DNA from: Rudanella lutea DSM 19387
GTDB taxonomy: Bacteria; Bacteroidota; Bacteroidia; Cytophagales; Spirosomataceae
NCBI RefSeq assembly: GCF_000383955.1
Contig: NZ_KB913013.1
Location: 2,076,277 to 2,140,276 of the forward strand
Length of the DNA stretch: 64,000 bases
Reading direction: 5' to 3'
The notes below the pieces were generated by a model, which searched no databases, was not told the origin of the DNA, and worked only from the letters and a program-made list of their open reading frames with translations. Of the stretch, positions 1 through 64,000 are shown piece by piece (the first letter of the stretch is position 1; each line of letters starts with the position of its first letter). The position numbers and the translations under genes are program-made.

Positions 1-888
1 GCCGCCCGGCTGGGGTTCGACTTCTGCGGAGTGTCGAAGGCGGGGTTTCTGGAAGCCGAAGCCCCCCGGCTCGAAACCTGGCTTAATCGGAATTACCACG
101 GACAGATGGCCTACATGGCCAACCATTTCGACAAGCGGCTCGACCCCCGCAAACTTGTCGAAGGCGCCCGCTCGGTGGTAACTGTTTTGCTCAACTATTA
201 CCCCGAGCAGCGGCTACCCGAAGGCGACGACGACCTGAAAATCTCGAAATATGCTTACGGAGAAGACTACCACTTCGTCATAAAAGATAAGCTAAAAGAT
301 TTCCTGTCGTTTATTCAGGAGGAGATCGGCGAGGTAGGGGGGCGCGTATTTGTCGATTCGGCCCCGGTTATGGACAAAGCCTGGGCACGGCAATCGGGTG
401 TGGGTTGGGTAGGCAAACATTCGAACCTGATCAACCGGCAGATGGGCAGTTTCTTTTTCATCGGCGAGCTGATTCTGGACCTCGACCTGATCCCCGACGG
501 CCCTATTGCCGATTATTGCGGGACCTGTACACGCTGTATGGATGCCTGCCCCACCGAGGCCATCACCGAACCGTACGTAGTGGATGGCAGCAAGTGTATT
601 TCGTATTTTACCATTGAACTGAAAGATGCCTTGCCCACCGACATGCAAGGGAAATTCGACAACTGGATCTTTGGCTGCGATGTGTGTCAGGATGTGTGCC
701 CCTGGAACCGGTTTGCCCGCCCACACCAAACACCCGCATTGTCACCCAAACAATCTCTTCTGGAGATGAGCCGCCAGGATTGGGTAGAAATTACTGAGGA
801 AGTATTCCAGGAGTTATTCCGCCGATCGGCGGTTAAACGTACTAAGCTTGAGGGACTTAAGCGAAATATTTTATTTATGAACGATTAA
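1..888 (+). CDS. queG: Epoxyqueuosine reductase QueG (5' end outside window)
   Basis: This is the tRNA queuosine-pathway enzyme that reduces epoxyqueuosine to queuosine with cobalamin and two [4Fe-4S] clusters in the cytoplasm. The frame is open from base 1 ([12 protein letters not shown]), so the true start lies upstream; a GTG at 31 is internal. Both ferredoxin-like cysteine clusters are visible: [12 protein letters not shown] at about 520-555 and [11 protein letters not shown] at about 675-705. The family's typical [19 protein letters not shown] segment precedes them. The C-terminus ends soon after the second cluster, as in the shorter Bacteroidota QueG proteins, with no HEAT-repeat tail. 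It is followed after about 90 bp by a separate TetR gene. The identification is firm; only the start is missing. Confidence 0.93.
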
Positions 889-917
889 CCATTTAGCGAC
901 AATTGGTGACCAGCCCA

Positions 918-948
918 TTGACTATTTTTTCTAATTATGGTTACTTTG
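918..948 (+). promoter_or_regulatory. Candidate promoter of the TetR gene
   Basis: TTG at 918-920, a 20-bp spacer and TTACTTTG at 941-948 match the Bacteroidota primary-sigma pattern TTG-N(17-23)-TAnnTTTG with one mismatch in the -7 box. The site lies 33 bp upstream of the ATG at 982. This is a pattern match only. Confidence 0.4.
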
Positions 949-981
949 TAGTTAAAAGTAGACAACACGCCACAGGGAAAA

Positions 982-1665
982 ATGCCGAGGGATAGGATAA
1001 ACCAGGAACAAAAGTTGATTAAGGCTGTCGGTGAAATACTTCGCGAGCAGGGCTTCGATCAGCTTAAAATAAACAAAATAGCGCAACAGGCAGAGGTAAA
1101 TAAAGTACTTATATATCGCTATTTCGGCGGGCTCGAAGGGCTCTTGGCAGCCTATTATAAACAGGAACAACCCCAAATTGCCGCCCCTACCCTCGACGTT
1201 GAGCACCTAAAAACCCTTCCACTTGAAGGTGTTTTTCAAGTGTGCCTGGAATACATCCTGAATGAGTTTCGGGAACTCCGAACCAATGTAGTAGCCCAAG
1301 AATTCCTGAAAGCCGACCTGTACAACACCCATGACGAACGTAACCCGGTGGTACTCGAACGCGAAGAGCGGCTAAAAAAAATTATCGACGAACTGGCTTC
1401 GATGATCGGCAACAAAGACGGACGCGGCTTTCCGGCGGTCATTGTCAGCGGCCTGACTCTGCTAACCTTGTATGCCCACCAGCATAAAGAGGTAATGGGC
1501 ATTAATGTTGATACCGAAGAAGGTTGGGCGCGCATCGAAACCGCCCTGGCTAATATTTTCCACGGAGCGTATCTGTTTCACAAGGAGCGACTCGCCAACC
1601 TTAACCAATCAGCTTCCGGCGATACGTCGCTCGGCGATGCGTCGCCCGGCGAAGAAGCTGCGTAG
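982..1665 (+). CDS. TetR/AcrR family transcriptional regulator
   Basis: A 227-residue regulator. Residues about 8-58 form the TetR N-terminal DNA-binding domain with the recognition-helix signature VNKVLIYRYFGGLEGLLAAYY. The rest is a helical ligand-binding/dimerisation domain with no recognisable ligand. The last 14 or so residues are low-complexity (SGDTSLGDASPGEE) and come from a 15-bp tandem repeat. The gene is convergent with kynU and their 3' ends overlap by 57 bp. Target genes cannot be told from context. ATG at 982 is the natural start, just upstream of the first helix, and a candidate promoter lies 33 bp before it. Confidence 0.88.
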   Translation: MPRDRINQEQKLIKAVGEILREQGFDQLKINKIAQQAEVNKVLIYRYFGGLEGLLAAYYKQEQPQIAAPTLDVEHLKTLPLEGVFQVCLEYILNEFRELRTNVVAQEFLKADLYNTHDERNPVVLEREERLKKIIDELASMIGNKDGRGFPAVIVSGLTLLTLYAHQHKEVMGINVDTEEGWARIETALANIFHGAYLFHKERLANLNQSASGDTSLGDASPGEEAA

Positions 1666-2910
1666 GGCCTCGCCCACCTGCCACACATCACTAAATGAGT
1701 TGTACAGCGGTGTAGGTGCCAGCCGAATACAATCGGGTTCGCGCCAATCTCCGATAATCCCCGACTCGGTCAGGTAATTGAACAGAGCTTTACCCTCCTG
1801 CTTCACGAGGAGTGATAGCTGACACCCTCGCCCGGCAGGGTCGGCGGGCGTGAGCACCTGAATAGCCTCCCCAAACGGTTGGAGCACGTAGGCCAGATAA
1901 CCCGTTAGCTGCTCGCTCTTCTGCCGCAGTGCTGCCATACCCGCTTCGGCCGTAATGTCGATAGCCGCCTTGTGCAGGGCTAACCCCATAATGTTGGGCG
2001 TACTAAGTTGCCAGCCAGCCGCGCCGGGCATCGGCACAAACCCCTTGGTCATTTTGAACCGGTTCGCTTCGTCGTAGCCCCACCAGCCAGCCAGCCGGGG
2101 CACATCGGCCGTATGATGACGCTCGTGCACAAACACACCCGAAACCGCGCCGGGGCCTCCATTGAGGTATTTGTACGAACACCAGGTAGCAAAATCGACG
2201 CCCCAATCGTGCAACTGCACCGGTACATTACCGATGGCGTGGGCCAAATCGAAGCCCACCAGCAGATTGTGCGCGTGGGCCACCTGCGTAATTGCCGCCA
2301 TATCGTACACCTGCCCGGTATAGTAGTTAAGGCCACTCATCAGCACCAGTGCGAGCGAGTCGACATGGGTTGCTATAGCCTCGCAGATGGTTTGCGTTTC
2401 AATCAGACCATCCTCGCCGGGTTTTACTTCGATTAAGACAGAGTCGGGATTGAGCCCCCGCGAGCGGATGTGCGTTTCGAGCGCGTACTGATCCGACGGA
2501 AAGTCACCGGCAATGGTCAAAATCTGCGTTTTGGCGCCCTGCGGCCGGTAAAATGACGCCATCAGCAGGTGCAGGTTCACCGTCAGGGCGTTCATGGGGC
2601 AAACTTCCAATGGTTGAGCCCCCACAATCTGGGCCAGTGGCTCCTGACAACGTTGGTGGTAACTCAGCCACGATGGCACGCCTTCCTCAAGGCTATCGAA
2701 CCAACCCTCTACACCGAGGTGCTGCCAGGTGTTTAATTCTCCATCCAAGGCCAGCCGGGCGGCTTTGGGTTGCAACCCAAGTGAGTTGCCGCAGAGGTAA
2801 ATGAGGTCTTGCCCGTTACGTTGCGGGATATGAAACCGGTCGCGGTACGAGCGGAGCGGGTCTTGCGCATCAAGCGACTGAGCAAATGAGAGGGTATTTT
2901 CGTAGTGCAT
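1609..2910 (-). CDS. kynU: Kynureninase
   Basis: A PLP-dependent hydrolase that cleaves kynurenine or 3-hydroxykynurenine to anthranilate or 3-hydroxyanthranilate plus alanine, in tryptophan catabolism or de novo NAD synthesis. The 433-residue length is typical. The N-terminal signature IYLCGNSLGLQP is present. The PLP lysine lies in FATWCSYKYLNGGPGAVSG, preceded by GFDLAHAIGN, whose Asp contacts the pyridine ring. No other kyn gene is visible nearby, so the pathway partners must be elsewhere. The last residues (FAGRRIAERRIAGS) lie in the overlap with the convergent TetR gene and derive from a 15-bp tandem repeat, so the conserved fold probably ends shortly before them. Confidence 0.95.
   Translation of the reverse strand: MHYENTLSFAQSLDAQDPLRSYRDRFHIPQRNGQDLIYLCGNSLGLQPKAARLALDGELNTWQHLGVEGWFDSLEEGVPSWLSYHQRCQEPLAQIVGAQPLEVCPMNALTVNLHLLMASFYRPQGAKTQILTIAGDFPSDQYALETHIRSRGLNPDSVLIEVKPGEDGLIETQTICEAIATHVDSLALVLMSGLNYYTGQVYDMAAITQVAHAHNLLVGFDLAHAIGNVPVQLHDWGVDFATWCSYKYLNGGPGAVSGVFVHERHHTADVPRLAGWWGYDEANRFKMTKGFVPMPGAAGWQLSTPNIMGLALHKAAIDITAEAGMAALRQKSEQLTGYLAYVLQPFGEAIQVLTPADPAGRGCQLSLLVKQEGKALFNYLTESGIIGDWREPDCIRLAPTPLYNSFSDVWQVGEALRSFFAGRRIAERRIAGS
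1618..1652. repeat. 15-bp tandem repeat inside the tetR/kynU overlap
   Basis: Two units with two mismatches, GGCGATACGTCGCTC and GGCGATGCGTCGCCC, are followed by the start of a third (GGCGA). The repeat is read as SGDTSLGDASPG at the TetR C-terminus and, on the other strand, as GRRIAERRIAG at the kynureninase C-terminus. Confidence 0.8.
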
Positions 2911-2946
2911 TGTTGATGAGATAGTTATAAAGCAAACGAGCCCAAC

Positions 2947-4842
2947 TCAGGCACTCGTCAGGGCTATGACGGCAAACGGATTCAGTGTGATGGCGGTCTG
3001 ACCAAACGGAACAACCGCTGGTAAGGCCCCGGATTTGATGGCGGCCGGAGCCGTGATTTCGTCGAGCACGCACACCTCGGCGGGTGTTACAGGCCACGCA
3101 CTCAGGTCAACGGTTTGCGGCTCTGCACTGTGATTGGCCAGCACCAGCAGGTGCCGGTCGTGCTTGGTGAGCCAGAGAGCACTGCCCTGCACCGGGTCCC
3201 GAAACGCAATGGGTTTGGCTACGGCCCCCTGCCAGTCGGCGAGTAGCTGTAACACCAGCCCCACCGGAAATACATCGCCCGGCTCGGCATTGAACCGGTC
3301 GGGGAACAAGGGTGCATCGAGGCCCTGAATTACCCCCCGCCCGCCTTTGGTATCGAAATACGTGACGCGAGCGACCCCGGCACTCGTCAGCGACGCCAGA
3401 CTACCTACCAGCCAGCCAGCCGCCAGCAACGACGGTTGCCGATGGTCAATATCGGCGGGCCAATCGGTATCGAAGTCGGTGGGTACACCCGACAACCGTT
3501 GGCGCAACGAAACCGGCCCTACATGAATCGGGGTCGACGGTAGCAGGGCCCGCATCGACTGTACGGTATCGGCATGGGCATCTTTGTTTTCAATAACGGT
3601 CCAGTCGCCGGTCAGGTGCATTTGCGGGTTGAGCGAACACACCAGATAATCGATCTGCCCGGCTGTAAACGTAGCGCCTTGCAGGTCGACGAAGGGGCCG
3701 GTAGTACCCGCTCCCAACAATGCACCCGGAAACAGGGCCCGCAGAGGTTCGGCAACGGCCGTTAGCAACCCGTCGGGGGTAGCCGGGTGGGTCAGGCTAA
3801 ATACCTCGATCGCCCAGGCCTGCACACCCAGCCACGATACAGCCTGTTGCAGGTAATCGAGCTCGGCGGGGTAGTTATCCGTAAACGAAATAGCCAGCAA
3901 CACCCTGGCTTGTAACTTTTTCGCTTCACTCAGCCCCACCGTAAACCACTCCGACCAGTCGGGCCGACCAAAATTCAGTTCGATTCGCAGATGGTCGGGA
4001 GCCATGCGCCGAAGTTGGGTTACCTCGTCGGTTTTGAGCTTAGGCGTATCAAGTGCCTGACACAGGCCAATAGCCGGCAATGGATTCTCAGGGCCGTCGG
4101 GCCGCACGAGCCGAAGTGATTTCGGCGGGGCTACTGCCCCTTCGACGGGGTTGTTTACCAGTTCGAGCGTTACGCGTTGGCTAATCCGGTCGCCGGGCAT
4201 AATCTGTACCGGCATGGGCAAATGCACGGGCGTACAGTACGTTTTGAATGAGGCATCGCCCCAGTTACGTTGGTCTTCCGTTTCGAACACATCGCCCGCA
4301 AAAGATAGCTGAACCACATCCTGGTGCGGCAACGTCCAGCGCAGGGCGGCAATGTCCTGAAAGGGCTGTTGTAAAGTGATGGTTTCGGGAAAAACACCCT
4401 CTACGCTACGGCCATCGGGGGTTTGGATAACCGCCGGACGGCCCACGGTTTCGGCCAGGGGGTGCAGCACACACAAACCAGCCCGGTTACGCCAGAACGG
4501 CACCAGCACCTCGCCAGCAAGCTCAAACTGAATACGGCCGCTCGCATCGCCGGTAAGCTGCGCCTGCCAACGGATGATTTCGGTGGCTCCCTCGAAGCTC
4601 CCTCCCGTGTACGAAATTCGAAACGATTGCGCCCCGATTTCTACCTGTTCGTCGGTCAATTGCCAGTCGAGGGTATTCCAGCGGGCATCGCGCAGGGCGA
4701 AATACAGCATCCTGACCACCTCATCGTCGCCGAGTTTCACGTACCGTAAAAAGCCGTTTTCGTACAGAGCCGTGAAAGGGCCAGCCTGTACCCGGCGAAT
4801 CGGGTGAGTTTGGGAGGTACCGGTGTGTAAAAGCGTAGGCAT
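2947..4842 (-). CDS. D-apionate lactonase-like protein
   Basis: A 631-residue protein resembling the ApnL-type D-apionate lactonases of apiose catabolism. Family-like stretches, recalled rather than searched, are VQAGPFTALYENGFLRYVK near the N-terminus and EDQRNWGDASFKTYCTP near residue 220, followed by a TIM-barrel-like middle and a small beta C-terminal domain. I chose the ATG at 4842 (MPTLLHTGTS) over an upstream in-frame codon at 4917, because the extra 25 residues are basic and cysteine-rich and unlike the family. No signal peptide is evident. The gene sits 36 bp downstream of kynU on the same strand, but no apiose-pathway gene is in the window, so the substrate is uncertain. It could be another member of this lactonase family. 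Confidence 0.6.
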   Translation of the reverse strand: MPTLLHTGTSQTHPIRRVQAGPFTALYENGFLRYVKLGDDEVVRMLYFALRDARWNTLDWQLTDEQVEIGAQSFRISYTGGSFEGATEIIRWQAQLTGDASGRIQFELAGEVLVPFWRNRAGLCVLHPLAETVGRPAVIQTPDGRSVEGVFPETITLQQPFQDIAALRWTLPHQDVVQLSFAGDVFETEDQRNWGDASFKTYCTPVHLPMPVQIMPGDRISQRVTLELVNNPVEGAVAPPKSLRLVRPDGPENPLPAIGLCQALDTPKLKTDEVTQLRRMAPDHLRIELNFGRPDWSEWFTVGLSEAKKLQARVLLAISFTDNYPAELDYLQQAVSWLGVQAWAIEVFSLTHPATPDGLLTAVAEPLRALFPGALLGAGTTGPFVDLQGATFTAGQIDYLVCSLNPQMHLTGDWTVIENKDAHADTVQSMRALLPSTPIHVGPVSLRQRLSGVPTDFDTDWPADIDHRQPSLLAAGWLVGSLASLTSAGVARVTYFDTKGGRGVIQGLDAPLFPDRFNAEPGDVFPVGLVLQLLADWQGAVAKPIAFRDPVQGSALWLTKHDRHLLVLANHSAEPQTVDLSAWPVTPAEVCVLDEITAPAAIKSGALPAVVPFGQTAITLNPFAVIALTSA

Positions 4843-4923
4843 AGCGGGAACGCGCAGACAGTTTGGCGCGCAAATTAACCGCCCCAGTCCACACTTCCGC
4901 AATAACCTAATTCGCAAACAACG

Positions 4924-5307
4924 TTACGACTGAGCGCGCAGGGCCCGGAACCGGTTTATACCGATTAGTTTAGCCGGCCGGCCAGTCTCGCCCGGTTGGT
5001 GCGCGGTGATGCGTTGAAGATGCTCAAGCTGTCTATTCAATTGGGCAACTGTGCGGCTCAACTGATCGAGCTGACGTTGCAGATGCACCAGCGGCTCGCC
5101 GGTGACGCGCCCGGCCGGGGTGGTTACCGATTCGGATGCCATCGCGGAGCCACTTACCTGAGCGGGTGCCACACTGCCGCCAAAAGGTGACCCCATGCGG
5201 CTGAACGCTTCGAAAACCGCTTTATTTTTGGCTACAAATGTCGACAGACGGTGCCCAACCGTGTTCGGGGTCAGGCGGGTATGATTATATCGTTGAGTCA
5301 GTTCCAT
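4924..5307 (-). CDS. Small conserved coiled-coil protein of unknown function
   Basis: A 127-residue protein that I do not recognise. The N-terminal third is basic and polar (MELTQRYNHTRLTPNTVGHR). The middle is low-complexity Ser/Ala/Gly/Val. Residues about 72-100 (LVHLQRQLDQLSRTVAQLNR) form a clear heptad coiled coil. There is no signal peptide or membrane segment. It lies upstream of the apionate-lactonase-like gene on the same strand, separated from that gene's ATG by about 80 bp. ATG at 5307 is the only sensible start. It may be an oligomerising accessory protein, but no function can be assigned. Confidence 0.6.
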   Translation of the reverse strand: MELTQRYNHTRLTPNTVGHRLSTFVAKNKAVFEAFSRMGSPFGGSVAPAQVSGSAMASESVTTPAGRVTGEPLVHLQRQLDQLSRTVAQLNRQLEHLQRITAHQPGETGRPAKLIGINRFRALRAQS

Positions 5308-5545
5308 TAGTTCTTATATCGTTTGGATGAACGGTTGACCCGCCATATCTATTTGGCTTCTGATCAATCGCTTAGGCCGGCACCACAGGCGGTCCGGCAC
5401 TCTGTAAAGAAACGGGAGGGGTTTTGCAAAAGTTTAATCCTTTGAACCGGAAACCCCTGTATGACCCAAATCTATTAATTACGACCCGTATATTTATTTG
5501 AATAATTATAAAAACAGGCAAAAAATATTTCTTTTCCATGAAGTT

Positions 5546-5716
5546 CTTCCCAAACGGTGTAGGACAAGTTTTTTTGGACAGGATTACAGGATGTACAGGA
5601 TTATTTTTTGGGAAGAAAATCCTGTACATCCTGTAATCCTCCGGGCCGCCGGGCGGTCGAAGAAATCTTCGTCGAGCTTATCACAAAGAACTTGTCCTAC
5701 ACCCTTCCCAAACGGT
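5546..5716. repeat. MITE-like palindromic element flanked by 13-bp direct repeats
   Basis: CTTCCCAAACGGT occurs at 5546-5558 and again at 5704-5716 in direct orientation. Between them, GGTGTAGGACAAG (5556-5568) is the inverted complement of CTTGTCCTACACC (5691-5703). Inside lies a second hairpin, GGATTACAGGATGTACAGGA against its complement ending at about 5640. Bases 5628-5658 are identical, as reverse complement, to 33427-33457 in a second copy. The layout suggests a non-autonomous insertion with terminal inverted repeats and a possible target duplication. The rest of the 412-bp gap (5308-5719) is AT-rich and shows no gene. Confidence 0.7.
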
Positions 5717-5719
5717 TTA

Positions 5720-7336
5720 TCAAGGCTTCACCAACCGTTTCCGTAAGTCAGCAATAACCTGCCGGGTTTCTTCAATTCGGGTTTTGAGGGGTTGTTTGTA
5801 GTACCAGGCCCGAAACTCGGGGTTATCGCGATGGGTGTCGAGCTCGGCCTCCAACTCACGGAGGTAAGCCTCACTTTTGGTCAGGTACGCCTGTGCCGTT
5901 TCGGGGTTGTGAAACCCGCCCCCATCCACGCTCACGTACACGGGTGTAGTGTGAGCAGCCGATCGTGGCCCGCCGTAGCAACGGGCCGCAATCCATAGCC
6001 CCTGCTGCACATCGGGCAGCTCGAGCTGCACCACCAACCGGGCCGTCGACTGCCCCGATTGTTGCGGGGTCACGCGCGCCAGTACCCGGCCATGGGCCAC
6101 CAGTTCGAGGGCCGTTAGCGGCTCCTGTGTAGCCTCGCCCAGAGCCTCAGCCCGAATGGTAAGCGTACTCCCCTTTTTCACCGCCACCCGATCGCCGGGT
6201 CGGGACGTGCCCTGCTTAGCTACGCTATTAACCTGCAAATCCAGAATAGGGCCACTCGTGACAAACGTATGACCAGCCGCTACACCCGCCTGCCAGGCCG
6301 CCGGAGTGAGCGGGCCGTTGATGTAGGTGTAAAAACGGGCATTGCCAATCCGGGCCGAGTGTTCGGGCGGGCCGTGGTCATGGTCGTGGCCACACCACGG
6401 AAAATCGGAGCCCGCCGTAGCCGTGAGCGGAATGCCGAGGTCGAGCAGGTGGTAATAATGTTCGGTACGGAGCGGATCGGCCGACACGCAATACTGAAGA
6501 ATTTCGAGCAAATCGACTTTACCCCGCAGCCCGTCGAGGGTGAGCCCCCGGTAACCATGAAACGACTCGGCCTGATGCGCATAGCCCGTAAGACCACCGC
6601 GCCGGTGCAGCTCATCGAACACCCGATCGTAGAGGTAGTAATCCTGCCGGTAGCGCACCGACCCCGATGCCCCAAAACCCAGGGCGTGGCCGAGTTCGGG
6701 CGTACGGGGGTCTTCCTGACCGGACATCAGTAAAAACGGCCCCTGCTGGTACATACCTTTCTCGCCAAAAGCGTACTGCGGATAGTAGGTCTCCCAGAAA
6801 TCGCCCATTTTGAGCAACACGCCCACATTCACATCTTCGGCCCGAATCCAGTCGAGCAACAGCGGGTTTTCGCGGGGCGACCGCCGGATATGGATATGGT
6901 CGTCGGCCGAGTACCAGTTACGGGCGGCCATGTGAATCCAGCGTTTGAGGGCGTAGGTTTGGCGCAGCACCTGCCCCGACCGGATATGCAGCCGGTGGGT
7001 TTGGTGTACGTATTCGTTGCCTTTTGAGAGGCTCAGGTCGTAGGTGCCGGGCGCGAGCGTAAGACTAAAAGCCCCCGAAACATAAAACGAGCTGTCGGGC
7101 TGAAAGGCATACCCATCGGCATGGTCCCACAGGCCGTATTGCACCGCCACCACTTCAGGCGGCACCACCGGCACCGGGCCACCACCCGCCCGCGTGAGCC
7201 GCACGCGCACCGGCGTAGGCTTGCCCGTAGCGGCATCGCGCACCACCACCCGCAACTGCCCCGCCCGTTGGGCAAGGGCTCTGGGCCACCCGCCGAGCGC
7301 CAGGCCGAGGGCAAGCATCCACACAGTCAATCTCAT
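5720..7336 (-). CDS. CehA/McbA-family PHP metallohydrolase, secreted
   Basis: A 538-residue protein with an N-terminal signal peptide (MRLTVWMLALGLALGGWPRALAQ), a beta-rich domain about residues 25-130, and a PHP/amidohydrolase-like domain from about 140. Metal-binding motifs seen are SADDHIHIRRSP, the His of YAHQAESFHGY and AGSDFPWCGHDHDH. The C-terminal 40 residues are helical and charged. The family includes carbaryl and other ester/amide hydrolases, but many bacterial members are uncharacterised; the substrate here is unknown. The signal peptide and beta domain imply a periplasmic or exported enzyme. Its stop lies 3 bp beyond the MITE-like repeat. Confidence 0.85.
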   Translation of the reverse strand: MRLTVWMLALGLALGGWPRALAQRAGQLRVVVRDAATGKPTPVRVRLTRAGGGPVPVVPPEVVAVQYGLWDHADGYAFQPDSSFYVSGAFSLTLAPGTYDLSLSKGNEYVHQTHRLHIRSGQVLRQTYALKRWIHMAARNWYSADDHIHIRRSPRENPLLLDWIRAEDVNVGVLLKMGDFWETYYPQYAFGEKGMYQQGPFLLMSGQEDPRTPELGHALGFGASGSVRYRQDYYLYDRVFDELHRRGGLTGYAHQAESFHGYRGLTLDGLRGKVDLLEILQYCVSADPLRTEHYYHLLDLGIPLTATAGSDFPWCGHDHDHGPPEHSARIGNARFYTYINGPLTPAAWQAGVAAGHTFVTSGPILDLQVNSVAKQGTSRPGDRVAVKKGSTLTIRAEALGEATQEPLTALELVAHGRVLARVTPQQSGQSTARLVVQLELPDVQQGLWIAARCYGGPRSAAHTTPVYVSVDGGGFHNPETAQAYLTKSEAYLRELEAELDTHRDNPEFRAWYYKQPLKTRIEETRQVIADLRKRLVKP

Positions 7337-7439
7337 AGTCGGGCGAAGGGGTTTTAAGCGTAAGGATCAACAGTTTTTTCTTTTACTCCCCGATACCGAC
7401 TTTTGTCGCTGTAGTTTTATGATCCATTCACGTACAACC

Positions 7440-7787
7440 ATGTACACACTATACGCTATTCCGAATTGCGACACCGTAAAAAAAGCCCGCACCTGGCTGG
7501 CCGAACAAGGTGTTGCGTACACATTTCACGACTATAAAAAAGCGGGTATCGACCGGGCAACGCTGGAGCGGTGGCTGAGCCAGAAAAGCTGGGAAGAACT
7601 CGTAAACCGGGCGGGTACGACCTGGAAAAAACTGCCCGACACCGATAAACCGACCGATACTGAAGCCGCTATTGCCCTGATGATGGAGAAGCCTTCGGTT
7701 ATTCGTCGACCACTGATCGAAGCCGACGGCCAGATTGTGGCCTTAGGTTTCAAACCCGACGAGTATAGCCGGGCATTTGGTCGTTAA
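7440..7787 (+). CDS. ArsC/Spx-MgsR family thioredoxin-fold protein
   Basis: A 115-residue single-domain protein of the arsenate-reductase-like family. It begins MYTLYAIPNCDTVKKARTWL, with one N-terminal Cys in the NCDTVKKA motif typical of the YffB/MgsR branch, and has the C-terminal KPSVIRRPLIE motif in which Arg contacts the active-site thiol. The CXXC of Bacillus Spx is absent. Members are cytoplasmic redox proteins, and arsenate reduction should not be assumed because no ars gene is nearby. ATG at 7440 is preferred because the family starts at this beta strand; an in-frame ATG at 7419 would add seven residues. Confidence 0.88.
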   Translation: MYTLYAIPNCDTVKKARTWLAEQGVAYTFHDYKKAGIDRATLERWLSQKSWEELVNRAGTTWKKLPDTDKPTDTEAAIALMMEKPSVIRRPLIEADGQIVALGFKPDEYSRAFGR

Positions 7788-7880
7788 TTGAATGTAGAAT
7801 GAACAGTGTAGAATGTACCATGAGAGAGCTGACTATCAACAGACAAGCCCATTATACATTTTACATTGTTCATTCAGTTA
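7788..7880. repeat. Heptamer-built inverted repeat after the ArsC-like gene
   Basis: Directly after the stop codon come five 7-bp units of the form NNNAATG or close (TTGAATG, TAGAATG, AACAGTG, TAGAATG, TACCATG). At 7850-7878 four complementary units follow (CATTATA, CATTTTA, CATTGTT, CATTCAG). The arms can pair into an imperfect hairpin. From 7881 to the IS end at 8011 I see no gene. Confidence 0.65.
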
Positions 7881-8011
7881 AATTTTGTCATCGAAAAACC
7901 CCTGACAGGTTAAAACCGGTTCGGCATATGATCTGAACTATTGGCAGGTAGCCCCGATGGGGCAAAAGACGTTGGCCCTGTCGTCGGGATGAAAGCCTAA
8001 CGTTCAAACTA

Positions 8012-8828
8012 GAGTGTGTGGACAATCAGAGCAACAAAATCATACTTGAAGCCAGATGAACCATCGCCAAGAAGCTGCTGGCTGTTTTTTCGTAGCGAGT
8101 TGCTACCCGGCGATACTGTTTCAAGCGGTTAAAATAGCGTTCAATCTTGTTGCGATCAGCGTACAAATTCTCATCGATTACCCGCTGCTCCACCCGATTC
8201 ACTTTGGAGGGAATGATCGCGTCACAACCGTTGTGGGCCAACCCTTCCAGCAACCAATCGGCATCATAAGCCTTATCGGCAATCACAGCAAAAGCCTCAC
8301 AGTCAGCCAGTAAGGTGGCTGCGCAAGGCGCATCACCCGCATGGCCAGGACTTAACTCAATGCGGATAGGATTGCCTAAGGCATCCACCAGAGCATGAAT
8401 TTTTGTGGTCAAGCCGCCCCGTGAGCGGCCTAATGCTTGTTGCTGGAGACTACTTTTTTTTGCCCAGCAGCCTGTTGATGAGCTCGCACCGTTGTCGAGT
8501 CAATCATTACCCAATCCAGGTCGGGCTCTTGCAGGGCATCAAAGACCTGTTTCCACACCCCAGCCTGAGCCCAGCGCCGAAATCGTCGGTAGTTGCTGTT
8601 CCAATTGCCGAAGCGTTCAGGCAAGTCGCGCCAAGGCGCACCCGAGCGGGCAATCCAGAGCACGGCGTTGATAAACAAGCGGTTATCGAGTGCTTTTCGG
8701 CCTGCTGAGCCTGCCTGTCCTGGTAGAAGAGGGGTGATTTTAGTCCATTCCTGCTCGGTGATCTCATAGCGTCTCATGCCACAAAGATCGTAGGATTGGG
8801 TAAGTTTATCCTAATTGTCCACACACTC
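8012..8828 (-). mobile_element. Complete IS5-family (IS427-type) insertion sequence, 817 bp
   Basis: Perfect 15-bp terminal inverted repeats GAGTGTGTGGACAAT (8012-8026) and its complement (8814-8828) enclose a two-frame transposase. A TA dinucleotide flanks both ends (8010-8011 and 8829-8830), fitting the TA target duplication of the IS427 group. Length, repeats and reading frames are all intact, so the element may be active. It sits between the ArsC-like gene and the Nif3-like gene, 53 bp before the latter's ATG, and may have displaced that gene's promoter. Confidence 0.92.
8026..8777 (-). CDS. IS5-family transposase made by -1 frameshifting
   Basis: The first frame (8430-8777) encodes MRRYEITEQEWTKITPLLPG through VMIDSTTVRAHQQAAGQKK, including the first catalytic Asp. 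It then enters a run of eight A residues on the coding strand (8454-8461). A -1 slip there continues as SSLQQQALGRSRGGLTTKIH into the second frame, which carries the second Asp (VIADKAYDAD) and the Glu (DRNKIERYFNRLKQYRR) of the DDE triad. This is the usual expression mode of such elements. The stop codon overlaps the left terminal repeat. All three catalytic residues are present. Confidence 0.9.
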
Positions 8829-8881
8829 TAGTTCTGCTTCACTACGCAACCGACGTTACCTAAACCTTTTTCTATTTGAAC

Positions 8882-9775
8882 ATGGCCAACCGTCGCCAAT
8901 TTATCGCGAGCCTCGCCCAAACAATGGGAGCCGCCAGCCTCCTCCAAATCCCTTTCCGGGTCGGGGCCACCCCACCGGCATTGGCCCCGCTTACGGTGGG
9001 TCAGGTGATGGCGTTAATTCTGAAAACCATTCCGGGAGCACCCTTCCCCAAAACCGTTGATACACTCAAGTCGGGCAGTCCCGACCAACCGGTTACGGGC
9101 ATCATTTCGACCATGTTTACCACCATCGAAGTGATTGAGCAAGCCATTGCCGCCGGGGCCAATTTCATCATTGCCCACGAGCCGACGTTTTACAACCACG
9201 CCGACGAGACCGATTGGCTCAGCGACAGCCCCGTGCTTCGGCATAAGCAGGCATTGCTGGACAAACACAAGATCGCGGTATGGCGCTTTCACGATTACTG
9301 GCATGCACACCGCCCCGACGGTATCCGCAAGGGGATGCTCGATGTGCTCGGCTGGAATCAGTATAGCCAGGCCGACGCCGAGCCGCTACTCGTGATGCCA
9401 CCAACTCCGCTTCACACCCTGATTGGCCATGTGAAACAAAAGCTCGACATCAAAACGGTTCGGCTTGTTGGCGACCGCAATCAGGTATGCCAGCGGGTGT
9501 TGCTGATGCCGGGAGCATCGGGCGGGCGCAGTCACATCTTGGCGGTCGAAAAATACCGGCCCGACGTGATTCTGTGCGGAGAAGCCAACGAATGGGAAAC
9601 ACCCGAATACACCCGCGACGCCCGCCGACAGGGGCAACGGGTGTCGCTGGTGGTGCTGGGACACATCATGAGCGAAGCCGCCGGAATGGTCTGGTTTGTC
9701 AACTGGCTGAAACCGCAGGTGCCGGGTGTTTCGGTGCGTTACATTCCCTCTGGCAACCCGTTTACGTACGAGTGA
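8882..9775 (+). CDS. Nif3-like dinuclear-metal protein with Tat signal
   Basis: A 297-residue protein. The N-terminus MANRRQFIASLAQTMGAASL is a twin-arginine export signal, so the product is probably periplasmic. The remainder resembles the Nif3/DUF34 family of dinuclear-metal proteins: FTTIEVIEQAIAAGANFIIA and HEPTFYNHAD, where the His residues would bind metal. A C-terminal LGHIMSEAAGMVW segment carries the usual His and Glu. The biochemical role of Nif3 proteins is unsettled. ATG at 8882 is chosen over a TTG six bases upstream. An IS element ends 53 bp before the gene, so the native promoter may be separated from it. Confidence 0.82.
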   Translation: MANRRQFIASLAQTMGAASLLQIPFRVGATPPALAPLTVGQVMALILKTIPGAPFPKTVDTLKSGSPDQPVTGIISTMFTTIEVIEQAIAAGANFIIAHEPTFYNHADETDWLSDSPVLRHKQALLDKHKIAVWRFHDYWHAHRPDGIRKGMLDVLGWNQYSQADAEPLLVMPPTPLHTLIGHVKQKLDIKTVRLVGDRNQVCQRVLLMPGASGGRSHILAVEKYRPDVILCGEANEWETPEYTRDARRQGQRVSLVVLGHIMSEAAGMVWFVNWLKPQVPGVSVRYIPSGNPFTYE

Positions 9776-9815
9776 GCCCCGCCCGGTAGTTTAACTGCCA
9801 CTCGGCAAGGCTGCC

Positions 9816-10532
9816 TCACAAAACGTCTTTGAGGGTTTTCCACACGGTTTCGGCCACAATGCGGTGCCCTTCGGCCGTGGGGTGAATCCCGTCGGGCAGG
9901 TTCAGACGGGGCACTCCGCCCACGCCTTCGAGCAGAAACGGAATAATAGGCAGCTTGTTTTTGTCGGCCAATTGACCATAAATCGCCCGAAAATCGCGGG
10001 TGTACTGCGCCCCAAGGTTGGGCGGCACCTGCATACCGGCGAGCACAATTTTGCAATCGGGGTATTTGGTCCGGACGGTGTCGATAATGGCTTGCAGGTT
10101 TTGCCGGGTCGAGCCCAGGTCAATGCCGCGCAGGCCGTCATTGCCCCCCAGTTCGAGCACAAATACATCCACCGGCTGCCGCAACACCCAGCCAATCCGA
10201 CTTTTGCCGCCCGCTGTGGTTTCGCCACTCAGCCCGGCGTTCACCACTTTGTAGCCCAGCCCCAGCGAGTCGATGCGTTTGCCGATCAGGGCCGGAAACG
10301 CCTGCGCGGGGTCGAGGCCGTAGCCCGCCGTGAGGCTGTTACCGTAGAACAGAATCGTTTTTTTCGACGCAGCCGCCCCGGCCGTTGTGGTGCTTTGGGC
10401 AGCCGTGGCCGACGCCGACGTTGGCGGGTTAGTTTCTTTTTTTTGGTCGCCGTTGCCCGAGCATCCCATAGTTAACATGAGCAGGGTACTGGCAGTGAGT
10501 GTGGTCAGGAGCGTTCGGATGGGTGTACGCAT
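9816..10532 (-). CDS. TesA-like GDSL/SGNH arylesterase lipoprotein
   Basis: A 238-residue SGNH hydrolase. The N-terminus MRTPIRTLLTTLTASTLLML ends in the lipobox TMGC, so the protein should be lipid-anchored. A Ser/Thr/Ala linker follows. Catalytic blocks are ILFYGNSLTAGYGLDP (block I Ser), LSGETTAGG (Gly), LELGGNDGLRG (Asn) and LPDGIHPTAEGH (Asp and His). The family includes thioesterase I/arylesterase TesA. It is divergent from the ABC transporter genes that follow, the same arrangement as tesA and ybbAP in E. coli. Start at 10532 gives a proper signal; upstream in-frame codons run into the divergent promoter region. Confidence 0.88.
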   Translation of the reverse strand: MRTPIRTLLTTLTASTLLMLTMGCSGNGDQKKETNPPTSASATAAQSTTTAGAAASKKTILFYGNSLTAGYGLDPAQAFPALIGKRIDSLGLGYKVVNAGLSGETTAGGKSRIGWVLRQPVDVFVLELGGNDGLRGIDLGSTRQNLQAIIDTVRTKYPDCKIVLAGMQVPPNLGAQYTRDFRAIYGQLADKNKLPIIPFLLEGVGGVPRLNLPDGIHPTAEGHRIVAETVWKTLKDVL

Positions 10533-10645
10533 ACAAATAAGAATCGAGCCGTTTGTCATTTTATAACCCACTCAGGGAGAGAATTAGTTTAAAACAATGT
10601 TCGGTTTTTATTCCCGGCAACCGACCGGGCTCCCTATCGATTCTT

Positions 10646-11332
10646 ATGAGCATTCTGCGCGTCGAAAATCTCACCAAGACTTACTCCAGCGGCAGCGGTC
10701 CGCTGACCGTATTGCACAACGTTTCGTTCGAGATTCAGGCGGGCGACACGTTTTCGATTGTTGGGCCTTCGGGCAGCGGCAAAACCACCCTGCTCGGCCT
10801 TTGTGCCGGCCTCGACCGGGCCACATCGGGCAGTGTGTACCTGAACGAAATCCGGCTCGACAACCTAGGCGAAGATCAACGGGCGGCCGTTCGTAATAGG
10901 CACGTGGGGTTTATTTTCCAGAACTTTCAGCTGCTGCCTACTCTCACCGCCCTCGAAAACGTGATGGTCCCGATGGAGTTACAGGGCGCGCGTAACGTCG
11001 AAAAAACAGCCCTTGATCTGCTCGACCGGGTGGGCCTTGCCAAACGGAGCCACCACTACCCTACCCAACTGTCGGGCGGAGAGCAGCAGCGGGTGTCGCT
11101 CGCGCGGGCCTTTGCTAACCGACCCAAAATCCTGTTTGCCGACGAGCCTACCGGCAATCTCGACACCGACACAGGCGATACTGTCGAAGCCCTGCTGTTC
11201 GACCTCAACCGCGAGGCCGGCACCACGCTCGTACTCGTCACCCACGATCTTGAACTCGCTCAACGCACGGGCCGTATCCTGAAAATGCGGGGCGGCACGG
11301 TGGTAGCCGACGAAAAAGTATTGAGTGAATGA
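10646..11332 (+). CDS. YbbA/LolD-type ABC transporter ATP-binding protein
   Basis: A 228-residue ATPase of the MacB/LolD/YbbA group. It shows Walker [13 protein letters not shown]-loop [16 protein letters not shown], signature [14 protein letters not shown], Walker [13 protein letters not shown] and H-loop LVTHD. The start at ATG 10646 ([11 protein letters not shown]) begins right at the first beta strand, whereas an upstream in-frame codon would run into the tesA-like promoter. The permease gene follows after 65 bp, so the two form an operon. The transporter probably moves a lipophilic substrate or acts mechanically at the inner membrane; the substrate is not known. Confidence 0.93.
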
Positions 11333-11397
11333 CCGGTCCGCAGGACGGCAAATGACCAGACCGCGCTTTCACCCATTCACTCTTTCGCTCTTTATTT

Positions 11398-13935
11398 ATG
11401 AACTTTCTCTTCCGAATGGCCTGGCGCGATAGCCGCCGGAGCCGCCAACGGTTACTGCTATTTATGTCGGCCATTGTGCTGGGCATATCGGCTCTGGTGG
11501 GCCTCAATTCGTTTGGCGATAACCTCGCCCGCAGCATCGACGCGCAAGCCCGCGAGCTCCTCGGGGCCGACCTCGTGCTGTCGTACGCCAAGGCAATTCC
11601 GAAACCAACCGAAAACTATCTCAAAAAAATCGGCAAAAACCGAACCTACGAGGTGTCGTTTGCGTCGATGACGCTTTTCCCGCGCACGGGTGGGGTACGG
11701 CTGGCGCAGGTTAAAGGTCTCGACGGACCGTTTCCGTACTATGGCGAGTGGGAGGTGCAGCCCCGGTCGGCGGTGGAGCAGTTTCGGCAGGCTGCGGCCC
11801 GCAACGAACGCGTGGCCCTTGTCGACGATGCCCTCTTGATTCAGTTCGGGGCCAAACCCGGCGATTCGGTGAGGCTCGGCACGCAGTTGTACTTTATTGC
11901 GGGTCGGGTGCTCAAAACGCCCGGTCAGTCGGCCGTAACCACGTCGGTAGCACCCACGGTTTTTGTGTCGGCCCAATCGCTGGCTACAACGGGCCTCATG
12001 CAACGGGGCAGCCGCATTCAGCACCGCTACTATTACCAGTTTGCGAAGGGGCAGGACGTGGCCGCTTTCGTCAAAGCCAACGAAGCCCGGTTCGACAAAG
12101 TGGGCATCAATCAGGACACCGTCGAGAGCCGCAAACAGCAAACCGGCCGTTCCTTTGCCGACCTCACCCGGTTTCTGAATCTGGTGGCCTTTGTCGCCCT
12201 GCTGCTCGGTTGCGTGGGCGTGGCGAGTGCCGTGCATCTGTACGTGAAGGAAAAAGTAGCATCGGTAGCTGTACTCCGCACCCTCGGGGCCAGCGGGCGG
12301 CAGGCCTTTCTCATTTTCCTGATCCAAACGGCCCTTATGGGTCTTGTAGGAGCCATTGTGGGCGCGTTGGCCGGCTCGCTGGTGCAGCTTTTGTTGCCGC
12401 GTGTGTTTGCCGGTTTTCTGCCCGTCACGGTCGAAACGGCCATATCGTGGTCGGCGGTGGCGCAGGGCGTGGGCGTAGGCTTGCTGGTGGCGGTTTTGTT
12501 TGCCCTATTGCCTCTGCTGACCATCCGCAACGTGTCGCCCCTACGCACGCTACGGGCCTCATACGAAGACGATACCGCCGGGCGTGACCCGTTCCGCTGG
12601 GCGGTCTACGGCCTGATTGTGCTGTTTGTGATAGCGTTCTCGTACTGGCAAACCCGCGACTGGAAAATAGCCGTTGGCTTCACGGGCGGGCTGTTGGCGG
12701 CCTTCGGGATTCTGACCGGGCTGGGCCTGTTACTCATCAACGCGGTTCGGCGGTTTTTCCCCCGGCACTGGAGCTTTGTGTGGCGGCAAAGCCTCGCCAG
12801 TCTGTACCGCCCCAACAACCAAACGGTGATTCTGATTACGTCCATCGGGCTGGGTGCATTTTTGATTGCTACCCTCACACTCACCCAAAACCTGCTGCTC
12901 GACCGGGTGGCTTTTTCGGGGGGCGAAGGCGGCTCCGGGCGGCCCAACATGGTTTTGTTTGATATTCAGAACGAGCAAAAAGCCGGAGTACGGGCTTTGG
13001 TGGATCGGTATAAGCTGCCGGTGGTGCAGGCGGTTCCGGTAGTGACGATGCGCCTGGCGAGTATCAACGGGCGTTCGGTCGAGGCTATTCAGGCCGACAC
13101 CTCCGCCAAAATCCCAGAGTGGGCGCTCACCCGCGAGTACCGTGTTACGTACCGCGACTCGCTCATCGACTCCGAAAAACTGACGGCAGGCACCGTGCAG
13201 GCTAACACGGGCGATATGCCGCGCATCACCGTTGAGAAAGACTACCTGAGCCGCATGAAACTGAAGCTCGGCGACACGCTTACGTTTAACGTGCAGGGAG
13301 CACCCATGGCTACGGTTGTGAGCGGCACCCGCGAGGTCGACTGGAACCGGGTACAAACCAACTTTCTGATTGTGTTTCCCGGCGGTGTGCTCGAACAGGC
13401 CCCGCAGTTTCAGGTACTCATGACCCGTGTGAGCAATACCGAACAGTCGGCCGCGTTTCAGCGCGAGCTGGTGAGTGGGTTTCCCAACGTGTCGGCCATC
13501 GACCTTGGCCTGATTCTACGCACGGTCGATGAGATCCTGCAAAAGGTTTCGTTTGTGATTCAGTTCATGGCCCTGTTCAGTATCCTGACGGGCCTGCTGG
13601 TCCTGGCCAGTTCGGTCATTATCAGCCGTTACCAGCGTATGCAGGAGAGCGTACTGCTACGCACACTCGGAGCCAGCCGACGCCAGATTCTCCGTATTCA
13701 GGCCATTGAATACCTCATGCTGGGCTTGCTGGCGGCTTTGTCGGGTGTGATTCTGGCACTCGGGGCCACCTGGGGGCTGGCGTACTTCGTGTTCGAAACC
13801 CCGTTCCGCCCCGACCTGCTACCGTTGTTGGCGGTATTGGCCGTGGTGACGGTGCTGACGGTGCTTATTGGGCTTTTCAACAGCCGGGCCGTGCTGGTGC
13901 GCCCCCCGCTCGAAGTGCTCCGGGCCGAGGCCTAA
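11398..13935 (+). CDS. YbbP-type ABC transporter permease (two FtsX domains)
   Basis: An 845-residue inner-membrane protein. A first transmembrane helix at about residues 18-38 is followed by a large periplasmic domain. Three helices follow at about 255-375 (FLNLVAFVALLLGCVGVASA), then a middle membrane pair at about 400-445. A second periplasmic domain precedes three C-terminal helices at about 720-835 (IQFMALFSILTGLLVLASSV). Two FtsX signatures, VLRTLGASGRQ and LLRTLGASRRQ, mark the two halves. This matches YbbP, the partner of YbbA, beside tesA. ATG at 11398 is the clear start. Confidence 0.92.
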   Translation: MNFLFRMAWRDSRRSRQRLLLFMSAIVLGISALVGLNSFGDNLARSIDAQARELLGADLVLSYAKAIPKPTENYLKKIGKNRTYEVSFASMTLFPRTGGVRLAQVKGLDGPFPYYGEWEVQPRSAVEQFRQAAARNERVALVDDALLIQFGAKPGDSVRLGTQLYFIAGRVLKTPGQSAVTTSVAPTVFVSAQSLATTGLMQRGSRIQHRYYYQFAKGQDVAAFVKANEARFDKVGINQDTVESRKQQTGRSFADLTRFLNLVAFVALLLGCVGVASAVHLYVKEKVASVAVLRTLGASGRQAFLIFLIQTALMGLVGAIVGALAGSLVQLLLPRVFAGFLPVTVETAISWSAVAQGVGVGLLVAVLFALLPLLTIRNVSPLRTLRASYEDDTAGRDPFRWAVYGLIVLFVIAFSYWQTRDWKIAVGFTGGLLAAFGILTGLGLLLINAVRRFFPRHWSFVWRQSLASLYRPNNQTVILITSIGLGAFLIATLTLTQNLLLDRVAFSGGEGGSGRPNMVLFDIQNEQKAGVRALVDRYKLPVVQAVPVVTMRLASINGRSVEAIQADTSAKIPEWALTREYRVTYRDSLIDSEKLTAGTVQANTGDMPRITVEKDYLSRMKLKLGDTLTFNVQGAPMATVVSGTREVDWNRVQTNFLIVFPGGVLEQAPQFQVLMTRVSNTEQSAAFQRELVSGFPNVSAIDLGLILRTVDEILQKVSFVIQFMALFSILTGLLVLASSVIISRYQRMQESVLLRTLGASRRQILRIQAIEYLMLGLLAALSGVILALGATWGLAYFVFETPFRPDLLPLLAVLAVVTVLTVLIGLFNSRAVLVRPPLEVLRAEA

Positions 13936-14013
13936 GTCGGCAGGCTATTTTTCGGGGCCGATTTGGTAACAGAGAGGCTACGCAATTCGTTAGACGGTTT
14001 TACGAAGCTTTGT

Positions 14014-14583
14014 ATGCAGGACATTGAACCCTACTACGGCTGGGAGAAGTACTACGTATCGGCCGACGACGAGCGGTCGCCGTTTCATGAGCGGGAGTAC
14101 AACATGACCCAGTACGAGAATAACATATACGGGTACTACATTCATCCGCTTTGGGACGAAATCGGCTCCGAAACGCTCTATTGCAAGATTTTGTTTGCCG
14201 ACTACGACCGGCGTTACGTCATTATCGAACTGTTTGGCGAGTGGAACGACACGCTCCACAACGACATCATGTTTCTGAAACGGCAAGTGGTTGACCCCCT
14301 CGTGAAAGAGGGGATCAACCACTTTGTTCTGATCGGCGAAAACGTGCTGAACTTCCACGGCTCCGACGATTCGTACTACGAGGAGTGGTTTGAAGACGTG
14401 GAAGATGGCTGGATTGTAGGCCTCAACTTCCCGGAGTTTGTGGAGCGCGAGTGGAAAAAATACCACCTCGATTACTACATTAATTTTGGCGGTACGCTGG
14501 CCATCGAAAACTGGCGCACCCTGAAGCCCGTTGGCCTCTACACCCTGGTCGACAGCCTGATTATGCGCCGGTTAGGTGGGTGA
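14014..14583 (+). CDS. Conserved hypothetical protein (MQDIEPYY family)
   Basis: A 189-residue soluble acidic protein, rich in Tyr, Trp, Asp and Glu, with no signal peptide or membrane segment. I associate the start MQDIEPYYGWEKYYVSADDE with a conserved but unnamed Cytophagales family, which is why I chose ATG 14014 over a TTG at 13963. A central stretch ILFADYDRRYVIIELFGEWN and later INHFVLIGENVLNFHGSDDS suggest alternating beta strands and helices. It follows the permease on the same strand and ends at a heptamer hairpin shared with convergent msrA. Function unknown. Confidence 0.7.
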   Translation: MQDIEPYYGWEKYYVSADDERSPFHEREYNMTQYENNIYGYYIHPLWDEIGSETLYCKILFADYDRRYVIIELFGEWNDTLHNDIMFLKRQVVDPLVKEGINHFVLIGENVLNFHGSDDSYYEEWFEDVEDGWIVGLNFPEFVEREWKKYHLDYYINFGGTLAIENWRTLKPVGLYTLVDSLIMRRLGG

Positions 14584-14586
14584 GCT

Positions 14587-14644
14587 GGTTTATGGTTTGT
14601 GGTTTATGGAGCGTTGGCAAACCACAAACTATAAACTATAAACC
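14587..14644. repeat. Heptamer-built inverted repeat between convergent genes
   Basis: Units GGTTTAT, GGTTTGT, GGTTTAT and GGAGCGT are followed by AAACCAC, AAACTAT, AAACTAT and AAACC, which pair with them. The element begins 3 bp after one stop codon and ends 13 bp before the convergent msrA stop. It could act as a bidirectional transcript end. Confidence 0.7.
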
Positions 14645-14657
14645 GGAGCGCCGACCG

Positions 14658-15323
14658 CTATAAACCTTCCTTGAGCCACGCTTTCATGGCTTTCTGAAAC
14701 TTCTCTACTTTGGGTTTGGATACGTTTTCGACGTACGGGTTTTCGGGGTGAGCGCGGTAGTAGCCCTGATGGTAGACCTCGGCCGCATAAAACGCCTTGA
14801 ACGGAACCACCTGCGTTACCACCGGATTGTCGAAATGGCCCGATGCGTTTACCCGCCCAATTGTGGCCTCGATCCGGGCTTTCTCGTCGGGTGTGCGATA
14901 AAACGCCATAGACCGGTACTGCTTGCCAATATCAGGCCCCTGCCGGTCGGGGGTGGTGGGGTCGTGTCCGGCAAAAAAGGCCGTCAGCAGGGTATCGTAC
15001 GGAATCACCTTTGGATCGTAGTAAATCTGCACGGCTTCAGCATGGCCCGTTTGGTCGGTGCCTACCTGTTCGTAGGTCGGGTTTTCCAGGTCGCCCCCCG
15101 CATAGCCTGAGATCACCTCCCGAACGCCTTTCAGCTGCTCAAACTCTTCTTCGATACACCAAAAGCAGCCCCCGGCAAAGGTAGCAACGGCCTCGCCCGG
15201 CTTGAGTTCGGGCAGGGGGGCCGGGGTAGTATCTTTTACGTCAGACTGGGTGGTGGTGTTTGATTTCTGCCCGCAGCCGGTCAGCAAGGCCAGGCTCAGC
15301 AGGGTAAGTGCCAGATGTCTCAT
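14658..15323 (-). CDS. msrA: Peptide methionine sulfoxide reductase MsrA, lipoprotein
   Basis: A 221-residue enzyme that reduces methionine-S-sulfoxide in oxidised proteins. The N-terminus MRHLALTLLSLALLTGCGQK is a lipoprotein signal with lipobox LTGC, so this copy acts outside the cytoplasm. The catalytic motif ATFAGGCFWCIEEEFEQLKG has the nucleophilic Cys. Other family blocks are GYAGGDLENPTYEQV, TGHAEAVQIYYDP and AAEVYHQGYYRAHPENPY. No MsrB domain is fused. Start 15323 is chosen because it begins the signal peptide; an upstream in-frame codon at 15341 adds six residues. Confidence 0.95.
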   Translation of the reverse strand: MRHLALTLLSLALLTGCGQKSNTTTQSDVKDTTPAPLPELKPGEAVATFAGGCFWCIEEEFEQLKGVREVISGYAGGDLENPTYEQVGTDQTGHAEAVQIYYDPKVIPYDTLLTAFFAGHDPTTPDRQGPDIGKQYRSMAFYRTPDEKARIEATIGRVNASGHFDNPVVTQVVPFKAFYAAEVYHQGYYRAHPENPYVENVSKPKVEKFQKAMKAWLKEGL

Positions 15324-15427
15324 AGTACTGTAACAACACAATTAGGGGTTACTTCATTTGCAAAGGGCTCAGTTTTTTCTCTAATTACCCGCTCATTCAC
15401 AAATCACTACGTAATCCGTACAAACCA

Positions 15428-15937
15428 ATGAGCGAGCAAACCAAAAGTTTAGGCGATCAGGCAAGCGAAAAAGTTGACGAACTCAAAGCGGCCGCCGGGG
15501 AGCAAATCGAGGCAGCAACGGCCAAACTGACCGAGTTGAAAGACGAAGCCACCGCAAAGATTTCCGAATTAGCGGGTAGCGTCGACGTGGAAGGTATCAA
15601 AACGCAGGCATCCGAAAAGCTGGCCGATCTGCAAACGGCGGCATCGGGTGTGGCCGCTCAGGCATCGGAGAAATTGGCCGAAGTTGGCGCCGAAGCGTCG
15701 GAGAAGTTCGACGAGCTAAAGGCCGAAGCCGCCGAACTGCAAGCCGAGGCCTCTGAAAAACTGACCGAGCTGAAAGAAGAAGCCGGTGAGAAACTGAGCG
15801 AAATTAAAGCCGAAGCCGCCGAGCAACTCGAAGCCGCCAGCCAGAAGCTTGACGAAATAAAGGCCGAAGCCGCTGAGCAGGTTGAAGAAGTGAAAGAAAA
15901 GGCGAAAGGCTTCTGGAATAAGCTGTTCGGTAAATAA
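15428..15937 (+). CDS. LEA/apolipoprotein-like helical repeat protein
   Basis: A 169-residue highly charged protein made almost entirely of amphipathic helix. Degenerate 11-residue repeats of the type AEASEKLTELK run from about residue 10 to 155, rich in Ala, Glu and Lys with no Cys or Pro. It ends with an aromatic amphipathic tail, KAKGFWNKLFGK, that could bind membrane. There is no signal peptide. This composition recalls LEA group 3 or apolipoprotein-like stress proteins, but such low-complexity sequence makes homology calls unreliable. The gene is monocistronic, followed by a strong terminator hairpin. Confidence 0.75.
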   Translation: MSEQTKSLGDQASEKVDELKAAAGEQIEAATAKLTELKDEATAKISELAGSVDVEGIKTQASEKLADLQTAASGVAAQASEKLAEVGAEASEKFDELKAEAAELQAEASEKLTELKEEAGEKLSEIKAEAAEQLEAASQKLDEIKAEAAEQVEEVKEKAKGFWNKLFGK

Positions 15938-15969
15938 GTCAGGGCACATACAACGATTGAACCTCATAC

Positions 15970-16008
15970 AAGGGTGGCTGGATTCGAACCGGCCACCCTT
16001 TCGGTTTT
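15970..16008 (+). terminator. Rho-independent terminator of the helical repeat gene
   Basis: AAGGGTGGC pairs with the complementary GCCACCCTT across a short loop, followed by TCGGTTTTA. It starts 33 bp after the stop codon. Confidence 0.75.
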
Positions 16009-16079
16009 ATAGGCCGCTGGACTGGTCCTCACCCCCCAAGCTCAGTCCTGGGCATTTGTTCAGTGCGAAAGAATTGGCA

Positions 16080-16155
16080 CGCGGATGACACGGATTGGAC
16101 AGATTTTCACGGATATATTCATCAGTGTACATCTGCTTAATCCGTGTCATCCGCG
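16080..16155. repeat. Long inverted repeat, dispersed-repeat type
   Basis: CGCGGATGACACGGATT at 16080-16096 is perfectly complementary to 16139-16155, with a 42-bp spacer containing TTTCACGGATAT. The rest of the gap 15938-16322 holds only the upstream terminator and a candidate promoter. The sequence resembles dispersed palindromes seen in several phyla; no coding potential is seen. Confidence 0.75.
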
Positions 16156-16266
16156 TTCAATTGGCTAAGTCAATCGATTGATTGTACATTTTGTCCAGTA
16201 TCCAGAGCCCCGACAACTAAACCCCACAAAAGCCCTGATTGTGAAGTAGTAAAGGAAACAAAGCGC

Positions 16267-16294
16267 TTGCTTTTATAAGAAAAATATAGTTTTA
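16267..16294 (+). promoter_or_regulatory. Candidate promoter of the acyl-CoA synthetase gene
   Basis: TTG at 16267-16269, a 17-bp spacer and TAGTTTTA at 16287-16294 match TTG-N17-TAnnTTTG with one mismatch, 28 bp before the ATG. This is pattern-based only. Confidence 0.3.
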
Positions 16295-16322
16295 TCGTAT
16301 AAAATTACAACAGCCTTCTTGT

Positions 16323-17999
16323 ATGAAAACCGAATCAATCACCGCCCCGGCTACTATCACGCTTGTTGATGCATTTTATCAGTACGAGCAAACCCGCCCC
16401 GACGCTATCTTTCTGCGGCAACCGGTAGGCGATACGTTTACCGATTTTAGCTGGGCCGAAGCCGGTCGGCAGGCCCGGATTCTGGCGACCTACCTACAGT
16501 CGCTGGGGTTGCCGCCGGGGAGCCCCATTGGTTTGATCTCCAAAAACTGCGCGCACTGGATTATCACTGATCTGGCCATCATGATCAGCGGCCACGTTTC
16601 AGTGCCGTTTTATGCCACCCTCACCGCCGATCAGCTCCGGCAGGTAATGCAACACAGCGGTTGCCCGGTCCTGTTTGTCGGTAAACTCGACGACTGGCCC
16701 GCAACCAAAGCAGGCGTCTCCGCCGATGTGATCGGCATTCAGTTTCCCGATTACGGCCCCACCGACCCCGATCTGGTGCAGTGGAATGACATCCTGGACC
16801 GGTATCAGCCCATGAGCGGTACATTCCGGCCCGCCCCCGACGACCTGTTTACCATTATCTATACCTCCGGCACCACGGGCAACCCCAAGGGCGTAATGAT
16901 GCAGTACCGGGCTATGGCCGAGGCCATCGAGAAAACCAAGCCCATGCTGCGGCACGACCTCCCCGAAACCCGGTTTTTTTCGTACCTGCCCCTATGCCAC
17001 ATTGCTGAGCGGAATCTGGTGGAGGCCACCTGCCTCATGACCGGGGGCACCATCTATTTTGCCGAGACCCTCGACTCGTTTGCCCGGAATCTGGCGGCCG
17101 CCCGGCCCACGCACTTTCTGGCCGTGCCGCGCATCTGGACAAAGTTTCAGCTCGGGATTCTGGCTAAAATGCCACAAAAGAAACTTGACCTTCTGCTCCG
17201 CATCCCGATTGTATCGGGTCTGGTCAGGAAAAAAATTCGGGAGGGGCTGGGCCTCAACGAGGCCAAACTGATTCTGACCGGGGCCGCCCCCATGCCTACG
17301 TCGCTTATCCGGTGGTTCCGCGCGCTGGGGATCGTGATTCAGGAAGCCTACGGCATGACCGAAAATCTGGGGGCCGTGTCTATGATGCCACCCAATCAGG
17401 TAAAAGACGGCACCGTGGGCAAACTTTATCCCGGCGTCGAGGTTAAAATCGACCCCGTAACGGGCGAAATCGCCATGCGCTCGCCCTGGAACATGCTCGG
17501 CTACTACCGCGAACCTGAACTGACCGCCCAAACCCTGCGCGATGGCTGGCTCTACACCGGCGATGTGGGCGAAGTAGACGCCGAAGGCTTCCTGAAAATT
17601 ACGGGCCGGGTGAAAGAGATGTACAAAACCACCAAGGGCGAGTACGTGGCCCCCGCCCAAATTGAGTTTGGCTTTTCGGACAACAACCTCATTGAGCAAA
17701 TCTGCGTGGCCGGGCAGCACCTCCCCCAGCCGGTTGCGCTGGTGGTCTTGTCGGAGCTGGGTCGCTCGGTCAACCGTGAGCAGGTAACCGAGAGTTTGTC
17801 GGCCACTATGAATACCCTGAACCCCCGACTGCACGCGTACGAGCGGGTCAAAAAAGTGGTGGTGGTCCGTGATACCTGGACGGTCGACAACAACATGCTC
17901 ACCCCCACCATGAAAACCAAACGCAACGTGGTAGAGGCTCATTACGGCCCGCACCCGGAGCATTGGTACGAACGCGACGAAGTCGTGATCTGGGAATAA
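16323..17999 (+). CDS. AMP-dependent long-chain acyl-CoA synthetase
   Basis: A 558-residue member of the ANL superfamily that would activate fatty acids to acyl-CoA through an acyl-adenylate. Motifs in order: the P-loop IIYTSGTTGNPKGVMM at about 178, the FSYLPLCHIAERN motif, the adenylate-binding QEAYGMTENLG at about 340, and WLYTGDVGEVDAEGFLKITG with the following RVKEMYKTTKGEYVAP at about 405-440. The order and spacing fit the FadD15/FAA branch. No signal or membrane segment is seen. It is flanked by a candidate promoter and a 195-bp gap before the DUF1800 gene, so it is probably transcribed alone. Chain-length preference is unknown. Confidence 0.92.
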   Translation: MKTESITAPATITLVDAFYQYEQTRPDAIFLRQPVGDTFTDFSWAEAGRQARILATYLQSLGLPPGSPIGLISKNCAHWIITDLAIMISGHVSVPFYATLTADQLRQVMQHSGCPVLFVGKLDDWPATKAGVSADVIGIQFPDYGPTDPDLVQWNDILDRYQPMSGTFRPAPDDLFTIIYTSGTTGNPKGVMMQYRAMAEAIEKTKPMLRHDLPETRFFSYLPLCHIAERNLVEATCLMTGGTIYFAETLDSFARNLAAARPTHFLAVPRIWTKFQLGILAKMPQKKLDLLLRIPIVSGLVRKKIREGLGLNEAKLILTGAAPMPTSLIRWFRALGIVIQEAYGMTENLGAVSMMPPNQVKDGTVGKLYPGVEVKIDPVTGEIAMRSPWNMLGYYREPELTAQTLRDGWLYTGDVGEVDAEGFLKITGRVKEMYKTTKGEYVAPAQIEFGFSDNNLIEQICVAGQHLPQPVALVVLSELGRSVNREQVTESLSATMNTLNPRLHAYERVKKVVVVRDTWTVDNNMLTPTMKTKRNVVEAHYGPHPEHWYERDEVVIWE

Positions 18000-18194
18000 C
18001 CGACTCCCTTCCCTACCCGCACGTCAGATTTACGCACTTTGTCGGCGCTTACCAAACAACCATTCACTTACAGGGCACACATATCAATGCATGCCTATTT
18101 GTAAATGTTAACTTACTGATTTATAGTCATTTAGACGCAACGGTTTTGCCTATCTTGCTGTCAATCTAAATTGATCGCGTTTTAGTGCAATTCT

Positions 18195-19739
18195 ATGCCC
18201 TGGTTATCTACTTACACTCAATCGCTGACGAGGACACAGGCAGCCCATCTGCTCCGACGGGCTACCTTTGGCCCAACGGCGGCTCAACTCCGGCAGTTTA
18301 CGGGTCTTAAACCCGCAGCAGCCGTCGCCCTGCTGCTGGCCGATCAGCCTACGCCCACGCCCCCCATCGACACCACGACGGGGAAAACCTTTGTCGATCT
18401 GCCGTTTAACAACGACCTGCAAACGGCCCACCAAACAGCCCTTAAAAATTGGTGGCTGGGCCTGATGATCAACGAAGGAGCCTCGGCCCGCGAAAAGCTG
18501 ACCCTGTTCTGGCAGAACCATTTCGTGTCGACCTACGCCACCGTGTCGGATGCCCGCTACCTGTACCGGCAGCTGGTGCTCATTCGGCAGTATGCGATGG
18601 GCAATTTCCGGCAGTTTGTGATCGACATGACCAAAGACCCGGCCATGTTGCGGTACCTCAACGGCAATGTCAACGTAGCCAACAAGCCCAACGAAAATTA
18701 CGGGCGTGAATTACAGGAGCTGTTTACAATCGGACTTGGGGGGCAATACACCGAAGACGACGTGAAAGCGGCCACCCGCGTGCTCACCGGCTGGGCCGAT
18801 ACGGGTTTCCGCAGTACAACCAGTGCCGACATCACGGTTGCGTTTCGGTCCAATCAGCACGATACGGGCAACAAACAGTTTTCGGCCGCGTACGGCAACT
18901 ACGTGGTCAAAGGTCGTACCGGGAACACCGCAGGCGACGAAGAACTGGCCGACATGGTCGACATGATTCTGCGGCAACCCGAAACGGCCCGGTTTCTGGT
19001 TCGTAAACTGTACCGCTTTTTTGTCTGCACCGAGATTACCCCAGCCGTCGAAACAAACGTTATTGAGCCCCTGGCCAAAATTTACCGAGACAACAAATAC
19101 GAACTCAAACCCGTACTCACAACCCTGTTTACGAGCGACCATTTCTACGACGAAAGCGTTCGGGGAGCCATCATCCGGTCGCCACTCGAATTGCTGGTGG
19201 GGCAGTTTCGGTTTGCGGGCCTCAAAACGCCCGAACACGGCACTACCGCGTTCAATCAGTTGGGCGACTACCTGCGGACCCGCGCCCGCGAGCAACAGAT
19301 GGACGTGTACGAACAACCGACCGTATTCGGCTACCCGCCTTACTACGATACCGGCCTCGACCGCATCTGGATCAGTGCCAACACGCTGGCGTTGCGCTCG
19401 CTGTTTACCGATCAGTTCATACGGGGGCAAATTCGCTACAACAACGTTACGTATGGCCTCGACTCGGTTGAAGTAGTCAGAGCCCTGAGCAACCCCGGCG
19501 ACCCCGTGCAGATGATGGACGAGCTGACCGATCTGGTCTTTGCCGTCCCCCTGGCCCAATCGCAGAAAGATTTCCTGATTGATCAGGTGCTGGTGCCGGG
19601 CTTGCCGCGCTACGAATGGCCTGCCGAATGGAATGATTATGCGCAGAGCCCTACCAACGCCAAGCGCATGAGTGTCAAGATCAAACTCGACAACCTCTTT
19701 CTGTTCATGTACCGCATGGCCGAGTTCCAAATGTCCTAA
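18195..19739 (+). CDS. DUF1800 domain-containing protein
   Basis: A 514-residue protein that starts directly with the domain: AHLLRRATFGPTAAQL near residue 18, then LTLFWQNHFVST, the block NYGRELQELFTIGLGGQYTE and a C-terminal FGYPPYYDTG segment. These are the conserved parts of DUF1800, a family of unknown biochemical role found mainly in environmental bacteria and regularly paired with DUF1501, as here. There is no obvious signal peptide in this copy, although the partner is exported. The next gene starts 193 bp downstream, separated by a long heptamer repeat, and the two are probably co-transcribed. Confidence 0.9.
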   Translation: MPWLSTYTQSLTRTQAAHLLRRATFGPTAAQLRQFTGLKPAAAVALLLADQPTPTPPIDTTTGKTFVDLPFNNDLQTAHQTALKNWWLGLMINEGASAREKLTLFWQNHFVSTYATVSDARYLYRQLVLIRQYAMGNFRQFVIDMTKDPAMLRYLNGNVNVANKPNENYGRELQELFTIGLGGQYTEDDVKAATRVLTGWADTGFRSTTSADITVAFRSNQHDTGNKQFSAAYGNYVVKGRTGNTAGDEELADMVDMILRQPETARFLVRKLYRFFVCTEITPAVETNVIEPLAKIYRDNKYELKPVLTTLFTSDHFYDESVRGAIIRSPLELLVGQFRFAGLKTPEHGTTAFNQLGDYLRTRAREQQMDVYEQPTVFGYPPYYDTGLDRIWISANTLALRSLFTDQFIRGQIRYNNVTYGLDSVEVVRALSNPGDPVQMMDELTDLVFAVPLAQSQKDFLIDQVLVPGLPRYEWPAEWNDYAQSPTNAKRMSVKIKLDNLFLFMYRMAEFQMS

Positions 19740-19927
19740 ACAATGAACAACTATCAACTAACAACCAACAACGAGCAGGTGACAACTGACAACCAACAAT
19801 GAACAACCAACAACGAGCAGGTAACGATCTACAATAGCTTACACTGACAACCATCTGTTCGTTGTTCATTGTTCACTGCTCACTGTTCGCTGTTCACTGT
19901 TCGTTGCTCACTGTTCGTTGTTCCCTG
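19740..19927. repeat. Heptamer repeat array between DUF1800 and DUF1501 genes
   Basis: The array begins right after the DUF1800 stop. The left part has CAACAATGAACAACC-like units and a direct repeat AACCAACAACGAGCAGGT present twice. From 19858 to 19927 ten consecutive 7-bp units run without interruption: TTCGTTG, TTCATTG, TTCACTG, CTCACTG, TTCGCTG, TTCACTG, TTCGTTG, CTCACTG, TTCGTTG, TTCCCTG. The two sides are partly complementary and can form a large imperfect hairpin between co-directional genes. Confidence 0.8.
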
Positions 19928-19932
19928 AAAAC

Positions 19933-21498
19933 ATGAAACGTCGCGATTTTATACAATACGCTGCTGCCGGAGCCATGACTCCGGTTGTACTCGGTGGGTA
20001 CAGCGCCCGCGCTTACGGTCAAACGGCGTTCCTCGATGCGCTCGCTTCGGTGGCCGACGCCAACGACCGGGTGCTGGTGTTGGTACAGCTCAACGGCGGC
20101 AACGACGGCCTCAATACCGTGATTCCGCTCGACCAGATGAGCGCCTACAATAACCTTCGGAGCAATATTGCCATCAAAGAAGATAAAGTACTGCGGCTCA
20201 CCAATACCCTTACAACGGGCCTGCACCCGGCCATGACCGGTATGCGCGACCTGTTTAACGAGGGAAAAATGTCGATTGTGCACTCGGTTTCGTACCCCTC
20301 ACCCTCGCAGTCGCACTTCCGGGCCAGCGACATCTGGTTTACGGCGGCCAACAGTAACCAAACCCTCACCACAGGCTGGCTTGGGCGGTACCTCGACACC
20401 GAGTTTCCGGGTTATCCCGACAAATACCCCAGCACGGCCATGCCCGATCCGCTCGCCGTACAGATCAGCTACATCACGTCGACCTCGTTGCTGGGACCCT
20501 CGCAGTCGATGGCGATTGCCATTCAGAACCCCGATACGTTTGCCACACTCGTGGGCGATAAAGCCGCCATTGACCCCGGCGCAACGGCCAATACCCCCGC
20601 CGGACGAAGCATTGCCTTTATCCGGCAGCAACAGGTATCGTCGGTACAGTATGCCGGGCAAATCAAAGCGGCTGCTGGCAAGGGCAAAAACATGGCCACT
20701 TACCCCACGAGCAACTCGCTGGCCGATCAGCTCAAGATTGTGGCCCGGCTGATCCACGGCGGTTTACGGACCAAGGTGTATTATGTTTCCATCGGTGGGT
20801 TCGACACGCACGCGACCCAGACCGATGCCACCGACACGAGCATCGGGGCACACGCCAACCTGCTCAAGATGGTATCCGATGGTATCCGGGCGTTTATGAC
20901 CGACCTCAAGATGATGGGCATCGACAAACGGGTGGCCGGTATGACTTTTTCGGAGTTTGGCCGCCGGGCCGGGTCGAATAGTGCGCGGGGCACCGACCAC
21001 GGTATAGCTGCACCCGTTTTTGTTTTTGCGGGCGAAGGCATCAAAACCCAGTTTGTAGGTAAGAACCCGTCGCTAACCGATCTGGAAGGTAACTCGATTA
21101 AGATGCAGATGGATTTCCGGCAGGTGTATTCGGCCCTCCTCACCGATTGGCTCGGCGAAACCACGGCTACGGCCAACAGTGTACTGCTCCGGAATTTTGA
21201 GCCCGCTCCGATGTTCCGTCAGATTGTGGCCGCCAACGAAGAGCCACTCGTCACGTTCGGTTTGTACCCCAACCCAGCCGTCGACGATGTGCTGATCGAG
21301 TCGGAGCTGTTTGGGCCGGGCGGTGTACAGTCAGTTCAGGTAGTGGACATGACAGGCCGGCCGCTTTTCGTACCCGTCGAGCGATTACAGACCAACACCT
21401 ACCGCATAAGCGTACGCGAGCTACCAGCCGGTACCTACATTGTTGCGGTGGAAACGGGCCGCCGGAAGCTAACTAACCGGCTACTGATTAACCGATAA
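19933..21498 (+). CDS. DUF1501 protein with Tat signal and T9SS sorting domain
   Basis: A 521-residue exported protein of the DUF1501 family, which is related in fold to sulfatases/alkaline phosphatases. It opens with MKRRDFIQYAAAGAMTPVVL, a twin-arginine signal. Typical blocks are LVQLNGGNDGLNTVIPL at about 45, QSHFRASDIWFTA, VSIGGFDTHATQ and TFSEFGRRAGSNSARGTDHG. The last about 80 residues (LYPNPAVDDVLIESELF to LPAGTYIVAVETG) form a type A sorting domain of the type IX secretion system. The predicted route is therefore Tat across the inner membrane, then T9SS to the surface. ATG 19933 starts the signal; a TTG at 19918 is rejected. Confidence 0.92.
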   Translation: MKRRDFIQYAAAGAMTPVVLGGYSARAYGQTAFLDALASVADANDRVLVLVQLNGGNDGLNTVIPLDQMSAYNNLRSNIAIKEDKVLRLTNTLTTGLHPAMTGMRDLFNEGKMSIVHSVSYPSPSQSHFRASDIWFTAANSNQTLTTGWLGRYLDTEFPGYPDKYPSTAMPDPLAVQISYITSTSLLGPSQSMAIAIQNPDTFATLVGDKAAIDPGATANTPAGRSIAFIRQQQVSSVQYAGQIKAAAGKGKNMATYPTSNSLADQLKIVARLIHGGLRTKVYYVSIGGFDTHATQTDATDTSIGAHANLLKMVSDGIRAFMTDLKMMGIDKRVAGMTFSEFGRRAGSNSARGTDHGIAAPVFVFAGEGIKTQFVGKNPSLTDLEGNSIKMQMDFRQVYSALLTDWLGETTATANSVLLRNFEPAPMFRQIVAANEEPLVTFGLYPNPAVDDVLIESELFGPGGVQSVQVVDMTGRPLFVPVERLQTNTYRISVRELPAGTYIVAVETGRRKLTNRLLINR

Positions 21499-21526
21499 GA
21501 ATTTTACTTCTCCGTAACAGAATCAC

Positions 21527-21562
21527 AAGGGACGATCGCCGGGCGGTCGTCCCTTCTTTTTT
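21527..21562 (+). terminator. Terminator after the DUF1501 gene
   Basis: AAGGGACGATCGCC and GGTCGTCCCTT form a strong stem with a GC-rich loop, followed by CTTTTTT. It starts 29 bp past the stop codon. Confidence 0.88.
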
Positions 21563-21902
21563 CGGACAATGTGGCCGGATTATTCAGACCCTAACGAGGT
21601 CGGTTCATCAGGCTTTCTGTCCCTGCGTTTAGCCGTTCCACTGGCTAAGATTAGAAAAATTTAACTCCTTGTCGTTTTCTTATTTTTATAGCCTATTTCT
21701 GCAAAAACCGGCCTTTTGAAGGTCAATTATCACAACTAAATAAATAGTTATAAGTTATTTTGAATATTTCTCTGTAAAAACTTGCAAATACTTCAATCTT
21801 TTTTCTGTAAATATGCGTTAACAAAACCACAGGGAGACAGCTTTTGTAGGCAGTCTCGAAACAGACACAAAAGAAACTTCATCATAGAATCCGCTTACTA
21901 CA
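21563..21902. other. AT-rich gene-free stretch
   Basis: This 340-bp stretch becomes strongly AT-rich from about 21655. No frame has convincing coding potential and no clear repeat is seen. It probably contains the promoter of the small gene that starts at 21903, but no box matches the Bacteroidota consensus well. Confidence 0.5.
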
Positions 21903-22181
21903 ATGCTGACGACCGACTTTCAATCGATGGATATACAGGAGCAACTGAGCCTCACGTACAAAGAAGGGACGCTTCTGACAACTGTTACCAGCAACACCGA
22001 GATGCGGAGCCTGTATTATCTGGACTCGCACTTTGTCGATATTACCTGCGTACCTACCCTCAAAGGCTGGTTTACTACCTGGCAGGTGAATAGCATTAAG
22101 CACTATCTGGACATGCCGTCGAACACTGACTTTCTGGAGCCATTCATTGAGCGGTTCTCGGTCGAGGATCTATCGAAATAA
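21903..22181 (+). CDS. Small hypothetical protein
   Basis: A 92-residue protein (MLTTDFQSMDIQEQLSLTYK) that I do not recognise. It is slightly acidic, with no signal peptide or transmembrane segment. The middle (TSNTEMRSLYYLDSHFVDIT) looks like beta strands and the end (FLEPFIERFSVEDLSK) like a helix. It is AT-richer than its neighbours. It is followed after 8 bp by a perfect 42-bp palindrome that should end transcription from both sides. The coding call rests on the frame ending neatly at the terminator. Confidence 0.5.
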   Translation: MLTTDFQSMDIQEQLSLTYKEGTLLTTVTSNTEMRSLYYLDSHFVDITCVPTLKGWFTTWQVNSIKHYLDMPSNTDFLEPFIERFSVEDLSK

Positions 22182-22189
22182 GACATTCT

Positions 22190-22231
22190 CCAAACACGAA
22201 AAGCGGGCAATTGCCCGCTTTTCGTGTTTGG
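22190..22231. terminator. Bidirectional terminator, perfect 42-bp palindrome
   Basis: CCAAACACGAAAAGCGGGCA is followed directly by its exact complement, so the stem is 21 bp less the turn. It lies between the stop codons of two convergent genes and contains AAAA/TTTT tracts beside a GCGGGC core. Confidence 0.9.
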
Positions 22232-22254
22232 GAAGTTATCAAACAAAAGTCAAC

Positions 22255-23193
22255 CTACTGCACTGAGCGTACGCACCGAAAGCCAACGTGCATCAGACCC
22301 GTTTCGGGCGTGCTAAACGACCGGCCCGATACCCGGTAGCCGTGGCACCAGCTTGGCTCGCACAGAAACGAACCGCCCCGCATGGCTTTTTCGTCGCCGG
22401 TAGTGGGGGCGGGTTTTCCGGCCACCAGATCCCCGTAATTCATCCGCCAGTCGGCGCACCACTCCCACACGTTGCCGGTCATATCGGTAAGGCCCAGGGG
22501 CGTTTTGCCGAAATAGCCCACGGGCGACGTCGTCCTGAACCCATCGGTATTAGCGTTTTTCTCGGGGAAAATGCCATTCCAGGTGTTGGCACGGGGCTTT
22601 CCGTTTTCCACGAGGTCGTTGCCAAACGGGTACAGCGTTTGATCGTTGCGGCCGTTGCGGGCTGCGTGTTCCCACTCCAGCTCGGAGGGGAGCCGCTTTT
22701 TGGCCCAGATTGCGTAGGCATTGGCATCATTCCACGATACCTGCGTTACCGGGTGGTTGTCGGGGGCCGGGGGGGCGTCGGGGCCCTGCGGGTGGTGCCA
22801 GCACGCGCCTTTCACGAGTGTCCAGCCCCGGTTTTCTTCGCTGAATACGCCACCATCGCCAAAGGTCTCAGCCTGGGTCTTATAACCCGTTGCCTGCACA
22901 AAAGCACGAAACTGAGCCACCGTTACGGGCGATGCGTCGATAAAAAACGGAGCGATTCGGGCCCAGATAACCGGTTTTTCGGCGTCTAAACCTTCGGCCG
23001 ACCCGATCTGGGTAACGCCACCGGGCACCAGTACCATGCCCGCCGGAGCCGCTACAGACACCGACGACGGGGGCGCGGCAAAGGCGTCGGGGGTAGCGGC
23101 CGTCTCGATACCAGGCGCGTAGGAGTGCGTAGACGGAGCCGATTCACAAGCAGCCAGAACGCCTGTTAACAGACACAAAATAGACAATCGCAT
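22255..23193 (-). CDS. Formylglycine-generating-enzyme-family lipoprotein
   Basis: A 312-residue protein with lipoprotein signal MRLSILCLLTGVLAACESAP (lipobox LAAC), a Pro/Ala-rich linker, and an FGE-sulfatase domain from about residue 50. Family blocks: MVLVPGGVTQIGSAEG, FFIDASPVTVAQFRAF, HPVTQVSWNDANAYAIWA and MTGNVWEWCADW. Unlike many structural family members, it keeps the two active-site cysteines of true FGE in GGSFLCEPSWCHGYR (about C278 and C283). It could therefore oxidise sulfatase Cys to formylglycine outside the cytoplasm, but no sulfatase gene is in the window. It is divergent from maeB. Confidence 0.85.
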   Translation of the reverse strand: MRLSILCLLTGVLAACESAPSTHSYAPGIETAATPDAFAAPPSSVSVAAPAGMVLVPGGVTQIGSAEGLDAEKPVIWARIAPFFIDASPVTVAQFRAFVQATGYKTQAETFGDGGVFSEENRGWTLVKGACWHHPQGPDAPPAPDNHPVTQVSWNDANAYAIWAKKRLPSELEWEHAARNGRNDQTLYPFGNDLVENGKPRANTWNGIFPEKNANTDGFRTTSPVGYFGKTPLGLTDMTGNVWEWCADWRMNYGDLVAGKPAPTTGDEKAMRGGSFLCEPSWCHGYRVSGRSFSTPETGLMHVGFRCVRSVQ

Positions 23194-23278
23194 GGGACAA
23201 AAATAAAGACTTTCACGACCATTTCGCCGTACTTCCGTACCTTCGCACTCTTAACAAGACCCCTCAGAAACCGATCAT

Positions 23279-25546
23279 ATGCAACAAAAGATACGGCGCG
23301 AAGACGCCCTCGAATACCACGCAAAAGGCCGGCCCGGCAAGCTGGAGGTCATTCCATCAAAAGAATACAGCACCCAGCGCGACCTGACCCTCGCATACTC
23401 GCCCGGTGTGGCTGAACCCTGCCTGGCTATTGCCGCCAACCCCGAAGATGTGTACAAATACACCACCAAAGGCAACCTGGTAGCCGTGATTTCAAACGGA
23501 ACCGCGGTACTCGGCCTGGGTGATATTGGCCCCGAAGCCGGCAAGCCGGTTATGGAAGGAAAGGGCCTGCTGTTTAAAATCTACGCGGATATTGACGTGT
23601 TCGATATTGAGTTGAACACCAAAGACGTCGACGAATTTGTGCGGACCGTCAAGATTCTGGAGCCCACTTTCGGCGGTGTTAACCTCGAAGATATCAAGGC
23701 CCCGGAATGCTTCGAAATTGAAGAACGGCTGAAGAAAGAGCTGAACATTCCGGTCATGCACGACGATCAGCACGGTACGGCTATTATCTCAGGAGCCGCC
23801 CTGTTGAACGCCCTCGAAATTGTGGGTAAAAAGATCGACGAAGTCAAAATCGTGGTCAATGGCGCGGGGGCGTCGGCCATCTCGTGTACCAAACTGTACG
23901 TGGCCCTCGGGGCGAATGTGCAGAACATTGTGATGTGCGACTCAAAAGGCCCGATCCGCGCCGACCGCACCGACCTCGACGAGCGCAAGGCTCTGTTTGC
24001 CACCTCACGCGATTTGCACTCGCTGGAAGAAGCCTTCGTGGGTGCCGACGTATTCATTGGTCTGTCGAAAGGCAACGTAGTGAGTCAGGCGATGGTGCAG
24101 AGCATGGCCGCGAACCCGATTGTGTTTGCCATGGCCAACCCCACGCCCGAAATCAGCTACGAAGAAGCGCTGGCCGCCCGGCCCGACATCATCATGGCGA
24201 CCGGCCGCTCGGACTACCCCAACCAGGTAAACAACGTACTCGGTTTCCCGTACATTTTCCGGGGTGCCCTCGACGTGCGGGCTACCGAGATCAACGAAGC
24301 CATGAAACTGGCGGCCACGCTGGCCCTGGCCGATCTGGCGAAAAAGCCGGTGCCCGATCTGGTCAACATGGCCTACAGCACCGACAATCTGATGTTTGGC
24401 CGGACGTACATCATCCCGAAACCCGTAGACCCACGCCTGCTCAGTACGGTAGCTCCGGCGGTAGCCCGCGCGGCTATGGAATCGGGTGTGGCCAAAGAGC
24501 CAATTACCGACTGGGAAGCCTACGAAAGCCAACTGGCCCGCCGACTGGGACAGGACAACCGGATCTCGCGGGTGATCATCAACAAGGCCAAGTCGAACCC
24601 CAAGCGGGTGGTATTTGCCGATGCCGAAAACCTGAAAGTGCTCAAGGCGGCTCAGCAAGTACGCGACGAGGGCATTGCCTACCCCATTCTGTTGGGTGAA
24701 ACGGCCATGATTCGGCAGATGATTGAGCAAAACAACATCGACCTCGGAGATACGCCGATTCTGGACCCACGCGCCCCCGAGCAGGATGCCCTGATCCAGA
24801 AGTTTGCCGATTTGTATTTCGAGCGTCGTCAGCGCAAGGGAGTCAACGCCCGTGAAGCCCGCAAGCTGATGTATTACCGGAATTACTTCGGGGCCATGAT
24901 GGTGGAGTCGGGCGAAGCCGATGCCCTTATTTCGGGTCTGACCCGCAACTACCCCGACACGATCCGGCCGGCCCTTCAGGTGATTGGGCGCGAGCCGGGC
25001 GTAAAAAAGGTAGCCGGTATGTACATTCTGCTCACCAAACGGGGGCCGCTGTTCTTCTCCGACACGACGGTGAACTTCAACCCAACGGCTGAGGAGATTG
25101 TCGAAATCACGGAGCTGACCGCCAAAGCCGTGGAGCAGTTTAACATTAAGCCCCGCATTGCGCTGGTTACGTACTCTAACTTTGGCAGTGCCAAAGGCGA
25201 AGACGCCGAAAAAATGAACCGGGCCGTCGAGATGCTGCATCAGCGCAACCCCGACATGATTGTGGACGGAGAAATTCAGGCCCACCTGGCCTTCAACACG
25301 GAGTTGCTGAAGCAGAACCATCCGTTCAGCAAGCTGATTGAGGAAGGGGCCAACACGCTCATTTTCCCCAACCTGTCGGCCAGCAATATTGCCTACAACC
25401 TGATGTCGGAAGTAGGTGGTGCCGACGCCATTGGCCCCATTCTGCTGGGTATCCGCAAACCGGTACACGTATTGCAGCTGGGCTCGTCGGAGCGCGAAAT
25501 CGTCAACATGGTGGCTATCGCCGTTGTGGGGGCACAAGGAAAATAG
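23279..25546 (+). CDS. maeB: NADP-dependent malic enzyme with phosphotransacetylase-like domain
   Basis: A 755-residue MaeB-type protein. Residues about 1-425 form the malic enzyme: YSPGVAEPC, the [15 protein letters not shown] segment, [20 protein letters not shown] and the Rossmann motif [12 protein letters not shown]. Residues about 430-755 form the phosphotransacetylase-like regulatory domain ([16 protein letters not shown] to [15 protein letters not shown]). The reaction is malate to pyruvate plus CO2 with NADP+, supplying NADPH and pyruvate. The PTA part is thought to give allosteric control by acetyl-CoA. Length matches the family exactly. It is followed by a heptamer hairpin and then trpS. 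Confidence 0.95.
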
Positions 25547-25548
25547 TT

Positions 25549-25636
25549 GTGAGGAGTGAGGAGTGAGGAGTGAGGAGTTGCTGACGCAAGCATTTCAGAT
25601 GCGTCAGTAACTCCTCACTCCTCACTCCTCACTCCT
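25549..25636. repeat. Heptamer hairpin between maeB and trpS
   Basis: A left arm of repeated GTGAGGA units ends in GTTGCTGACGC. The right arm GCGTCAGTAACTCCTCACTC and onward is complementary over about 35 bp with one mismatch. It begins 2 bp after the maeB stop. Another copy with the same TTGCTGACGC apex stem lies at 54278-54361. Confidence 0.88.
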
Positions 25637-25649
25637 ATCTCCTTAAAAA

Positions 25650-26642
25650 ATGAGAATCCTAACAGGTATCCAATCCAGCGGCCGGCCGCATCTGGGTAAC
25701 ATTCTGGGGGCCATTGTCCCCGCCATCAAACTATCGCAGGAACCGGGCAACGAGTCGTTTCTGTTCATTGCCGACCTGCACTCGCTCACCACCCTCAAAG
25801 AAGGCGAAACCCGCCGGGAATACGTGCGGGCTATTGCGGCTACGTGGCTCGCCTTCGGGTACGACACCCAACATAACACTCTCTGGCGGCAGTCAAGGGT
25901 GCCCGAGCATACCGAACTGGCGTGGTATCTGAACTGCTTCACGCCCATGCCGATGCTCCAGAATGCGACCTCGTACAAAGACAAGGCCGATAAGCTGGGC
26001 ACCTCCGTCGTGAACGCGGGTCTGTTTACGTATCCGGTATTGCAGGCCGCCGACATTTTGCTCTACGACGCCAATCTGGTGCCCGTCGGGAAAGATCAGC
26101 GGCAACACCTCGAAATGACCCGCGATATTGCTTCGGCCGTGAATCGGGCTTACAACAACGGCGACCCAACACAGGATGTGTTTGTCTTGCCCGAAGCCCG
26201 TATCGACGAGCGAATCATGACGATTCCGGGCATCGACGGGGCCAAGATGAGCAAGTCGTACGGTAACTACATCGACATTTTCCAGCCAGCAAACGATCTG
26301 TACAAGGTTATCAAGAAGATCAAGTCGGACTCGACCCCGCTGGAAGAACCCAAAAACCCCGATACCGACATCACGTTTCAGCTATACAGCCTCATTGCGT
26401 CTGAGGAGCAAACGGCCCAAATGCGCCAGAACTATGAAAAGGGTGGCTATGGATACGGGCACGCCAAAAAGGAGCTGTACGAGCTAATCCTGAGCACCTA
26501 CGCCACCGAGCGCGAGCGGTTCAGTTTTTACATGGAAAACCCCGATGAACTGGAGAAGGAACTGCGGGCTGGCGAAGAAAAAGCCCGTGCGGTAGCCCGC
26601 CAAACCATCGAGCGCGTGCGGCAGGCTATGGGGTTCAACTGA
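25650..26642 (+). CDS. trpS: Tryptophanyl-tRNA synthetase
   Basis: A 330-residue class I aminoacyl-tRNA synthetase that charges tRNA-Trp. The ATP-binding HIGH-like motif is GRPHLGNILG at about residue 12, and the KMSKS loop is GAKMSKSYGN at about 197. The family block NLVPVGKDQRQHLEMTRDIA lies between them. Length and motif spacing are normal. It starts 14 bp after the heptamer hairpin that follows maeB. Its physiological role is certain, though any link to kynU 23 kb away is only thematic. Confidence 0.96.
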   Translation: MRILTGIQSSGRPHLGNILGAIVPAIKLSQEPGNESFLFIADLHSLTTLKEGETRREYVRAIAATWLAFGYDTQHNTLWRQSRVPEHTELAWYLNCFTPMPMLQNATSYKDKADKLGTSVVNAGLFTYPVLQAADILLYDANLVPVGKDQRQHLEMTRDIASAVNRAYNNGDPTQDVFVLPEARIDERIMTIPGIDGAKMSKSYGNYIDIFQPANDLYKVIKKIKSDSTPLEEPKNPDTDITFQLYSLIASEEQTAQMRQNYEKGGYGYGHAKKELYELILSTYATERERFSFYMENPDELEKELRAGEEKARAVARQTIERVRQAMGFN

Positions 26643-26693
26643 GGTTGCCTTTTCACGCCTTTTGTCCTAACTTGATAAAAAAATAGCGTCAGT

Positions 26694-27344
26694 ATGGTTA
26701 ATGCAACGCTCAGTCTGTCTGGACAAATCGTGGAACGGCTTCAAACCGAAGCCGAGGTTTTGCTACCTGTCTCACTGGACGAGTATTGGGAGGTGGCGTC
26801 CGAAATTGGCGAAGAGCATTCGCCAATGGAATACGATATTGAATATCTGGACGGCCACCTCCGCGCTCGAATAAAAATGGCAACCGACTTTCACGAACTC
26901 ATCGTCGCCAATCTGGCAGGCACACTACGATCAATTTATTACGACTACCCGGATATCCGGGTTATGGGTAGCAACCGAACGGTGTATGTGGAGCCCTGTC
27001 AAATGGCCGTCAAGCCCGATTTGGTAGTTATGAACGCCCCCAGCGACCTGTATCCCCGAAAAGGGCAGGAAGCGGGCATAAAAAACCCGTATATTCTGGT
27101 AGAGGTCTTTTCCGACTCGACCCAGAAACAGGACCGTAACCTGAAACTCCGTTGCTACAAGCAACTCCCATCGGTTCAGTACATCATTTACGTAGAGCAA
27201 TATTTGCCGTACGTTTCGGTTTACACCAAAAACGGCGACGTGCATCATTGGCTCAACGATGATTACGATTCGCTGGAGGACATTATCAAACTGGGTGATG
27301 TAGAACTGTCAATGAAGGACATCTACCACAAAGTTACCTTCTGA
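26694..27344 (+). CDS. Uma2 family (DUF820) PD-(D/E)XK nuclease-like protein
   Basis: A 216-residue protein of the Uma2/DUF820 family, predicted restriction-endonuclease fold. The putative catalytic Asp lies in QMAVKPDLVVMNAP and the Glu-x-hydrophobic part in YILVEVFSDSTQKQDRNLKL, matching the family's conserved EV(L/F)S-x-ST pattern with a downstream Lys. Members are numerous in cyanobacteria and some Bacteroidota, and their biological role is unclear. It lies 51 bp after trpS and its 3' end abuts the convergent dipeptidase gene by 1 bp. GTG/ATG ambiguity is minor; ATG 26694 is used. Confidence 0.85.
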   Translation: MVNATLSLSGQIVERLQTEAEVLLPVSLDEYWEVASEIGEEHSPMEYDIEYLDGHLRARIKMATDFHELIVANLAGTLRSIYYDYPDIRVMGSNRTVYVEPCQMAVKPDLVVMNAPSDLYPRKGQEAGIKNPYILVEVFSDSTQKQDRNLKLRCYKQLPSVQYIIYVEQYLPYVSVYTKNGDVHHWLNDDYDSLEDIIKLGDVELSMKDIYHKVTF

Positions 27345-27345
27345 T

Positions 27346-28470
27346 TTACGCCCACGCTTCGCGCAGAAACCGCAGCCAGTTGCCGTACATGACCCCGTCG
27401 ATGTCGGCGGGCGAAAAACCACGCCGGGCTAATAGCTCCGGCAGCCGGGCCAGGTCGGCAATGGTATCCAGATCAACAGGCGATTGCTCGGTGCCAAACG
27501 TACCGTCGAGGTCGGAGCCGATGGCAATATGCCGGGCGTTACCAGCCAACTGGCAAATGTGATCGTAATGGTCGATCAGCGTGTCGAGGTACACCCCAAA
27601 ATCGGCGGGGTTGCTTTGCCGCTGCGTAAGGCCGGGTTTCATCATCCAGGCATCCAGACACCCGCCAATCACGGCGTCGCGCTCAACCAGCCGCCGAATC
27701 TGCTCATCGGTAAGCTGACGCTGATGCGGCACCAACGCCCGGCAGTTATGGTGGCTCGCCCACACCCGGCCCTTGTACAACGCCAGAGCCTCGTCGAAGC
27801 CCTCGTCGGTCAGGTGGGTTACGTCGAGTACCATATTCAGGTTGTCCATTTCGCGGAGCAAGTCTCGGCCAAGGGCCGTCAGCGGGCCACTCATACCCGT
27901 ACCCGGTGCGTAGCGGCCGGGTCCGTAATGCGCCGGGCCCAATGCCCGCAATCCGTACCCATAGGCCCGTTCCAGATACGACAACCGCACCAGCGAATCG
28001 GCCCCTTCAAGACTCAGAATATAGCCCACCGGCTTTTGTTCATTCGGGATCGACGTATCCTGCCAGAGTGCCAGATGGGCCTCCAGCCCGGCCCGGTCGC
28101 GAATTTGGCGCATTTGCGGAAACCCGGCCGAATCGTCGTCTTCCATCGCTTCGTACCAGGCCCGTTGCGCCTGTGTCATGGCCCAGGCCTGCTCGGGTGA
28201 GCTCCAGCCTGCTCCGGGTCGCATGGCACCCGTGAGTGTCGATGAGGCTGCGGTGTAGTCTGTTCCGTTGAACCGGGCAATCTGCGTAGCTACGACAAGC
28301 CCAATGCCACCCCGGCGCAATTCGGGCAGTGACACCACCCCGCGGCCCCGATCAATTTTGTCGTCCATCCCCTGCTCCGACGCCCGAATGGCGGCTACCG
28401 GATACCGATAATCACGATTCCATTCAATAGCATTGAGCGAGATGTCGAGGTGGGCGTCTATTGTAAACAT
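27346..28470 (-). CDS. Membrane dipeptidase-like peptidase M19
   Basis: A 374-residue zinc dipeptidase of family M19 (renal dipeptidase type). The first metal ligands lie in FTIDAHLDISLNAIEWN at the N-terminus. Further motifs are GYILSLEGADSLVR with the bridging Glu, LNMVLDVTHLTDEG with His, WASHHNCRALVPHQRQLTDE with the third His, and IAIGSDLDGTFG with Asp. There is no signal peptide. It would cleave dipeptides or D-amino-acid-containing dipeptides. It lies downstream of a D-threonine-aldolase-like gene on the same strand, 92 bp away, which suggests a shared role in D-amino-acid or dipeptide use. Confidence 0.9.
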   Translation of the reverse strand: MFTIDAHLDISLNAIEWNRDYRYPVAAIRASEQGMDDKIDRGRGVVSLPELRRGGIGLVVATQIARFNGTDYTAASSTLTGAMRPGAGWSSPEQAWAMTQAQRAWYEAMEDDDSAGFPQMRQIRDRAGLEAHLALWQDTSIPNEQKPVGYILSLEGADSLVRLSYLERAYGYGLRALGPAHYGPGRYAPGTGMSGPLTALGRDLLREMDNLNMVLDVTHLTDEGFDEALALYKGRVWASHHNCRALVPHQRQLTDEQIRRLVERDAVIGGCLDAWMMKPGLTQRQSNPADFGVYLDTLIDHYDHICQLAGNARHIAIGSDLDGTFGTEQSPVDLDTIADLARLPELLARRGFSPADIDGVMYGNWLRFLREAWA

Positions 28471-28471
28471 A

Positions 28472-28560
28472 GTTGGCAGTTGGCAGTTGGCAGTTAATAA
28501 ATTCTTACGTCAGCTTTCCCTACTGTTCACTGCCTACTTTTTCGCTGCCTACTGCCCACT
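28472..28560. repeat. Heptamer inverted repeat between D-threonine-aldolase-like gene and dipeptidase
   Basis: Three AGTTGGC units followed by AGTTAAT face CTACTGT, TCACTGC, CTACTTT, CGCTGCC and CTACTGC-type units. The arms pair imperfectly. CTTACGTCAGC lies between the arms and resembles the apex of the copies at 25.6 and 54.3 kb. The element begins 2 bp after the stop codon of the upstream gene (minus strand). Confidence 0.65.
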
Positions 28561-28562
28561 AT

Positions 28563-29672
28563 TTAGTGGCCGCGGGCTGTTACGGGCCATTCATCAACCA
28601 CCTGCCCGTGCTCAACTACCTGCACGGCATCGTACAGATTCACGGTCGGGCAAATATGGATCGGAATCCCGTACCATACGTCGCCGGGTTGGTGCGCGCG
28701 GGCATTGGATACCCGCACCACCAGATGCTCTTCGCTTTGGCCAATCGGCTCGGCATCGGGGTGGTCGGGGAAGAGCACCCTCGGAAACGGGTTTTCGGCC
28801 GCTACCGATTTATGACCGAGGTCGATGCACAGGGTTTGGTCGTCGATAACCGAAATCACACGCGTGAGCAGCACGGCCGCTACCTCGTAGGGCAAATCGG
28901 GCAAAGCCTGTCCGTACCCGGCATCCCAGAATACAAACGTGCCGGGGCTCAGCTGCATGGTGGGGTCGGTGCGCCGGGCGTGGGCCGGAAAACTGGGTGT
29001 ACCGCCCACCACAATGGGTAATTCAACGCCCTGTGCTTCTACAATCTGTTGCTGCACCGCTTTCGCCAGTGCAAACGACGCATCGGCGCGGGTACAGCGT
29101 ACGGCAAAGTCCGTATCGCGGATGTGGCCATCGTACGCGTGCAGACCCGCTACCTGTACGCCCGGCAACTGACCTATGAGGTTGGCCAAAACGGGTGCGA
29201 CCACCGGGTCGATACCGGTACGGCCCATGCCTACGTTCAGATCAATCCAGACATCAACCGGGCGCGGGGCATCGGCAAACACCGCCGAGAGGTGCCGCGC
29301 CCCCGCTTCTGAATCGGTCAGGCAGGCCCACCGAACCGTCGGAAACGCGTCGGCCAGTTGACGGAGTCCTTCGGCTTTGGGCCCAACCACGGGATAGGCC
29401 AGCAAAATATCGAGAGCACCCGCTTCGGCCAGCATCCGGGCTTCTTTGAGCGTCGCACATTTAAACTGCCGGATGCCAGCGGCCAGTAACTGATCGGTTA
29501 CGGCGCGCATTTTGTGCGTTTTCACGTGTGGGCGCAGCCGGGCCGCTCCCCCTTCGGACCCACCCGCAGCGGCTATGTGAATCGTCTTCTGAATATTGTC
29601 GGCCACGGTCCCGGCATGTACGAGCAGGGCAGGCGAATCAATCAGGTCGGGATTAGTGAGGTGATACCACAT
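28563..29672 (-). CDS. D-threonine aldolase-like / alanine racemase-fold PLP enzyme
   Basis: A 369-residue protein with an N-terminal alanine-racemase-type TIM barrel and a C-terminal D-serine-dehydratase-like domain. The PLP lysine is in LRPHVKTHKMRAV. Later blocks are FKCATLKEARMLAEAG, VDVWIDLNVGMGRTGI, VAGLHAYDGHIRD and LCIDLGHKSVAAENP. The C-terminal His and Asp pattern (SEEHLVVRVSN, GIPIHICPTVN) fits metal-dependent D-threonine aldolase or D-serine dehydratase. Start 29672 (MWYHLTNPDLIDSPALLVH) matches the family start; an ORF extension to 29762 is rejected. The next gene on the same strand is the M19 dipeptidase. Confidence 0.87.
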   Translation of the reverse strand: MWYHLTNPDLIDSPALLVHAGTVADNIQKTIHIAAAGGSEGGAARLRPHVKTHKMRAVTDQLLAAGIRQFKCATLKEARMLAEAGALDILLAYPVVGPKAEGLRQLADAFPTVRWACLTDSEAGARHLSAVFADAPRPVDVWIDLNVGMGRTGIDPVVAPVLANLIGQLPGVQVAGLHAYDGHIRDTDFAVRCTRADASFALAKAVQQQIVEAQGVELPIVVGGTPSFPAHARRTDPTMQLSPGTFVFWDAGYGQALPDLPYEVAAVLLTRVISVIDDQTLCIDLGHKSVAAENPFPRVLFPDHPDAEPIGQSEEHLVVRVSNARAHQPGDVWYGIPIHICPTVNLYDAVQVVEHGQVVDEWPVTARGH

Positions 29673-29792
29673 ATAGGGTGTATAGATTCGGGGTTCGGTT
29701 CTGTGCGCGACGGTCAACAGTATGTCCACAAAACCAAAAACCGGATGCAATTTACGTATCACGCAGCCCTGAGTGGTGTATTAATTAAAACA

Positions 29793-29821
29793 AAAGCCCC
29801 TACTCCAGAGGTAGGGGCTTT
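29793..29821 (-). terminator. Terminator of the lipoprotein pair
   Basis: On the minus strand AAAGCCCCTAC pairs with GTAGGGGCTTT around a 7-nt loop, followed by TGTTTTAATT. It lies 42 bp past the stop of the 134-residue lipoprotein gene. Confidence 0.82.
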
Positions 29822-29862
29822 ACGAAGAATGCGTGCAAAAAGGTAGTGCGTTTTTACAAAAC

Positions 29863-30267
29863 TCAAACAATACCCCATTTGATTTTGAGACTACCTGTCA
29901 TGGGTATAGTGGGCCTAATTTCCATGATGACATTTTTATTGTTGTAATAATCCGACCGATAGTCGGTATTACCATCATAGCTCCCTTTTGGAAACACTCT
30001 GGTAAAGATCAGTACGTTTGAACCTGATGGGGCCTTTTCGTAAAACTTAAACGTTACTTCCTGCGTAATATTCCCTGTTATTTTCAAGAGTACAGCCGTT
30101 GAAGGGCCTTCCTTCTTTGGTGCAGTAAGTTCGTACGTTTCAACTTTAGAGAAATCGGAGAGTATAACTTCTGCATAAGAAACCTGAGTGGCCACACCTG
30201 GGTTCTTACATCCTGCACAGGCAATAATTATTGCCCAATACAAAGCGAGTGCGAGAAATTTCTTCAT
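29863..30267 (-). CDS. Hypothetical small lipoprotein
   Basis: A 134-residue protein with a lipoprotein signal (MKKFLALALYWAIIIACAGC), cleaved before Cys20. The mature part is beta-rich (YAEVILSDFSKVETYELTAP, QEVTFKFYEKAPSGSNVLIF) and ends in KIKWGIV. I do not recognise the family. Its ATG lies 9 bp downstream of the stop of the DUF6973 lipoprotein, so both form one transcription unit. The gene is clearly AT-richer than the rest of the window, suggesting acquired DNA. A partner or immunity-like role for the upstream protein is possible but not shown. Confidence 0.65.
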   Translation of the reverse strand: MKKFLALALYWAIIIACAGCKNPGVATQVSYAEVILSDFSKVETYELTAPKKEGPSTAVLLKITGNITQEVTFKFYEKAPSGSNVLIFTRVFPKGSYDGNTDYRSDYYNNKNVIMEIRPTIPMTGSLKIKWGIV

Positions 30268-30276
30268 GCGCTATAC

Positions 30277-31548
30277 CTAATTACAGTTGATTGAAACATC
30301 AGCCGTTCGACCTATATAAGCACTCCCATCAGGATTGGAAGTTGGTAATGCGATTAAAAAGCTACTTGTGTCATTGTGGTAGTTCATCCCTCCAAGACTG
30401 CCCAAATTACCATTGTAATAACTTAAAGTACCACTTGCGTACTGTTGGCGCAGATGAAAACAAACGTAGGATTTAAAATAGTCACGAATAGCGTCATCGC
30501 TGGGGTTATACGTAACTATTCCGAACAAACCTGTTCGTACCATCTGATACATATAAGTTCGTCCAACTAAATTATTATGCAAATCCATAGCAGCATCGTC
30601 TCCCTCTGATCCTGATGTTGGCAAACTGCCACTAACAAACCAACTATCAAAATTCCATGCAAAGTAGGTACCTAAATCATTGAAGAAACTGCCGTTAAAA
30701 GTTTGCGTTGGACAACTTTGGCAGTTGATGTTTTTCAGTTCGTGAGCAGTAGCAAACTGCCGCATTTTATCCAAAGCTACCCATTTATTTCCTCGCCGGG
30801 TAATGATCTCCTGCACCCCCATAGCATTCCAGACTGCATGTTTAAAGGCATTTGCATTATGCCTATCTCCGTTACCATTAGGCCCAAAAAGAGCATCGAC
30901 CATATTAGTTGCATCGGTCCGAGCCACTGATACGCTCCAGCCTGATGTTGGGTTCCAGGCCGTTAAAGCGTTTTCAAAGTCATTAGGTTCTCCAAATTCC
31001 AGTGCCATTCGTGCCCCCTTTCTCGCCTTCATCTTTTTGGCCAGTTCAGGAGCAATTTCGATCTTAATTAGGTCTGAATAGTAATCGTAAACGACTTGAC
31101 CATACTTATCTATATCTTCTTCGTTCTTTAAATCCGGAAAATCCTTACGGATACGGGCAAGGTCGCTCGATTTCAGGGGCCGTTGGCGCAAATCGGGGTA
31201 CTTTGCAGCTATTCTTCGAATTTCCTGAAGGATTTCATCTAAGGTAAGTAGACCCCAGTCGGCTTTATCCTGAGCAGCTACCCGCCCTCCCGGATCCGTT
31301 TTGCTCAAAACGTGTTGGTCAAAATAAGCCATGTATTTATCAAACTTTTGACCAAAAATATCCTGTGAAACATTGGCTGGAATTCTAACGCGGAGGCCGC
31401 TCATCGTAACATAACGGTCTTCGGGGTTGATATTTCCCCTACTATCGACCGTTTCGAGATGCAGTTCGCAAGAGAGGATAGTGATCCCAATAAGGGTCAG
31501 CATCAGTAAGTTCCCCATCAAATGGGTAAATGAACGCTTGGCAAACAT
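30277..31548 (-). CDS. DUF6973-like lipoprotein of unknown function
   Basis: A 423-residue protein with signal and lipobox (LTLIGITILSCELH, Cys27). Residues about 35-215 are mostly helical and charged. From about 225 there is a conserved domain with DRHNANAFKHAVWNAMG, a following FATAHELKN motif and AMDLHNNLVGRTYMY, a His/Asn/Glu pattern I associate with DUF6973. The clustered His, Glu and Asn residues could bind metal, but no catalytic activity is known to me. Four cysteines (NCQSC, YVC, NCN) lie in the C-terminal half. The region is AT-richer than the surrounding DNA. A candidate promoter and a duplicated 15-mer lie directly upstream. Confidence 0.7.
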   Translation of the reverse strand: MFAKRSFTHLMGNLLMLTLIGITILSCELHLETVDSRGNINPEDRYVTMSGLRVRIPANVSQDIFGQKFDKYMAYFDQHVLSKTDPGGRVAAQDKADWGLLTLDEILQEIRRIAAKYPDLRQRPLKSSDLARIRKDFPDLKNEEDIDKYGQVVYDYYSDLIKIEIAPELAKKMKARKGARMALEFGEPNDFENALTAWNPTSGWSVSVARTDATNMVDALFGPNGNGDRHNANAFKHAVWNAMGVQEIITRRGNKWVALDKMRQFATAHELKNINCQSCPTQTFNGSFFNDLGTYFAWNFDSWFVSGSLPTSGSEGDDAAMDLHNNLVGRTYMYQMVRTGLFGIVTYNPSDDAIRDYFKSYVCFHLRQQYASGTLSYYNGNLGSLGGMNYHNDTSSFLIALPTSNPDGSAYIGRTADVSINCN

Positions 31549-31555
31549 AATTTGT

Positions 31556-31591
31556 GGTTGTTTAGTCCGCCAGCGGGGTTGTTTAGTCCGC
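31556..31591 (-). repeat. Two 15-bp direct repeats in the leader of the DUF6973 gene
   Basis: GGTTGTTTAGTCCGC occurs exactly twice, at 31556-31570 and 31577-31591, 21 bp apart start to start (about two helical turns). They lie between the candidate promoter and the ATG at 31548, so they could be an operator pair or a simple tandem duplication of 21 bp. Confidence 0.7.
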
Positions 31592-31593
31592 TA

Positions 31594-31601
31594 CAAATGT
31601 A
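31594..31601 (-). promoter_or_regulatory. Candidate -7 box of the lipoprotein operon
   Basis: On the minus strand TACATTTG is a perfect match to the Bacteroidota TAnnTTTG box, 46 bp upstream of the ATG. No good TTG box at the normal distance is visible. The surrounding 31602-31830 is AT-rich and shows no gene. Confidence 0.4.
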
Positions 31602-31831
31602 CAAGAAATTCAAAAATCGATTACTTATGAGTTAGTAAACGGTAACCCAAAAGCAACTACTAAAGTGCTTAGAGTTCATTCACAAAAATTTAATGGAACG
31701 TGCGCTTGCATACACACTTAGCCAAATAATGAGTAACAGCCTACATGTATTAGTTGGAGACACAACCCACAGAATACTTGGTCCTTGATTGGAGCAAAGT
31801 AAACAATGTATTACTGCATTACAGCCCATTC

Positions 31832-33343
31832 TTACCGGGAGTTAGACAAGGCATTGGACGTTGCCCGGTCGCGCGACATGAGTTGCCGGGCCGTTTCGAG
31901 ATCGCGGTCGCGGCCCTGCCGCAGATCGTCGAGCGAGTAAGCAACGGGATAGTCGGGCATAACGCCCCGGCCCTGATCGCGGCCGGGCAAGGGAAGCCGA
32001 ATCCTGTATGCCGGTATTTTGACCACCATTCGGGTATTGGGCAACTGCACAAAAATGCTTTGACCGGCATTGCACCCGTAGGCCCCGCCCCCCGTTTCGC
32101 GCCCGACAATCCGGACGTTGGGGTTGTATTGCCGGGCCAAAGCCGGGAAAATAGATCCTGCCGAAAACGAGAGTCCGTCCGTCAGGATATAAACCGGCCC
32201 CGTAAACCGCCGATTTTCGTAGGGTCGAACGGTTTTGCGGTACGTGGGTAACTGGAGATTGCCGTGGTCGTCGCGCCGGAGCCGAAACCGCAGATCGATG
32301 TACGCAAACGGGCTGCTGAGCCAGGTTTTAACCCCCGGAATACGGGCCGTACGGGCGTTGGCCACTGTTGAATCCCAGAACACAAACGGCTGCGTAGCTA
32401 CGTACCGCACCAGATCGCGGCAGGTTTGGGCACTGCCCCCGAGATTGCCGCGGACATCGACAATCAGTTGCCGAATTTCCCGGCGTTTTATTTCCTTGAA
32501 AGCGGCCGCAAACGCTCGGCGCATGGGACCATCGGCAAACCGGTCAATTTTGAGCACGGCAATGGCCGAATCTTCGCGCACCACCGACAGGCGAATGCCG
32601 CGTCGGTTAAGAACCGTGCGGGTAGGCAGGGCCGACCGTTGCCGCCGAACGGTATCGGCTTTGGCATAGCGGGCCAACCGACGGGCCGAGACACCCCGCG
32701 TGGGCAGGGCCACTTTGCGCAAACGGCCGGTCGAGTCGGTGAGTTGAACGGTGAGGGTATCCTGATACCCGTAAGCCGCCCGGTACAAGGCCGGCATCAG
32801 CATCGACAACATGCCGTCGCTGGCAGTTTGGGTGTAGCCGTCGCCCCAAACCATAGGCCGAAACTGACGGATCAGTTCGGTAGCCGGGCGGCCGTCGAGG
32901 GCGGCAATTTCTTCAAAAGCCGACACACCCGTGGCCTGCATGGGTTGCGTGGCCACAAACAGCTTGTCGCCCCGCACCAGCAGCGACAGCGGTAGCGGAG
33001 GCTGCCGGAGTTGGCGCAGGTACCGCTGGCGCTCTTTAGAGATAGACAGCCCTGTGTGGGCGCACCGCACCCGCCCGATGTACGGACGCAGCAACAACCC
33101 AAACTCAACGTCGTGCATCGACCGGTCGATCTGGGCTACGGCCTGCCGATACGCCAGATTAAGACTATCGGGCGAGGTGTACCGGTACAGACCCGGATGC
33201 AGCTGCACAAAGGCCCGCTGCAACACGGCGAGGTCTTCCTGCAACTGAGTCGGCGTGTACAGACGATACGGGTCATACTCGTCTGACTGGGCGCTGACCC
33301 AGTACGGCAAGCCGATGAAAAGGAGTGTTAGCAGGCGTTTCAT
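31832..33343 (-). CDS. S41 family (C-terminal-processing-like) peptidase, secreted
   Basis: A 503-residue protein with a signal peptide (MKRLLTLLFIGLPYWVSAQ). An N-terminal helical region (LQEDLAVLQRAFVQLHPGLY) is typical of S41 relatives, followed by a PDZ-like stretch and the tail-specific-protease domain. The catalytic Ser is in YILTDGLSFSAGSIFPALA, and the preceding strand is IRQLIVDVRGNLGGSAQTC. The later VGRETGGGAYGCN segment is a normal family block. The protein is probably periplasmic or surface-exposed. Start 33343 is chosen because it begins the signal peptide. The 3' neighbour is the AT-rich lipoprotein island. Confidence 0.88.
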   Translation of the reverse strand: MKRLLTLLFIGLPYWVSAQSDEYDPYRLYTPTQLQEDLAVLQRAFVQLHPGLYRYTSPDSLNLAYRQAVAQIDRSMHDVEFGLLLRPYIGRVRCAHTGLSISKERQRYLRQLRQPPLPLSLLVRGDKLFVATQPMQATGVSAFEEIAALDGRPATELIRQFRPMVWGDGYTQTASDGMLSMLMPALYRAAYGYQDTLTVQLTDSTGRLRKVALPTRGVSARRLARYAKADTVRRQRSALPTRTVLNRRGIRLSVVREDSAIAVLKIDRFADGPMRRAFAAAFKEIKRREIRQLIVDVRGNLGGSAQTCRDLVRYVATQPFVFWDSTVANARTARIPGVKTWLSSPFAYIDLRFRLRRDDHGNLQLPTYRKTVRPYENRRFTGPVYILTDGLSFSAGSIFPALARQYNPNVRIVGRETGGGAYGCNAGQSIFVQLPNTRMVVKIPAYRIRLPLPGRDQGRGVMPDYPVAYSLDDLRQGRDRDLETARQLMSRDRATSNALSNSR

Positions 33344-33401
33344 ACAAATCAAAACACAAGATACTACGAAAAAGCCGTTCCGGGCACCATTTGATCGAGA
33401 A

Positions 33402-33532
33402 GGGTGTAGAACAGGTTTCTTTTTCTGACCGCCCGGCGGCCCGGAGGATTACAGGATAGACAAGATTTTTTGGGCTTGAATAAATCCTGATTATCCTGTA
33501 ATCCTGTCAAAAACTTTTTTTAGCCAACCTGT
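33402..33532. repeat. Second copy of the MITE-like palindromic element
   Basis: The element begins GGGTGTAGAACAGG and carries a 31-bp stretch (33427-33457) identical to the complement of 5628-5658. It has a hairpin made from GGATTACAGGAT and ATCCTGTAATCC, and ends near AACCTGT, which pairs with ACAGGTT at the other end. No flanking direct repeat is seen at this copy. Confidence 0.7.
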
Positions 33533-33564
33533 CATCATGAACTTATCTAACGCCAGTACACAAA

Positions 33565-33594
33565 AAAGCCGCTCTTCAAATCGAGGGCGGCTTT
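33565..33594 (-). terminator. Terminator of the outer-membrane receptor gene
   Basis: On the minus strand AAAGCCGC pairs with GCGGCTTT, then TTTTGTGTAC follows. It is about 95 bp past the stop codon at 33687. Confidence 0.7.
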
Positions 33595-33686
33595 CTACTT
33601 GTATTCTTAACCTAAAGTCAATCCTGTTCAATGAATCGGTTGGGTGGTGAGCCGGTCGGGTAACCGACTCACGCACGCCTGATATT

Positions 33687-36143
33687 TTAGTTGTTGCTCT
33701 GTACGCGGTTTTGTTCTGCCGAGGTGGCCGACTGCCGCTGACGAGCCGCTTTTACGTTCTGGTTGCCAAATCGGTAGGTAAACGTAGCCCGTACCTGACG
33801 GCTCTCCCACCGCGACTGCATTTTGAGGTTGATGTCCTGATACTGCGCCGAGCCCCGGAATTTGTTAATCCAGAAGGGGTCGTTTACGTTGACCCGGAGC
33901 GTACCTTTTCCGTCGAGTACCCGCTTCTGCACCCCAAGGCTGAATGCGCCCATCGGCTGGGTTTTGATGATACCGTACACCCCTGCTGAATTGAACCAGC
34001 CTGCCAGTTCGGCACTGAAGCCTTTACCGAGGGTGAAGTTGTTCGAGGTGTAGAGGTTGTACGTCAACACTTTCACGTTCAGGTTCGCGCCCCGGTACTC
34101 GGCGTCGATGTTGTTGTACAGCGCCGTGATGTTGTTCTGCATCATCCACCACTTCCGCACCTGAACCGGGAAGCTCAGGGTCAGGTTTACGTTCTGCTGC
34201 AAGCGCATGTTCTGGGTCATCACAAACGTGGTCGAGTCGGCGGGGTTTTGGCCGGGCACCTCGCGGAAAATCACGTCGTTGGTGCGGCTGTAGCCAAGCG
34301 TAGTCGAGAACGCGCTCTTGTACACGTGGGTCATCTCAACCGAGTGCGTCAGCTGCGGGCGCAGGTAGGGGTTACCCTCCTGATACGTGTACTTGTCGAG
34401 GTAGAACTTAAACGGGTTCAGGTCCTGGTAGCTCGGCCGGTCAATTCGGCGGCTGTACGATACGTTCAGGACGTGGTTGGTGTCGAGCTGCCGCGATACG
34501 TGTACCGTTGGGAACAGGTTGACATAATCGCGGGTAACCGTTTGGTTCAGCGTCACCGACTTACCTTCTGAGTGCGTATGCTCCATCCGAAGGCCTGCCT
34601 GCAGGTTCGTTTTCTTGTTCAGCCTGGTCGCAAAGTTGGTGTAAGCCGCGTTGATGTTTTCGTTGTACTGGAACCGGTTGGTCTGGTTGGTATTCACCAC
34701 CTCGCGGTTGTCGATAATGTCGAAGTAGCGCATATCGTTGTCGGTACTAACAAGGCTGCTTTTCACCCCGGCTTCGATTTTGCCTTTCTTCGTCGGGTGT
34801 ACGTAATCGGCTTTAGCGGCCCAGATATTGATTTCGGCCATCATCGGGTTACGAAACCGCTGCGCTCCCTGCACCTCCGCCCCGGCGGCATTGTAAAACC
34901 GGGTGGTCATATCGTTGAGGTTGTCAGCGTTGAAGCGTGAGTAGTCGGCGTCGGCGGTCAGTTCACGCCCTTTCCCGTTGAAATCATACTTGTAGTTGAC
35001 GTTACCGGTGATGTTGTTCCAGCGATTTTCCGACCGGATGTTGGTAGTCGGCACCAGGGTTACCTCACGGTTGGCGTTGCTGATATAGCTCGTATTGATG
35101 CCGTTGGGTTGCGCCCAAAGGTTCGAGAAACCCGTCAGAACAGCGCCAACGGTGCTTTTGCGCGTCAGGTTGTAATCAAAGCCCGCCCGGAAATTGACGT
35201 TGCGTGAGAAGTTGACCCGGTACGAATTTTGGTCGAAGTACGACGTTTGCCCCTGCAACGGAATCACGCGGCTGATGTCGTTCATCTGAAACGAGCGGCC
35301 GTACCGGGCGTTCACGCTACCAAACGAGGTCATTTTGCCCTGACGGTGGTTGAGGTTGATGCTGGCGTTGGTTTTCTCGAACCGACCTACACCCGCGCCC
35401 AGAATCGCCGTGCCGTTTGTTCCGAAATTCTTGTCGCGCTTCATCTTGATGTTGATAATACCCGAATTGCCCGACGCATCGTATTTAGAACCGGGGTTCG
35501 TGATAATCTCGATTTTCTCGATGTTATCGCTCGGCGTGTTTTTCAGCAGGTTTGATACTTCCTGTACCGAGAGGTAGGTCTGCTTACCGTCGATCATCAC
35601 AATAACGCCCGCCTTTCCTTTCAGCTGAATCTGATCATTCTGGCGGTCAATGGTGACACCGGGCGCCTTTTCGAGCACCTCTAGGGCCGTGTTGCCGCTC
35701 GATACGATGCTGTTTTCCACGTTAACCACCGTCCGGTCGACCTGCTGCTCGATGAACGGCTTCTTGGCAACCACCTTTACTTCGCTCAGGTTTTTCGACT
35801 CCTCGGCGAGGGTCAGCTCAGGGCCAGCCACCGACGACTGCGTGGCGTCGACAGCGAACGGTTTACTATACGTTTTGGCAAAACCCACCTGCTGCGCCCC
35901 GATCCGGTACTGACCCGGCGTTACGTTTTCGAAGGTGTACGCGCCCTTGGCATCACTGATAGCTCCCTTTACGAGTTTGGTCGAGTCAGATGCTTGTACC
36001 AGCAGCATGGTTACGAACTCAAGCGGCTGGCCAGCGGCAGTTTTTACCTGACCGTTGATGGTGTGTTTGGTTGGCGATTGTCCGAAAGCGACTATACAGG
36101 CGCTGAGGAGCAAAAGCAGAAGGGAAAGTGTAACGGATTTCAT
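33687..36143 (-). CDS. Outer-membrane beta-barrel protein with carboxypeptidase-like and plug domains
   Basis: An 818-residue outer-membrane protein of the TonB-receptor type. A signal peptide (MKSVTLSLLLLLLSACIVAF) leads into a carboxypeptidase-regulatory-like domain at about residues 25-105 (HTINGQVKTAAGQPLEFVTM). A plug domain follows at about 125-230 (VLEKAPGVTIDRQNDQIQLK, SDNIEKIEIITNPGSKYDAS), and then a barrel with many aromatic-rich strands (RIDRPSYQDLNPFKFYLDKY). The family is outer-membrane beta-barrel protein (PF14905-like). No SusD-like partner is adjacent, so the ligand is unknown. Start 36143 fits the signal peptide. Confidence 0.9.
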   Translation of the reverse strand: MKSVTLSLLLLLLSACIVAFGQSPTKHTINGQVKTAAGQPLEFVTMLLVQASDSTKLVKGAISDAKGAYTFENVTPGQYRIGAQQVGFAKTYSKPFAVDATQSSVAGPELTLAEESKNLSEVKVVAKKPFIEQQVDRTVVNVENSIVSSGNTALEVLEKAPGVTIDRQNDQIQLKGKAGVIVMIDGKQTYLSVQEVSNLLKNTPSDNIEKIEIITNPGSKYDASGNSGIINIKMKRDKNFGTNGTAILGAGVGRFEKTNASINLNHRQGKMTSFGSVNARYGRSFQMNDISRVIPLQGQTSYFDQNSYRVNFSRNVNFRAGFDYNLTRKSTVGAVLTGFSNLWAQPNGINTSYISNANREVTLVPTTNIRSENRWNNITGNVNYKYDFNGKGRELTADADYSRFNADNLNDMTTRFYNAAGAEVQGAQRFRNPMMAEINIWAAKADYVHPTKKGKIEAGVKSSLVSTDNDMRYFDIIDNREVVNTNQTNRFQYNENINAAYTNFATRLNKKTNLQAGLRMEHTHSEGKSVTLNQTVTRDYVNLFPTVHVSRQLDTNHVLNVSYSRRIDRPSYQDLNPFKFYLDKYTYQEGNPYLRPQLTHSVEMTHVYKSAFSTTLGYSRTNDVIFREVPGQNPADSTTFVMTQNMRLQQNVNLTLSFPVQVRKWWMMQNNITALYNNIDAEYRGANLNVKVLTYNLYTSNNFTLGKGFSAELAGWFNSAGVYGIIKTQPMGAFSLGVQKRVLDGKGTLRVNVNDPFWINKFRGSAQYQDINLKMQSRWESRQVRATFTYRFGNQNVKAARQRQSATSAEQNRVQSNN

Positions 36144-36452
36144 GACGATTATTGCTGTTGTTGTCCTGTTCAAGCAAGAAGTACAATGCAAAGGTAGGTA
36201 GCTGGCATTACAAAGTACCTTTTCTTACACAAGCGGTCGGATCGGGTGGATAAGCGGATTTGGGGATTTTTGGGGGCTCGGATTACGTCAGAAGTGCGGC
36301 TGATGGACGTAAAGGTCACTACAGAGATGCGCGCCCGAAACAGAAAGTTGCACGAACTGATAAAAATTCGTGCTGAACGGTAGAATACGACTTCGAAATA
36401 TCTATAGAACTACTCTGATTACTGGGTAATGGTCGTTGAGTTGTTACGTTTT

Positions 36453-36491
36453 CCTCCCCAATTGAAGCTGATTGCGCTTCAATTGGGGAGG
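36453..36491. terminator. Perfect 16-bp stem hairpin after an outer-membrane gene
   Basis: CCTCCCCAATTGAAGC and its exact complement flank the loop TGATTGC. It lies 10 bp past the stop codon (minus strand) of the 36502 gene. No U-tract follows on that strand, so it may be a stability hairpin. The rest of 36144-36452 shows no gene. Confidence 0.65.
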
Positions 36492-36501
36492 CTGCACCCG
36501 C

Positions 36502-37200
36502 TTACAACCGGATACCAACCGACCAAACGTTTACTTTGGGTCCCTGGCCATCGCGGAAAAGCATGGTAGATGGTTCGTAGCGGACAAACAGGCCGGTGTC
36601 TTCGCCCCAGGCGGCTTCGGCCGTGAGTCCCCACCGTAGCGAGGTGGTGTTGTATCCGCCGTGATTACGGGTAGTCTCACCACCGTCGGGTTTTACTTTC
36701 GTATAGCTGTCGAGCCGGATACCGGCGTACGCTCCTACCCCAAAGGTTACTCGATCAGACGGGCCAAACATGAGCAGTACCGGAATATTACCCTGAAACG
36801 TGGTCAGTTTAGTCCGTTTCAGATCGCGGTTATCGCCCACCAGCACCGACTCCTGCCGACCCGTTGCCGGGTTTACGGTTGATACCAGCCGCTGATCCCG
36901 CTCGAACATGAAGTTGTTCCAGGCAATTTCGGGCCCGACACCAATGCGGGGGCCATCGGGCCGGTTGCTCAGGGGCAGTTGCCGACGCCACGACAGGGCC
37001 ACAAACCGCGACCCGAGCGGACGTAGCTGAAAGGCATCGGCTCCGGCACCACTCACGCCGTTGATACCGATATAAAAACCAAAATCTTTGATGATGCGGG
37101 GTTTGTAGGGCGCTTCGCTAGGCGACGTATGGGCGGTTTGGGCGGTCGCAGTCGTGAGCGAAGTAAGGGCGGCAGCGCAGAAGAGAAGGAATGGTTTCAT
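36502..37200 (-). CDS. Outer-membrane beta-barrel protein, unknown role
   Basis: A 232-residue protein with a signal peptide (MKPFLLFCAAALTSLTTATA). The mature part is a series of amphipathic strands (FGFYIGINGVSGAG, VTFGVGAYAGIRLDSY, WGLTAEAAWGEDTGLFVRYE) ending in VNVWSVGIRL, a typical C-terminal barrel strand with an aromatic/hydrophobic end. It resembles small porin-like barrel proteins of Bacteroidota. Nothing in the neighbourhood points to a ligand. The upstream gene on the same strand encodes a DUF5694 protein, 91 bp away. Confidence 0.75.
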   Translation of the reverse strand: MKPFLLFCAAALTSLTTATAQTAHTSPSEAPYKPRIIKDFGFYIGINGVSGAGADAFQLRPLGSRFVALSWRRQLPLSNRPDGPRIGVGPEIAWNNFMFERDQRLVSTVNPATGRQESVLVGDNRDLKRTKLTTFQGNIPVLLMFGPSDRVTFGVGAYAGIRLDSYTKVKPDGGETTRNHGGYNTTSLRWGLTAEAAWGEDTGLFVRYEPSTMLFRDGQGPKVNVWSVGIRL

Positions 37201-37291
37201 GGTTTTTCAGGCGATTGTTTAGGGGTTCAGGAAAAGCTCCGAACCCGTTTTACGTTCCAGATGCAAAAGGGATGCGGGCGGGTTGCACGCT

Positions 37292-38341
37292 TCACAAAGA
37301 ATTTAATTCGACCACGGTGACGCCGGGGGTGGCCCGGAACCCATCGACCATGATTTTGCGGTGATTGGCCCCGACGAAAACAACTACGCGTTTGGCACCC
37401 CTCTGCCGGGCCCGTTCTACGGTATTGCGCACCATATCGTCGTTTCGATTTTGCCACTGGGCCAGCATGGCCTCGACCTCTTTTTGCGGAAAGCCCGTAG
37501 CGCCAAACAGGCGGTGTGCCCCGTAGAAATTCACGATATTGAGCATTTCATCGCCCGCAGGTGAGTTGAAAAACCAGGTTGACTGACCCGCCTTTTCGGC
37601 CTGGCTCTCAGCCTGCAATAAGGTACGAACGCGATTCATCAGCGCGGTAAACCGGCGGGCCTCCGTCGAGGTACTGTCGGTCAGGTGGTCGGTCCAGGCC
37701 CGGTAAAGCGTGTCGACGCGGTCCCAGGCGGCCTGCCAGGCAAGGTCGTGTCGTTGGCTGTCCATCGCCCCCAGTTCATCAATACCAAGTGCATCCATCA
37801 GCGGAAACACCACATTATGGTATTCGCTGGAGCGATTAGTGTATAGCGAATCGGGCTCGCCCAAAATAGCGCGGTAGGCGGCTACCTCGTCGGGCCCGAA
37901 CTGTGGGCGGGCCTTATCGAGCCGGTACAGGTGGTAGCGGGCGTTGGCCATATCCCGATTGAGGTACAGCACCCGCGCCAGTTTCATACGCTCCTGATGA
38001 AGTTGGGGTTGCTTACGCAGTAACCGGCGGGTTTCGCGGATAAACTGGTCCGGGTTTTTAGGCGCCGGGTAAGCCGTCTGCCGGACGTAGGCCAACCGTC
38101 GTTCTACATTGGCTTTGTTCCAGTAATTCGTCAGGGCGTCGTAGTCGGCGGCCGACAAAAACTCGCCGTACAGGGCGTCAGGCTTGAACGTGGCAATCTG
38201 CCGAATCAGACTATCGAATTTCTCAACTTGCTTTTTGCCGTAATTGTGCGACGTACCCACCATGAGTACGTCGAGGGGCTGGCCAACGGTGGTTGGTAAT
38301 CTTGTAAACAGGAGAACGAGCAGGGCGAATAGCGGTTTCAT
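37292..38341 (-). CDS. DUF5694 family protein, exported
   Basis: A 349-residue protein. ATG 38341 gives a signal peptide (MKPLFALLVLLFTRLPTTVG), so an ORF extension to 38554 is rejected. The domain opens with LDVLMVGTSHNYGKK and includes FKPDALYGEFLSAADYDALT and MDALGIDELGAMDSQRHDLA, and it closes with KRVVVFVGANHRKIMVDGFR. The N-terminal GTxH, internal Glu residues and C-terminal NHR recall TraB/EreA-like folds, but no activity is established. It is divergent from the histidine-kinase gene at 38569. The function is unknown. Confidence 0.75.
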   Translation of the reverse strand: MKPLFALLVLLFTRLPTTVGQPLDVLMVGTSHNYGKKQVEKFDSLIRQIATFKPDALYGEFLSAADYDALTNYWNKANVERRLAYVRQTAYPAPKNPDQFIRETRRLLRKQPQLHQERMKLARVLYLNRDMANARYHLYRLDKARPQFGPDEVAAYRAILGEPDSLYTNRSSEYHNVVFPLMDALGIDELGAMDSQRHDLAWQAAWDRVDTLYRAWTDHLTDSTSTEARRFTALMNRVRTLLQAESQAEKAGQSTWFFNSPAGDEMLNIVNFYGAHRLFGATGFPQKEVEAMLAQWQNRNDDMVRNTVERARQRGAKRVVVFVGANHRKIMVDGFRATPGVTVVELNSL

Positions 38342-38499
38342 ACGGTTGTGTTGTGTTCGGTTGATTGATGGGACAAAGGTGCGGGAGCCCATTTCGCAGC
38401 GCTTCATCAACTCGACCAACCGGGCCGTTTTGTCGGCAAACGCCCGTTGCAGAGCCCAAGCCTGTTGGTCGGCAAAAAAAGGGCGTTGGTCGAACCGGT

Positions 38500-38530
38500 T
38501 TGGGCGTATGCACCCTACCGAGCACTTTTG
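38500..38530 (+). promoter_or_regulatory. Candidate promoter of the LytS/LytTR operon
   Basis: TTG at 38500-38502, 20 bp, then CACTTTTG at 38523-38530 matches TTG-N20-TAnnTTTG with one mismatch. The ATG is 39 bp downstream. The spacing is the same as in the TetR promoter candidate at 918. Confidence 0.4.
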
Positions 38531-38568
38531 CAGCGTAACCAAAACCGCGTACACGCTCCGCCCATGCC

Positions 38569-39621
38569 ATGACGTTCAATCGCCAACTTAGCCGCCCCCT
38601 TCTCCGTAACCTGCTGTACCTGGGTCTATTTTTGCTACCCCTCTCGCTCGACCTCATCAACCCCAACCGCGACCGAATCGAGTTCAGCCTGTTTGGATCC
38701 ACCTTTGTGCTTGTTTTTCTGCTCACGGCCTGGTTTGAGCACGTCGTAGTGCTGAACCGGTTTCTCGACAGGCAGCAGTATGTACAAACCGGGCTGGGGT
38801 CGATTTTGGCCTTGTTCTTTTTTGTTGGCGTGCGCTATCTGGTTGAGCAGCAGTTAACCCGGCTCTTGTTCGGGTCAGTCAATTACGACCCTACCGACCT
38901 GACAGCCAGTTATTATTTGAGCGATAACCGATACTACGCTTTGGCAAGCGTGGGGCTGGGTGTTCTGTTTAAGCTAATCGAAGACTGGATTGTGCTGCAA
39001 CAGGAGCGCCGGGCGTTGGTAAGCGAGAAAACAACCGCCGAGCTGGCTTTCCTTAAATCGCAGATCAACCCGCACTTTCTGTTCAACACGCTCAACAATA
39101 TTTACGCCCTGGCCTACACCAAGTCAGATGCCGCACCGGGGGCCATTCTGAAACTGTCGGAGCTGATGCGCTACATGCTTTACGAAAGCACGGGCGGACC
39201 GGGCGGAGATGCCTCTCCACCCCAGAAAGTAATCCTCAGCCGGGAGATTGAGTACCTACGCAACCTGGTCGATCTGGAAACTCTGCGGGTTCCCAACGCA
39301 CAGGTCCAGTTTGTGGTCGATGGGAACACCGATTTATACCGCATTGAGCCAATGCTGCTTATTTCACTCGTGGAAAATGCCTTTAAACACGGCAACCTCA
39401 CCGACCCCAACCACCCCCTCGTTATTCGGTTGAGTGTGCGGCAGGGGCAGTTACAGGCCGAGGTTACCAACAAAAAAGGCCATCATCAGAAAGACGCGAC
39501 CGGCGGCATAGGCTTGCCCAACGTGCGCCGTCGGTTAGCTTTGTTGTACCCCAACCGGCACCAACTCCACATCCACGAAGACGCGCAGACGTTTGTCTGT
39601 CGGCTCGAAATAAGCCTGTAA
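38569..39621 (+). CDS. LytS-like sensor histidine kinase
   Basis: A 350-residue membrane sensor kinase. About four transmembrane helices occupy residues 12-150 (LLRNLLYLGLFLLPLSLDLI, LGSILALFFFVGVRYLV). The His_kinase (PF06580) motif LKSQINPHFLFNTLNNIYAL at about 165 carries the phosphorylated His. A HATPase domain follows with LLISLVENAFKHGNL (N box) and GGIGLPNVRRRLALLYP (G box). The response-regulator gene starts 14 bp after its stop, so the two are one operon. The signal sensed is unknown. Confidence 0.93.
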   Translation: MTFNRQLSRPLLRNLLYLGLFLLPLSLDLINPNRDRIEFSLFGSTFVLVFLLTAWFEHVVVLNRFLDRQQYVQTGLGSILALFFFVGVRYLVEQQLTRLLFGSVNYDPTDLTASYYLSDNRYYALASVGLGVLFKLIEDWIVLQQERRALVSEKTTAELAFLKSQINPHFLFNTLNNIYALAYTKSDAAPGAILKLSELMRYMLYESTGGPGGDASPPQKVILSREIEYLRNLVDLETLRVPNAQVQFVVDGNTDLYRIEPMLLISLVENAFKHGNLTDPNHPLVIRLSVRQGQLQAEVTNKKGHHQKDATGGIGLPNVRRRLALLYPNRHQLHIHEDAQTFVCRLEISL

Positions 39622-39634
39622 GCCCCTTTTCCCT

Positions 39635-40411
39635 ATGTTCCGTACCCTCATTGTCGACGACGAACCGCTGGCCCTCACGATCCTGAGCGATTATGTCGGC
39701 AAAGTCCCTTTTCTGACCCTTACCGGCACCACAACCAGCCCCATTGCGGCCCTGCAACGTGTACAGGCGGGCGAGGTCGATCTTATTTTGCTGGATATTC
39801 AGATGCCCGAACTCACGGGGATTCAGTTTCTGAACATCATCCGGGGCAGCCGTTGCCGGGTTATTCTGACCACGGCCTATGCCGAGTATGCCCTCGATGG
39901 GTACGAACACGATGTAGTCGATTATCTGCTCAAGCCCATTTCATTCGATCGGTTTTACCGGGCGGTGCAAAAACTGATTGCCCAGCCAAACCCCACCACA
40001 CCCACCGGAGGAGGACTACCTACCGGGGCAGGGGCTGCCGTGTCGCACGCCCATGAATGGGCCGAACGCGTCTCGCCGGACCCCGACTTTATTTTTGTTA
40101 AAACCGAATACCGGCTCCAGCGCGTCGACCTGACCGACATTTTGTATGCCGAGGGGCTGAAAGATTACGTGTCGCTCTTTCTGCCACCCCCACCCGGCAA
40201 GCCCGATCCGACCCGCCTGCTGACGTTACAGACCCTCAAGCATCTGGAAGAGAAACTGCCGGTGAGCCGGTTTGTACGGGTGCACAAATCATACATTGTT
40301 GCCCTCAACCGGATCGAATCCATCGAACGCAACCGGATATACATTGGTAAGGCCGTTATTCCGGTGGGCGATACCTACCGCGATGAATTTTTCCGGCGCA
40401 TCGACGGGTGA
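39635..40411 (+). CDS. LytTR family response regulator
   Basis: A 258-residue regulator, partner of the upstream kinase. The receiver domain (about 1-120) has the acidic pair in TLIVDDEPLAL, the phospho-acceptor Asp in VDLILLDIQMPELTGIQFL, and the conserved Thr and Lys in ILTTAYAEYALDGYEHDVVD/YLLKPISF. A Gly/Pro-rich linker precedes a LytTR DNA-binding domain at about 150-258 (FIFVKTEYRLQRVDLTDILY, SRFVRVHKSYIVALNRIESI). Such pairs often regulate nearby or cell-envelope genes, but the target is not evident here. Confidence 0.94.
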   Translation: MFRTLIVDDEPLALTILSDYVGKVPFLTLTGTTTSPIAALQRVQAGEVDLILLDIQMPELTGIQFLNIIRGSRCRVILTTAYAEYALDGYEHDVVDYLLKPISFDRFYRAVQKLIAQPNPTTPTGGGLPTGAGAAVSHAHEWAERVSPDPDFIFVKTEYRLQRVDLTDILYAEGLKDYVSLFLPPPPGKPDPTRLLTLQTLKHLEEKLPVSRFVRVHKSYIVALNRIESIERNRIYIGKAVIPVGDTYRDEFFRRIDG

Positions 40412-40578
40412 GCGGGTCGATTATCGGATAATCAGCGATCGTAAGTTTCCCGATTGGTGTTCTTTGTTTGTACTTTGTGCCCGAAGTTACTCCGCCGGTT
40501 GCCGCTCGTCTTATCGGGCATGACTCCGGCGCGCCCCCCGGCCGATAGCAAACCTGTACCTCCAGAACACCCAAACGA

Positions 40579-42999
40579 ATGCCTGCCCCCGTCAACGAAA
40601 AACTCCTGCTTGCCACTGATTTTGTGCTTCATACCCGCCACAACGTGTTTCTGACGGGCAAAGCCGGCACGGGTAAAACCACGTTCCTGCACCAGATCAA
40701 AGGGGCGGCTGTGAAGCGATTGGCCGTTGTGGCGCCAACGGGTGTAGCCGCTATCAACGCGGGGGGTGTTACCATTCACTCGCTGTTTCAGCTGCCGTTT
40801 GGGCCACTCACGCCCGGTGCTACCACCCGCGAGGGCCGCAAATTCAACCGCGACAAAATCAGGCTGCTGCGCACCCTCGACCTCCTGATTATCGACGAAA
40901 TCAGTATGGTACGGGCCGATGTGCTAGACGGAATTGATGAGGTGCTGCGCCGGTACCGCAACCCCAACGTACCGTTTGGTGGGGTCCAACTGCTCATGAT
41001 CGGCGATATGCAGCAGCTACCGCCCGTAATCCGCGACGACGACTGGGCCTTGCTCCGCCCCTATTACGACACGGGCTACTTTTTCGGGAGCCGGGCCCTG
41101 CGCGAAATTCCGTACGTGAGTATCGAGCTGACCCATATTTACCGGCAAGCCGACGAGCGGTTTATCACCCTGCTCAACGCCATCCGGGAAAAAACCATCA
41201 GTTCCGCCCAGTTGGCCGACCTCAACCAACGGTACATTGCCGATTTCCGCCCGGCCGACGACGCGGGCTACATTACCCTCTCGACCCACAACAACACGGC
41301 CCAACAGATCAACAGCACCCGGCTCGCCGAACTGCCGGGGCAGGAGTACGCGTTTGAAGCCACCACCACGGGCGATTTTCCGGCTTCGGCCTACCCTACT
41401 GAGTCGGAGCTGACGCTCAAAGTGGGCGCGCAGGTGATGTTTATCAAAAACGACATCTCCCGCGAGAAACTGTACTACAACGGCAAAATTGGGCGGGTAC
41501 TCCGCATTGATGAGGAAGACGGGGTGATTTATGTGGAGGGGCAGGCCGACGGCGATACTATCATGGTGACGCCTGCCGAGTGGCAAAACATTCGCTACAC
41601 CCTCGACCCGGCAACCAAGGAAATTACGGCCGAGGTCATCGGCACCTTTACGCAATACCCGCTCCGGCTGGCGTGGGCCATCACGATTCACAAAAGTCAG
41701 GGCCTTACGTTTGAGCGGGCCATTATCGATGCGTCGGCGGCTTTTGCGCACGGGCAGGTGTACGTGGCCCTGAGCCGCTGCAAAACCCTCGACGGGCTGG
41801 TTCTCCGCACGCCGATTCCGTCGAGCAGCATCAAAACTGAGCAAACGCTGGAGGTTTTTCACGAACAGGTGCAGCAGCAAACGCCCACCGAGCAACACCT
41901 GCACGAGGCCAAGCGGCTCAATCAGGAAACACTGCTGGACGAGCTCTTTTCGTTTGAACATGCCAGTACGCTTCTGTACCGGTGTCGGCGCGAGGTAAAC
42001 ACCCACGGAGCCAGTTTCTCCGACGAACTCGCGCCCGCCCTCGAAGCGCTCGAAAACGAACTACGCCCCAAAGCCCGCGACATTGGCCGCCGGTTTGCGC
42101 AGCAACTCCCCCATTATTTTGCACAAGAACCCCTCCCCGAAGCCAACGAGGCGCTTCAGGAACGGGTACGCAAGGCGGCCGCTTACTTCGGTCCGCTACT
42201 GGCCAACGACCTGCTCCCGGCTCTCGAACAGGCCCCGACCGACTCCGACAACAAAGCCGTGCGGGAGGCTCTGCTCGACGTGATGGACGAGCTGGAGCGC
42301 GAACTGTTTGTGAAGCTGAAGTGCTTTGAGCGGTGTGCCGAGGGGTTCGATGCGCTCGGGTACCTGCAAGCCCGCAACCATGCCGAACTAGACTTCAAAC
42401 CCAGTCGCAAACGGCTCGAAAAAGCTACCGAATCGGGCGGCAGCAACCGCGACGATCTGTACAAGGCCCTGGTGCGCTGGCGCGATGAAATGGCCGCCGA
42501 ACATAACACCACCGGCTACATGGTGCTACCTACCAAGACCATTGTGGAACTGGTAAAAACCCGACCCAACTCGACGGCCGAGCTGCTGGCTATCAAAGGA
42601 TTTGGCAAAACCAAGGTAAAGCAAATCGGCCCCGATATTATGCGGATTCTGGACGCGTACCGGAGTGGCACAGGCACAACCCGCTCAGGCACCAAACCAG
42701 CCAAAGCCGATAAAGAGCCCACGCACGAAACCACCATCCGCCTGTTACTCACCGGGTTGTCGCCCCAGGCCATTGCCGATAAACGGGGGCTGTCGCTCTC
42801 GACTATCGAAACCCACCTCACTCAGGCGATTAAAGCCGGTCAGGTGCCGGTGGAGTCGCTCGTTGCGGCCGACACCATCGACCGGATTCGGGCGTTTGTA
42901 CGAGCTAACCAGGGGTTGAAAACAAGCGAAATCAGAGCTGGGCTAAACAATTCGGTGTCGTTTGGCGAAATCCGAATGGTGGTCGCGGCTGGTGTTTAG
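40579..42999 (+). CDS. PIF1-like helicase with C-terminal HRDC and HTH domains
   Basis: An 806-residue SF1 helicase. Motifs: Walker [21 protein letters not shown] at about 24, motif [19 protein letters not shown] at about 96, [20 protein letters not shown] at about 360 and [20 protein letters not shown] at about 395. A poorly conserved middle follows. The C-terminus has an HRDC-like segment ([20 protein letters not shown]) and a winged/HTH-like end ([20 protein letters not shown]). It probably unwinds DNA in repair or replication. Its stop overlaps the convergent sdhB stop by 4 bp. Confidence 0.92.
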
Positions 43000-43751
43000 G
43001 TCTCGTTTTCGGAGGTAAGCTTAGCCCCAAGGTACTCGCGGTTCAGGCGGGTAATCACATCGAGCGGAATCGAAGCCGGGCACTCTACCGAGCAGGCACC
43101 CGTAAACGAACACGCCCCGAAGCCCTCGGCGTCCATCTGCGCCACCATGCGCTCAGCCCGTTTTTTGCGTTCGGGTTGCCCCTGTGGCAATAAGGCAAAC
43201 TTGGTCACCTGCGCTCCCACAAACAGCATGGCCGACGCGTTTTTACAGGCCGCCACACAGGCCCCACAGGCAATACAGGCAGCCGCATCCATCGAAGCCT
43301 CCTGGGTTTCGCGTGGAATGGCGATCTCGTTGGCGTCGGGGGCCGAGCCCGTACCCACGGAGATGTACCCACCCGCCTGCACAATCCGGTCGAAGGCCGT
43401 GCGGTCGGTCGATAAGTCTTTGATGATCGGGAAAGCCCGCGCCCGCCAGGGTTCGACCACAATGGTGCTGTCGTCGAGAAACGAGCGCATATGCAGCATA
43501 CATACCGCGCCACCCGTTTGGGGGCCGTGCGGCCGACCGTTGACGTAGAGCGAGCAGGAACCACAGATGCCCTCGCGGCAGTCGTGATCGAAAGCAATGA
43601 TGTCTTCGCCCCGCCGGATAAGCGCCCCGTTGAGTACATCGAGGGTTTCCAGAAACGACATATCCGCCGAAACATCGTTCACGGCGTACGACACAAATTT
43701 GCCGGGGGTATTGGCGTTTTTCTGTCGCCAGATTCTGAGCGTAAAGTTCAT
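42996..43751 (-). CDS. sdhB: Succinate dehydrogenase/fumarate reductase iron-sulfur subunit
   Basis: A 251-residue iron-sulfur subunit that passes electrons between the flavoprotein and the quinone site. The [2Fe-2S] ligands are in [18 protein letters not shown] with the later Cys in [10 protein letters not shown]. The [4Fe-4S] and [3Fe-4S] motifs are [17 protein letters not shown] and [17 protein letters not shown]. The flavoprotein and membrane-anchor genes (sdhA, sdhC) are not adjacent. The start overlaps the treZ stop by 4 bp (ATGA), so this copy is translationally coupled to a trehalose enzyme, an unusual context. Its 3' end overlaps the helicase gene by 4 bp. Confidence 0.93.
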
Positions 43752-45739
43752 CGTGTTGAGTAGCTATAGAAAGTGTGCATCGCCAGATGCAACCGCTCAT
43801 GACCCCGGCCGTAGAGTACCATCGACTCAGGCCGCACGGGTATTGCCTCGCCCGAAACCACGCTCTCGGGCGAGGGACTCGGACCGGCTTGGTCCAGCCC
43901 CTGCCACTCCTCGGCCGATGAGTCGAATAGTTTTTGCCAGCGGTGCTCGCCATCGGGCAGCGCAATCAAACGGATCTCCTTCGAGAAATTCATCAGACAG
44001 AGCACGTGGGTCTCGGTATGCCAGCGGTGCAACACCAGGGTCTGATTGGCCTCGTCGGGCATGGCCCGCAAATGCCGCCGACTCAGGTGATGCAGAGCCG
44101 GCAGTTGTTTCCGAATAGCAATGAGGCACTGATAATACCGCAGTAGGGTCTGGTGCGGCTCCTGCGTAGGCAGGCTCCACTGTAGGCTGCTCTGCCGAAA
44201 CGTGCTCTGGCTTTGGGGGTCGGGCATCTGACCGCCATCGTAAAAAGCCTCAAACTCTTTCTGGCGCCCCTCCTGCACGGCCCGAATAAGCGCCGGATCA
44301 GAGTGGTGCACGAAGTAGAAGAACGGATTTGTTTCGCCCCATTCCTCGCCCATAAACAGCATCGGGATAAACGGACTCACCAGCACGGCCCCGGCCATCA
44401 GTTTGAGCATGTCGAAGCTAAACAACTGACTCGACCGTTCGCCACCTTTTCGGTTGCCAACCTGATCGTGATTTTGCGAAAACACGATAAACTGATGGCC
44501 TGGGTTACGGTCGGCCCGGAGGCCAAACCGCTTTTGTCGCACCGCCGAAAACTGCCCGTCGTAGGCGTAGGCGTCAATATATGATTTGGAGAGGTGATAA
44601 ATTTTCTGAAAATCGGCGTAGTAGCCGGTTCGCTCCCCGCCCCCGGTTACGCGCAGGGCGTGATGAAACTCGTCGACCCACTGCGCATCCATTCCGTAGC
44701 CCTGCTCAGCCAATGGGCTAATCACACGGGGGTCGTTGAGATCGCTCTCTACAATCAGGTAATGGGTGCGGCCGGTACTAGCCGTGAGCGCATCGACATG
44801 CTGCCGGAGTTCGCGCAGAATATGCACCGGGCCAAAGTCTTTAATCGCGTGCACGGCATCAAGCCGCAGGGCGTCGATATGAAAATCGCGCAGCCACATA
44901 AGTGCATTTTCGATCACATACCGCCGGACCCCATCGCACCAGGCATCGTCGAAATTAACGGCCTTACCCCAGGGCGTCTGGTACTGATCGGTGAGGTACG
45001 GGCCAAAGTCATCGAGGTAATTGCCCTCCGGCCCGAAATGGTTGTACACTACGTCGAGTACCACGGCCATTCCCCGGTAGTGGCAGGCATTGACCAGATG
45101 GTGCAGGGCCTTAGCCCCCCCGTAGGCATGATGCGCTGCGAAGCCCAGCACGCCATCGTAGCCCCAATTACGATTACCCGGAAACTCAGCAATCGGCATA
45201 ATCTCAATCGCATTGACACCCAACGCTTTGAGGTAATCGAGTTTTTGCTCGATGCCTGCAAACGTGCCTTCGGGCGTAAACGTGCCCGTATGAATTTCGT
45301 AGATCAGGTACGACGACAGGGGCGGATTGACCCAACAGGCATCTTCCCAGTAAAACTGACGGGTATCTACCGCCTGCGAGGGGCCGTGTACCCCCTCGGG
45401 CTGCGCCAGCGAAGCCGGGTCGGGTCGGTACAGGGGCGGAGTGCCTTCGGGGCCGTGCAGCACAAACCGATAGCGGTCGCCGGGTCGGAGCTGATCGGTA
45501 GTGAGGCACCAGTACCCAAACTTTTCTTTATCGAGGGGCAGGGAATCGGGGTTTCCTTCAATGGCCAAATCGACCCAACGGGCACGGGGTGCCCACACCA
45601 TAACCTGCGCCCGGCCATCGGCCAAAAAGCTCACGCCAATTTGACGGCGGTCGGTTGTTTGACCGAATAGCCATTCGTCGGCCTGTTTTTCTTCCCACCG
45701 ACCACCGCCCTCGGCAACGACTTCAAGTTGCTCGTTCAT
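43748..45739 (-). CDS. treZ: Malto-oligosyltrehalose trehalohydrolase
   Basis: A 663-residue GH13 enzyme that releases trehalose from maltooligosyl-trehalose. An N-terminal CBM48/E-set-like domain at about 30-120 ([19 protein letters not shown]) precedes the barrel. Catalytic blocks: [35 protein letters not shown] (nucleophile Asp), [14 protein letters not shown] (acid/base Glu) and [16 protein letters not shown] (third Asp). A C-terminal beta domain follows. The partner maltooligosyl-trehalose synthase (treY) and debranching enzyme (treX) are not in the window. The stop overlaps sdhB, and a GH1-like gene lies upstream 15 bp away. Confidence 0.93.
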
Positions 45740-45754
45740 AGATCAGTTTCGGTT

Positions 45755-47035
45755 TCAAATCAGACTCTCAATTTCTTCGACCTGCCACCAGCCCAGACCA
45801 GCGGGGGCCAGTTGTTCGACGGGAGTACCTTGGGCCAGTTGCTGCACCATACGGCTCAGGTCGGTGTGTTGCGGTTGGCCATCGGCCACATGGAAAACAC
45901 CCGGTTCGTAGCGGTTTTCGCAGCGGGTAAGCAGGCAATGCCAGTCGTAGAGGCCAAACAAAGCCCAGGCGGTCACGGCCCGTATATCGGCTCCCTGCCG
46001 ACGGGCCCACTCGGCCTGTTGCCAGCTTTCGGCCAGCCAACGCATCTGTTCATCGACGGTGCAGCCCAGATGAGCCTCCGTTACGGCTATAGGGCGTTGG
46101 TACCGCTCCCACGCCTGTACCAACAGATTGCCAAGACCCAGGCGTTGCTCAGGGGCGGCCCGAACCACCTCGGTATCACCGTAGCCAGTAGGTGAGTTGC
46201 GGTCGGGAAACAGGTAGCGCTCACTCGTCACGTAATGGTTGACCCCAATTACTGAGGGTGGGCAGGGATTTTCGACATGGAACCAAAGGTGCCCTTCCGT
46301 TGCCCCCGACCGGCGGAGGTAATTCCACAGCGCATGGCCGGGGGTGACGCGGCCACTCAGCAAATCCCACGCCAGCCAACGCCGTTCGTTCTCAAAATCG
46401 GCCTGATACCCAAACGCGGGCGAAGCGTGCGTGTAGCCGAGATCGTCGGTCTGCACCAGTTGGGCATCGGGCCGTACCTGCCGAATTTCGCGCATGGCCC
46501 GCACCGTGGCCCGGCACTGCCGCAGCAACAGATCGACAAACAGCCGATCCGACTGCCCGTGCGGATACCAAAATCCGTAAAGCCCCGAAAACCGGGCCGT
46601 TGTCAGCGGCTCATTGATGGGTGTGTACGCATCTACCCACGGATACCGTTCGGCTACTTGCCGGGCGTACCGGGGCAGGTGCCGTTCAAACGCCGTCTGT
46701 TCAAACGTAGCGTACCGGGGCCCGCAGCCGTGATGCACCAGCCCTACAATGGGCCGAATCCGGAGCTTGCGCAAGCGGTGCAACCGTTGGTCGGCCCAGC
46801 GCCAGTCGGGTTGGTCGGGGTGGTGCGGGGCGGTGCGTTCCCACAAGATGGGGTAGCGCAACGTACGGAGACCCAGATCGGCCAGTTTCCCCAGATCGTC
46901 GAGTCGGTCGTGATGCCCGGTTCGGACAACCTGATCGCCATACTGGTCGCCTACCCGATTGACGGTGCATTCGAGGCCACCCCACAACGCCAGTGGCTGA
47001 GCGTTGGTAGCGAAGGTCGGTACGTGTGTGTGCAT
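45755..47035 (-). CDS. Glycoside hydrolase family 1-like protein
   Basis: A 426-residue protein resembling the GH1 half of the GH1/RmlD fusion proteins found in several phyla. It begins with LALWGGLECTVNRVGDQYGD. The acid/base Glu is in DAYTPINEPLTTARFSGLYG, and ENPCPPSVIGVNHYVTSERY follows. The nucleophile position appears to be PIAVTEAHLGC, where classical GH1 has TENG. The protein ends at QLAPAGLGWWQVEEIESLI, just where the sugar-nucleotide reductase part would start in the fused forms. Substrate is unknown. It lies 15 bp upstream of treZ in the same orientation. Confidence 0.82.
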   Translation of the reverse strand: MHTHVPTFATNAQPLALWGGLECTVNRVGDQYGDQVVRTGHHDRLDDLGKLADLGLRTLRYPILWERTAPHHPDQPDWRWADQRLHRLRKLRIRPIVGLVHHGCGPRYATFEQTAFERHLPRYARQVAERYPWVDAYTPINEPLTTARFSGLYGFWYPHGQSDRLFVDLLLRQCRATVRAMREIRQVRPDAQLVQTDDLGYTHASPAFGYQADFENERRWLAWDLLSGRVTPGHALWNYLRRSGATEGHLWFHVENPCPPSVIGVNHYVTSERYLFPDRNSPTGYGDTEVVRAAPEQRLGLGNLLVQAWERYQRPIAVTEAHLGCTVDEQMRWLAESWQQAEWARRQGADIRAVTAWALFGLYDWHCLLTRCENRYEPGVFHVADGQPQHTDLSRMVQQLAQGTPVEQLAPAGLGWWQVEEIESLI

Positions 47036-47113
47036 AGATGTGGTCTAAAAGGGCCCGGTTGGTTGGGTGGGCGGCCGTATTTGAGCGAGCCCCCTGCCCA
47101 ACCAACCGGATAA

Positions 47114-47602
47114 CTATTTCTGGGCGGCCTGCTGGTTCACCCCACTCGTAGCAATCACCGTCAGCTTTTCGTCGGTTGCTTTCTCTTCGTTGAGCGTTTG
47201 CTCCAGTAGTTCGGCAACCTGCTGCTGCCCGGCTTGCTGCGCCAGGGTCCGGGCGGTGCCGTAGCTGGCTATTTCGTAATGCTCCATTTTCTGGGCAGCG
47301 CCAATAATGGCGGCATCGGCCAGTTCGCCATCTTCGAGCTGATCAATCAGGTCCTGTGCCTCTTCAATGAGTCCCTGCATGGCCAGGCACACCTCGCCCT
47401 CAGGCTCGATACCCAACTGCTGGGCAATCTGCTCCAGTCGTTGAAGCTGCTGCTCCGTTTCGCGCATGTGGGTGGTAAATGCCTGCCGAAGCTTGTCGTT
47501 TTGAACCCGCTCGGCCAATTGGGGCATGGCTTCCAGTGCCTGCTGTTCGGCGGAGTACAGATCCTGAATGGTGTGCTCCATGAATTCGTCCATTGTTGTC
47601 AT
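47114..47602 (-). CDS. DUF892 (YciF-like) ferritin-like protein
   Basis: A 162-residue four-helix protein of the YciF/DUF892 family. ATG 47602 (MTTMDEFMEHTIQDLYSAEQ) starts the conserved first helix; the longer frame to 47725 is rejected. Acidic and His residues suited to a diiron site lie in DLYSAEQQALEAMP, THMRETEQQLQRLE, KMEHYEIASYGTAR and LNEEKATDEKL. The family is often stress-induced and linked to oxidative or osmotic stress. The neighbouring trehalose gene and the P450 fit a stress theme but prove nothing. Confidence 0.88.
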   Translation of the reverse strand: MTTMDEFMEHTIQDLYSAEQQALEAMPQLAERVQNDKLRQAFTTHMRETEQQLQRLEQIAQQLGIEPEGEVCLAMQGLIEEAQDLIDQLEDGELADAAIIGAAQKMEHYEIASYGTARTLAQQAGQQQVAELLEQTLNEEKATDEKLTVIATSGVNQQAAQK

Positions 47603-48014
47603 GACGTCTTTCGATTTACGTAAGGTGAAAAAGTAAGTGCATCGAACGGTTGTAAAGCTGACTCCGAAGCCCGCCCGTTCATAGCAAACAACCGCCCACC
47701 GACGTCCAATCACACACAACCCCAATGCCCGAATGAGGCAACGGTCCGGCCTCTGCGCCGTTTTAGCAGCCGACCAACAATCGACTCCGAATGTCCAGTA
47801 CGGAGCATTCCAAATACTCTATCTTGACAACTAGCTGGCTAACAAATGGTTAAACATTGTTCTGTATTTTCCTATCCCGTGGGACCGTTGGCTCAGCTAA
47901 TGTCTTTTTTAGTACCGATTCACTCTATAGATCAGTTAAACAAATAGCCACCGGTTGCCACCCGGCCCCGGCGGCCTCTCTTTCCAAAAACGACGCTCAG
48001 TTTCCATACAGCCC
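47603..48014. other. Gene-free intergenic region
   Basis: This 412-bp region separates the divergent DUF892 and P450 genes. No frame looks coding. The stretch from about 47820 to 47960 is AT-richer and probably holds the P450 promoter, but no box matches the TTG/TAnnTTTG pattern well. No repeat is seen. Confidence 0.5.
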
Positions 48015-49157
48015 ATGGCAACGATTCCCCGTGAAAAGAGCATTGATAGTTCAATAGCTCTGATCCGCGACGGCTTTCGGTTTATCCAAAAGCGCTGCCA
48101 ACACCATCATTCCGATGTGTTCAGCATCCGTTTCCTGTTCCAACCCGCCATCTACCCGACGGGCGAAGAGGGTACGCGCCTGTGTTACGACACCTCCCGG
48201 TTCGTCCGGAAAGGTGCCATCCAGCATCCCCTGCTGGGCGAACAAAGTGCCCCGACGCTCGACGATGAGCAGCACCGGCAGCGCAAACAGTTGTTCATGG
48301 CGATTCTGGCCCCTGACAGTATCCGGGTGCTCCTGAAACACATGGCCGACGGTTGGCAAACGGCTACCAAACGCTGGGCTCGTACCCACGAACCTGTGGT
48401 TCTGATGCAAGAAACCCAGCAGTTACTTTGTCGGGCAGCCTGCGATTGGGTCGGGATTCCGCTGCCCAACCGCGAGGTGGCTCGCCGAAGCCGCGACATG
48501 GCCCGGATGATTGATGCGTTTGGGGGCGTAGGGCTCCGTCACCTGCGTGGGCGGTGGGCACGCTACCAAACCGAGCGCTGGGCCCGGCATTTTGTTGAGC
48601 AGGTTCGAAAGGGCAATCAGCTGGTAGCTACCGACTCGCCCGCGCACCGGATAGCTACCCACCGCGAACCGAATGAACAGGGTAAGATGCGGCATCTGCC
48701 TGCACAACTCGCCGGGGTTGAGCTGATCAACCTGATGCGGCCCACGGTGGCTATCTCGTGGTATATCACGTTTGCAGCTCTCGCCCTGCACGAACACCCG
48801 ACCTGGCGACAACGCCTACAAACCGCTACTGATACAGAATTGGGTTGGTTTGCCGACGAGGTACGCCGGAATTACCCCGTTGCGCCCATGACCGGGGCGT
48901 GGCAGGAGTTTGCCGAATATGCCCCTACCCCGTTCAATCTGACTCCGCCCGGAGGGGGCGATTATCTGGGCGGGCACCGGTACCCGGGCGAGGCCATTAC
49001 CCTGGAAGCTATCAAGCTCGCGCTCCGTTTTCTGACTCGCCAGATCACCTACGAGGTGCCCCCTCAGAACCTCCACTTCAGCCTTTCGCGTAAGCCGACA
49101 CACCCCCAAAGTGGCTTCGTGATGACCAACATCCGGCTCATGTCGGAAACCCGATAG
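48015..49157 (+). CDS. CYP152-like P450 with Tyr in place of the heme-ligand Cys
   Basis: A 380-residue protein clearly related to CYP152 fatty-acid peroxygenases (typical length about 415). Matching blocks: IPREKSIDSSIALIRDGFRF at the N-terminus, LDDEQHRQRKQLFMAILAP, the I-helix INLMRPTVAISWYITFAALA with the substrate-carboxylate Arg-Pro pair, and the ExxR motif DEVRRNYPVAPM. The heme-binding loop reads PPGGGDYLGGHRYPGEAITL. Residue 323 is Tyr (codon TAC at 48981) where the family has the thiolate Cys. About 40 residues between the K helix and this loop are missing in-frame. Either it has a changed heme ligand, does not bind heme as a P450, or is in decay. ATG 48015 fits family length. Confidence 0.85.
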   Translation: MATIPREKSIDSSIALIRDGFRFIQKRCQHHHSDVFSIRFLFQPAIYPTGEEGTRLCYDTSRFVRKGAIQHPLLGEQSAPTLDDEQHRQRKQLFMAILAPDSIRVLLKHMADGWQTATKRWARTHEPVVLMQETQQLLCRAACDWVGIPLPNREVARRSRDMARMIDAFGGVGLRHLRGRWARYQTERWARHFVEQVRKGNQLVATDSPAHRIATHREPNEQGKMRHLPAQLAGVELINLMRPTVAISWYITFAALALHEHPTWRQRLQTATDTELGWFADEVRRNYPVAPMTGAWQEFAEYAPTPFNLTPPGGGDYLGGHRYPGEAITLEAIKLALRFLTRQITYEVPPQNLHFSLSRKPTHPQSGFVMTNIRLMSETR

Positions 49158-49175
49158 GCAAGGTAAAAAGGGGGG

Positions 49176-50117
49176 TTATGCGGTAAGCCCCAAACGGCCG
49201 GCCCGGTCGCGGAGCAAGTCCTTATAGGCTGTTTTCATTTGGGCACTAAGAAAACTTTTATCTATCCACTCAAAACTTTCGGGGATGCGTTTTTCGAAGC
49301 GCGCAAAAATGTTACTCTGCTGCCGTTCAGTGAGGCATAGATAATTGGCAAAGGCGTGCCAGTCGCTTAGTTGAAAACGGCTCTTTCGCCCATTCATCGA
49401 CAAAGCAAGTTCTTCGGAGTCAGATGGCAACAGTAACTTTGTAGCCAACAGATCGTAGGCTGGCGTAAGGGCTATAAAACCATTTTTCTGCCAAAGCGAA
49501 AAATTTTTCAAATGCATATCGGCATTGCCCGTTAGAAAGCAAAACACCGTCACCTCAAACAACGTCAGCGCATCTAATCCAGCCTGTGTACTGTGTTTCT
49601 TTACCAATCGTCCAACAAGTTCCATAGAACCCTTATACTTATCAGCGGTAATTTTTTCAGCCAACTGACAGAAATCTTCCATAGCATACTTACGGCCTTT
49701 CCTATCGCGGTCGATACGACGGGTCAGGTAAGCCAGCTCTCCCGTCTGTAGCCGAATTAACGCGTGGGGCACAGTCTCAATACCAAAGTGGGCCGCCAAA
49801 TGCATAGTCAGATCTTCGACTTCGGGCATTTCCGGGTAAGGGATGTAGGGCGGCTTGAGAATAAACTGCCCCCAAAGTCCCACCAACGTCAGGCGATCTA
49901 CCCCTTTCTGTCGTTGCAGATCAAGCGATAATTTTGGCTGTACGCCCGTTACGGTTACACGCTGCCGAACAATCTCTGCCGCTAGTTCATGCATTGTATC
50001 CAGCGAATACGGCAACAGAGGGACCTGTATAGTGCCAAACATTTTCCGACTGCATTTTGCATGAAAATCAGTTTCATCAACAGCCAACGGCTCGTAACAG
50101 GCTAAGCAACGTGTCAT
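49176..50117 (-). CDS. hipT: HipT-like serine/threonine kinase toxin
   Basis: A 313-residue HipA-C-type kinase. It opens with CxxC-x11-HxxC (C4, C7, H19, C22), a possible zinc site. The Gly-rich loop is VTVTGVQPKLSLDLQRQ, the ATP-binding Lys is in GQFILKPPYIPYPEMPE, the catalytic loop is FLTGNADMHLKNFSLWQ and the metal-binding Asp is in LTPAYDLLATKL. The HipA N-terminal subdomain is absent and is encoded separately by the next gene, the HipBST arrangement. Start overlaps the hipS stop by 4 bp. By analogy it would phosphorylate an aminoacyl-tRNA synthetase; the target here is unknown. Confidence 0.88.
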   Translation of the reverse strand: MTRCLACYEPLAVDETDFHAKCSRKMFGTIQVPLLPYSLDTMHELAAEIVRQRVTVTGVQPKLSLDLQRQKGVDRLTLVGLWGQFILKPPYIPYPEMPEVEDLTMHLAAHFGIETVPHALIRLQTGELAYLTRRIDRDRKGRKYAMEDFCQLAEKITADKYKGSMELVGRLVKKHSTQAGLDALTLFEVTVFCFLTGNADMHLKNFSLWQKNGFIALTPAYDLLATKLLLPSDSEELALSMNGRKSRFQLSDWHAFANYLCLTERQQSNIFARFEKRIPESFEWIDKSFLSAQMKTAYKDLLRDRAGRLGLTA

Positions 50118-50446
50118 GGCTCACTGGTAACAGAAACAATACTTACAGCTCCAACACAATCGCGACAGCAGGCCAACAGCAGACCGAAACGGTCATTAGG
50201 CCGTAACTTCCAGTTCTGTTCAGCAATATCAAGTAACCACCCTTCCGGAATCAAACCATCGAAAAATGGAAACAATATCGTGCTACGATAAGGCGTACCG
50301 GCAAGTGGTAAAGTCAAACTTACAGGCATGGCACCATCACTTACCAGATAGTCGGCATCGTATGTAAACACGTATCCTTCATCGGCTTCTTTCAGTTGGC
50401 CCGCCAATATAGGCGGATTGAATACGTACACATTGGCCTGCCTCAT
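50114..50446 (-). CDS. hipS: HipS-like antitoxin (HipA N-terminal subdomain)
   Basis: A 110-residue protein corresponding to the N-terminal subdomain 1 of HipA: VYVFNPPILAGQLKEADEG, a beta-rich centre MPVSLTLPLAGTPYRS and the FFDGLIPEGWLLDIAEQNWK motif. In HipBST systems such a stand-alone subunit neutralises HipT. It overlaps hipB by 4 bp at its start and hipT by 4 bp at its end, so the three genes are translationally coupled. Regulation would come from hipB and the operators upstream. Confidence 0.88.
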   Translation of the reverse strand: MRQANVYVFNPPILAGQLKEADEGYVFTYDADYLVSDGAMPVSLTLPLAGTPYRSTILFPFFDGLIPEGWLLDIAEQNWKLRPNDRFGLLLACCRDCVGAVSIVSVTSEP

Positions 50447-50673
50447 GGTATTTCCTTTTCTGATTCGAATGAAGACCGAGTTGGCACCGGCCCCACCTCA
50501 TGGTTGAATAAACCCAATACCTGATTGACTTTATCGAGACGTAAACTGGCCTTCCCCTGCTCCAGATCACGCACGAAGCGTAGCCCAACACCCGCTTTCT
50601 GAGCCAGGTCTTCCTGTGTCAGCTTAAATAGTTTTCGGCGCTCCTTTACAAAATAGCTTATTGCTGTTTTCAT
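50443..50673 (-). CDS. hipB: HipB-like helix-turn-helix regulator
   Basis: A 76-residue Xre-type protein. The HTH covers residues about 10-60 (FKLTQEDLAQKAGVGLRFVR, DLEQGKASLRLDKVNQVLGL). The start at 50673 (MKTAISYFVKERRKLF) is preferred to an upstream in-frame codon that would lie inside the operator. It ends just after the HTH with a short polar tail. It is the first gene of hipB-hipS-hipT and should repress the operon through the palindromes at 50675-50736. Confidence 0.88.
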   Translation of the reverse strand: MKTAISYFVKERRKLFKLTQEDLAQKAGVGLRFVRDLEQGKASLRLDKVNQVLGLFNHEVGPVPTRSSFESEKEIP

Positions 50674-50674
50674 A

Positions 50675-50694
50675 ATATACCCGATAAGGTATAT
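50675..50694. promoter_or_regulatory. hip operator 1
   Basis: ATATACC-CGATAA-GGTATAT is a perfect palindrome with a 6-bp spacer, lying 1 bp before the hipB ATG. Half-site TATACC matches operator 2. Confidence 0.75.
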
Positions 50695-50714
50695 AAAGCG
50701 ACACAAGATCCGAT

Positions 50715-50736
50715 ATTATACCTCATAGGGTATAAT
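50715..50736. promoter_or_regulatory. hip operator 2
   Basis: ATTATACC-TCATAG-GGTATAAT is a palindrome with 8-bp arms and the same 6-bp spacing as operator 1. The two centres are 41 bp apart, close to four helical turns, which suits cooperative HipB binding. Confidence 0.75.
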
Positions 50737-50817
50737 ATTAGTACATTAAACGAAACCCACCATACCCGAATAGAAAATATAGCGTATTTCCAAAAATCCA
50801 GGCAGTGCCTAAAACCA

Positions 50818-52194
50818 CTATTTACCAATACAGAACCGGCCAAAAATAGAGTCGAGCAGGTCGTCGGTCGTGATTTCACCAGTCAGTTCGCCGAGGTGGC
50901 GCAGGGCTACGCGCAGATCCATAGCGAGCCAATCGGCGGTCACGCCCGCATCGAGGCCGTTGATTGCGCGGGCAAGCGCGTCGTCGGTAGCGGTGAGGTG
51001 TTCGAGGTGCCGGGCGTTGGTGATCAATGCACCGTCGGTCTGCACGGCCGAGTCGGTACGAACGCGCAGCGAAAGAGCGGCTTTGAGGTCGTCGATACGC
51101 TGGTCGCGGGCCGAAATCCAGATTATTTTCCCTTTTCCGGCAATATCGTCGAGGGTTTGCCGACCCGAATCAAGCGTAAGGTCGGCCTTGTTGCCCACCA
51201 ACAGATAGGGCTTACCAGCTTCCTCCAGCTCGGCCATGGTCCGGCGCAGTTCGCCGGGGGTAGTCTCGGCCCCGTCGAAGAGGTACACCACCACCGAAGC
51301 CTTCTCCATCTGCTGCCGGGTGCGCTCCACACCAATAGCCTCGATGGTGTCGGTGGTGTGCCGCAGACCCGCCGTGTCGATAAGCCGGAACCGGATTCCG
51401 TCGATAAACAGTTCGTCTTCGATTACGTCGCGGGTAGTACCCGGAATATCCGACACAATCGCTTTTTCTTCGTCCAGCAAGGCGTTGAGCAGGGTCGATT
51501 TGCCCGCGTTGGGCTTACCCACAATCACCGTAGGCACGCCGTTTTTCACCGCATTTCCTACCGAAAACGACTCGATCAAGGGGTGCAGCACCCGCCGGAC
51601 ATCCACCATCAGGCTACGCAGTTGGTCGCGCCGGGCAAACTGGACATCCTCTTCGCCAAAATCCAGCTCCAGCTCCACCAGAGCCACAAAATCGATGAGT
51701 TGCTGCCGCAGGTCCTTTAGTTTTCGGGAGAAACCACCCCGCAGCTGACTCAGGGCCGAGCGGTGACTCGCTTCGGAGTCGGCCGCAATCAGGTCGGCCA
51801 CAGCTTCGGCCTGTACCAGATCAAATTGACCGTTCAGGAAGGCCCGCTGCGTAAACTCACCGGGCCGCGCCAGCCGAACGCCCTCGCGGGTGAGCCGGGT
51901 CAGAATCTGCCGGATGATATAATCAGAACCGTGACACGAAATCTCGACTACGTCTTCTTTAGTGAACGACGTAGGCGCCCGAAATACCGTCACCAGCACC
52001 TCGTCGATGATAGTGCCGTCGGGTTGCCGGAGCGTACCGAAATGTGCCGTATGGCTCGGTTGGGTGCTCAGGTCTTTCCCCTTGAAAATTCGGTTGGTGA
52101 TCTCGATAGTCCCTTCGCCCGACACCCGCACCACGGCAATCGCACCAATACCGGGGGCCGTAGCCAGTGCCGCAATGGGTTCAAATTGTTGCAT
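50818..52194 (-). CDS. mnmE: tRNA modification GTPase MnmE
   Basis: A 458-residue GTPase which, with MnmG, makes the carboxymethylaminomethyl group at the wobble uridine of certain tRNAs. The N-terminal folate-binding domain has IAALATAPGIGAIAVVRVSG. The G domain shows VIVGKPNAGKSTLLNALLDE (G1), DIPGTTRDVIEDE (G2), LIDTAGLRHTTDTIE (G3) and LVGNKADLTL (G4). The C-terminus is the family-typical SIFGRFCIGK with its catalytic Cys. Full length. It is followed on the same strand by the hip genes after a regulatory gap. Confidence 0.97.
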   Translation of the reverse strand: MQQFEPIAALATAPGIGAIAVVRVSGEGTIEITNRIFKGKDLSTQPSHTAHFGTLRQPDGTIIDEVLVTVFRAPTSFTKEDVVEISCHGSDYIIRQILTRLTREGVRLARPGEFTQRAFLNGQFDLVQAEAVADLIAADSEASHRSALSQLRGGFSRKLKDLRQQLIDFVALVELELDFGEEDVQFARRDQLRSLMVDVRRVLHPLIESFSVGNAVKNGVPTVIVGKPNAGKSTLLNALLDEEKAIVSDIPGTTRDVIEDELFIDGIRFRLIDTAGLRHTTDTIEAIGVERTRQQMEKASVVVYLFDGAETTPGELRRTMAELEEAGKPYLLVGNKADLTLDSGRQTLDDIAGKGKIIWISARDQRIDDLKAALSLRVRTDSAVQTDGALITNARHLEHLTATDDALARAINGLDAGVTADWLAMDLRVALRHLGELTGEITTDDLLDSIFGRFCIGK

Positions 52195-52317
52195 AAACGT
52201 CTTCCGTTTTCAGTTTAACCCGTAGAGCTACCAGGTCCCTCTCCGGGCCCTTGGGTCCGTTGCAGGGCTTGACGTTGGCCCCCTCGCGGCAGCTAACCCA
52301 AACCTGTAAACTAAAAA

Positions 52318-53331
52318 CTACTTGGTTATCAATTTTGGAAAAATAGGCAGCCGATTCACCACGTTGATGAGCCCCTGTTCGAGCGGCACCGCCGGCAGTC
52401 CCAGCGCATCGGCATGGGCGTCGCCCAGGAAGAAACGCATTTGAGCGGCTGCCAGGTTCCGGGCTGCCGGATTCCCACTGATGGTAACAATGGCTTCGAG
52501 CAACGATTTGGTGAGCCCCCGACCCGCTTCGGACGGAGCAAACTGTCGACGTGCGATCAATGCATCCAGATGGTAGGCCTCCCGCATATTCTGAGGTAAC
52601 AGCTCATAGGCTACCCCGTTGAAATGGCCCACTACGTTGATATGGTGCAGATAGTCTTCTTCTTCCTGATCGGTCATGGAGACACCCATCTTGCGCAATC
52701 CGCGCAGCACGATGTACCCAAACGCCCCAATGGTACCCACCATATCTTCCTGACAGATAGGCGTTCCCCAGGCATCATTCCAACGACCAGTATGCCCGGC
52801 AAACCAGCGCGAAGCCGCGTGAATGAGCCGAATTTTGAGGGTGTACAAAATGGCCGACGGAGTGCCCGCTGACGATACCCAGTTTTTGGGATTGTTCACG
52901 GCAAATACCCATTCGCCGGTTTCCTGCAACCGGCGGGCCGTATCGGTTTTGATCCGTTCGGTGAGCCAGAGCACCTGCACGCCATTGGCGCCCAGATAGG
53001 TGTACGGCAACGACAGCGTCCCCAACGCCAACCCAATGGCCCCTTCGTGCTTTTTGAAAAAGGCCATTCCCCGCTGCATACGAGCCGTGTCGGCCCAGAC
53101 GGGCATGGTGCCGTGATCGGCAAAAAACTGTTGTACGACAGGCAGCTGATCGGTGGGGGCCAGTTGGCTCGTATTACCCAGCCAACGCATCAGTTGGCTC
53201 ACTCCCTCGCGACCGCCCTGCGCCACCACTTCGGACACGACAGCATCGGCCGGAGGGTCACCTATTTGTCGGTACCGTTCGAGCCATTCAGCGGTAAAAG
53301 CACGGGTGGGTTTTATGCGGGTGGTTGTCAT
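52318..53331 (-). CDS. MpaB-like (DUF2236) oxygenase
   Basis: A 337-residue protein of the MpaB/latex-clearing-like family (DUF2236). Conserved parts are MQRGMAFFKKHEGAIGLALG, LSLPYTYLGANGVQVLWLTE, LKIRLIHAASRWFAGHTGRW (the candidate heme-binding His) and QEDMVGTIGAFGYIVLRGLR. ATG 53331 (MTTTRIKPTRAFTAEW) is used; upstream in-frame sequence is Pro/Ser-rich and unlikely to be coding. No signal peptide is evident. Members are heme oxygenases or oxidoreductases with varied substrates, so the role is unknown. The stop is preceded by a weak heptamer-like stretch (AAACTAA, AAACTAC). Confidence 0.8.
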   Translation of the reverse strand: MTTTRIKPTRAFTAEWLERYRQIGDPPADAVVSEVVAQGGREGVSQLMRWLGNTSQLAPTDQLPVVQQFFADHGTMPVWADTARMQRGMAFFKKHEGAIGLALGTLSLPYTYLGANGVQVLWLTERIKTDTARRLQETGEWVFAVNNPKNWVSSAGTPSAILYTLKIRLIHAASRWFAGHTGRWNDAWGTPICQEDMVGTIGAFGYIVLRGLRKMGVSMTDQEEEDYLHHINVVGHFNGVAYELLPQNMREAYHLDALIARRQFAPSEAGRGLTKSLLEAIVTISGNPAARNLAAAQMRFFLGDAHADALGLPAVPLEQGLINVVNRLPIFPKLITK

Positions 53332-53499
53332 ACCCGGTAAACGGACTGTTGAGGAAAAGGGTTTGGAAGGGGGAGGAAGGAGGAAAGGGAAAAGGGGGGC
53401 AACGTCTGTGCAGGTGTCTGGTGAAATCATTTATCGTTTTTACCAGATAATAACCGACAGCACAACGACTTACAAAAACCAGGAACTAAAAACCAAAAA

Positions 53500-54261
53500 C
53501 TAAACCCTTATCTGCAAGCCATCATACCCCAGCCGGATGTAGGGCGGCAGCTCTTTCTCCACCTCGCGGTGAAGGCCCATTTGGTGGCTGATGTGCGTCA
53601 GGTAGGTTCGCTCGGGGCGCACGCGCTCGACGAGGTCGATGGCTTGCTGAAGCGTAAAATGCGACAGATGTGGCTCCCGCCGGAGGGCGTCGAGCACCAG
53701 CACACGGGTACCGCGCACTTTGTCTAGCTCATCGTCGGTAATACCGTTCAGGTCGGTGAGATACGTGAAATCCCCGATTCGGAACCCATAAACCGGCAAT
53801 TTATGGTGCCACACCTCAATCGGTGTAATCCGAATGCCAGCGGCTTCGAAAGGTTCGTTGGTGATTTCGTGGGTTTGTACGCGCGGCACGCCGGGGTACT
53901 TAAAATCGGCAAAGACGTAGGCAAATTCGCGCCGGAGCTGATTGAGCACCTGTTCGCGGGCGTACACCGGAATTTCTTCGCCCTGCCGGAAGTTAAACGC
54001 CCGCACCTCGTCCATACCGGCCGTATGGTCTTTGTGCTCGTGGGTAAACAGGACGGCGTCGAGCTGGGTCAGGCCCAGCCGGAGTACCTGTTGCCGCAGA
54101 TCGGGGCCGGTGTCGATCAACAGGCTCTTTCCCTCCACCGCGATATGGGCCGATGTACGCAGACGCTTGTCGCGGAAGTCGAGCGACCGGCATACAGCAC
54201 ACGTACAACCAATCATCGGCACACCCGACGATGTGCCCGTTCCGAGGAGGGTGATGAGCAT
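53500..54261 (-). CDS. PhnP-like metallo-beta-lactamase-fold hydrolase
   Basis: A 253-residue MBL-fold protein. Start 54261 (MLITLLGTGTSSGVPMIGCT) is the family start; the ORF extends upstream only through the heptamer hairpin. Metal ligands: FTHEHKDHTAGMDEVRA (HxHxDH), VWHHKLPVYGFRI and THISHQMGLHREVE. The CxCxxC-like IGCTCAVCRS segment near residue 17 is typical of PhnP-type phosphodiesterases. Substrate may be a cyclic phosphate ester but no phn cluster is near. Downstream of the stop lies AAAAACC/AAAAACT-type heptamers, and upstream a perfect 35-bp hairpin. Confidence 0.9.
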   Translation of the reverse strand: MLITLLGTGTSSGVPMIGCTCAVCRSLDFRDKRLRTSAHIAVEGKSLLIDTGPDLRQQVLRLGLTQLDAVLFTHEHKDHTAGMDEVRAFNFRQGEEIPVYAREQVLNQLRREFAYVFADFKYPGVPRVQTHEITNEPFEAAGIRITPIEVWHHKLPVYGFRIGDFTYLTDLNGITDDELDKVRGTRVLVLDALRREPHLSHFTLQQAIDLVERVRPERTYLTHISHQMGLHREVEKELPPYIRLGYDGLQIRV

Positions 54262-54277
54262 AAAGAAGGAGGAGACA

Positions 54278-54361
54278 GGAGGTAGTAGTGAGGAGTGAGG
54301 AGTTGCTGACGCCCAATACTGCTTACGCGTCAGCAACTCCTCACTCCTCACTACTACCTCC
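54278..54361. repeat. Heptamer hairpin with perfect 35-bp arms
   Basis: The left arm (54278-54312) contains GTGAGGA units ending GTTGCTGACGC. The right arm (54327-54361) is its exact complement, with a 14-nt loop. It starts 11 bp after the stop of the CheY-like gene on the minus strand and lies 16 bp before the next ATG. It shares its GTTGCTGACGC apex stem with the element after maeB. Confidence 0.9.
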
Positions 54362-54372
54362 TAACTACTTTA

Positions 54373-54750
54373 TTACTTATCCGTTAGCTGATTCACCACC
54401 TCTACCAACCGGTCAAAGTTGAGAGGCTTAACGAGGACATCGTTGAAACCAGCCGTTTTGAATTCTTCTTCGGTGTAATTTTTGGCGTTGCCGGTAATGG
54501 CCACAATGGGTACGTCGGCTTTGGTTTTGTCGGACAACGCCCGCACCTGCCGCACGCATTCCATACCATCCATAACGGGCATGTTAATGTCCAGCAACAG
54601 GATGTTAAAGTCTTCCTTGGCCAGAATCTGAAGCACCTGCTCGCCATTTTTGACCGAGGTGATGTCGTAATTCTGGAACTCTAAAATTTTACGAGCTAAG
54701 TTTTGAATGACAGAACTGTCTTCGGCAATCAGAACGCGCTTGGCTGACAT
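54373..54750 (-). CDS. CheY-like single-domain response regulator
   Basis: A 125-residue receiver domain with no output domain. The acidic pair lies in RVLIAEDSSVIQNLARKI, the phospho-acceptor Asp in FNILLLDINMPVMDGMECV, the Thr in PIVAITGNAKNYTE and the Lys in VLVKPLNFDRLVEVV. It could serve the nearby hybrid kinase system, but no direct link exists in the sequence. Followed by a strong heptamer hairpin and then the PhnP-like gene. Confidence 0.93.
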   Translation of the reverse strand: MSAKRVLIAEDSSVIQNLARKILEFQNYDITSVKNGEQVLQILAKEDFNILLLDINMPVMDGMECVRQVRALSDKTKADVPIVAITGNAKNYTEEEFKTAGFNDVLVKPLNFDRLVEVVNQLTDK

Positions 54751-55032
54751 GGGGAAACCGGAGTTGGCAATTGATTCGGTGTGAAATTACGGATAAATCG
54801 CTTAACGTAAAAAATTACGGGCGTTTAGCGGTCTCCGTTACACCCACTCCGGATGGGCAAAATTTAATGTGACGCTCACAGAAAATCAGGAAGTTATTCC
54901 GTATATTTACTATTCCAGTCGACAGATTTTAATCTGCACTATCTTCTGAAGCGCGGTGGGGCTCCGAGCAGGCGGCCCTTATCTTATCGTATTGCCCTGC
55001 TCATTCATCGTGTAACCTACCTCTCTTTCCGT

Positions 55033-55482
55033 ATGAAACCTATGACACTCACCGGCCCCACGGGCTCATTTGAACTGGCTGTATTAGACTACGAATACAG
55101 CGATTCGCCCCGGTTTCTGGAGCGCAACGGCTTGCTGGTACACATCCGAACCCGGCACCAGAACCACGAATGGTCGCAGGCGGTACCTGTGCTCTCGACC
55201 TGGGAGCTCGAACTTCTCCGCGACTGGATGTCGTCGGTAGCGGCCCATCAGCACCAATCCCGCCGGATTACGTTTGTGGAACCCGAAATCAGTTTCAGCG
55301 ATTTTTCGGGCGGTACCGATGGGTACGACTTACGGCTCAAGCTCTCGCACGAGGCTCAGCCCGGCTGGCAACCGACCGATCAGCAAGCGTTTTATCTGAC
55401 TCTTTCGCCCGACTCTACGCAACTTCAGGAAGCCATTGTGACGCTCGATGAACAGTTGCAACAGTTTCCGGTTCGCGATTAA
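55033..55482 (+). CDS. WapI-like immunity-family protein
   Basis: A 149-residue soluble protein. FELAVLDYEYSDSPRFLER, LSTWELELLRDWMSSVA and RRITFVEPEISFSDFSGG resemble the WapI family (immunity-like proteins), in which a beta-sheet is flanked by an EL-rich helix. No toxin gene is adjacent, so an immunity role is not supported by context. It has no signal peptide. ATG 55033 gives MKPMTLTGPTG; a second ATG follows three codons later and would also be acceptable. It is flanked by a strong terminator. Confidence 0.55.
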   Translation: MKPMTLTGPTGSFELAVLDYEYSDSPRFLERNGLLVHIRTRHQNHEWSQAVPVLSTWELELLRDWMSSVAAHQHQSRRITFVEPEISFSDFSGGTDGYDLRLKLSHEAQPGWQPTDQQAFYLTLSPDSTQLQEAIVTLDEQLQQFPVRD

Positions 55483-55499
55483 TCACTGACGAGTTTTTG

Positions 55500-55546
55500 G
55501 CCGGTTGCCGCACGGATAAGAACCCGTGCGGCAACCGGCTATTTTT
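55500..55546 (+). terminator. Strong bidirectional-capable terminator
   Basis: GCCGGTTGCCGCACGG pairs perfectly with CCGTGCGGCAACCGGC around an 8-nt loop, followed by TATTTTTG. It lies 17 bp after one stop codon and its 3' arm touches the convergent DinB stop. Confidence 0.9.
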
Positions 55547-56063
55547 GTACACCCGGCACATACCGCTCCTGAATCACCCGGGCGTGGTGTATTGGGTGGC
55601 CAACCAGCACAAACCCTAACGCCAGAACCGAGATAGTCTGGTTGAAACAGATGCCCGTACGCTGTAGCATCCCGGCATCGAAACTCCGAAATAACGCCCG
55701 TGTCGACTGCCGTTGCAGCGCGTATTCGTCGTACAGATCGGTCAGCGACCGGCGCGACGCCTGGGCGTACTGCGCAAAATCGTCTTCTTCAAAGCCTGGC
55801 AACCGGGTTTGATCGTTGCGAGCAAACCGTAAGGCTCGGTACGCCATAATCCGCTCGGTATCAATCAGGTGCTGAACAATATCTTTGACCGTCCATTTAC
55901 CGGGTGCGTACCGGTAATCGCCCAGGTTTTCGAGCGTTTGGGCAGGCAATAGCGTTTCGAGCCGGGCACCGGCCGCCAACGCATCGTTCAGTTCCCCATC
56001 AGGTGCCAGCTTAATGTACCGATCGAAGAACCCCGGCATCGGGTTAATGTGGGCTTTGGTCAT
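55539..56063 (-). CDS. DinB family protein
   Basis: A 174-residue four-helix DinB/YfiT-type protein. The metal-binding His triad is read from VKDIVQHLIDTERIMAYRAL and the pair in LVGHPIHHARVIQERYVPG; other typical residues are RYAPGKWTVKDI. Such proteins bind Zn or Ni and some act as thiol-dependent S-transferases (bacillithiol or mycothiol type), but substrate is unknown. The N-terminus has no signal peptide. It lies 40 bp upstream of a free Hpt ORF in the reverse direction of reading. Confidence 0.88.
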   Translation of the reverse strand: MTKAHINPMPGFFDRYIKLAPDGELNDALAAGARLETLLPAQTLENLGDYRYAPGKWTVKDIVQHLIDTERIMAYRALRFARNDQTRLPGFEEDDFAQYAQASRRSLTDLYDEYALQRQSTRALFRSFDAGMLQRTGICFNQTISVLALGFVLVGHPIHHARVIQERYVPGVQK

Positions 56064-56065
56064 AA

Positions 56066-56103
56066 TCTTTACGCATCATACATTACACACTGTGCATTCC
56101 TCA
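56066..56103. repeat. Heptamer stretch after the Hpt copy
   Basis: Units CATCATA, CATTACA, CACTGTG, CATTCCT and CATTACC follow the stop codon of the Hpt copy (minus strand). It is a diverged version of the stretch at 58340-58375. Confidence 0.6.
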
Positions 56104-56472
56104 TTACCCCTTACGCGTCAGCAAAAACTCCTCAAAGGCTCTGGTCAGCGCCTGAAGCTCTTCGGCCAGGTGGCTGGTATCGCTTAATTTGAGCTTACCC
56201 TCGGCCTCGCGGGCAATGTGAGCCACCCGCGACACGCCAATAGTGCCCGCACTGCCTTTGAGCGTGTGCAGGTGACTCTTCACCGTCGGAATGTCGCCGA
56301 GCGCAAAGGCATCGTTGGCCCCGTTGACCAACTCGGTAGCCTCCGTCACAAACTCACCCATAATCTCATCCACCAGTTCCTGACCACCCAGATCGCGCAA
56401 CTGCGACACAATCTCCTCATCAATCACGGGCGGCAGCGGGGCCTGTATCTGGGCAGACGATCCATATGACAA
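56104..56472 (-). CDS. Free Hpt domain, duplicate of the hybrid kinase C-terminus
   Basis: A 122-residue ORF whose last about 115 residues are the Hpt domain of the hybrid kinase at 58382-62131. The phospho-acceptor His is in VKSHLHTLKGSAGTIGVS. 56106-56454 is identical to 58384-58732 except for one base. The first seven residues (MSYGSSA) come from the complement of an IS3 relic, and the frame happens to start with ATG at 56472. It may be an expressed stand-alone phosphotransfer protein or an inert fragment; no promoter is obvious. The original reading frame is kept. Confidence 0.65.
   Translation of the reverse strand: MSYGSSAQIQAPLPPVIDEEIVSQLRDLGGQELVDEIMGEFVTEATELVNGANDAFALGDIPTVKSHLHTLKGSAGTIGVSRVAHIAREAEGKLKLSDTSHLAEELQALTRAFEEFLLTRKG
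56106..56454. repeat. 349-bp direct repeat, copy A
   Basis: This repeat matches 58384-58732 with one mismatch (C versus G within the CTC/CTCGG stretch near 56341). Offset is 2278 bp and both copies have the same orientation. The preceding 40 bp are also similar (CATTACACACTGTGCATT versus CATTACACATTGTGCATT). Confidence 0.92.
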
Positions 56473-56700
56473 TGCTTACGCTGAGTCACTATGGGGCCGT
56501 CTAAAAGCTGAATTGCTCAAAGACGGAGTATTTTTGAGTGCTGAAGATGTCCGAACCGAAGTGTTAGCCTACATTGAAGGTTACTACAATTAGGTACGTA
56601 GGCAGCCCGGTCGTCGCTGGACTACAAAAGCCCTGAACACTATGAGCAACAGTATTATACAAATAAAAAGCAGCCGTTTAATAGATTGACAATCAAAGTA
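56456..56700 (+). pseudogene. IS3-family transposase C-terminal relic
   Basis: The plus strand reads DDPYDNAYAESLWGRLKAEL followed by LKDGVFLSAEDVRTEVLAYI and EGYYN before a TAG at 56591. In another frame SSLDYKSPEHYEQQYYTNKK continues. This is the end of an IS3-type OrfB (rve/DDE) with the last catalytic Glu, broken by a stop and a frameshift. The 5' part is cut off exactly where the duplicated Hpt fragment begins. Confidence 0.8.
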
Positions 56701-56782
56701 TACATATGTTTTAACAAAACTATAAATATGTTTTACATTTGAGAAGATCTAACCTCCTTGAACTCTGGAGAGGGAGCGTTAG

Positions 56783-57130
56783 ATGCCATTCTTCACACAA
56801 ATATTCTATCCACTAATGCAAATCATTTACACAAAAATTGCGAGAGCCTTCTTAGTAGGGCTAGCTTTAGTTATGGGTATAACTACAAGTTTTGGGAAAG
56901 CAAACGAATGTACAGGAACAGGACATTTTGATGATGGTACGCTTGCGGGTGTAGCAATAATCAAGTGGGTCGTCGAAGATACAGACTGCTGCGCACGGAC
57001 ATCAGGATTAGCATTAGTAACCTACGCTTACTATATAAACGGGGTGTATTCATCTACAGTATCGTACTACGTTACTATTGCTGAAGTCCAGTATGCTGCT
57101 GGCTGTAATTCATCCATTAATCCAAGCTAA
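56783..57130 (+). CDS. Small secreted Cys-containing protein, unknown
   Basis: A 115-residue protein with a signal peptide (IARAFLVGLALVMGITTSFG) and a short mature part containing four cysteines (ANECTG, TDCCART, AAGCNSS). No family is recognised. It is strongly AT-rich compared with the window. ATG 56783 follows a purine-rich stretch GGAGAGGGAG; ATG 56816 (MQIIYTKIARAF) is an alternative start with a more normal signal length. The lipoprotein gene starts 12 bp after its stop, so the pair forms one unit. It could be a secreted peptide with a lipoprotein partner, but this is a guess. Confidence 0.55.
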   Translation: MPFFTQIFYPLMQIIYTKIARAFLVGLALVMGITTSFGKANECTGTGHFDDGTLAGVAIIKWVVEDTDCCARTSGLALVTYAYYINGVYSSTVSYYVTIAEVQYAAGCNSSINPS

Positions 57131-57141
57131 ACTGACTTATC

Positions 57142-57903
57142 ATGAAAAAGTACATAATAATTAGCTGTGTTGCCCTCACATTATCAAGCTGTGGGATTAC
57201 TGAGCAAGAAAACGTTTCAAGTGATAGGTTTTCTTCAGGGATAACATCGAACAAACCACTCGTAGCTGATGCGATTCCTTTAAATCTTCCGGGAGTCAAC
57301 CCTTCTAATTCTAAGCTCTCTGCTGCTCAAATGAAGGTTGCTGCTTTGGAGAATGAAGCGTTACAAGAGCACTTGTCAGAAATTGCAACAATACCCATTC
57401 CTCTTGAGAATAGTCAGCCAGCTATATCTGTAGAGGAAGCCCATAAGCGGTACACTGCCTTTTTGGATCAACATAAAGGTGATAAGGTCATTCCTTTGTT
57501 TCAACAGCGCTATGCACGGGTAATGCTAAATCAGTATAACCTGTTAAATCAAACAGATTATGATTTAATCTATTACTATGTTGACCAGCTACGAATGTCT
57601 AAAACATTAGATTTCAGTACCCTTGCTAAAGGGTTATCTAAACTCAATGGTCACATTGACCAGACGCGCCTTGAACAAGAAACGCGCCTTGTACTACATG
57701 ATGCAGAACAACGACTTGTATCAAATCAAAAAGCAATAGCAGCGATTAAAAATAGTCTTCAAAATAGGAAAGAAATACGTGTGAATGGGGACTTTAAAAA
57801 GGACTTTATAGTGGGAATTATGGAGCATGAAATTTCTCGCCTGGAAAATTCAACATTACCGGAGGACATTTCTAAGCTGAAACAGATACTGACTAAGCTG
57901 TAA
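57142..57903 (+). CDS. Hypothetical lipoprotein
   Basis: A 253-residue protein with a lipoprotein signal (MKKYIIISCVALTLSSCGIT, lipobox LSSC). The mature part is mostly helical and polar (RYTAFLDQHKGDKVIPLFQQ, LEQETRLVLHDAEQRLVSNQ) with an acidic C-terminal helix. No recognisable domain. AT-richer than its surroundings, like the gene before it. Likely foreign DNA together with the nearby IS relic. Its start 11 bp after the previous stop suggests co-transcription. A hairpin follows. Confidence 0.6.
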   Translation: MKKYIIISCVALTLSSCGITEQENVSSDRFSSGITSNKPLVADAIPLNLPGVNPSNSKLSAAQMKVAALENEALQEHLSEIATIPIPLENSQPAISVEEAHKRYTAFLDQHKGDKVIPLFQQRYARVMLNQYNLLNQTDYDLIYYYVDQLRMSKTLDFSTLAKGLSKLNGHIDQTRLEQETRLVLHDAEQRLVSNQKAIAAIKNSLQNRKEIRVNGDFKKDFIVGIMEHEISRLENSTLPEDISKLKQILTKL

Positions 57904-57924
57904 GTTTCCATAAACTGATTATGC

Positions 57925-57961
57925 CAAGGCGGGGTAGTTTCGTAAGAGCTAGCCCGCCTTG
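57925..57961 (+). terminator. Hairpin after the low-GC gene pair
   Basis: CAAGGCGGGGTAG pairs with CTAGCCCGCCTTG with one mismatch across an 11-nt loop, 22 bp after the stop codon. A U-tract is weak. Confidence 0.65.
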
Positions 57962-58160
57962 AATTTATGATGAAAAGAAGGGGCTAGCCCTTTGCTTAAC
58001 TCTCGCCTTTTAGAAGAAGCCCGCCGGGGTTTCGGTATGTAGACTTGGGTCGCCAAACGAAAACCTGACTAATCAAAACTTTTTGCTTAACCATCTAAAG
58101 GAAAAAGTTGACTTTTACATCAATTATGAAAGTTAGTGGAATAATCTAGCCACCAAAACC

Positions 58161-58298
58161 ATGCAACGAACGCTACCTTCCATTCTCCTGCTCCTCTTTA
58201 CCCTCACCGCTCAGGCCCAGCAGCCCACCGCGCCACCGGTTACCCTCGTAGCCGACTCGGTAGCCCTGTTCACCATCGAATGCGCGATTGGGTCATGA
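58161..58298 (+). pseudogene. Truncated secreted-protein remnant
   Basis: ATG 58161 opens a 45-codon frame with a strong signal peptide (MQRTLPSILLLLFTLTAQAQ) followed by PTAPPVTLVADSVALFTIE and a TGA. It has the base composition of the host genome rather than of the AT-rich pair before it. It looks like the 5' end of a secreted-protein gene whose remainder was lost in the rearrangement. Confidence 0.6.
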
Positions 58299-58301
58299 CC
58301 T

Positions 58302-58381
58302 TACAAAAGAGTAATGCACAATATGCCGTGTACAGCGTCTGGTTTTTTACGCATTATACATTACACATTGTGCATTATGTT
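58302..58381. repeat. Heptamer-type inverted repeat after the hybrid kinase gene
   Basis: TAATGCACAATATGC pairs imperfectly with heptamers CATTATA, CATTACA, CATTGTG, CATTATG at about 58343-58378. The element directly abuts the stop codon of the hybrid kinase on the minus strand. Confidence 0.65.
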
Positions 58382-61300
58382 TCACCCCTTACGCGTCAGC
58401 AAAAACTCCTCAAAGGCTCTGGTCAGCGCCTGAAGCTCTTCGGCCAGGTGGCTGGTATCGCTTAATTTGAGCTTACCCTCGGCCTCGCGGGCAATGTGAG
58501 CCACCCGCGACACGCCAATAGTGCCCGCACTGCCTTTGAGCGTGTGCAGGTGACTCTTCACCGTCGGAATGTCGCCGAGCGCAAAGGCATCGTTGGCCCC
58601 GTTGACCAACTCGGTAGCCTCGGTCACAAACTCACCCATAATCTCATCCACCAGTTCCTGACCACCCAGATCGCGCAACTGCGACACAATCTCCTCATCA
58701 ATCACGGGCGGCAGCGGGGCCTGTATCTGGGCCGTTTGCTGGGCAATCTGCTGTTGCCGGAGCTGTAGCTGCTGGGCCTCACGCTTGGTACTGGCGGCAT
58801 CTACCAGCTCTTTCACCTTCGCAATCAGGCTCTGCGCCCGAATCGGCTTGGCAATGTAGTCATCGAGCCCCTGGCTAAGGAACCGCTCCCGGTCTTCGCG
58901 CATGGAGTAGGCCGTCATGGCTACAATGGGCGGCAGGTCGTTGCCGAATAGCTCGTGCAGGTGGCGAGTCGTTTCTACGCCGTCCATATCGGGCATCTGG
59001 ATGTCCATAAAAATGACATCAAAAGGCGGTAACGGCAGCGAAGCGGTATCCGACGACGCTTCGCCCGGTTGCGCTCGTCTTCCCTTTACAATTTCAATCG
59101 CTTCGGGTCCGCTTGCGGCCGTAGTCACCAAGCACCCCGCCTTCCGCAGAATCTCGCTCGCTACTTTCCGGTTGGTAGTATTGTCGTCTACGAGCAACAC
59201 CTGCGGGTGCGTAGTTTTGAAGAAATCGATGAGGGTAACCTCCGTATTTTCGCTTGCCTGCTGGGTGGGGCTGATGGCCGTTTCTTTCAGTTCGATCACA
59301 AACCAGAACGTACTCCCCTTCCCTACCATCGACTCCACGCCTACCTCGCCTTTCATCAGCAGGGCCAACTCCTTAGAAATAGCTAGCCCCAGACCCGTGC
59401 CGCCAAACGACTTGCGTGACGACTCGTCGACCTGACTGAAGGAGTTGAACAGCAACTTGATATTCTCGGGCGAAATCCCGATACCCGAGTCGCGCACATC
59501 TACCCGAATCCGGTTGAACTTCCCTTTTTTGCCCACCAGCGAAGCCGTTACGGTCACTTCGCCGTTTTCGGTAAACTTGATAGCGTTGGAGGTCAGGTTC
59601 GACAGAATCTGCAACAGGCGCGTCTGATCGGCAATCACGAACGTCGGCAGGTCGTCGGCCAGGCGGTAAGTGAGCTGGTTATTTTTCGAGGCCGCCTGCT
59701 GCCCAAACAAGGCAATTAGTTTGTCGAACACCTCCCGCAGGGCAATGGGCGCTTCGTGCAGCACCATTTTACCGGCTTCAATCTTCGAGAGGTCCAGAAT
59801 ATCGTTCAGAATATTCAGCAACGTTTCGCTCGACCGCTTGATGGTCCGCACGTAGTCGCGCTGTTCCACGTCGAGGGGCGTATCGTTGAGCAGGTCAATC
59901 ATCCCGATTACGCCGTTCATGGGCGTCCGGATTTCGTGGCTCATATTGGCCAGAAAACGCTCTTTCACCTTGAGCGAGCGTTCGGCCTCTTCTTTAGCCT
60001 TCACCAGTTCGGCGGCCTGCCGTTTCAGTTCGGTAATATCGCGGGCCAGTACAGCCACCACCGAATGATGCCCGGCATCGTCTTTCAGCAGGAGCATGTT
60101 GAACATAAACTGCCGCTCGGTGCCGTCTTTCCGCCGGAGGGTCACCTCAAAATTGCGGAGGCTCCGGTTGCGCACCAGCCGCAACATAGCCTTGTGAATA
60201 ATGCTCTTGTCGACAAAGTACTGGGTTACGTCCTGCCCGAGCACTTCTTCGGGCGTGTAGCCCATACGCTTGTACACCGACGGGCTGATCATGGTAATAT
60301 GCCCGTTGCGGTCCACGCGGCAGTAAATGTCCTGGAGGTTTTCAAAAATACCCCGGAACTTCTCTTCGCTCTGCTGGGTCGCAATTTCGGCCCGCTTGCG
60401 GTTGGTAATGTCGCGCGCAATGCCTGATACCTCCTCAATCACCCCACCCGACAACAGAATCGGGTTGAGCTGGAAGTCGAGCCAGGTTTCGGCCGTGCCG
60501 GTTCCCTCACCGCCAATCCGCATTTCAAACGTTTGGGGCACCCCCCGAAACGCCTGCCGGTACTTCTCTTCCAGAACCCGGCGGTTTTCGGTCCCGATCA
60601 TCCGCCAGCCCAAATTGGGCGCACTGCCCAGCATGGTCGGGCGCTCGCCCACGTTACGTTCGATGAGGCTGGTATAATTCTTGTTGAAGGAGGTCAGCTG
60701 CAAACTTTTGTTGACCGACCAGATCAGGTACGTACTACTTTCAACAATTGCGTTGAGCCGGGCCGTCTGTTTGTTCAGAGCAGCTTCGTCCTGTTTGCGG
60801 GCAATAGCCAAGGCCACCTGCCCCGAAATAAACTCCAGCAACTCCAGATCGCGGGGGCCGTAGGTACGCTCATCGGTGTACGATTTTACGCCGATAATAC
60901 CCGTCACCTGCTCACCCACGCGCAGCGGAGCCGTAAGCATCACCTTCGGCTGAAGCTGCCCGTAGAGGTCAAGCTGGTGTTGGTCAGCCATTTGCCGAAT
61001 ATCCTTCTCGTACAGAAACAAGGCTTTATTGGCCCGGATAGCGTACTCGGTGAGGCCGTTGCCCAGTCGGCGCTTGGTAAACCGAAGGTGTCCGCCGAAG
61101 TACTCATCCACGTAATACGGGAAGTAGAGGTAACGCTTCGAGCCATCGTAGAGGGCAATAAAGAAGTTACGGGCGTCGATAATGTTACCCAGTTCCTCGT
61201 GAATTTTGCCGTACAGGTCGTCGAGGTCTCGGGTATTGATCGTCCAGTTGGCAATGCTGTAGTACAGCTTCTGGGCTTTTTCGGCCCGAATTTTGCTCGT

Positions 61301-62131
61301 TGTATCGTGCAGGATACAACGGAAGGCCGTCGGCCGGCCGTTGTCGTAGCGACAGTTGACGCTGCCCGACACAAAGATGGTTTTGCCGGCCTTGCTGCGG
61401 AAAACCGTTTCGAAGTAAGGCAGTTTCTCCCCGTCCTGTATCCGCCCAAGCCGTTGCATCGTCACATCGGCGTAATCGGGATGCAGGACATCGCGAAGGG
61501 TTAGGGAGGCCACCTCGTCGGAGCCGAATCCGAGCACCTCACGCCAGGCGCGGTTCACAAACATGAACTTGCCGTCGAGCGTGACGAGCTGAATCAGATC
61601 GGAGGTGTTATCGACCAGATCCTGTAGCTGCGCGTTTGAAAACGACAGTGCCGACGCGACGCGTTTTTTTGTGGTGATGTCTTCGCCAATAATGGTAAAC
61701 GAAGCCAGTTCACCGGCCCTGTGATTGACGATAAACGAGTTTAAGAGTACGTTCCTGACGGCCCCACTACGGGCCAGCAGGTCGATTTCTCGCTGTTCTA
61801 CGAAGCCCCCGCGCCGGAGGGCCTCCTCGAATTCTCCTTCGAGTTTGGCGCGGTCGGCGGGTGGCACAAACACATCAAAAAAATTACGACCGATGATGTC
61901 GTCGGGTTGCCATGCCGTTACGCGATAGGTGTACGGATTGGCGTAGCTAAGCGTACCGTCTTTGTCGACGGTCAGTCCAATCAAATTGAGCTGATCGACC
62001 GTCTGACGAACGTCGAACGTAGCGGGCTGCGTGGCAAGGGCGGTTTGAGTTGGCAATGTTGATGAGGGCGTGTTCACAACGAATGCTGTTGGCTGTTTGA
62101 TACCTGGCTGTATGGCGGCTGTGTGGCACAC
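58382..62131 (-). CDS. Hybrid histidine kinase: PAS-GAF-PAS-HisKA-HATPase-REC-Hpt
   Basis: A 1249-residue cytoplasmic phosphorelay kinase. Order by eye: PAS at about 45-140, PAS at 170-290, GAF at 300-450, PAS at 465-590 and 600-720, HisKA with FLANMSHEIRTPMNGVIGMI, HATPase with NLTSNAIKFTENG (N), DSGIGISPENI (G1) and FGGTGLGLAISKELALLMKG (G2). A receiver follows at about 1000-1130 with DVIFMDIQMPDMDGVETTRH, then Hpt with VKSHLHTLKGSAGTIG. No transmembrane segment. The start is a GTG (62131), since a stop lies just upstream; internal GTG codons are possible alternatives. A duplicate of its Hpt part lies at 56104. Confidence 0.92.
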   Translation of the reverse strand: MCHTAAIQPGIKQPTAFVVNTPSSTLPTQTALATQPATFDVRQTVDQLNLIGLTVDKDGTLSYANPYTYRVTAWQPDDIIGRNFFDVFVPPADRAKLEGEFEEALRRGGFVEQREIDLLARSGAVRNVLLNSFIVNHRAGELASFTIIGEDITTKKRVASALSFSNAQLQDLVDNTSDLIQLVTLDGKFMFVNRAWREVLGFGSDEVASLTLRDVLHPDYADVTMQRLGRIQDGEKLPYFETVFRSKAGKTIFVSGSVNCRYDNGRPTAFRCILHDTTSKIRAEKAQKLYYSIANWTINTRDLDDLYGKIHEELGNIIDARNFFIALYDGSKRYLYFPYYVDEYFGGHLRFTKRRLGNGLTEYAIRANKALFLYEKDIRQMADQHQLDLYGQLQPKVMLTAPLRVGEQVTGIIGVKSYTDERTYGPRDLELLEFISGQVALAIARKQDEAALNKQTARLNAIVESSTYLIWSVNKSLQLTSFNKNYTSLIERNVGERPTMLGSAPNLGWRMIGTENRRVLEEKYRQAFRGVPQTFEMRIGGEGTGTAETWLDFQLNPILLSGGVIEEVSGIARDITNRKRAEIATQQSEEKFRGIFENLQDIYCRVDRNGHITMISPSVYKRMGYTPEEVLGQDVTQYFVDKSIIHKAMLRLVRNRSLRNFEVTLRRKDGTERQFMFNMLLLKDDAGHHSVVAVLARDITELKRQAAELVKAKEEAERSLKVKERFLANMSHEIRTPMNGVIGMIDLLNDTPLDVEQRDYVRTIKRSSETLLNILNDILDLSKIEAGKMVLHEAPIALREVFDKLIALFGQQAASKNNQLTYRLADDLPTFVIADQTRLLQILSNLTSNAIKFTENGEVTVTASLVGKKGKFNRIRVDVRDSGIGISPENIKLLFNSFSQVDESSRKSFGGTGLGLAISKELALLMKGEVGVESMVGKGSTFWFVIELKETAISPTQQASENTEVTLIDFFKTTHPQVLLVDDNTTNRKVASEILRKAGCLVTTAASGPEAIEIVKGRRAQPGEASSDTASLPLPPFDVIFMDIQMPDMDGVETTRHLHELFGNDLPPIVAMTAYSMREDRERFLSQGLDDYIAKPIRAQSLIAKVKELVDAASTKREAQQLQLRQQQIAQQTAQIQAPLPPVIDEEIVSQLRDLGGQELVDEIMGEFVTEATELVNGANDAFALGDIPTVKSHLHTLKGSAGTIGVSRVAHIAREAEGKLKLSDTSHLAEELQALTRAFEEFLLTRKG
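58384..58732. repeat. 349-bp direct repeat, copy B (inside the hybrid kinase)
   Basis: The native copy encoding the Hpt domain; see 56106-56454. Confidence 0.92.
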
Positions 62132-62291
62132 ACCGGTCTACCGTTTGGTATCCATGAATCATCTAAACTACAAAAAAAGACGGCTTATGCGATACTTCCC
62201 CCCCGGCAACTCGTCTTATTATCTGACTGCACGACAGTTAGGGCCGCCTGTGGGTGGCTCTGGTGTATGTTTGCAGACTCTACCCATATGA

Positions 62292-62624
62292 ATGATGATC
62301 AAACGAATTGGCCCTCTATGCTTCATATTGTGCCTTTTTGCGGCCTGTGAACCGTACGATTTACGGCGGTTCGACTTTCCGAAGTGTCAGGCACCCGAAG
62401 CAGGCATTCGCTTCAAACAAGATCTTTTGGAAGTTGAATTCTCATTGACCAACCCGCGGGGCGACATTGGCTCCGTGGGTTGGGATTTGGGCGATGGGCG
62501 TACGCGCGTGGGCAATCCGGTGTACCACCGCTACGCAAAACCCGGCACGTACACCGTTTCCATCGTTATTGCCAACAGCTGTAACGACGTTTTTCGGACG
62601 AGCCGAACCATCACCATTCAGTAG
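62292..62624 (+). CDS. Small PKD-domain lipoprotein
   Basis: A 110-residue lipoprotein with signal and lipobox (RIGPLCFILCLFAACEPY, Cys20). The mature part is a single PKD-like beta-sandwich with the hallmark IGSVGWDLGDGRTRVGNPVY and YAKPGTYTVSIVIAN. Such domains mediate extracellular contacts. ATG 62292 or 62295 are equivalent. It is followed by two more exported proteins on the same strand, perhaps one operon. Confidence 0.8.
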   Translation: MMIKRIGPLCFILCLFAACEPYDLRRFDFPKCQAPEAGIRFKQDLLEVEFSLTNPRGDIGSVGWDLGDGRTRVGNPVYHRYAKPGTYTVSIVIANSCNDVFRTSRTITIQ

Positions 62625-62669
62625 CAGGCAACGGGTAGCAAACAGGTATGGTTTCTATGGTTGTTGCGG

Positions 62670-63488
62670 ATGAAACACGTTTTACTCTTTCTATGGTTAT
62701 TTCCGGGTTTTTGTATGGCGCAGCTCGTGAGCGATGTTCGGCTCCGCATGCCCGACCCTACCCGACTCGAAATCTGGTATAACCTCCTCGAACCCGCCGA
62801 TTCGGTCTGGATCGAAGTGGAGGCCCGTTTTGGTGGGCAACTCAAACCCACGGCAGCCTACCTCTACGGCGATTACGGCCGCGATGTGCCCGTAGGACCC
62901 AACCGCCGTATCGTGTGGTACCTCTACGACGAGGGCCACCGCATCAAATCCGACGTACAGGTGCGCGTACTGGCCCGCCCCCTCGCGCTGCCGGGCCCTA
63001 TTGTGCAGGAAGCCCCCGAAGCCATTGCCCTATATCCACTTCTGAACGATAAAAGCCGCTGGCCCATTGGCCCCGGCTGGGCGGCCCTGTCGGCTGTGCT
63101 GCCCGGTGTGGGCAATATGTTTGTACACCGGGGCGAAACCGGCAAGCCCAAAGTTCGGGTGGGAGCCCGGCCGCTGGTGACCGCCAGCTTTTACGGTGCC
63201 CTGCTGTACGGGCTCAATCAGCGCCGACTCGCACGGGCGTGGTACGACGAGTACACCCGCCAGAAAAACCCGACCGAAGGCGAACCCTTCTACCAAACCG
63301 CCAACACGTATCACCAACGATATTACCTGGCCACGCGAGTGGCTGCCCTAATCTGGGCTACCGACGTGACGCTCACGCTTATACGCGGCCTGCGCGACCA
63401 ACGTGCGGTCCGAAAAGCCTCGACTGTATCGTGGGCACCGGGTTGGCAAAACGGGGTACTAATAGCCCAGGTACGCGCCCGGTTTTGA
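62670..63488 (+). CDS. Secreted protein of unknown function
   Basis: A 272-residue protein with signal peptide (MKHVLLFLWLFPGFCMAQ). Residues about 20-115 form a beta-sandwich-like region (VRLRMPDPTRLEIWYNLLEP, RDVPVGPNRRIVWYLYDEGH), a pattern I associate with unnamed Bacteroidota exported proteins. After about 130 come hydrophobic stretches (WAALSAVLPGVGNMFVHRG, VTASFYGALLYGLNQ, RVAALIWATDVTLTLIRGL) that look like two or three membrane helices. Function unknown. ATG 62670 is used over a TTG at 62661. It lies 45 bp after the PKD lipoprotein and 40 bp before the next gene. Confidence 0.65.
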   Translation: MKHVLLFLWLFPGFCMAQLVSDVRLRMPDPTRLEIWYNLLEPADSVWIEVEARFGGQLKPTAAYLYGDYGRDVPVGPNRRIVWYLYDEGHRIKSDVQVRVLARPLALPGPIVQEAPEAIALYPLLNDKSRWPIGPGWAALSAVLPGVGNMFVHRGETGKPKVRVGARPLVTASFYGALLYGLNQRRLARAWYDEYTRQKNPTEGEPFYQTANTYHQRYYLATRVAALIWATDVTLTLIRGLRDQRAVRKASTVSWAPGWQNGVLIAQVRARF

Positions 63489-63528
63489 GGAGCATACGTG
63501 AACGTAGCTACTAAATCAAATACCACCC

Positions 63529-64000
63529 GTGATCCGACTTTTATTCATTCTGCTCGTTTGGCTGCCGGGCCTGGCCCTCGCCCAGTCGAAAACCGTTGAA
63601 TCAGCCAGTAGTGCCTGGGTAGCAGTAGAAACCAGCCCGATGCTCCCCTGGAAAGCCCCCGAGGGGCTCGTATTTCGCGAAACCTTTACTGAAGCCAACC
63701 CCAACCGGTGGCCCGTTGGCCTGCGCGGGGGCTTTACCTACACGCCCGGCCCGGTAGGCTACCAGTTGGAACGCAGGGGGGCCGACAGCAGCCAAATGGC
63801 CCGCGCCTGGATTCAGCTCGCCAACCGGTTCGATTTGCCCCGCATTGATACATTTATGGTGCAACTCGACCTGTTGCCCCGCGCCGATACGTACCCCAAC
63901 GGTGGTCTGCTATTCGGCGTGGCCGACTCACTCAATTACAGCCGGGTGTGGCTCGACGGTAAAAACCGGGTAACTGTGCAACAGATTGTCGATGGTAAAC
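63529..64000 (+). CDS. Secreted protein with ConA-like/laminin-G-type domain (3' end outside window)
   Basis: A GTG at 63529 starts a frame open to the window end (157 complete codons). The signal peptide is MIRLLFILLVWLPGLALAQ. Next comes APEGLVFRETFTEANPNRW, then a beta-rich stretch with FTYTPGPVGYQLERRG and TFMVQLDLLPRADTYPNGG, ending in YSRVWLDGKNRVTVQQIV, a pattern typical of concanavalin-like jelly-roll domains. No other start fits the signal. The C-terminal domains are unseen, so the function is open. Confidence 0.7.
   Translation, partial: MIRLLFILLVWLPGLALAQSKTVESASSAWVAVETSPMLPWKAPEGLVFRETFTEANPNRWPVGLRGGFTYTPGPVGYQLERRGADSSQMARAWIQLANRFDLPRIDTFMVQLDLLPRADTYPNGGLLFGVADSLNYSRVWLDGKNRVTVQQIVDGK

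Follow-up and report, generated by a model that had tools for sequence, protein, structure and literature searches.

A CYP152-type peroxygenase gene of Rudanella lutea with tyrosine in place of the heme-ligand cysteine is probably a young pseudogene

CYP152 fatty-acid peroxygenases carry a cysteine as heme ligand, and in the peroxygenase sequences aligned by a 2018 review this residue is reported to be completely conserved (PMC5818669). A CYP152-type gene of Rudanella lutea DSM 19387 encodes tyrosine at this position within an open reading frame, which raises the question whether it specifies a new kind of enzyme or is a gene in decay. A preliminary description of the locus, made from its sequence, had offered three readings: a heme held by tyrosine, a heme-free relative and an early pseudogene. 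In this work we analysed a window of 64,000 nucleotides that contains the gene (contig NZ_KB913013.1, positions 2,076,277 to 2,140,276) and compared it with related genomes. Of the three readings the early pseudogene fits best, the heme-free relative is possible and the tyrosine-ligated heme is unlikely. With a probability of roughly three in four, in our estimate, the window copy is a CYP152 fatty-acid peroxygenase gene that has recently become a pseudogene, inactivated late on its branch with the frame still open; the tyrosine most likely reflects decay and not a new kind of enzyme.

The gene, a remnant of a CypC-type fatty-acid peroxygenase, occupies positions 48015-49157 on the plus strand, as do all its features given below. 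It has 380 codons with neither stop nor frameshift, each indel being a multiple of three in total, and its ATG coincides with the N-terminus of CYP152A1 and with that of the ortholog in the sister species. A phmmer search against solved structures matched 24 distinct sequences, with CYP152A1 and its variants on top (E 4e-91). In the alignment with CYP152A1 (1izo), window residues 3-296 correspond to chain residues 4-296 and window residues 297-375 to chain residues 337-415; since the chain resumes at 337 opposite window residue 297, 40 chain residues (297-336) are absent. Tyr323, read from the codon TAC at 48981-48983, pairs with chain residue 363, the cysteine of the loop. The I-helix Arg242-Pro243 (48738-48743) and the ExxR motif E282-R285 (48858-48869) are retained, and the GGG..GHR.PGE frame is present in the heme-binding loop GGGDYLGGHRYPGE (48951-48992), whose length equals that of the loop in the sister ortholog. 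An I-helix Arg-Pro replacing the acid-alcohol pair is a peroxygenase feature described in the review (PMC5818669). The open frame, Tyr323, the 40 missing residues and the CYP152 landmarks reported in the preliminary description were all found again in this alignment.

Compared with CYP152A1 (P450BSbeta), SPalpha and OleT, the window protein matches from end to end apart from its losses and shares the I-helix Arg-Pro, the ExxR and the GGG..GHR..GE pattern, whereas it lacks the cysteine, 40 + 4 residues, Phe289, the Gln of the AIQG stretch and the Arg of the PERF motif. The NCBIfam model NF053744 (CypC) matched it with E 3.2e-114 and 381.7 bits, and the sister ortholog with 540.4 bits; the curated cut-off of 600 bits is reached by neither, and this test tells little because the intact ortholog misses it too. 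With the Pfam P450 model no match was obtained for the window protein up to E 0.05, and the sister ortholog scored 66.6 bits. The window genome contains no second CYP152; a 480-aa frame at another place in it matched only weakly. AlphaFold2 models of the window protein and of the intact sister control, both built on a two-sequence alignment, had mean pLDDT values of 33.5 and 32.0 and were uninformative on the fold or on the reach of the tyrosine.

An intact counterpart lies at the same locus in Rudanella paleaurantiibacter HX-22-17 (L007, 4001-5281). This full-length CYP152 has 427 residues from the corresponding ATG and the cysteine, and shows neither the 40-residue nor the 4-residue loss. 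Over the 380 residues that both proteins have, identity is 85%, with 57 or 58 differences depending on the alignment. A GH1-like protein, a DUF892 protein, a HipA-like protein and MnmE are neighbours of the gene in both species. The DUF892 gene (PF05974; 47114-47725, minus strand) is the divergent upstream neighbour and is conserved in the sister species; its presence, reported in the preliminary description, is real, but it provides no functional link. Downstream, the convergent gene for a protein with a HipA-like C-terminal domain (49176-50117, minus strand) is syntenic in the sister species. No CYP152-grade match was found in two further genomes of the genus, one of which is 71% complete; the other has a weak match (E 6e-5) to a different P450-like frame. 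Of the four genomes of the genus, two were found to contain the DNA upstream of the CYP152 gene, namely that of the window and that of the sister species. Between the DUF892 and P450 genes, the non-coding positions 47880-47945 are nearly identical in the sister while the flanking bases have diverged, and this segment is perhaps a promoter region; Rfam gave no match up to E 1 in 501 bases around the CYP152 start.

CYP152-grade matches were obtained in 8 of 222 family genomes and 21 of 390 order genomes, five being common to both searches, which gives 24 loci. The loop is covered in 23 of the family and order CYP152s; in 22 of them the heme-ligand position is occupied by cysteine, and tyrosine occurs in the window copy only. 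The preliminary description had proposed that selection would be likely if several genomes shared the tyrosine and the deletion; no other genome examined has either, and within this set Tyr323, the 40-residue loss and the 4-residue loss are each confined to the window copy. Cysteine was also present in all eight plasmid-borne CYP152s sampled, which were picked by hand among the 40 records listed out of 111 and came from three alphaproteobacteria, a gammaproteobacterium, two bacilli, a cyanobacterium and a planctomycete. A sample of 395 genomes of the phylum yielded nothing beyond the window's own match at E 1e-20, and the 22 stretches matched in a scan of viral contigs with a CYP152 alignment included no relative. 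The weak matches of the family search (E 1e-9 to 1e-3) fall in the C-terminal part of the query, except that in genome G119.

Two further damaged CYP152s were met in the order. In genome G018 the gene (L019) is cut to about the first 106 of 427 residues, a stretch that shares 65% identity with the sister protein, more than was found for any other sequence outside the genus; the genomes near G018 contained no additional CYP152, the four of 29 that matched at E 1e-10 being all already known. In the order genome G463 the gene (L043) has one internal TAG. Both resemble the window copy in being damaged, and differ from it in that the damage is a truncation or an internal stop and not a set of in-frame losses. 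From these two loci, loss of the peroxygenase looks recurrent within the order.

The window copy has suffered more than the preliminary description recorded: the 40-residue loss was noted there, and a second loss of four residues, F289V and the losses of the AIQG Gln and the PERF Arg were missed. The junction of the 120-nt loss lies at 48894-48914, and eight of the 40 residues gone are invariant in 20 relatives. This loss fits best as 6 nt + 114 nt, with GTTTG microhomology flanking the larger piece. Over 150 bases compared, this reading gives 29 mismatches and a single 120-nt deletion 31, so that it is only slightly the better one; it would imply that the WQEF of the window protein derives from an upstream RQAF and not from the downstream PERF. 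The Arg of PERF, which is invariant in the 20 relatives and which we take to form the ERR triad with the ExxR motif, is deleted, and ExxR is kept. A separate 12-nt loss has its junction at 48216-48221, after Ala68, and one of its four residues is a Pro invariant in the 20 relatives. In total the gene differs from that of the sister by two or three separate indels, and a tenth of the protein is gone.

Substitutions add to these losses. The Phe at CYP152A1 position 289 is Val in the window protein, and Thr310 and Pro312 replace a conserved Ile and Gln immediately ahead of the heme loop. At each of the positions changed by F289V, I310T, Q312P and C323Y at least 19 of the 20 relatives agree, and all four positions presumably lie near the heme. 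The Gln of the AIQG stretch, which we take to be Gln85 of CYP152A1, is Pro in the window protein and Met in the sister species. The 20 relatives have 70 invariant columns; the large loss removed eight of these from the window copy, and the small loss a ninth. In the remaining 61, the window protein departs at four (C47Y, F57C, T72P and C323Y) and the sister at one (p=0.375). The window copy departs more often than the sister's at strongly conserved positions, window-only versus sister-only departures numbering 7 versus 1 at positions conserved in at least 19 of 20 relatives (p=0.070), 10 versus 2 for at least 18 (p=0.039) and 14 versus 4 for at least 16 (p=0.031), the four conservation thresholds being non-independent tests. 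The L019 fragment was left out of the tree and the conservation counts, and L043, with its internal stop, out of the counts of polarised changes, conserved departures and invariant columns.

These changes bear directly on the idea of a tyrosine-ligated heme protein, either catalase-like or with an altered peroxygenase chemistry. In favour of this idea, the tyrosine takes the very place of the ligand, the loop around it has kept its length, and the carboxylate-binding Arg has been preserved. However, the side chain of tyrosine exceeds that of cysteine by about 3 to 4 Angstrom, and the loop has been neither shortened nor lengthened to fit it. F289, I310, Q312, the PERF Arg and 40 residues have been lost together; F289V, I310T, Q312P and C323Y in combination point to loss of the heme, since a functional tyrosine-ligated enzyme would be expected to keep its pocket. 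Such a protein is moreover absent from every relative examined, and the complete conservation of the peroxygenase cysteine stated in the review also speaks against it. Among the papers listed in a literature search, none is presented in its title or the opening of its abstract as a report of a natural tyrosine-ligated P450. We regard this explanation as very unlikely.

A sequencing or assembly artefact is very unlikely. The finding rests on one assembly of one strain, and this could favour an error; against it, the genome is 99.83% complete in four contigs, the differences from the sister are spread along the whole gene, the synonymous divergence (dS 0.52) resembles that of most neighbours, and the deletion carries just a 5-base repeat. 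A single-base read error, which the preliminary description had named for position 48982, is ruled out by the 57 or 58 differing residues of 380 and by the two or three separate indels. We likewise rejected horizontal replacement of the CYP152 gene, because its dS is like that of most neighbours.

The HipA-like gene and its adjoining frame (49176-50446) have dS values of 2.5 and 1.1, against 0.3-0.5 in most neighbours, which suggests their replacement by recombination. Five frames at 55033-57903 show low synonymous divergence from the sister (dS 0 to 0.2), perhaps through recent gene flow. Seven frames, at 8026-8777, 29863-31548 and 37292-40411, have no counterpart in the sister's syntenic stretch; positions 38569-40411 encode a histidine kinase and a LytTR response regulator.

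We then considered selection on the gene. Measured from the ATG, the pairwise dN/dS between window and sister is 0.148 (NG86) or 0.155 (ML), and five tested neighbours all lie below the CYP152 gene, at 0.016-0.062 (NG86). For the frame as listed the value is 0.169, the highest of 37 window genes (median 0.054). This comparison kept genes of at least 150 aa with a dS between 0.1 and 1.5; it left out the HipA-like gene (dS 2.5) and a 253-aa gene (omega 0.564 at dS 0.006), and the seven frames without a match in the sister stretch fell outside it. The preliminary description had named as refuting evidence close relatives with the cysteine and a full loop, or a dN/dS near 1: the closest relative does have both cysteine and loop, whereas the dN/dS is about 0.15. 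This pairwise value probably reflects mostly the time before inactivation.

Codon branch models, run on 8 of 23 sequences and 371 columns (alignment A2 held 15 sequences), strongly rejected an omega of 1 on the window branch (2dlnL 68.7). A synonymous clock was not rejected (p=0.35), and under it omega was 0.196 for the window branch and 0.093 for that of the sister (p=0.049); models without a clock gave no difference between them (p=0.82). The polarised changes (32 on the window branch, 20 on the sister branch and 6 undecided) gave no clear excess, and this polarisation is rough because the outgroups are about 50% identical. The mean BLOSUM62 score of the changes was -0.22 for the window versus +0.55 for the sister, which is only suggestive (p=0.084). 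The placement of changes relative to conservation was random-like on both branches (0.215 for the window; 0.139 for the sister, in the opposite direction), and this test does not separate them since neither differs from random.

If the sister omega is taken as the functional rate, an estimated 11% or so of the window branch would have been neutral, corresponding to some 30 neutral substitutions. In simulations the frame was still without a stop after 30 such substitutions in 35% of runs. The open frame, which the preliminary description had held against simple decay together with the I-helix Arg, is thus weak evidence for function, a young pseudogene often staying open. The in-frame indels speak modestly against decay, with an estimated chance of 1/9 to 1/27 if their lengths were random; the point loses some of its force because it was the open frame that led to the choice of this gene.

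In the same window, an Alanine-racemase-like / D-serine dehydratase domain gene (28563-29762, minus strand) encodes 399 aa, where the sister species has 511; internal stretches of 37, 6 and 4 residues are missing, and omega is 0.154. It is possibly another case of decay, or a difference in frame calling.

The open frame, the in-frame indels, the omega well below 1 and the retained I-helix Arg-Pro and ExxR could also be explained by a heme-free protein of P450 fold kept under selection, as a scaffold, as a fatty-acid-binding protein or as an activator of a partner, in the manner of EryCII for its glycosyltransferase. However, much of the low omega can date from before the loss, the protein is found in a single species, and no partner gene is evident beside it, the DUF892, GH1-like and HipA-like genes flanking the intact copy too. 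The deletion presumably took the segment that should hold the K' helix and the C-terminal sheets. EryCII, in contrast, retains both (PMC3391682). EryCII is a functional P450 homologue without cysteine and heme, and it and DesVIII resemble the window protein in being P450-like and lacking the Cys ligand (PMC3391682). It differs from it in having one more helix at the N-terminus and in being partnered by a glycosyltransferase; its nearest structural homologues, according to its authors, are CYP125 and CypX and not CYP152, and at least 12 further glycosyltransferases have EryCII-like helpers (PMC3391682). A cysteine-free P450 of this kind would be expected in several genomes beside its partner, and the window protein occurs in one genome with no candidate partner. 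We therefore hold a selected heme-free scaffold to be possible though unlikely. It is quite unlikely that selection maintains a CYP152 without heme, or with one held by tyrosine, to bind fatty acids or to activate a partner, and that the 40-residue loss is an adaptation to this role. We know of no other maintained heme-free or tyrosine-ligated CYP152, and none appeared among the papers listed in the literature search.

The young pseudogene agrees with the intact syntenic ortholog of a close relative and with the loss of catalytic residues and core segments; the frame itself is undisrupted, without a stop and with its indels in frame. Of the features of an active CYP152, the I-helix Arg-Pro is present, and the Cys ligand and the combination of ExxR with the PERF Arg are not. 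The course of events may have been as follows. The ancestor would have been an ordinary CYP152 peroxygenase needing its cysteine and H2O2 and functional until late on the branch. An in-frame deletion at the GTTTG microhomology would then have taken out the segment that, by our assignment of secondary structure, we take to lie between the ExxR helix and the heme loop, after which the P450 core should no longer hold heme. The cysteine and conserved residues around the heme may have drifted subsequently, or the cysteine may have been lost first. The frame would still be open because inactivation spans only the late part of the branch, about a tenth by the clock estimate. The protein, if made, would be heme-free and inactive as a peroxygenase.

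The gene thus probably represents the early decay of a dispensable and patchily distributed peroxygenase. Were it instead a maintained heme-free or tyrosine-ligated CYP152, it would provide a natural test of the P450 fold without the thiolate. As a young pseudogene, it would neatly show the loss of a peroxygenase at an early stage, and would warn against inferring a new enzyme whenever the heme ligand is replaced in an open frame.
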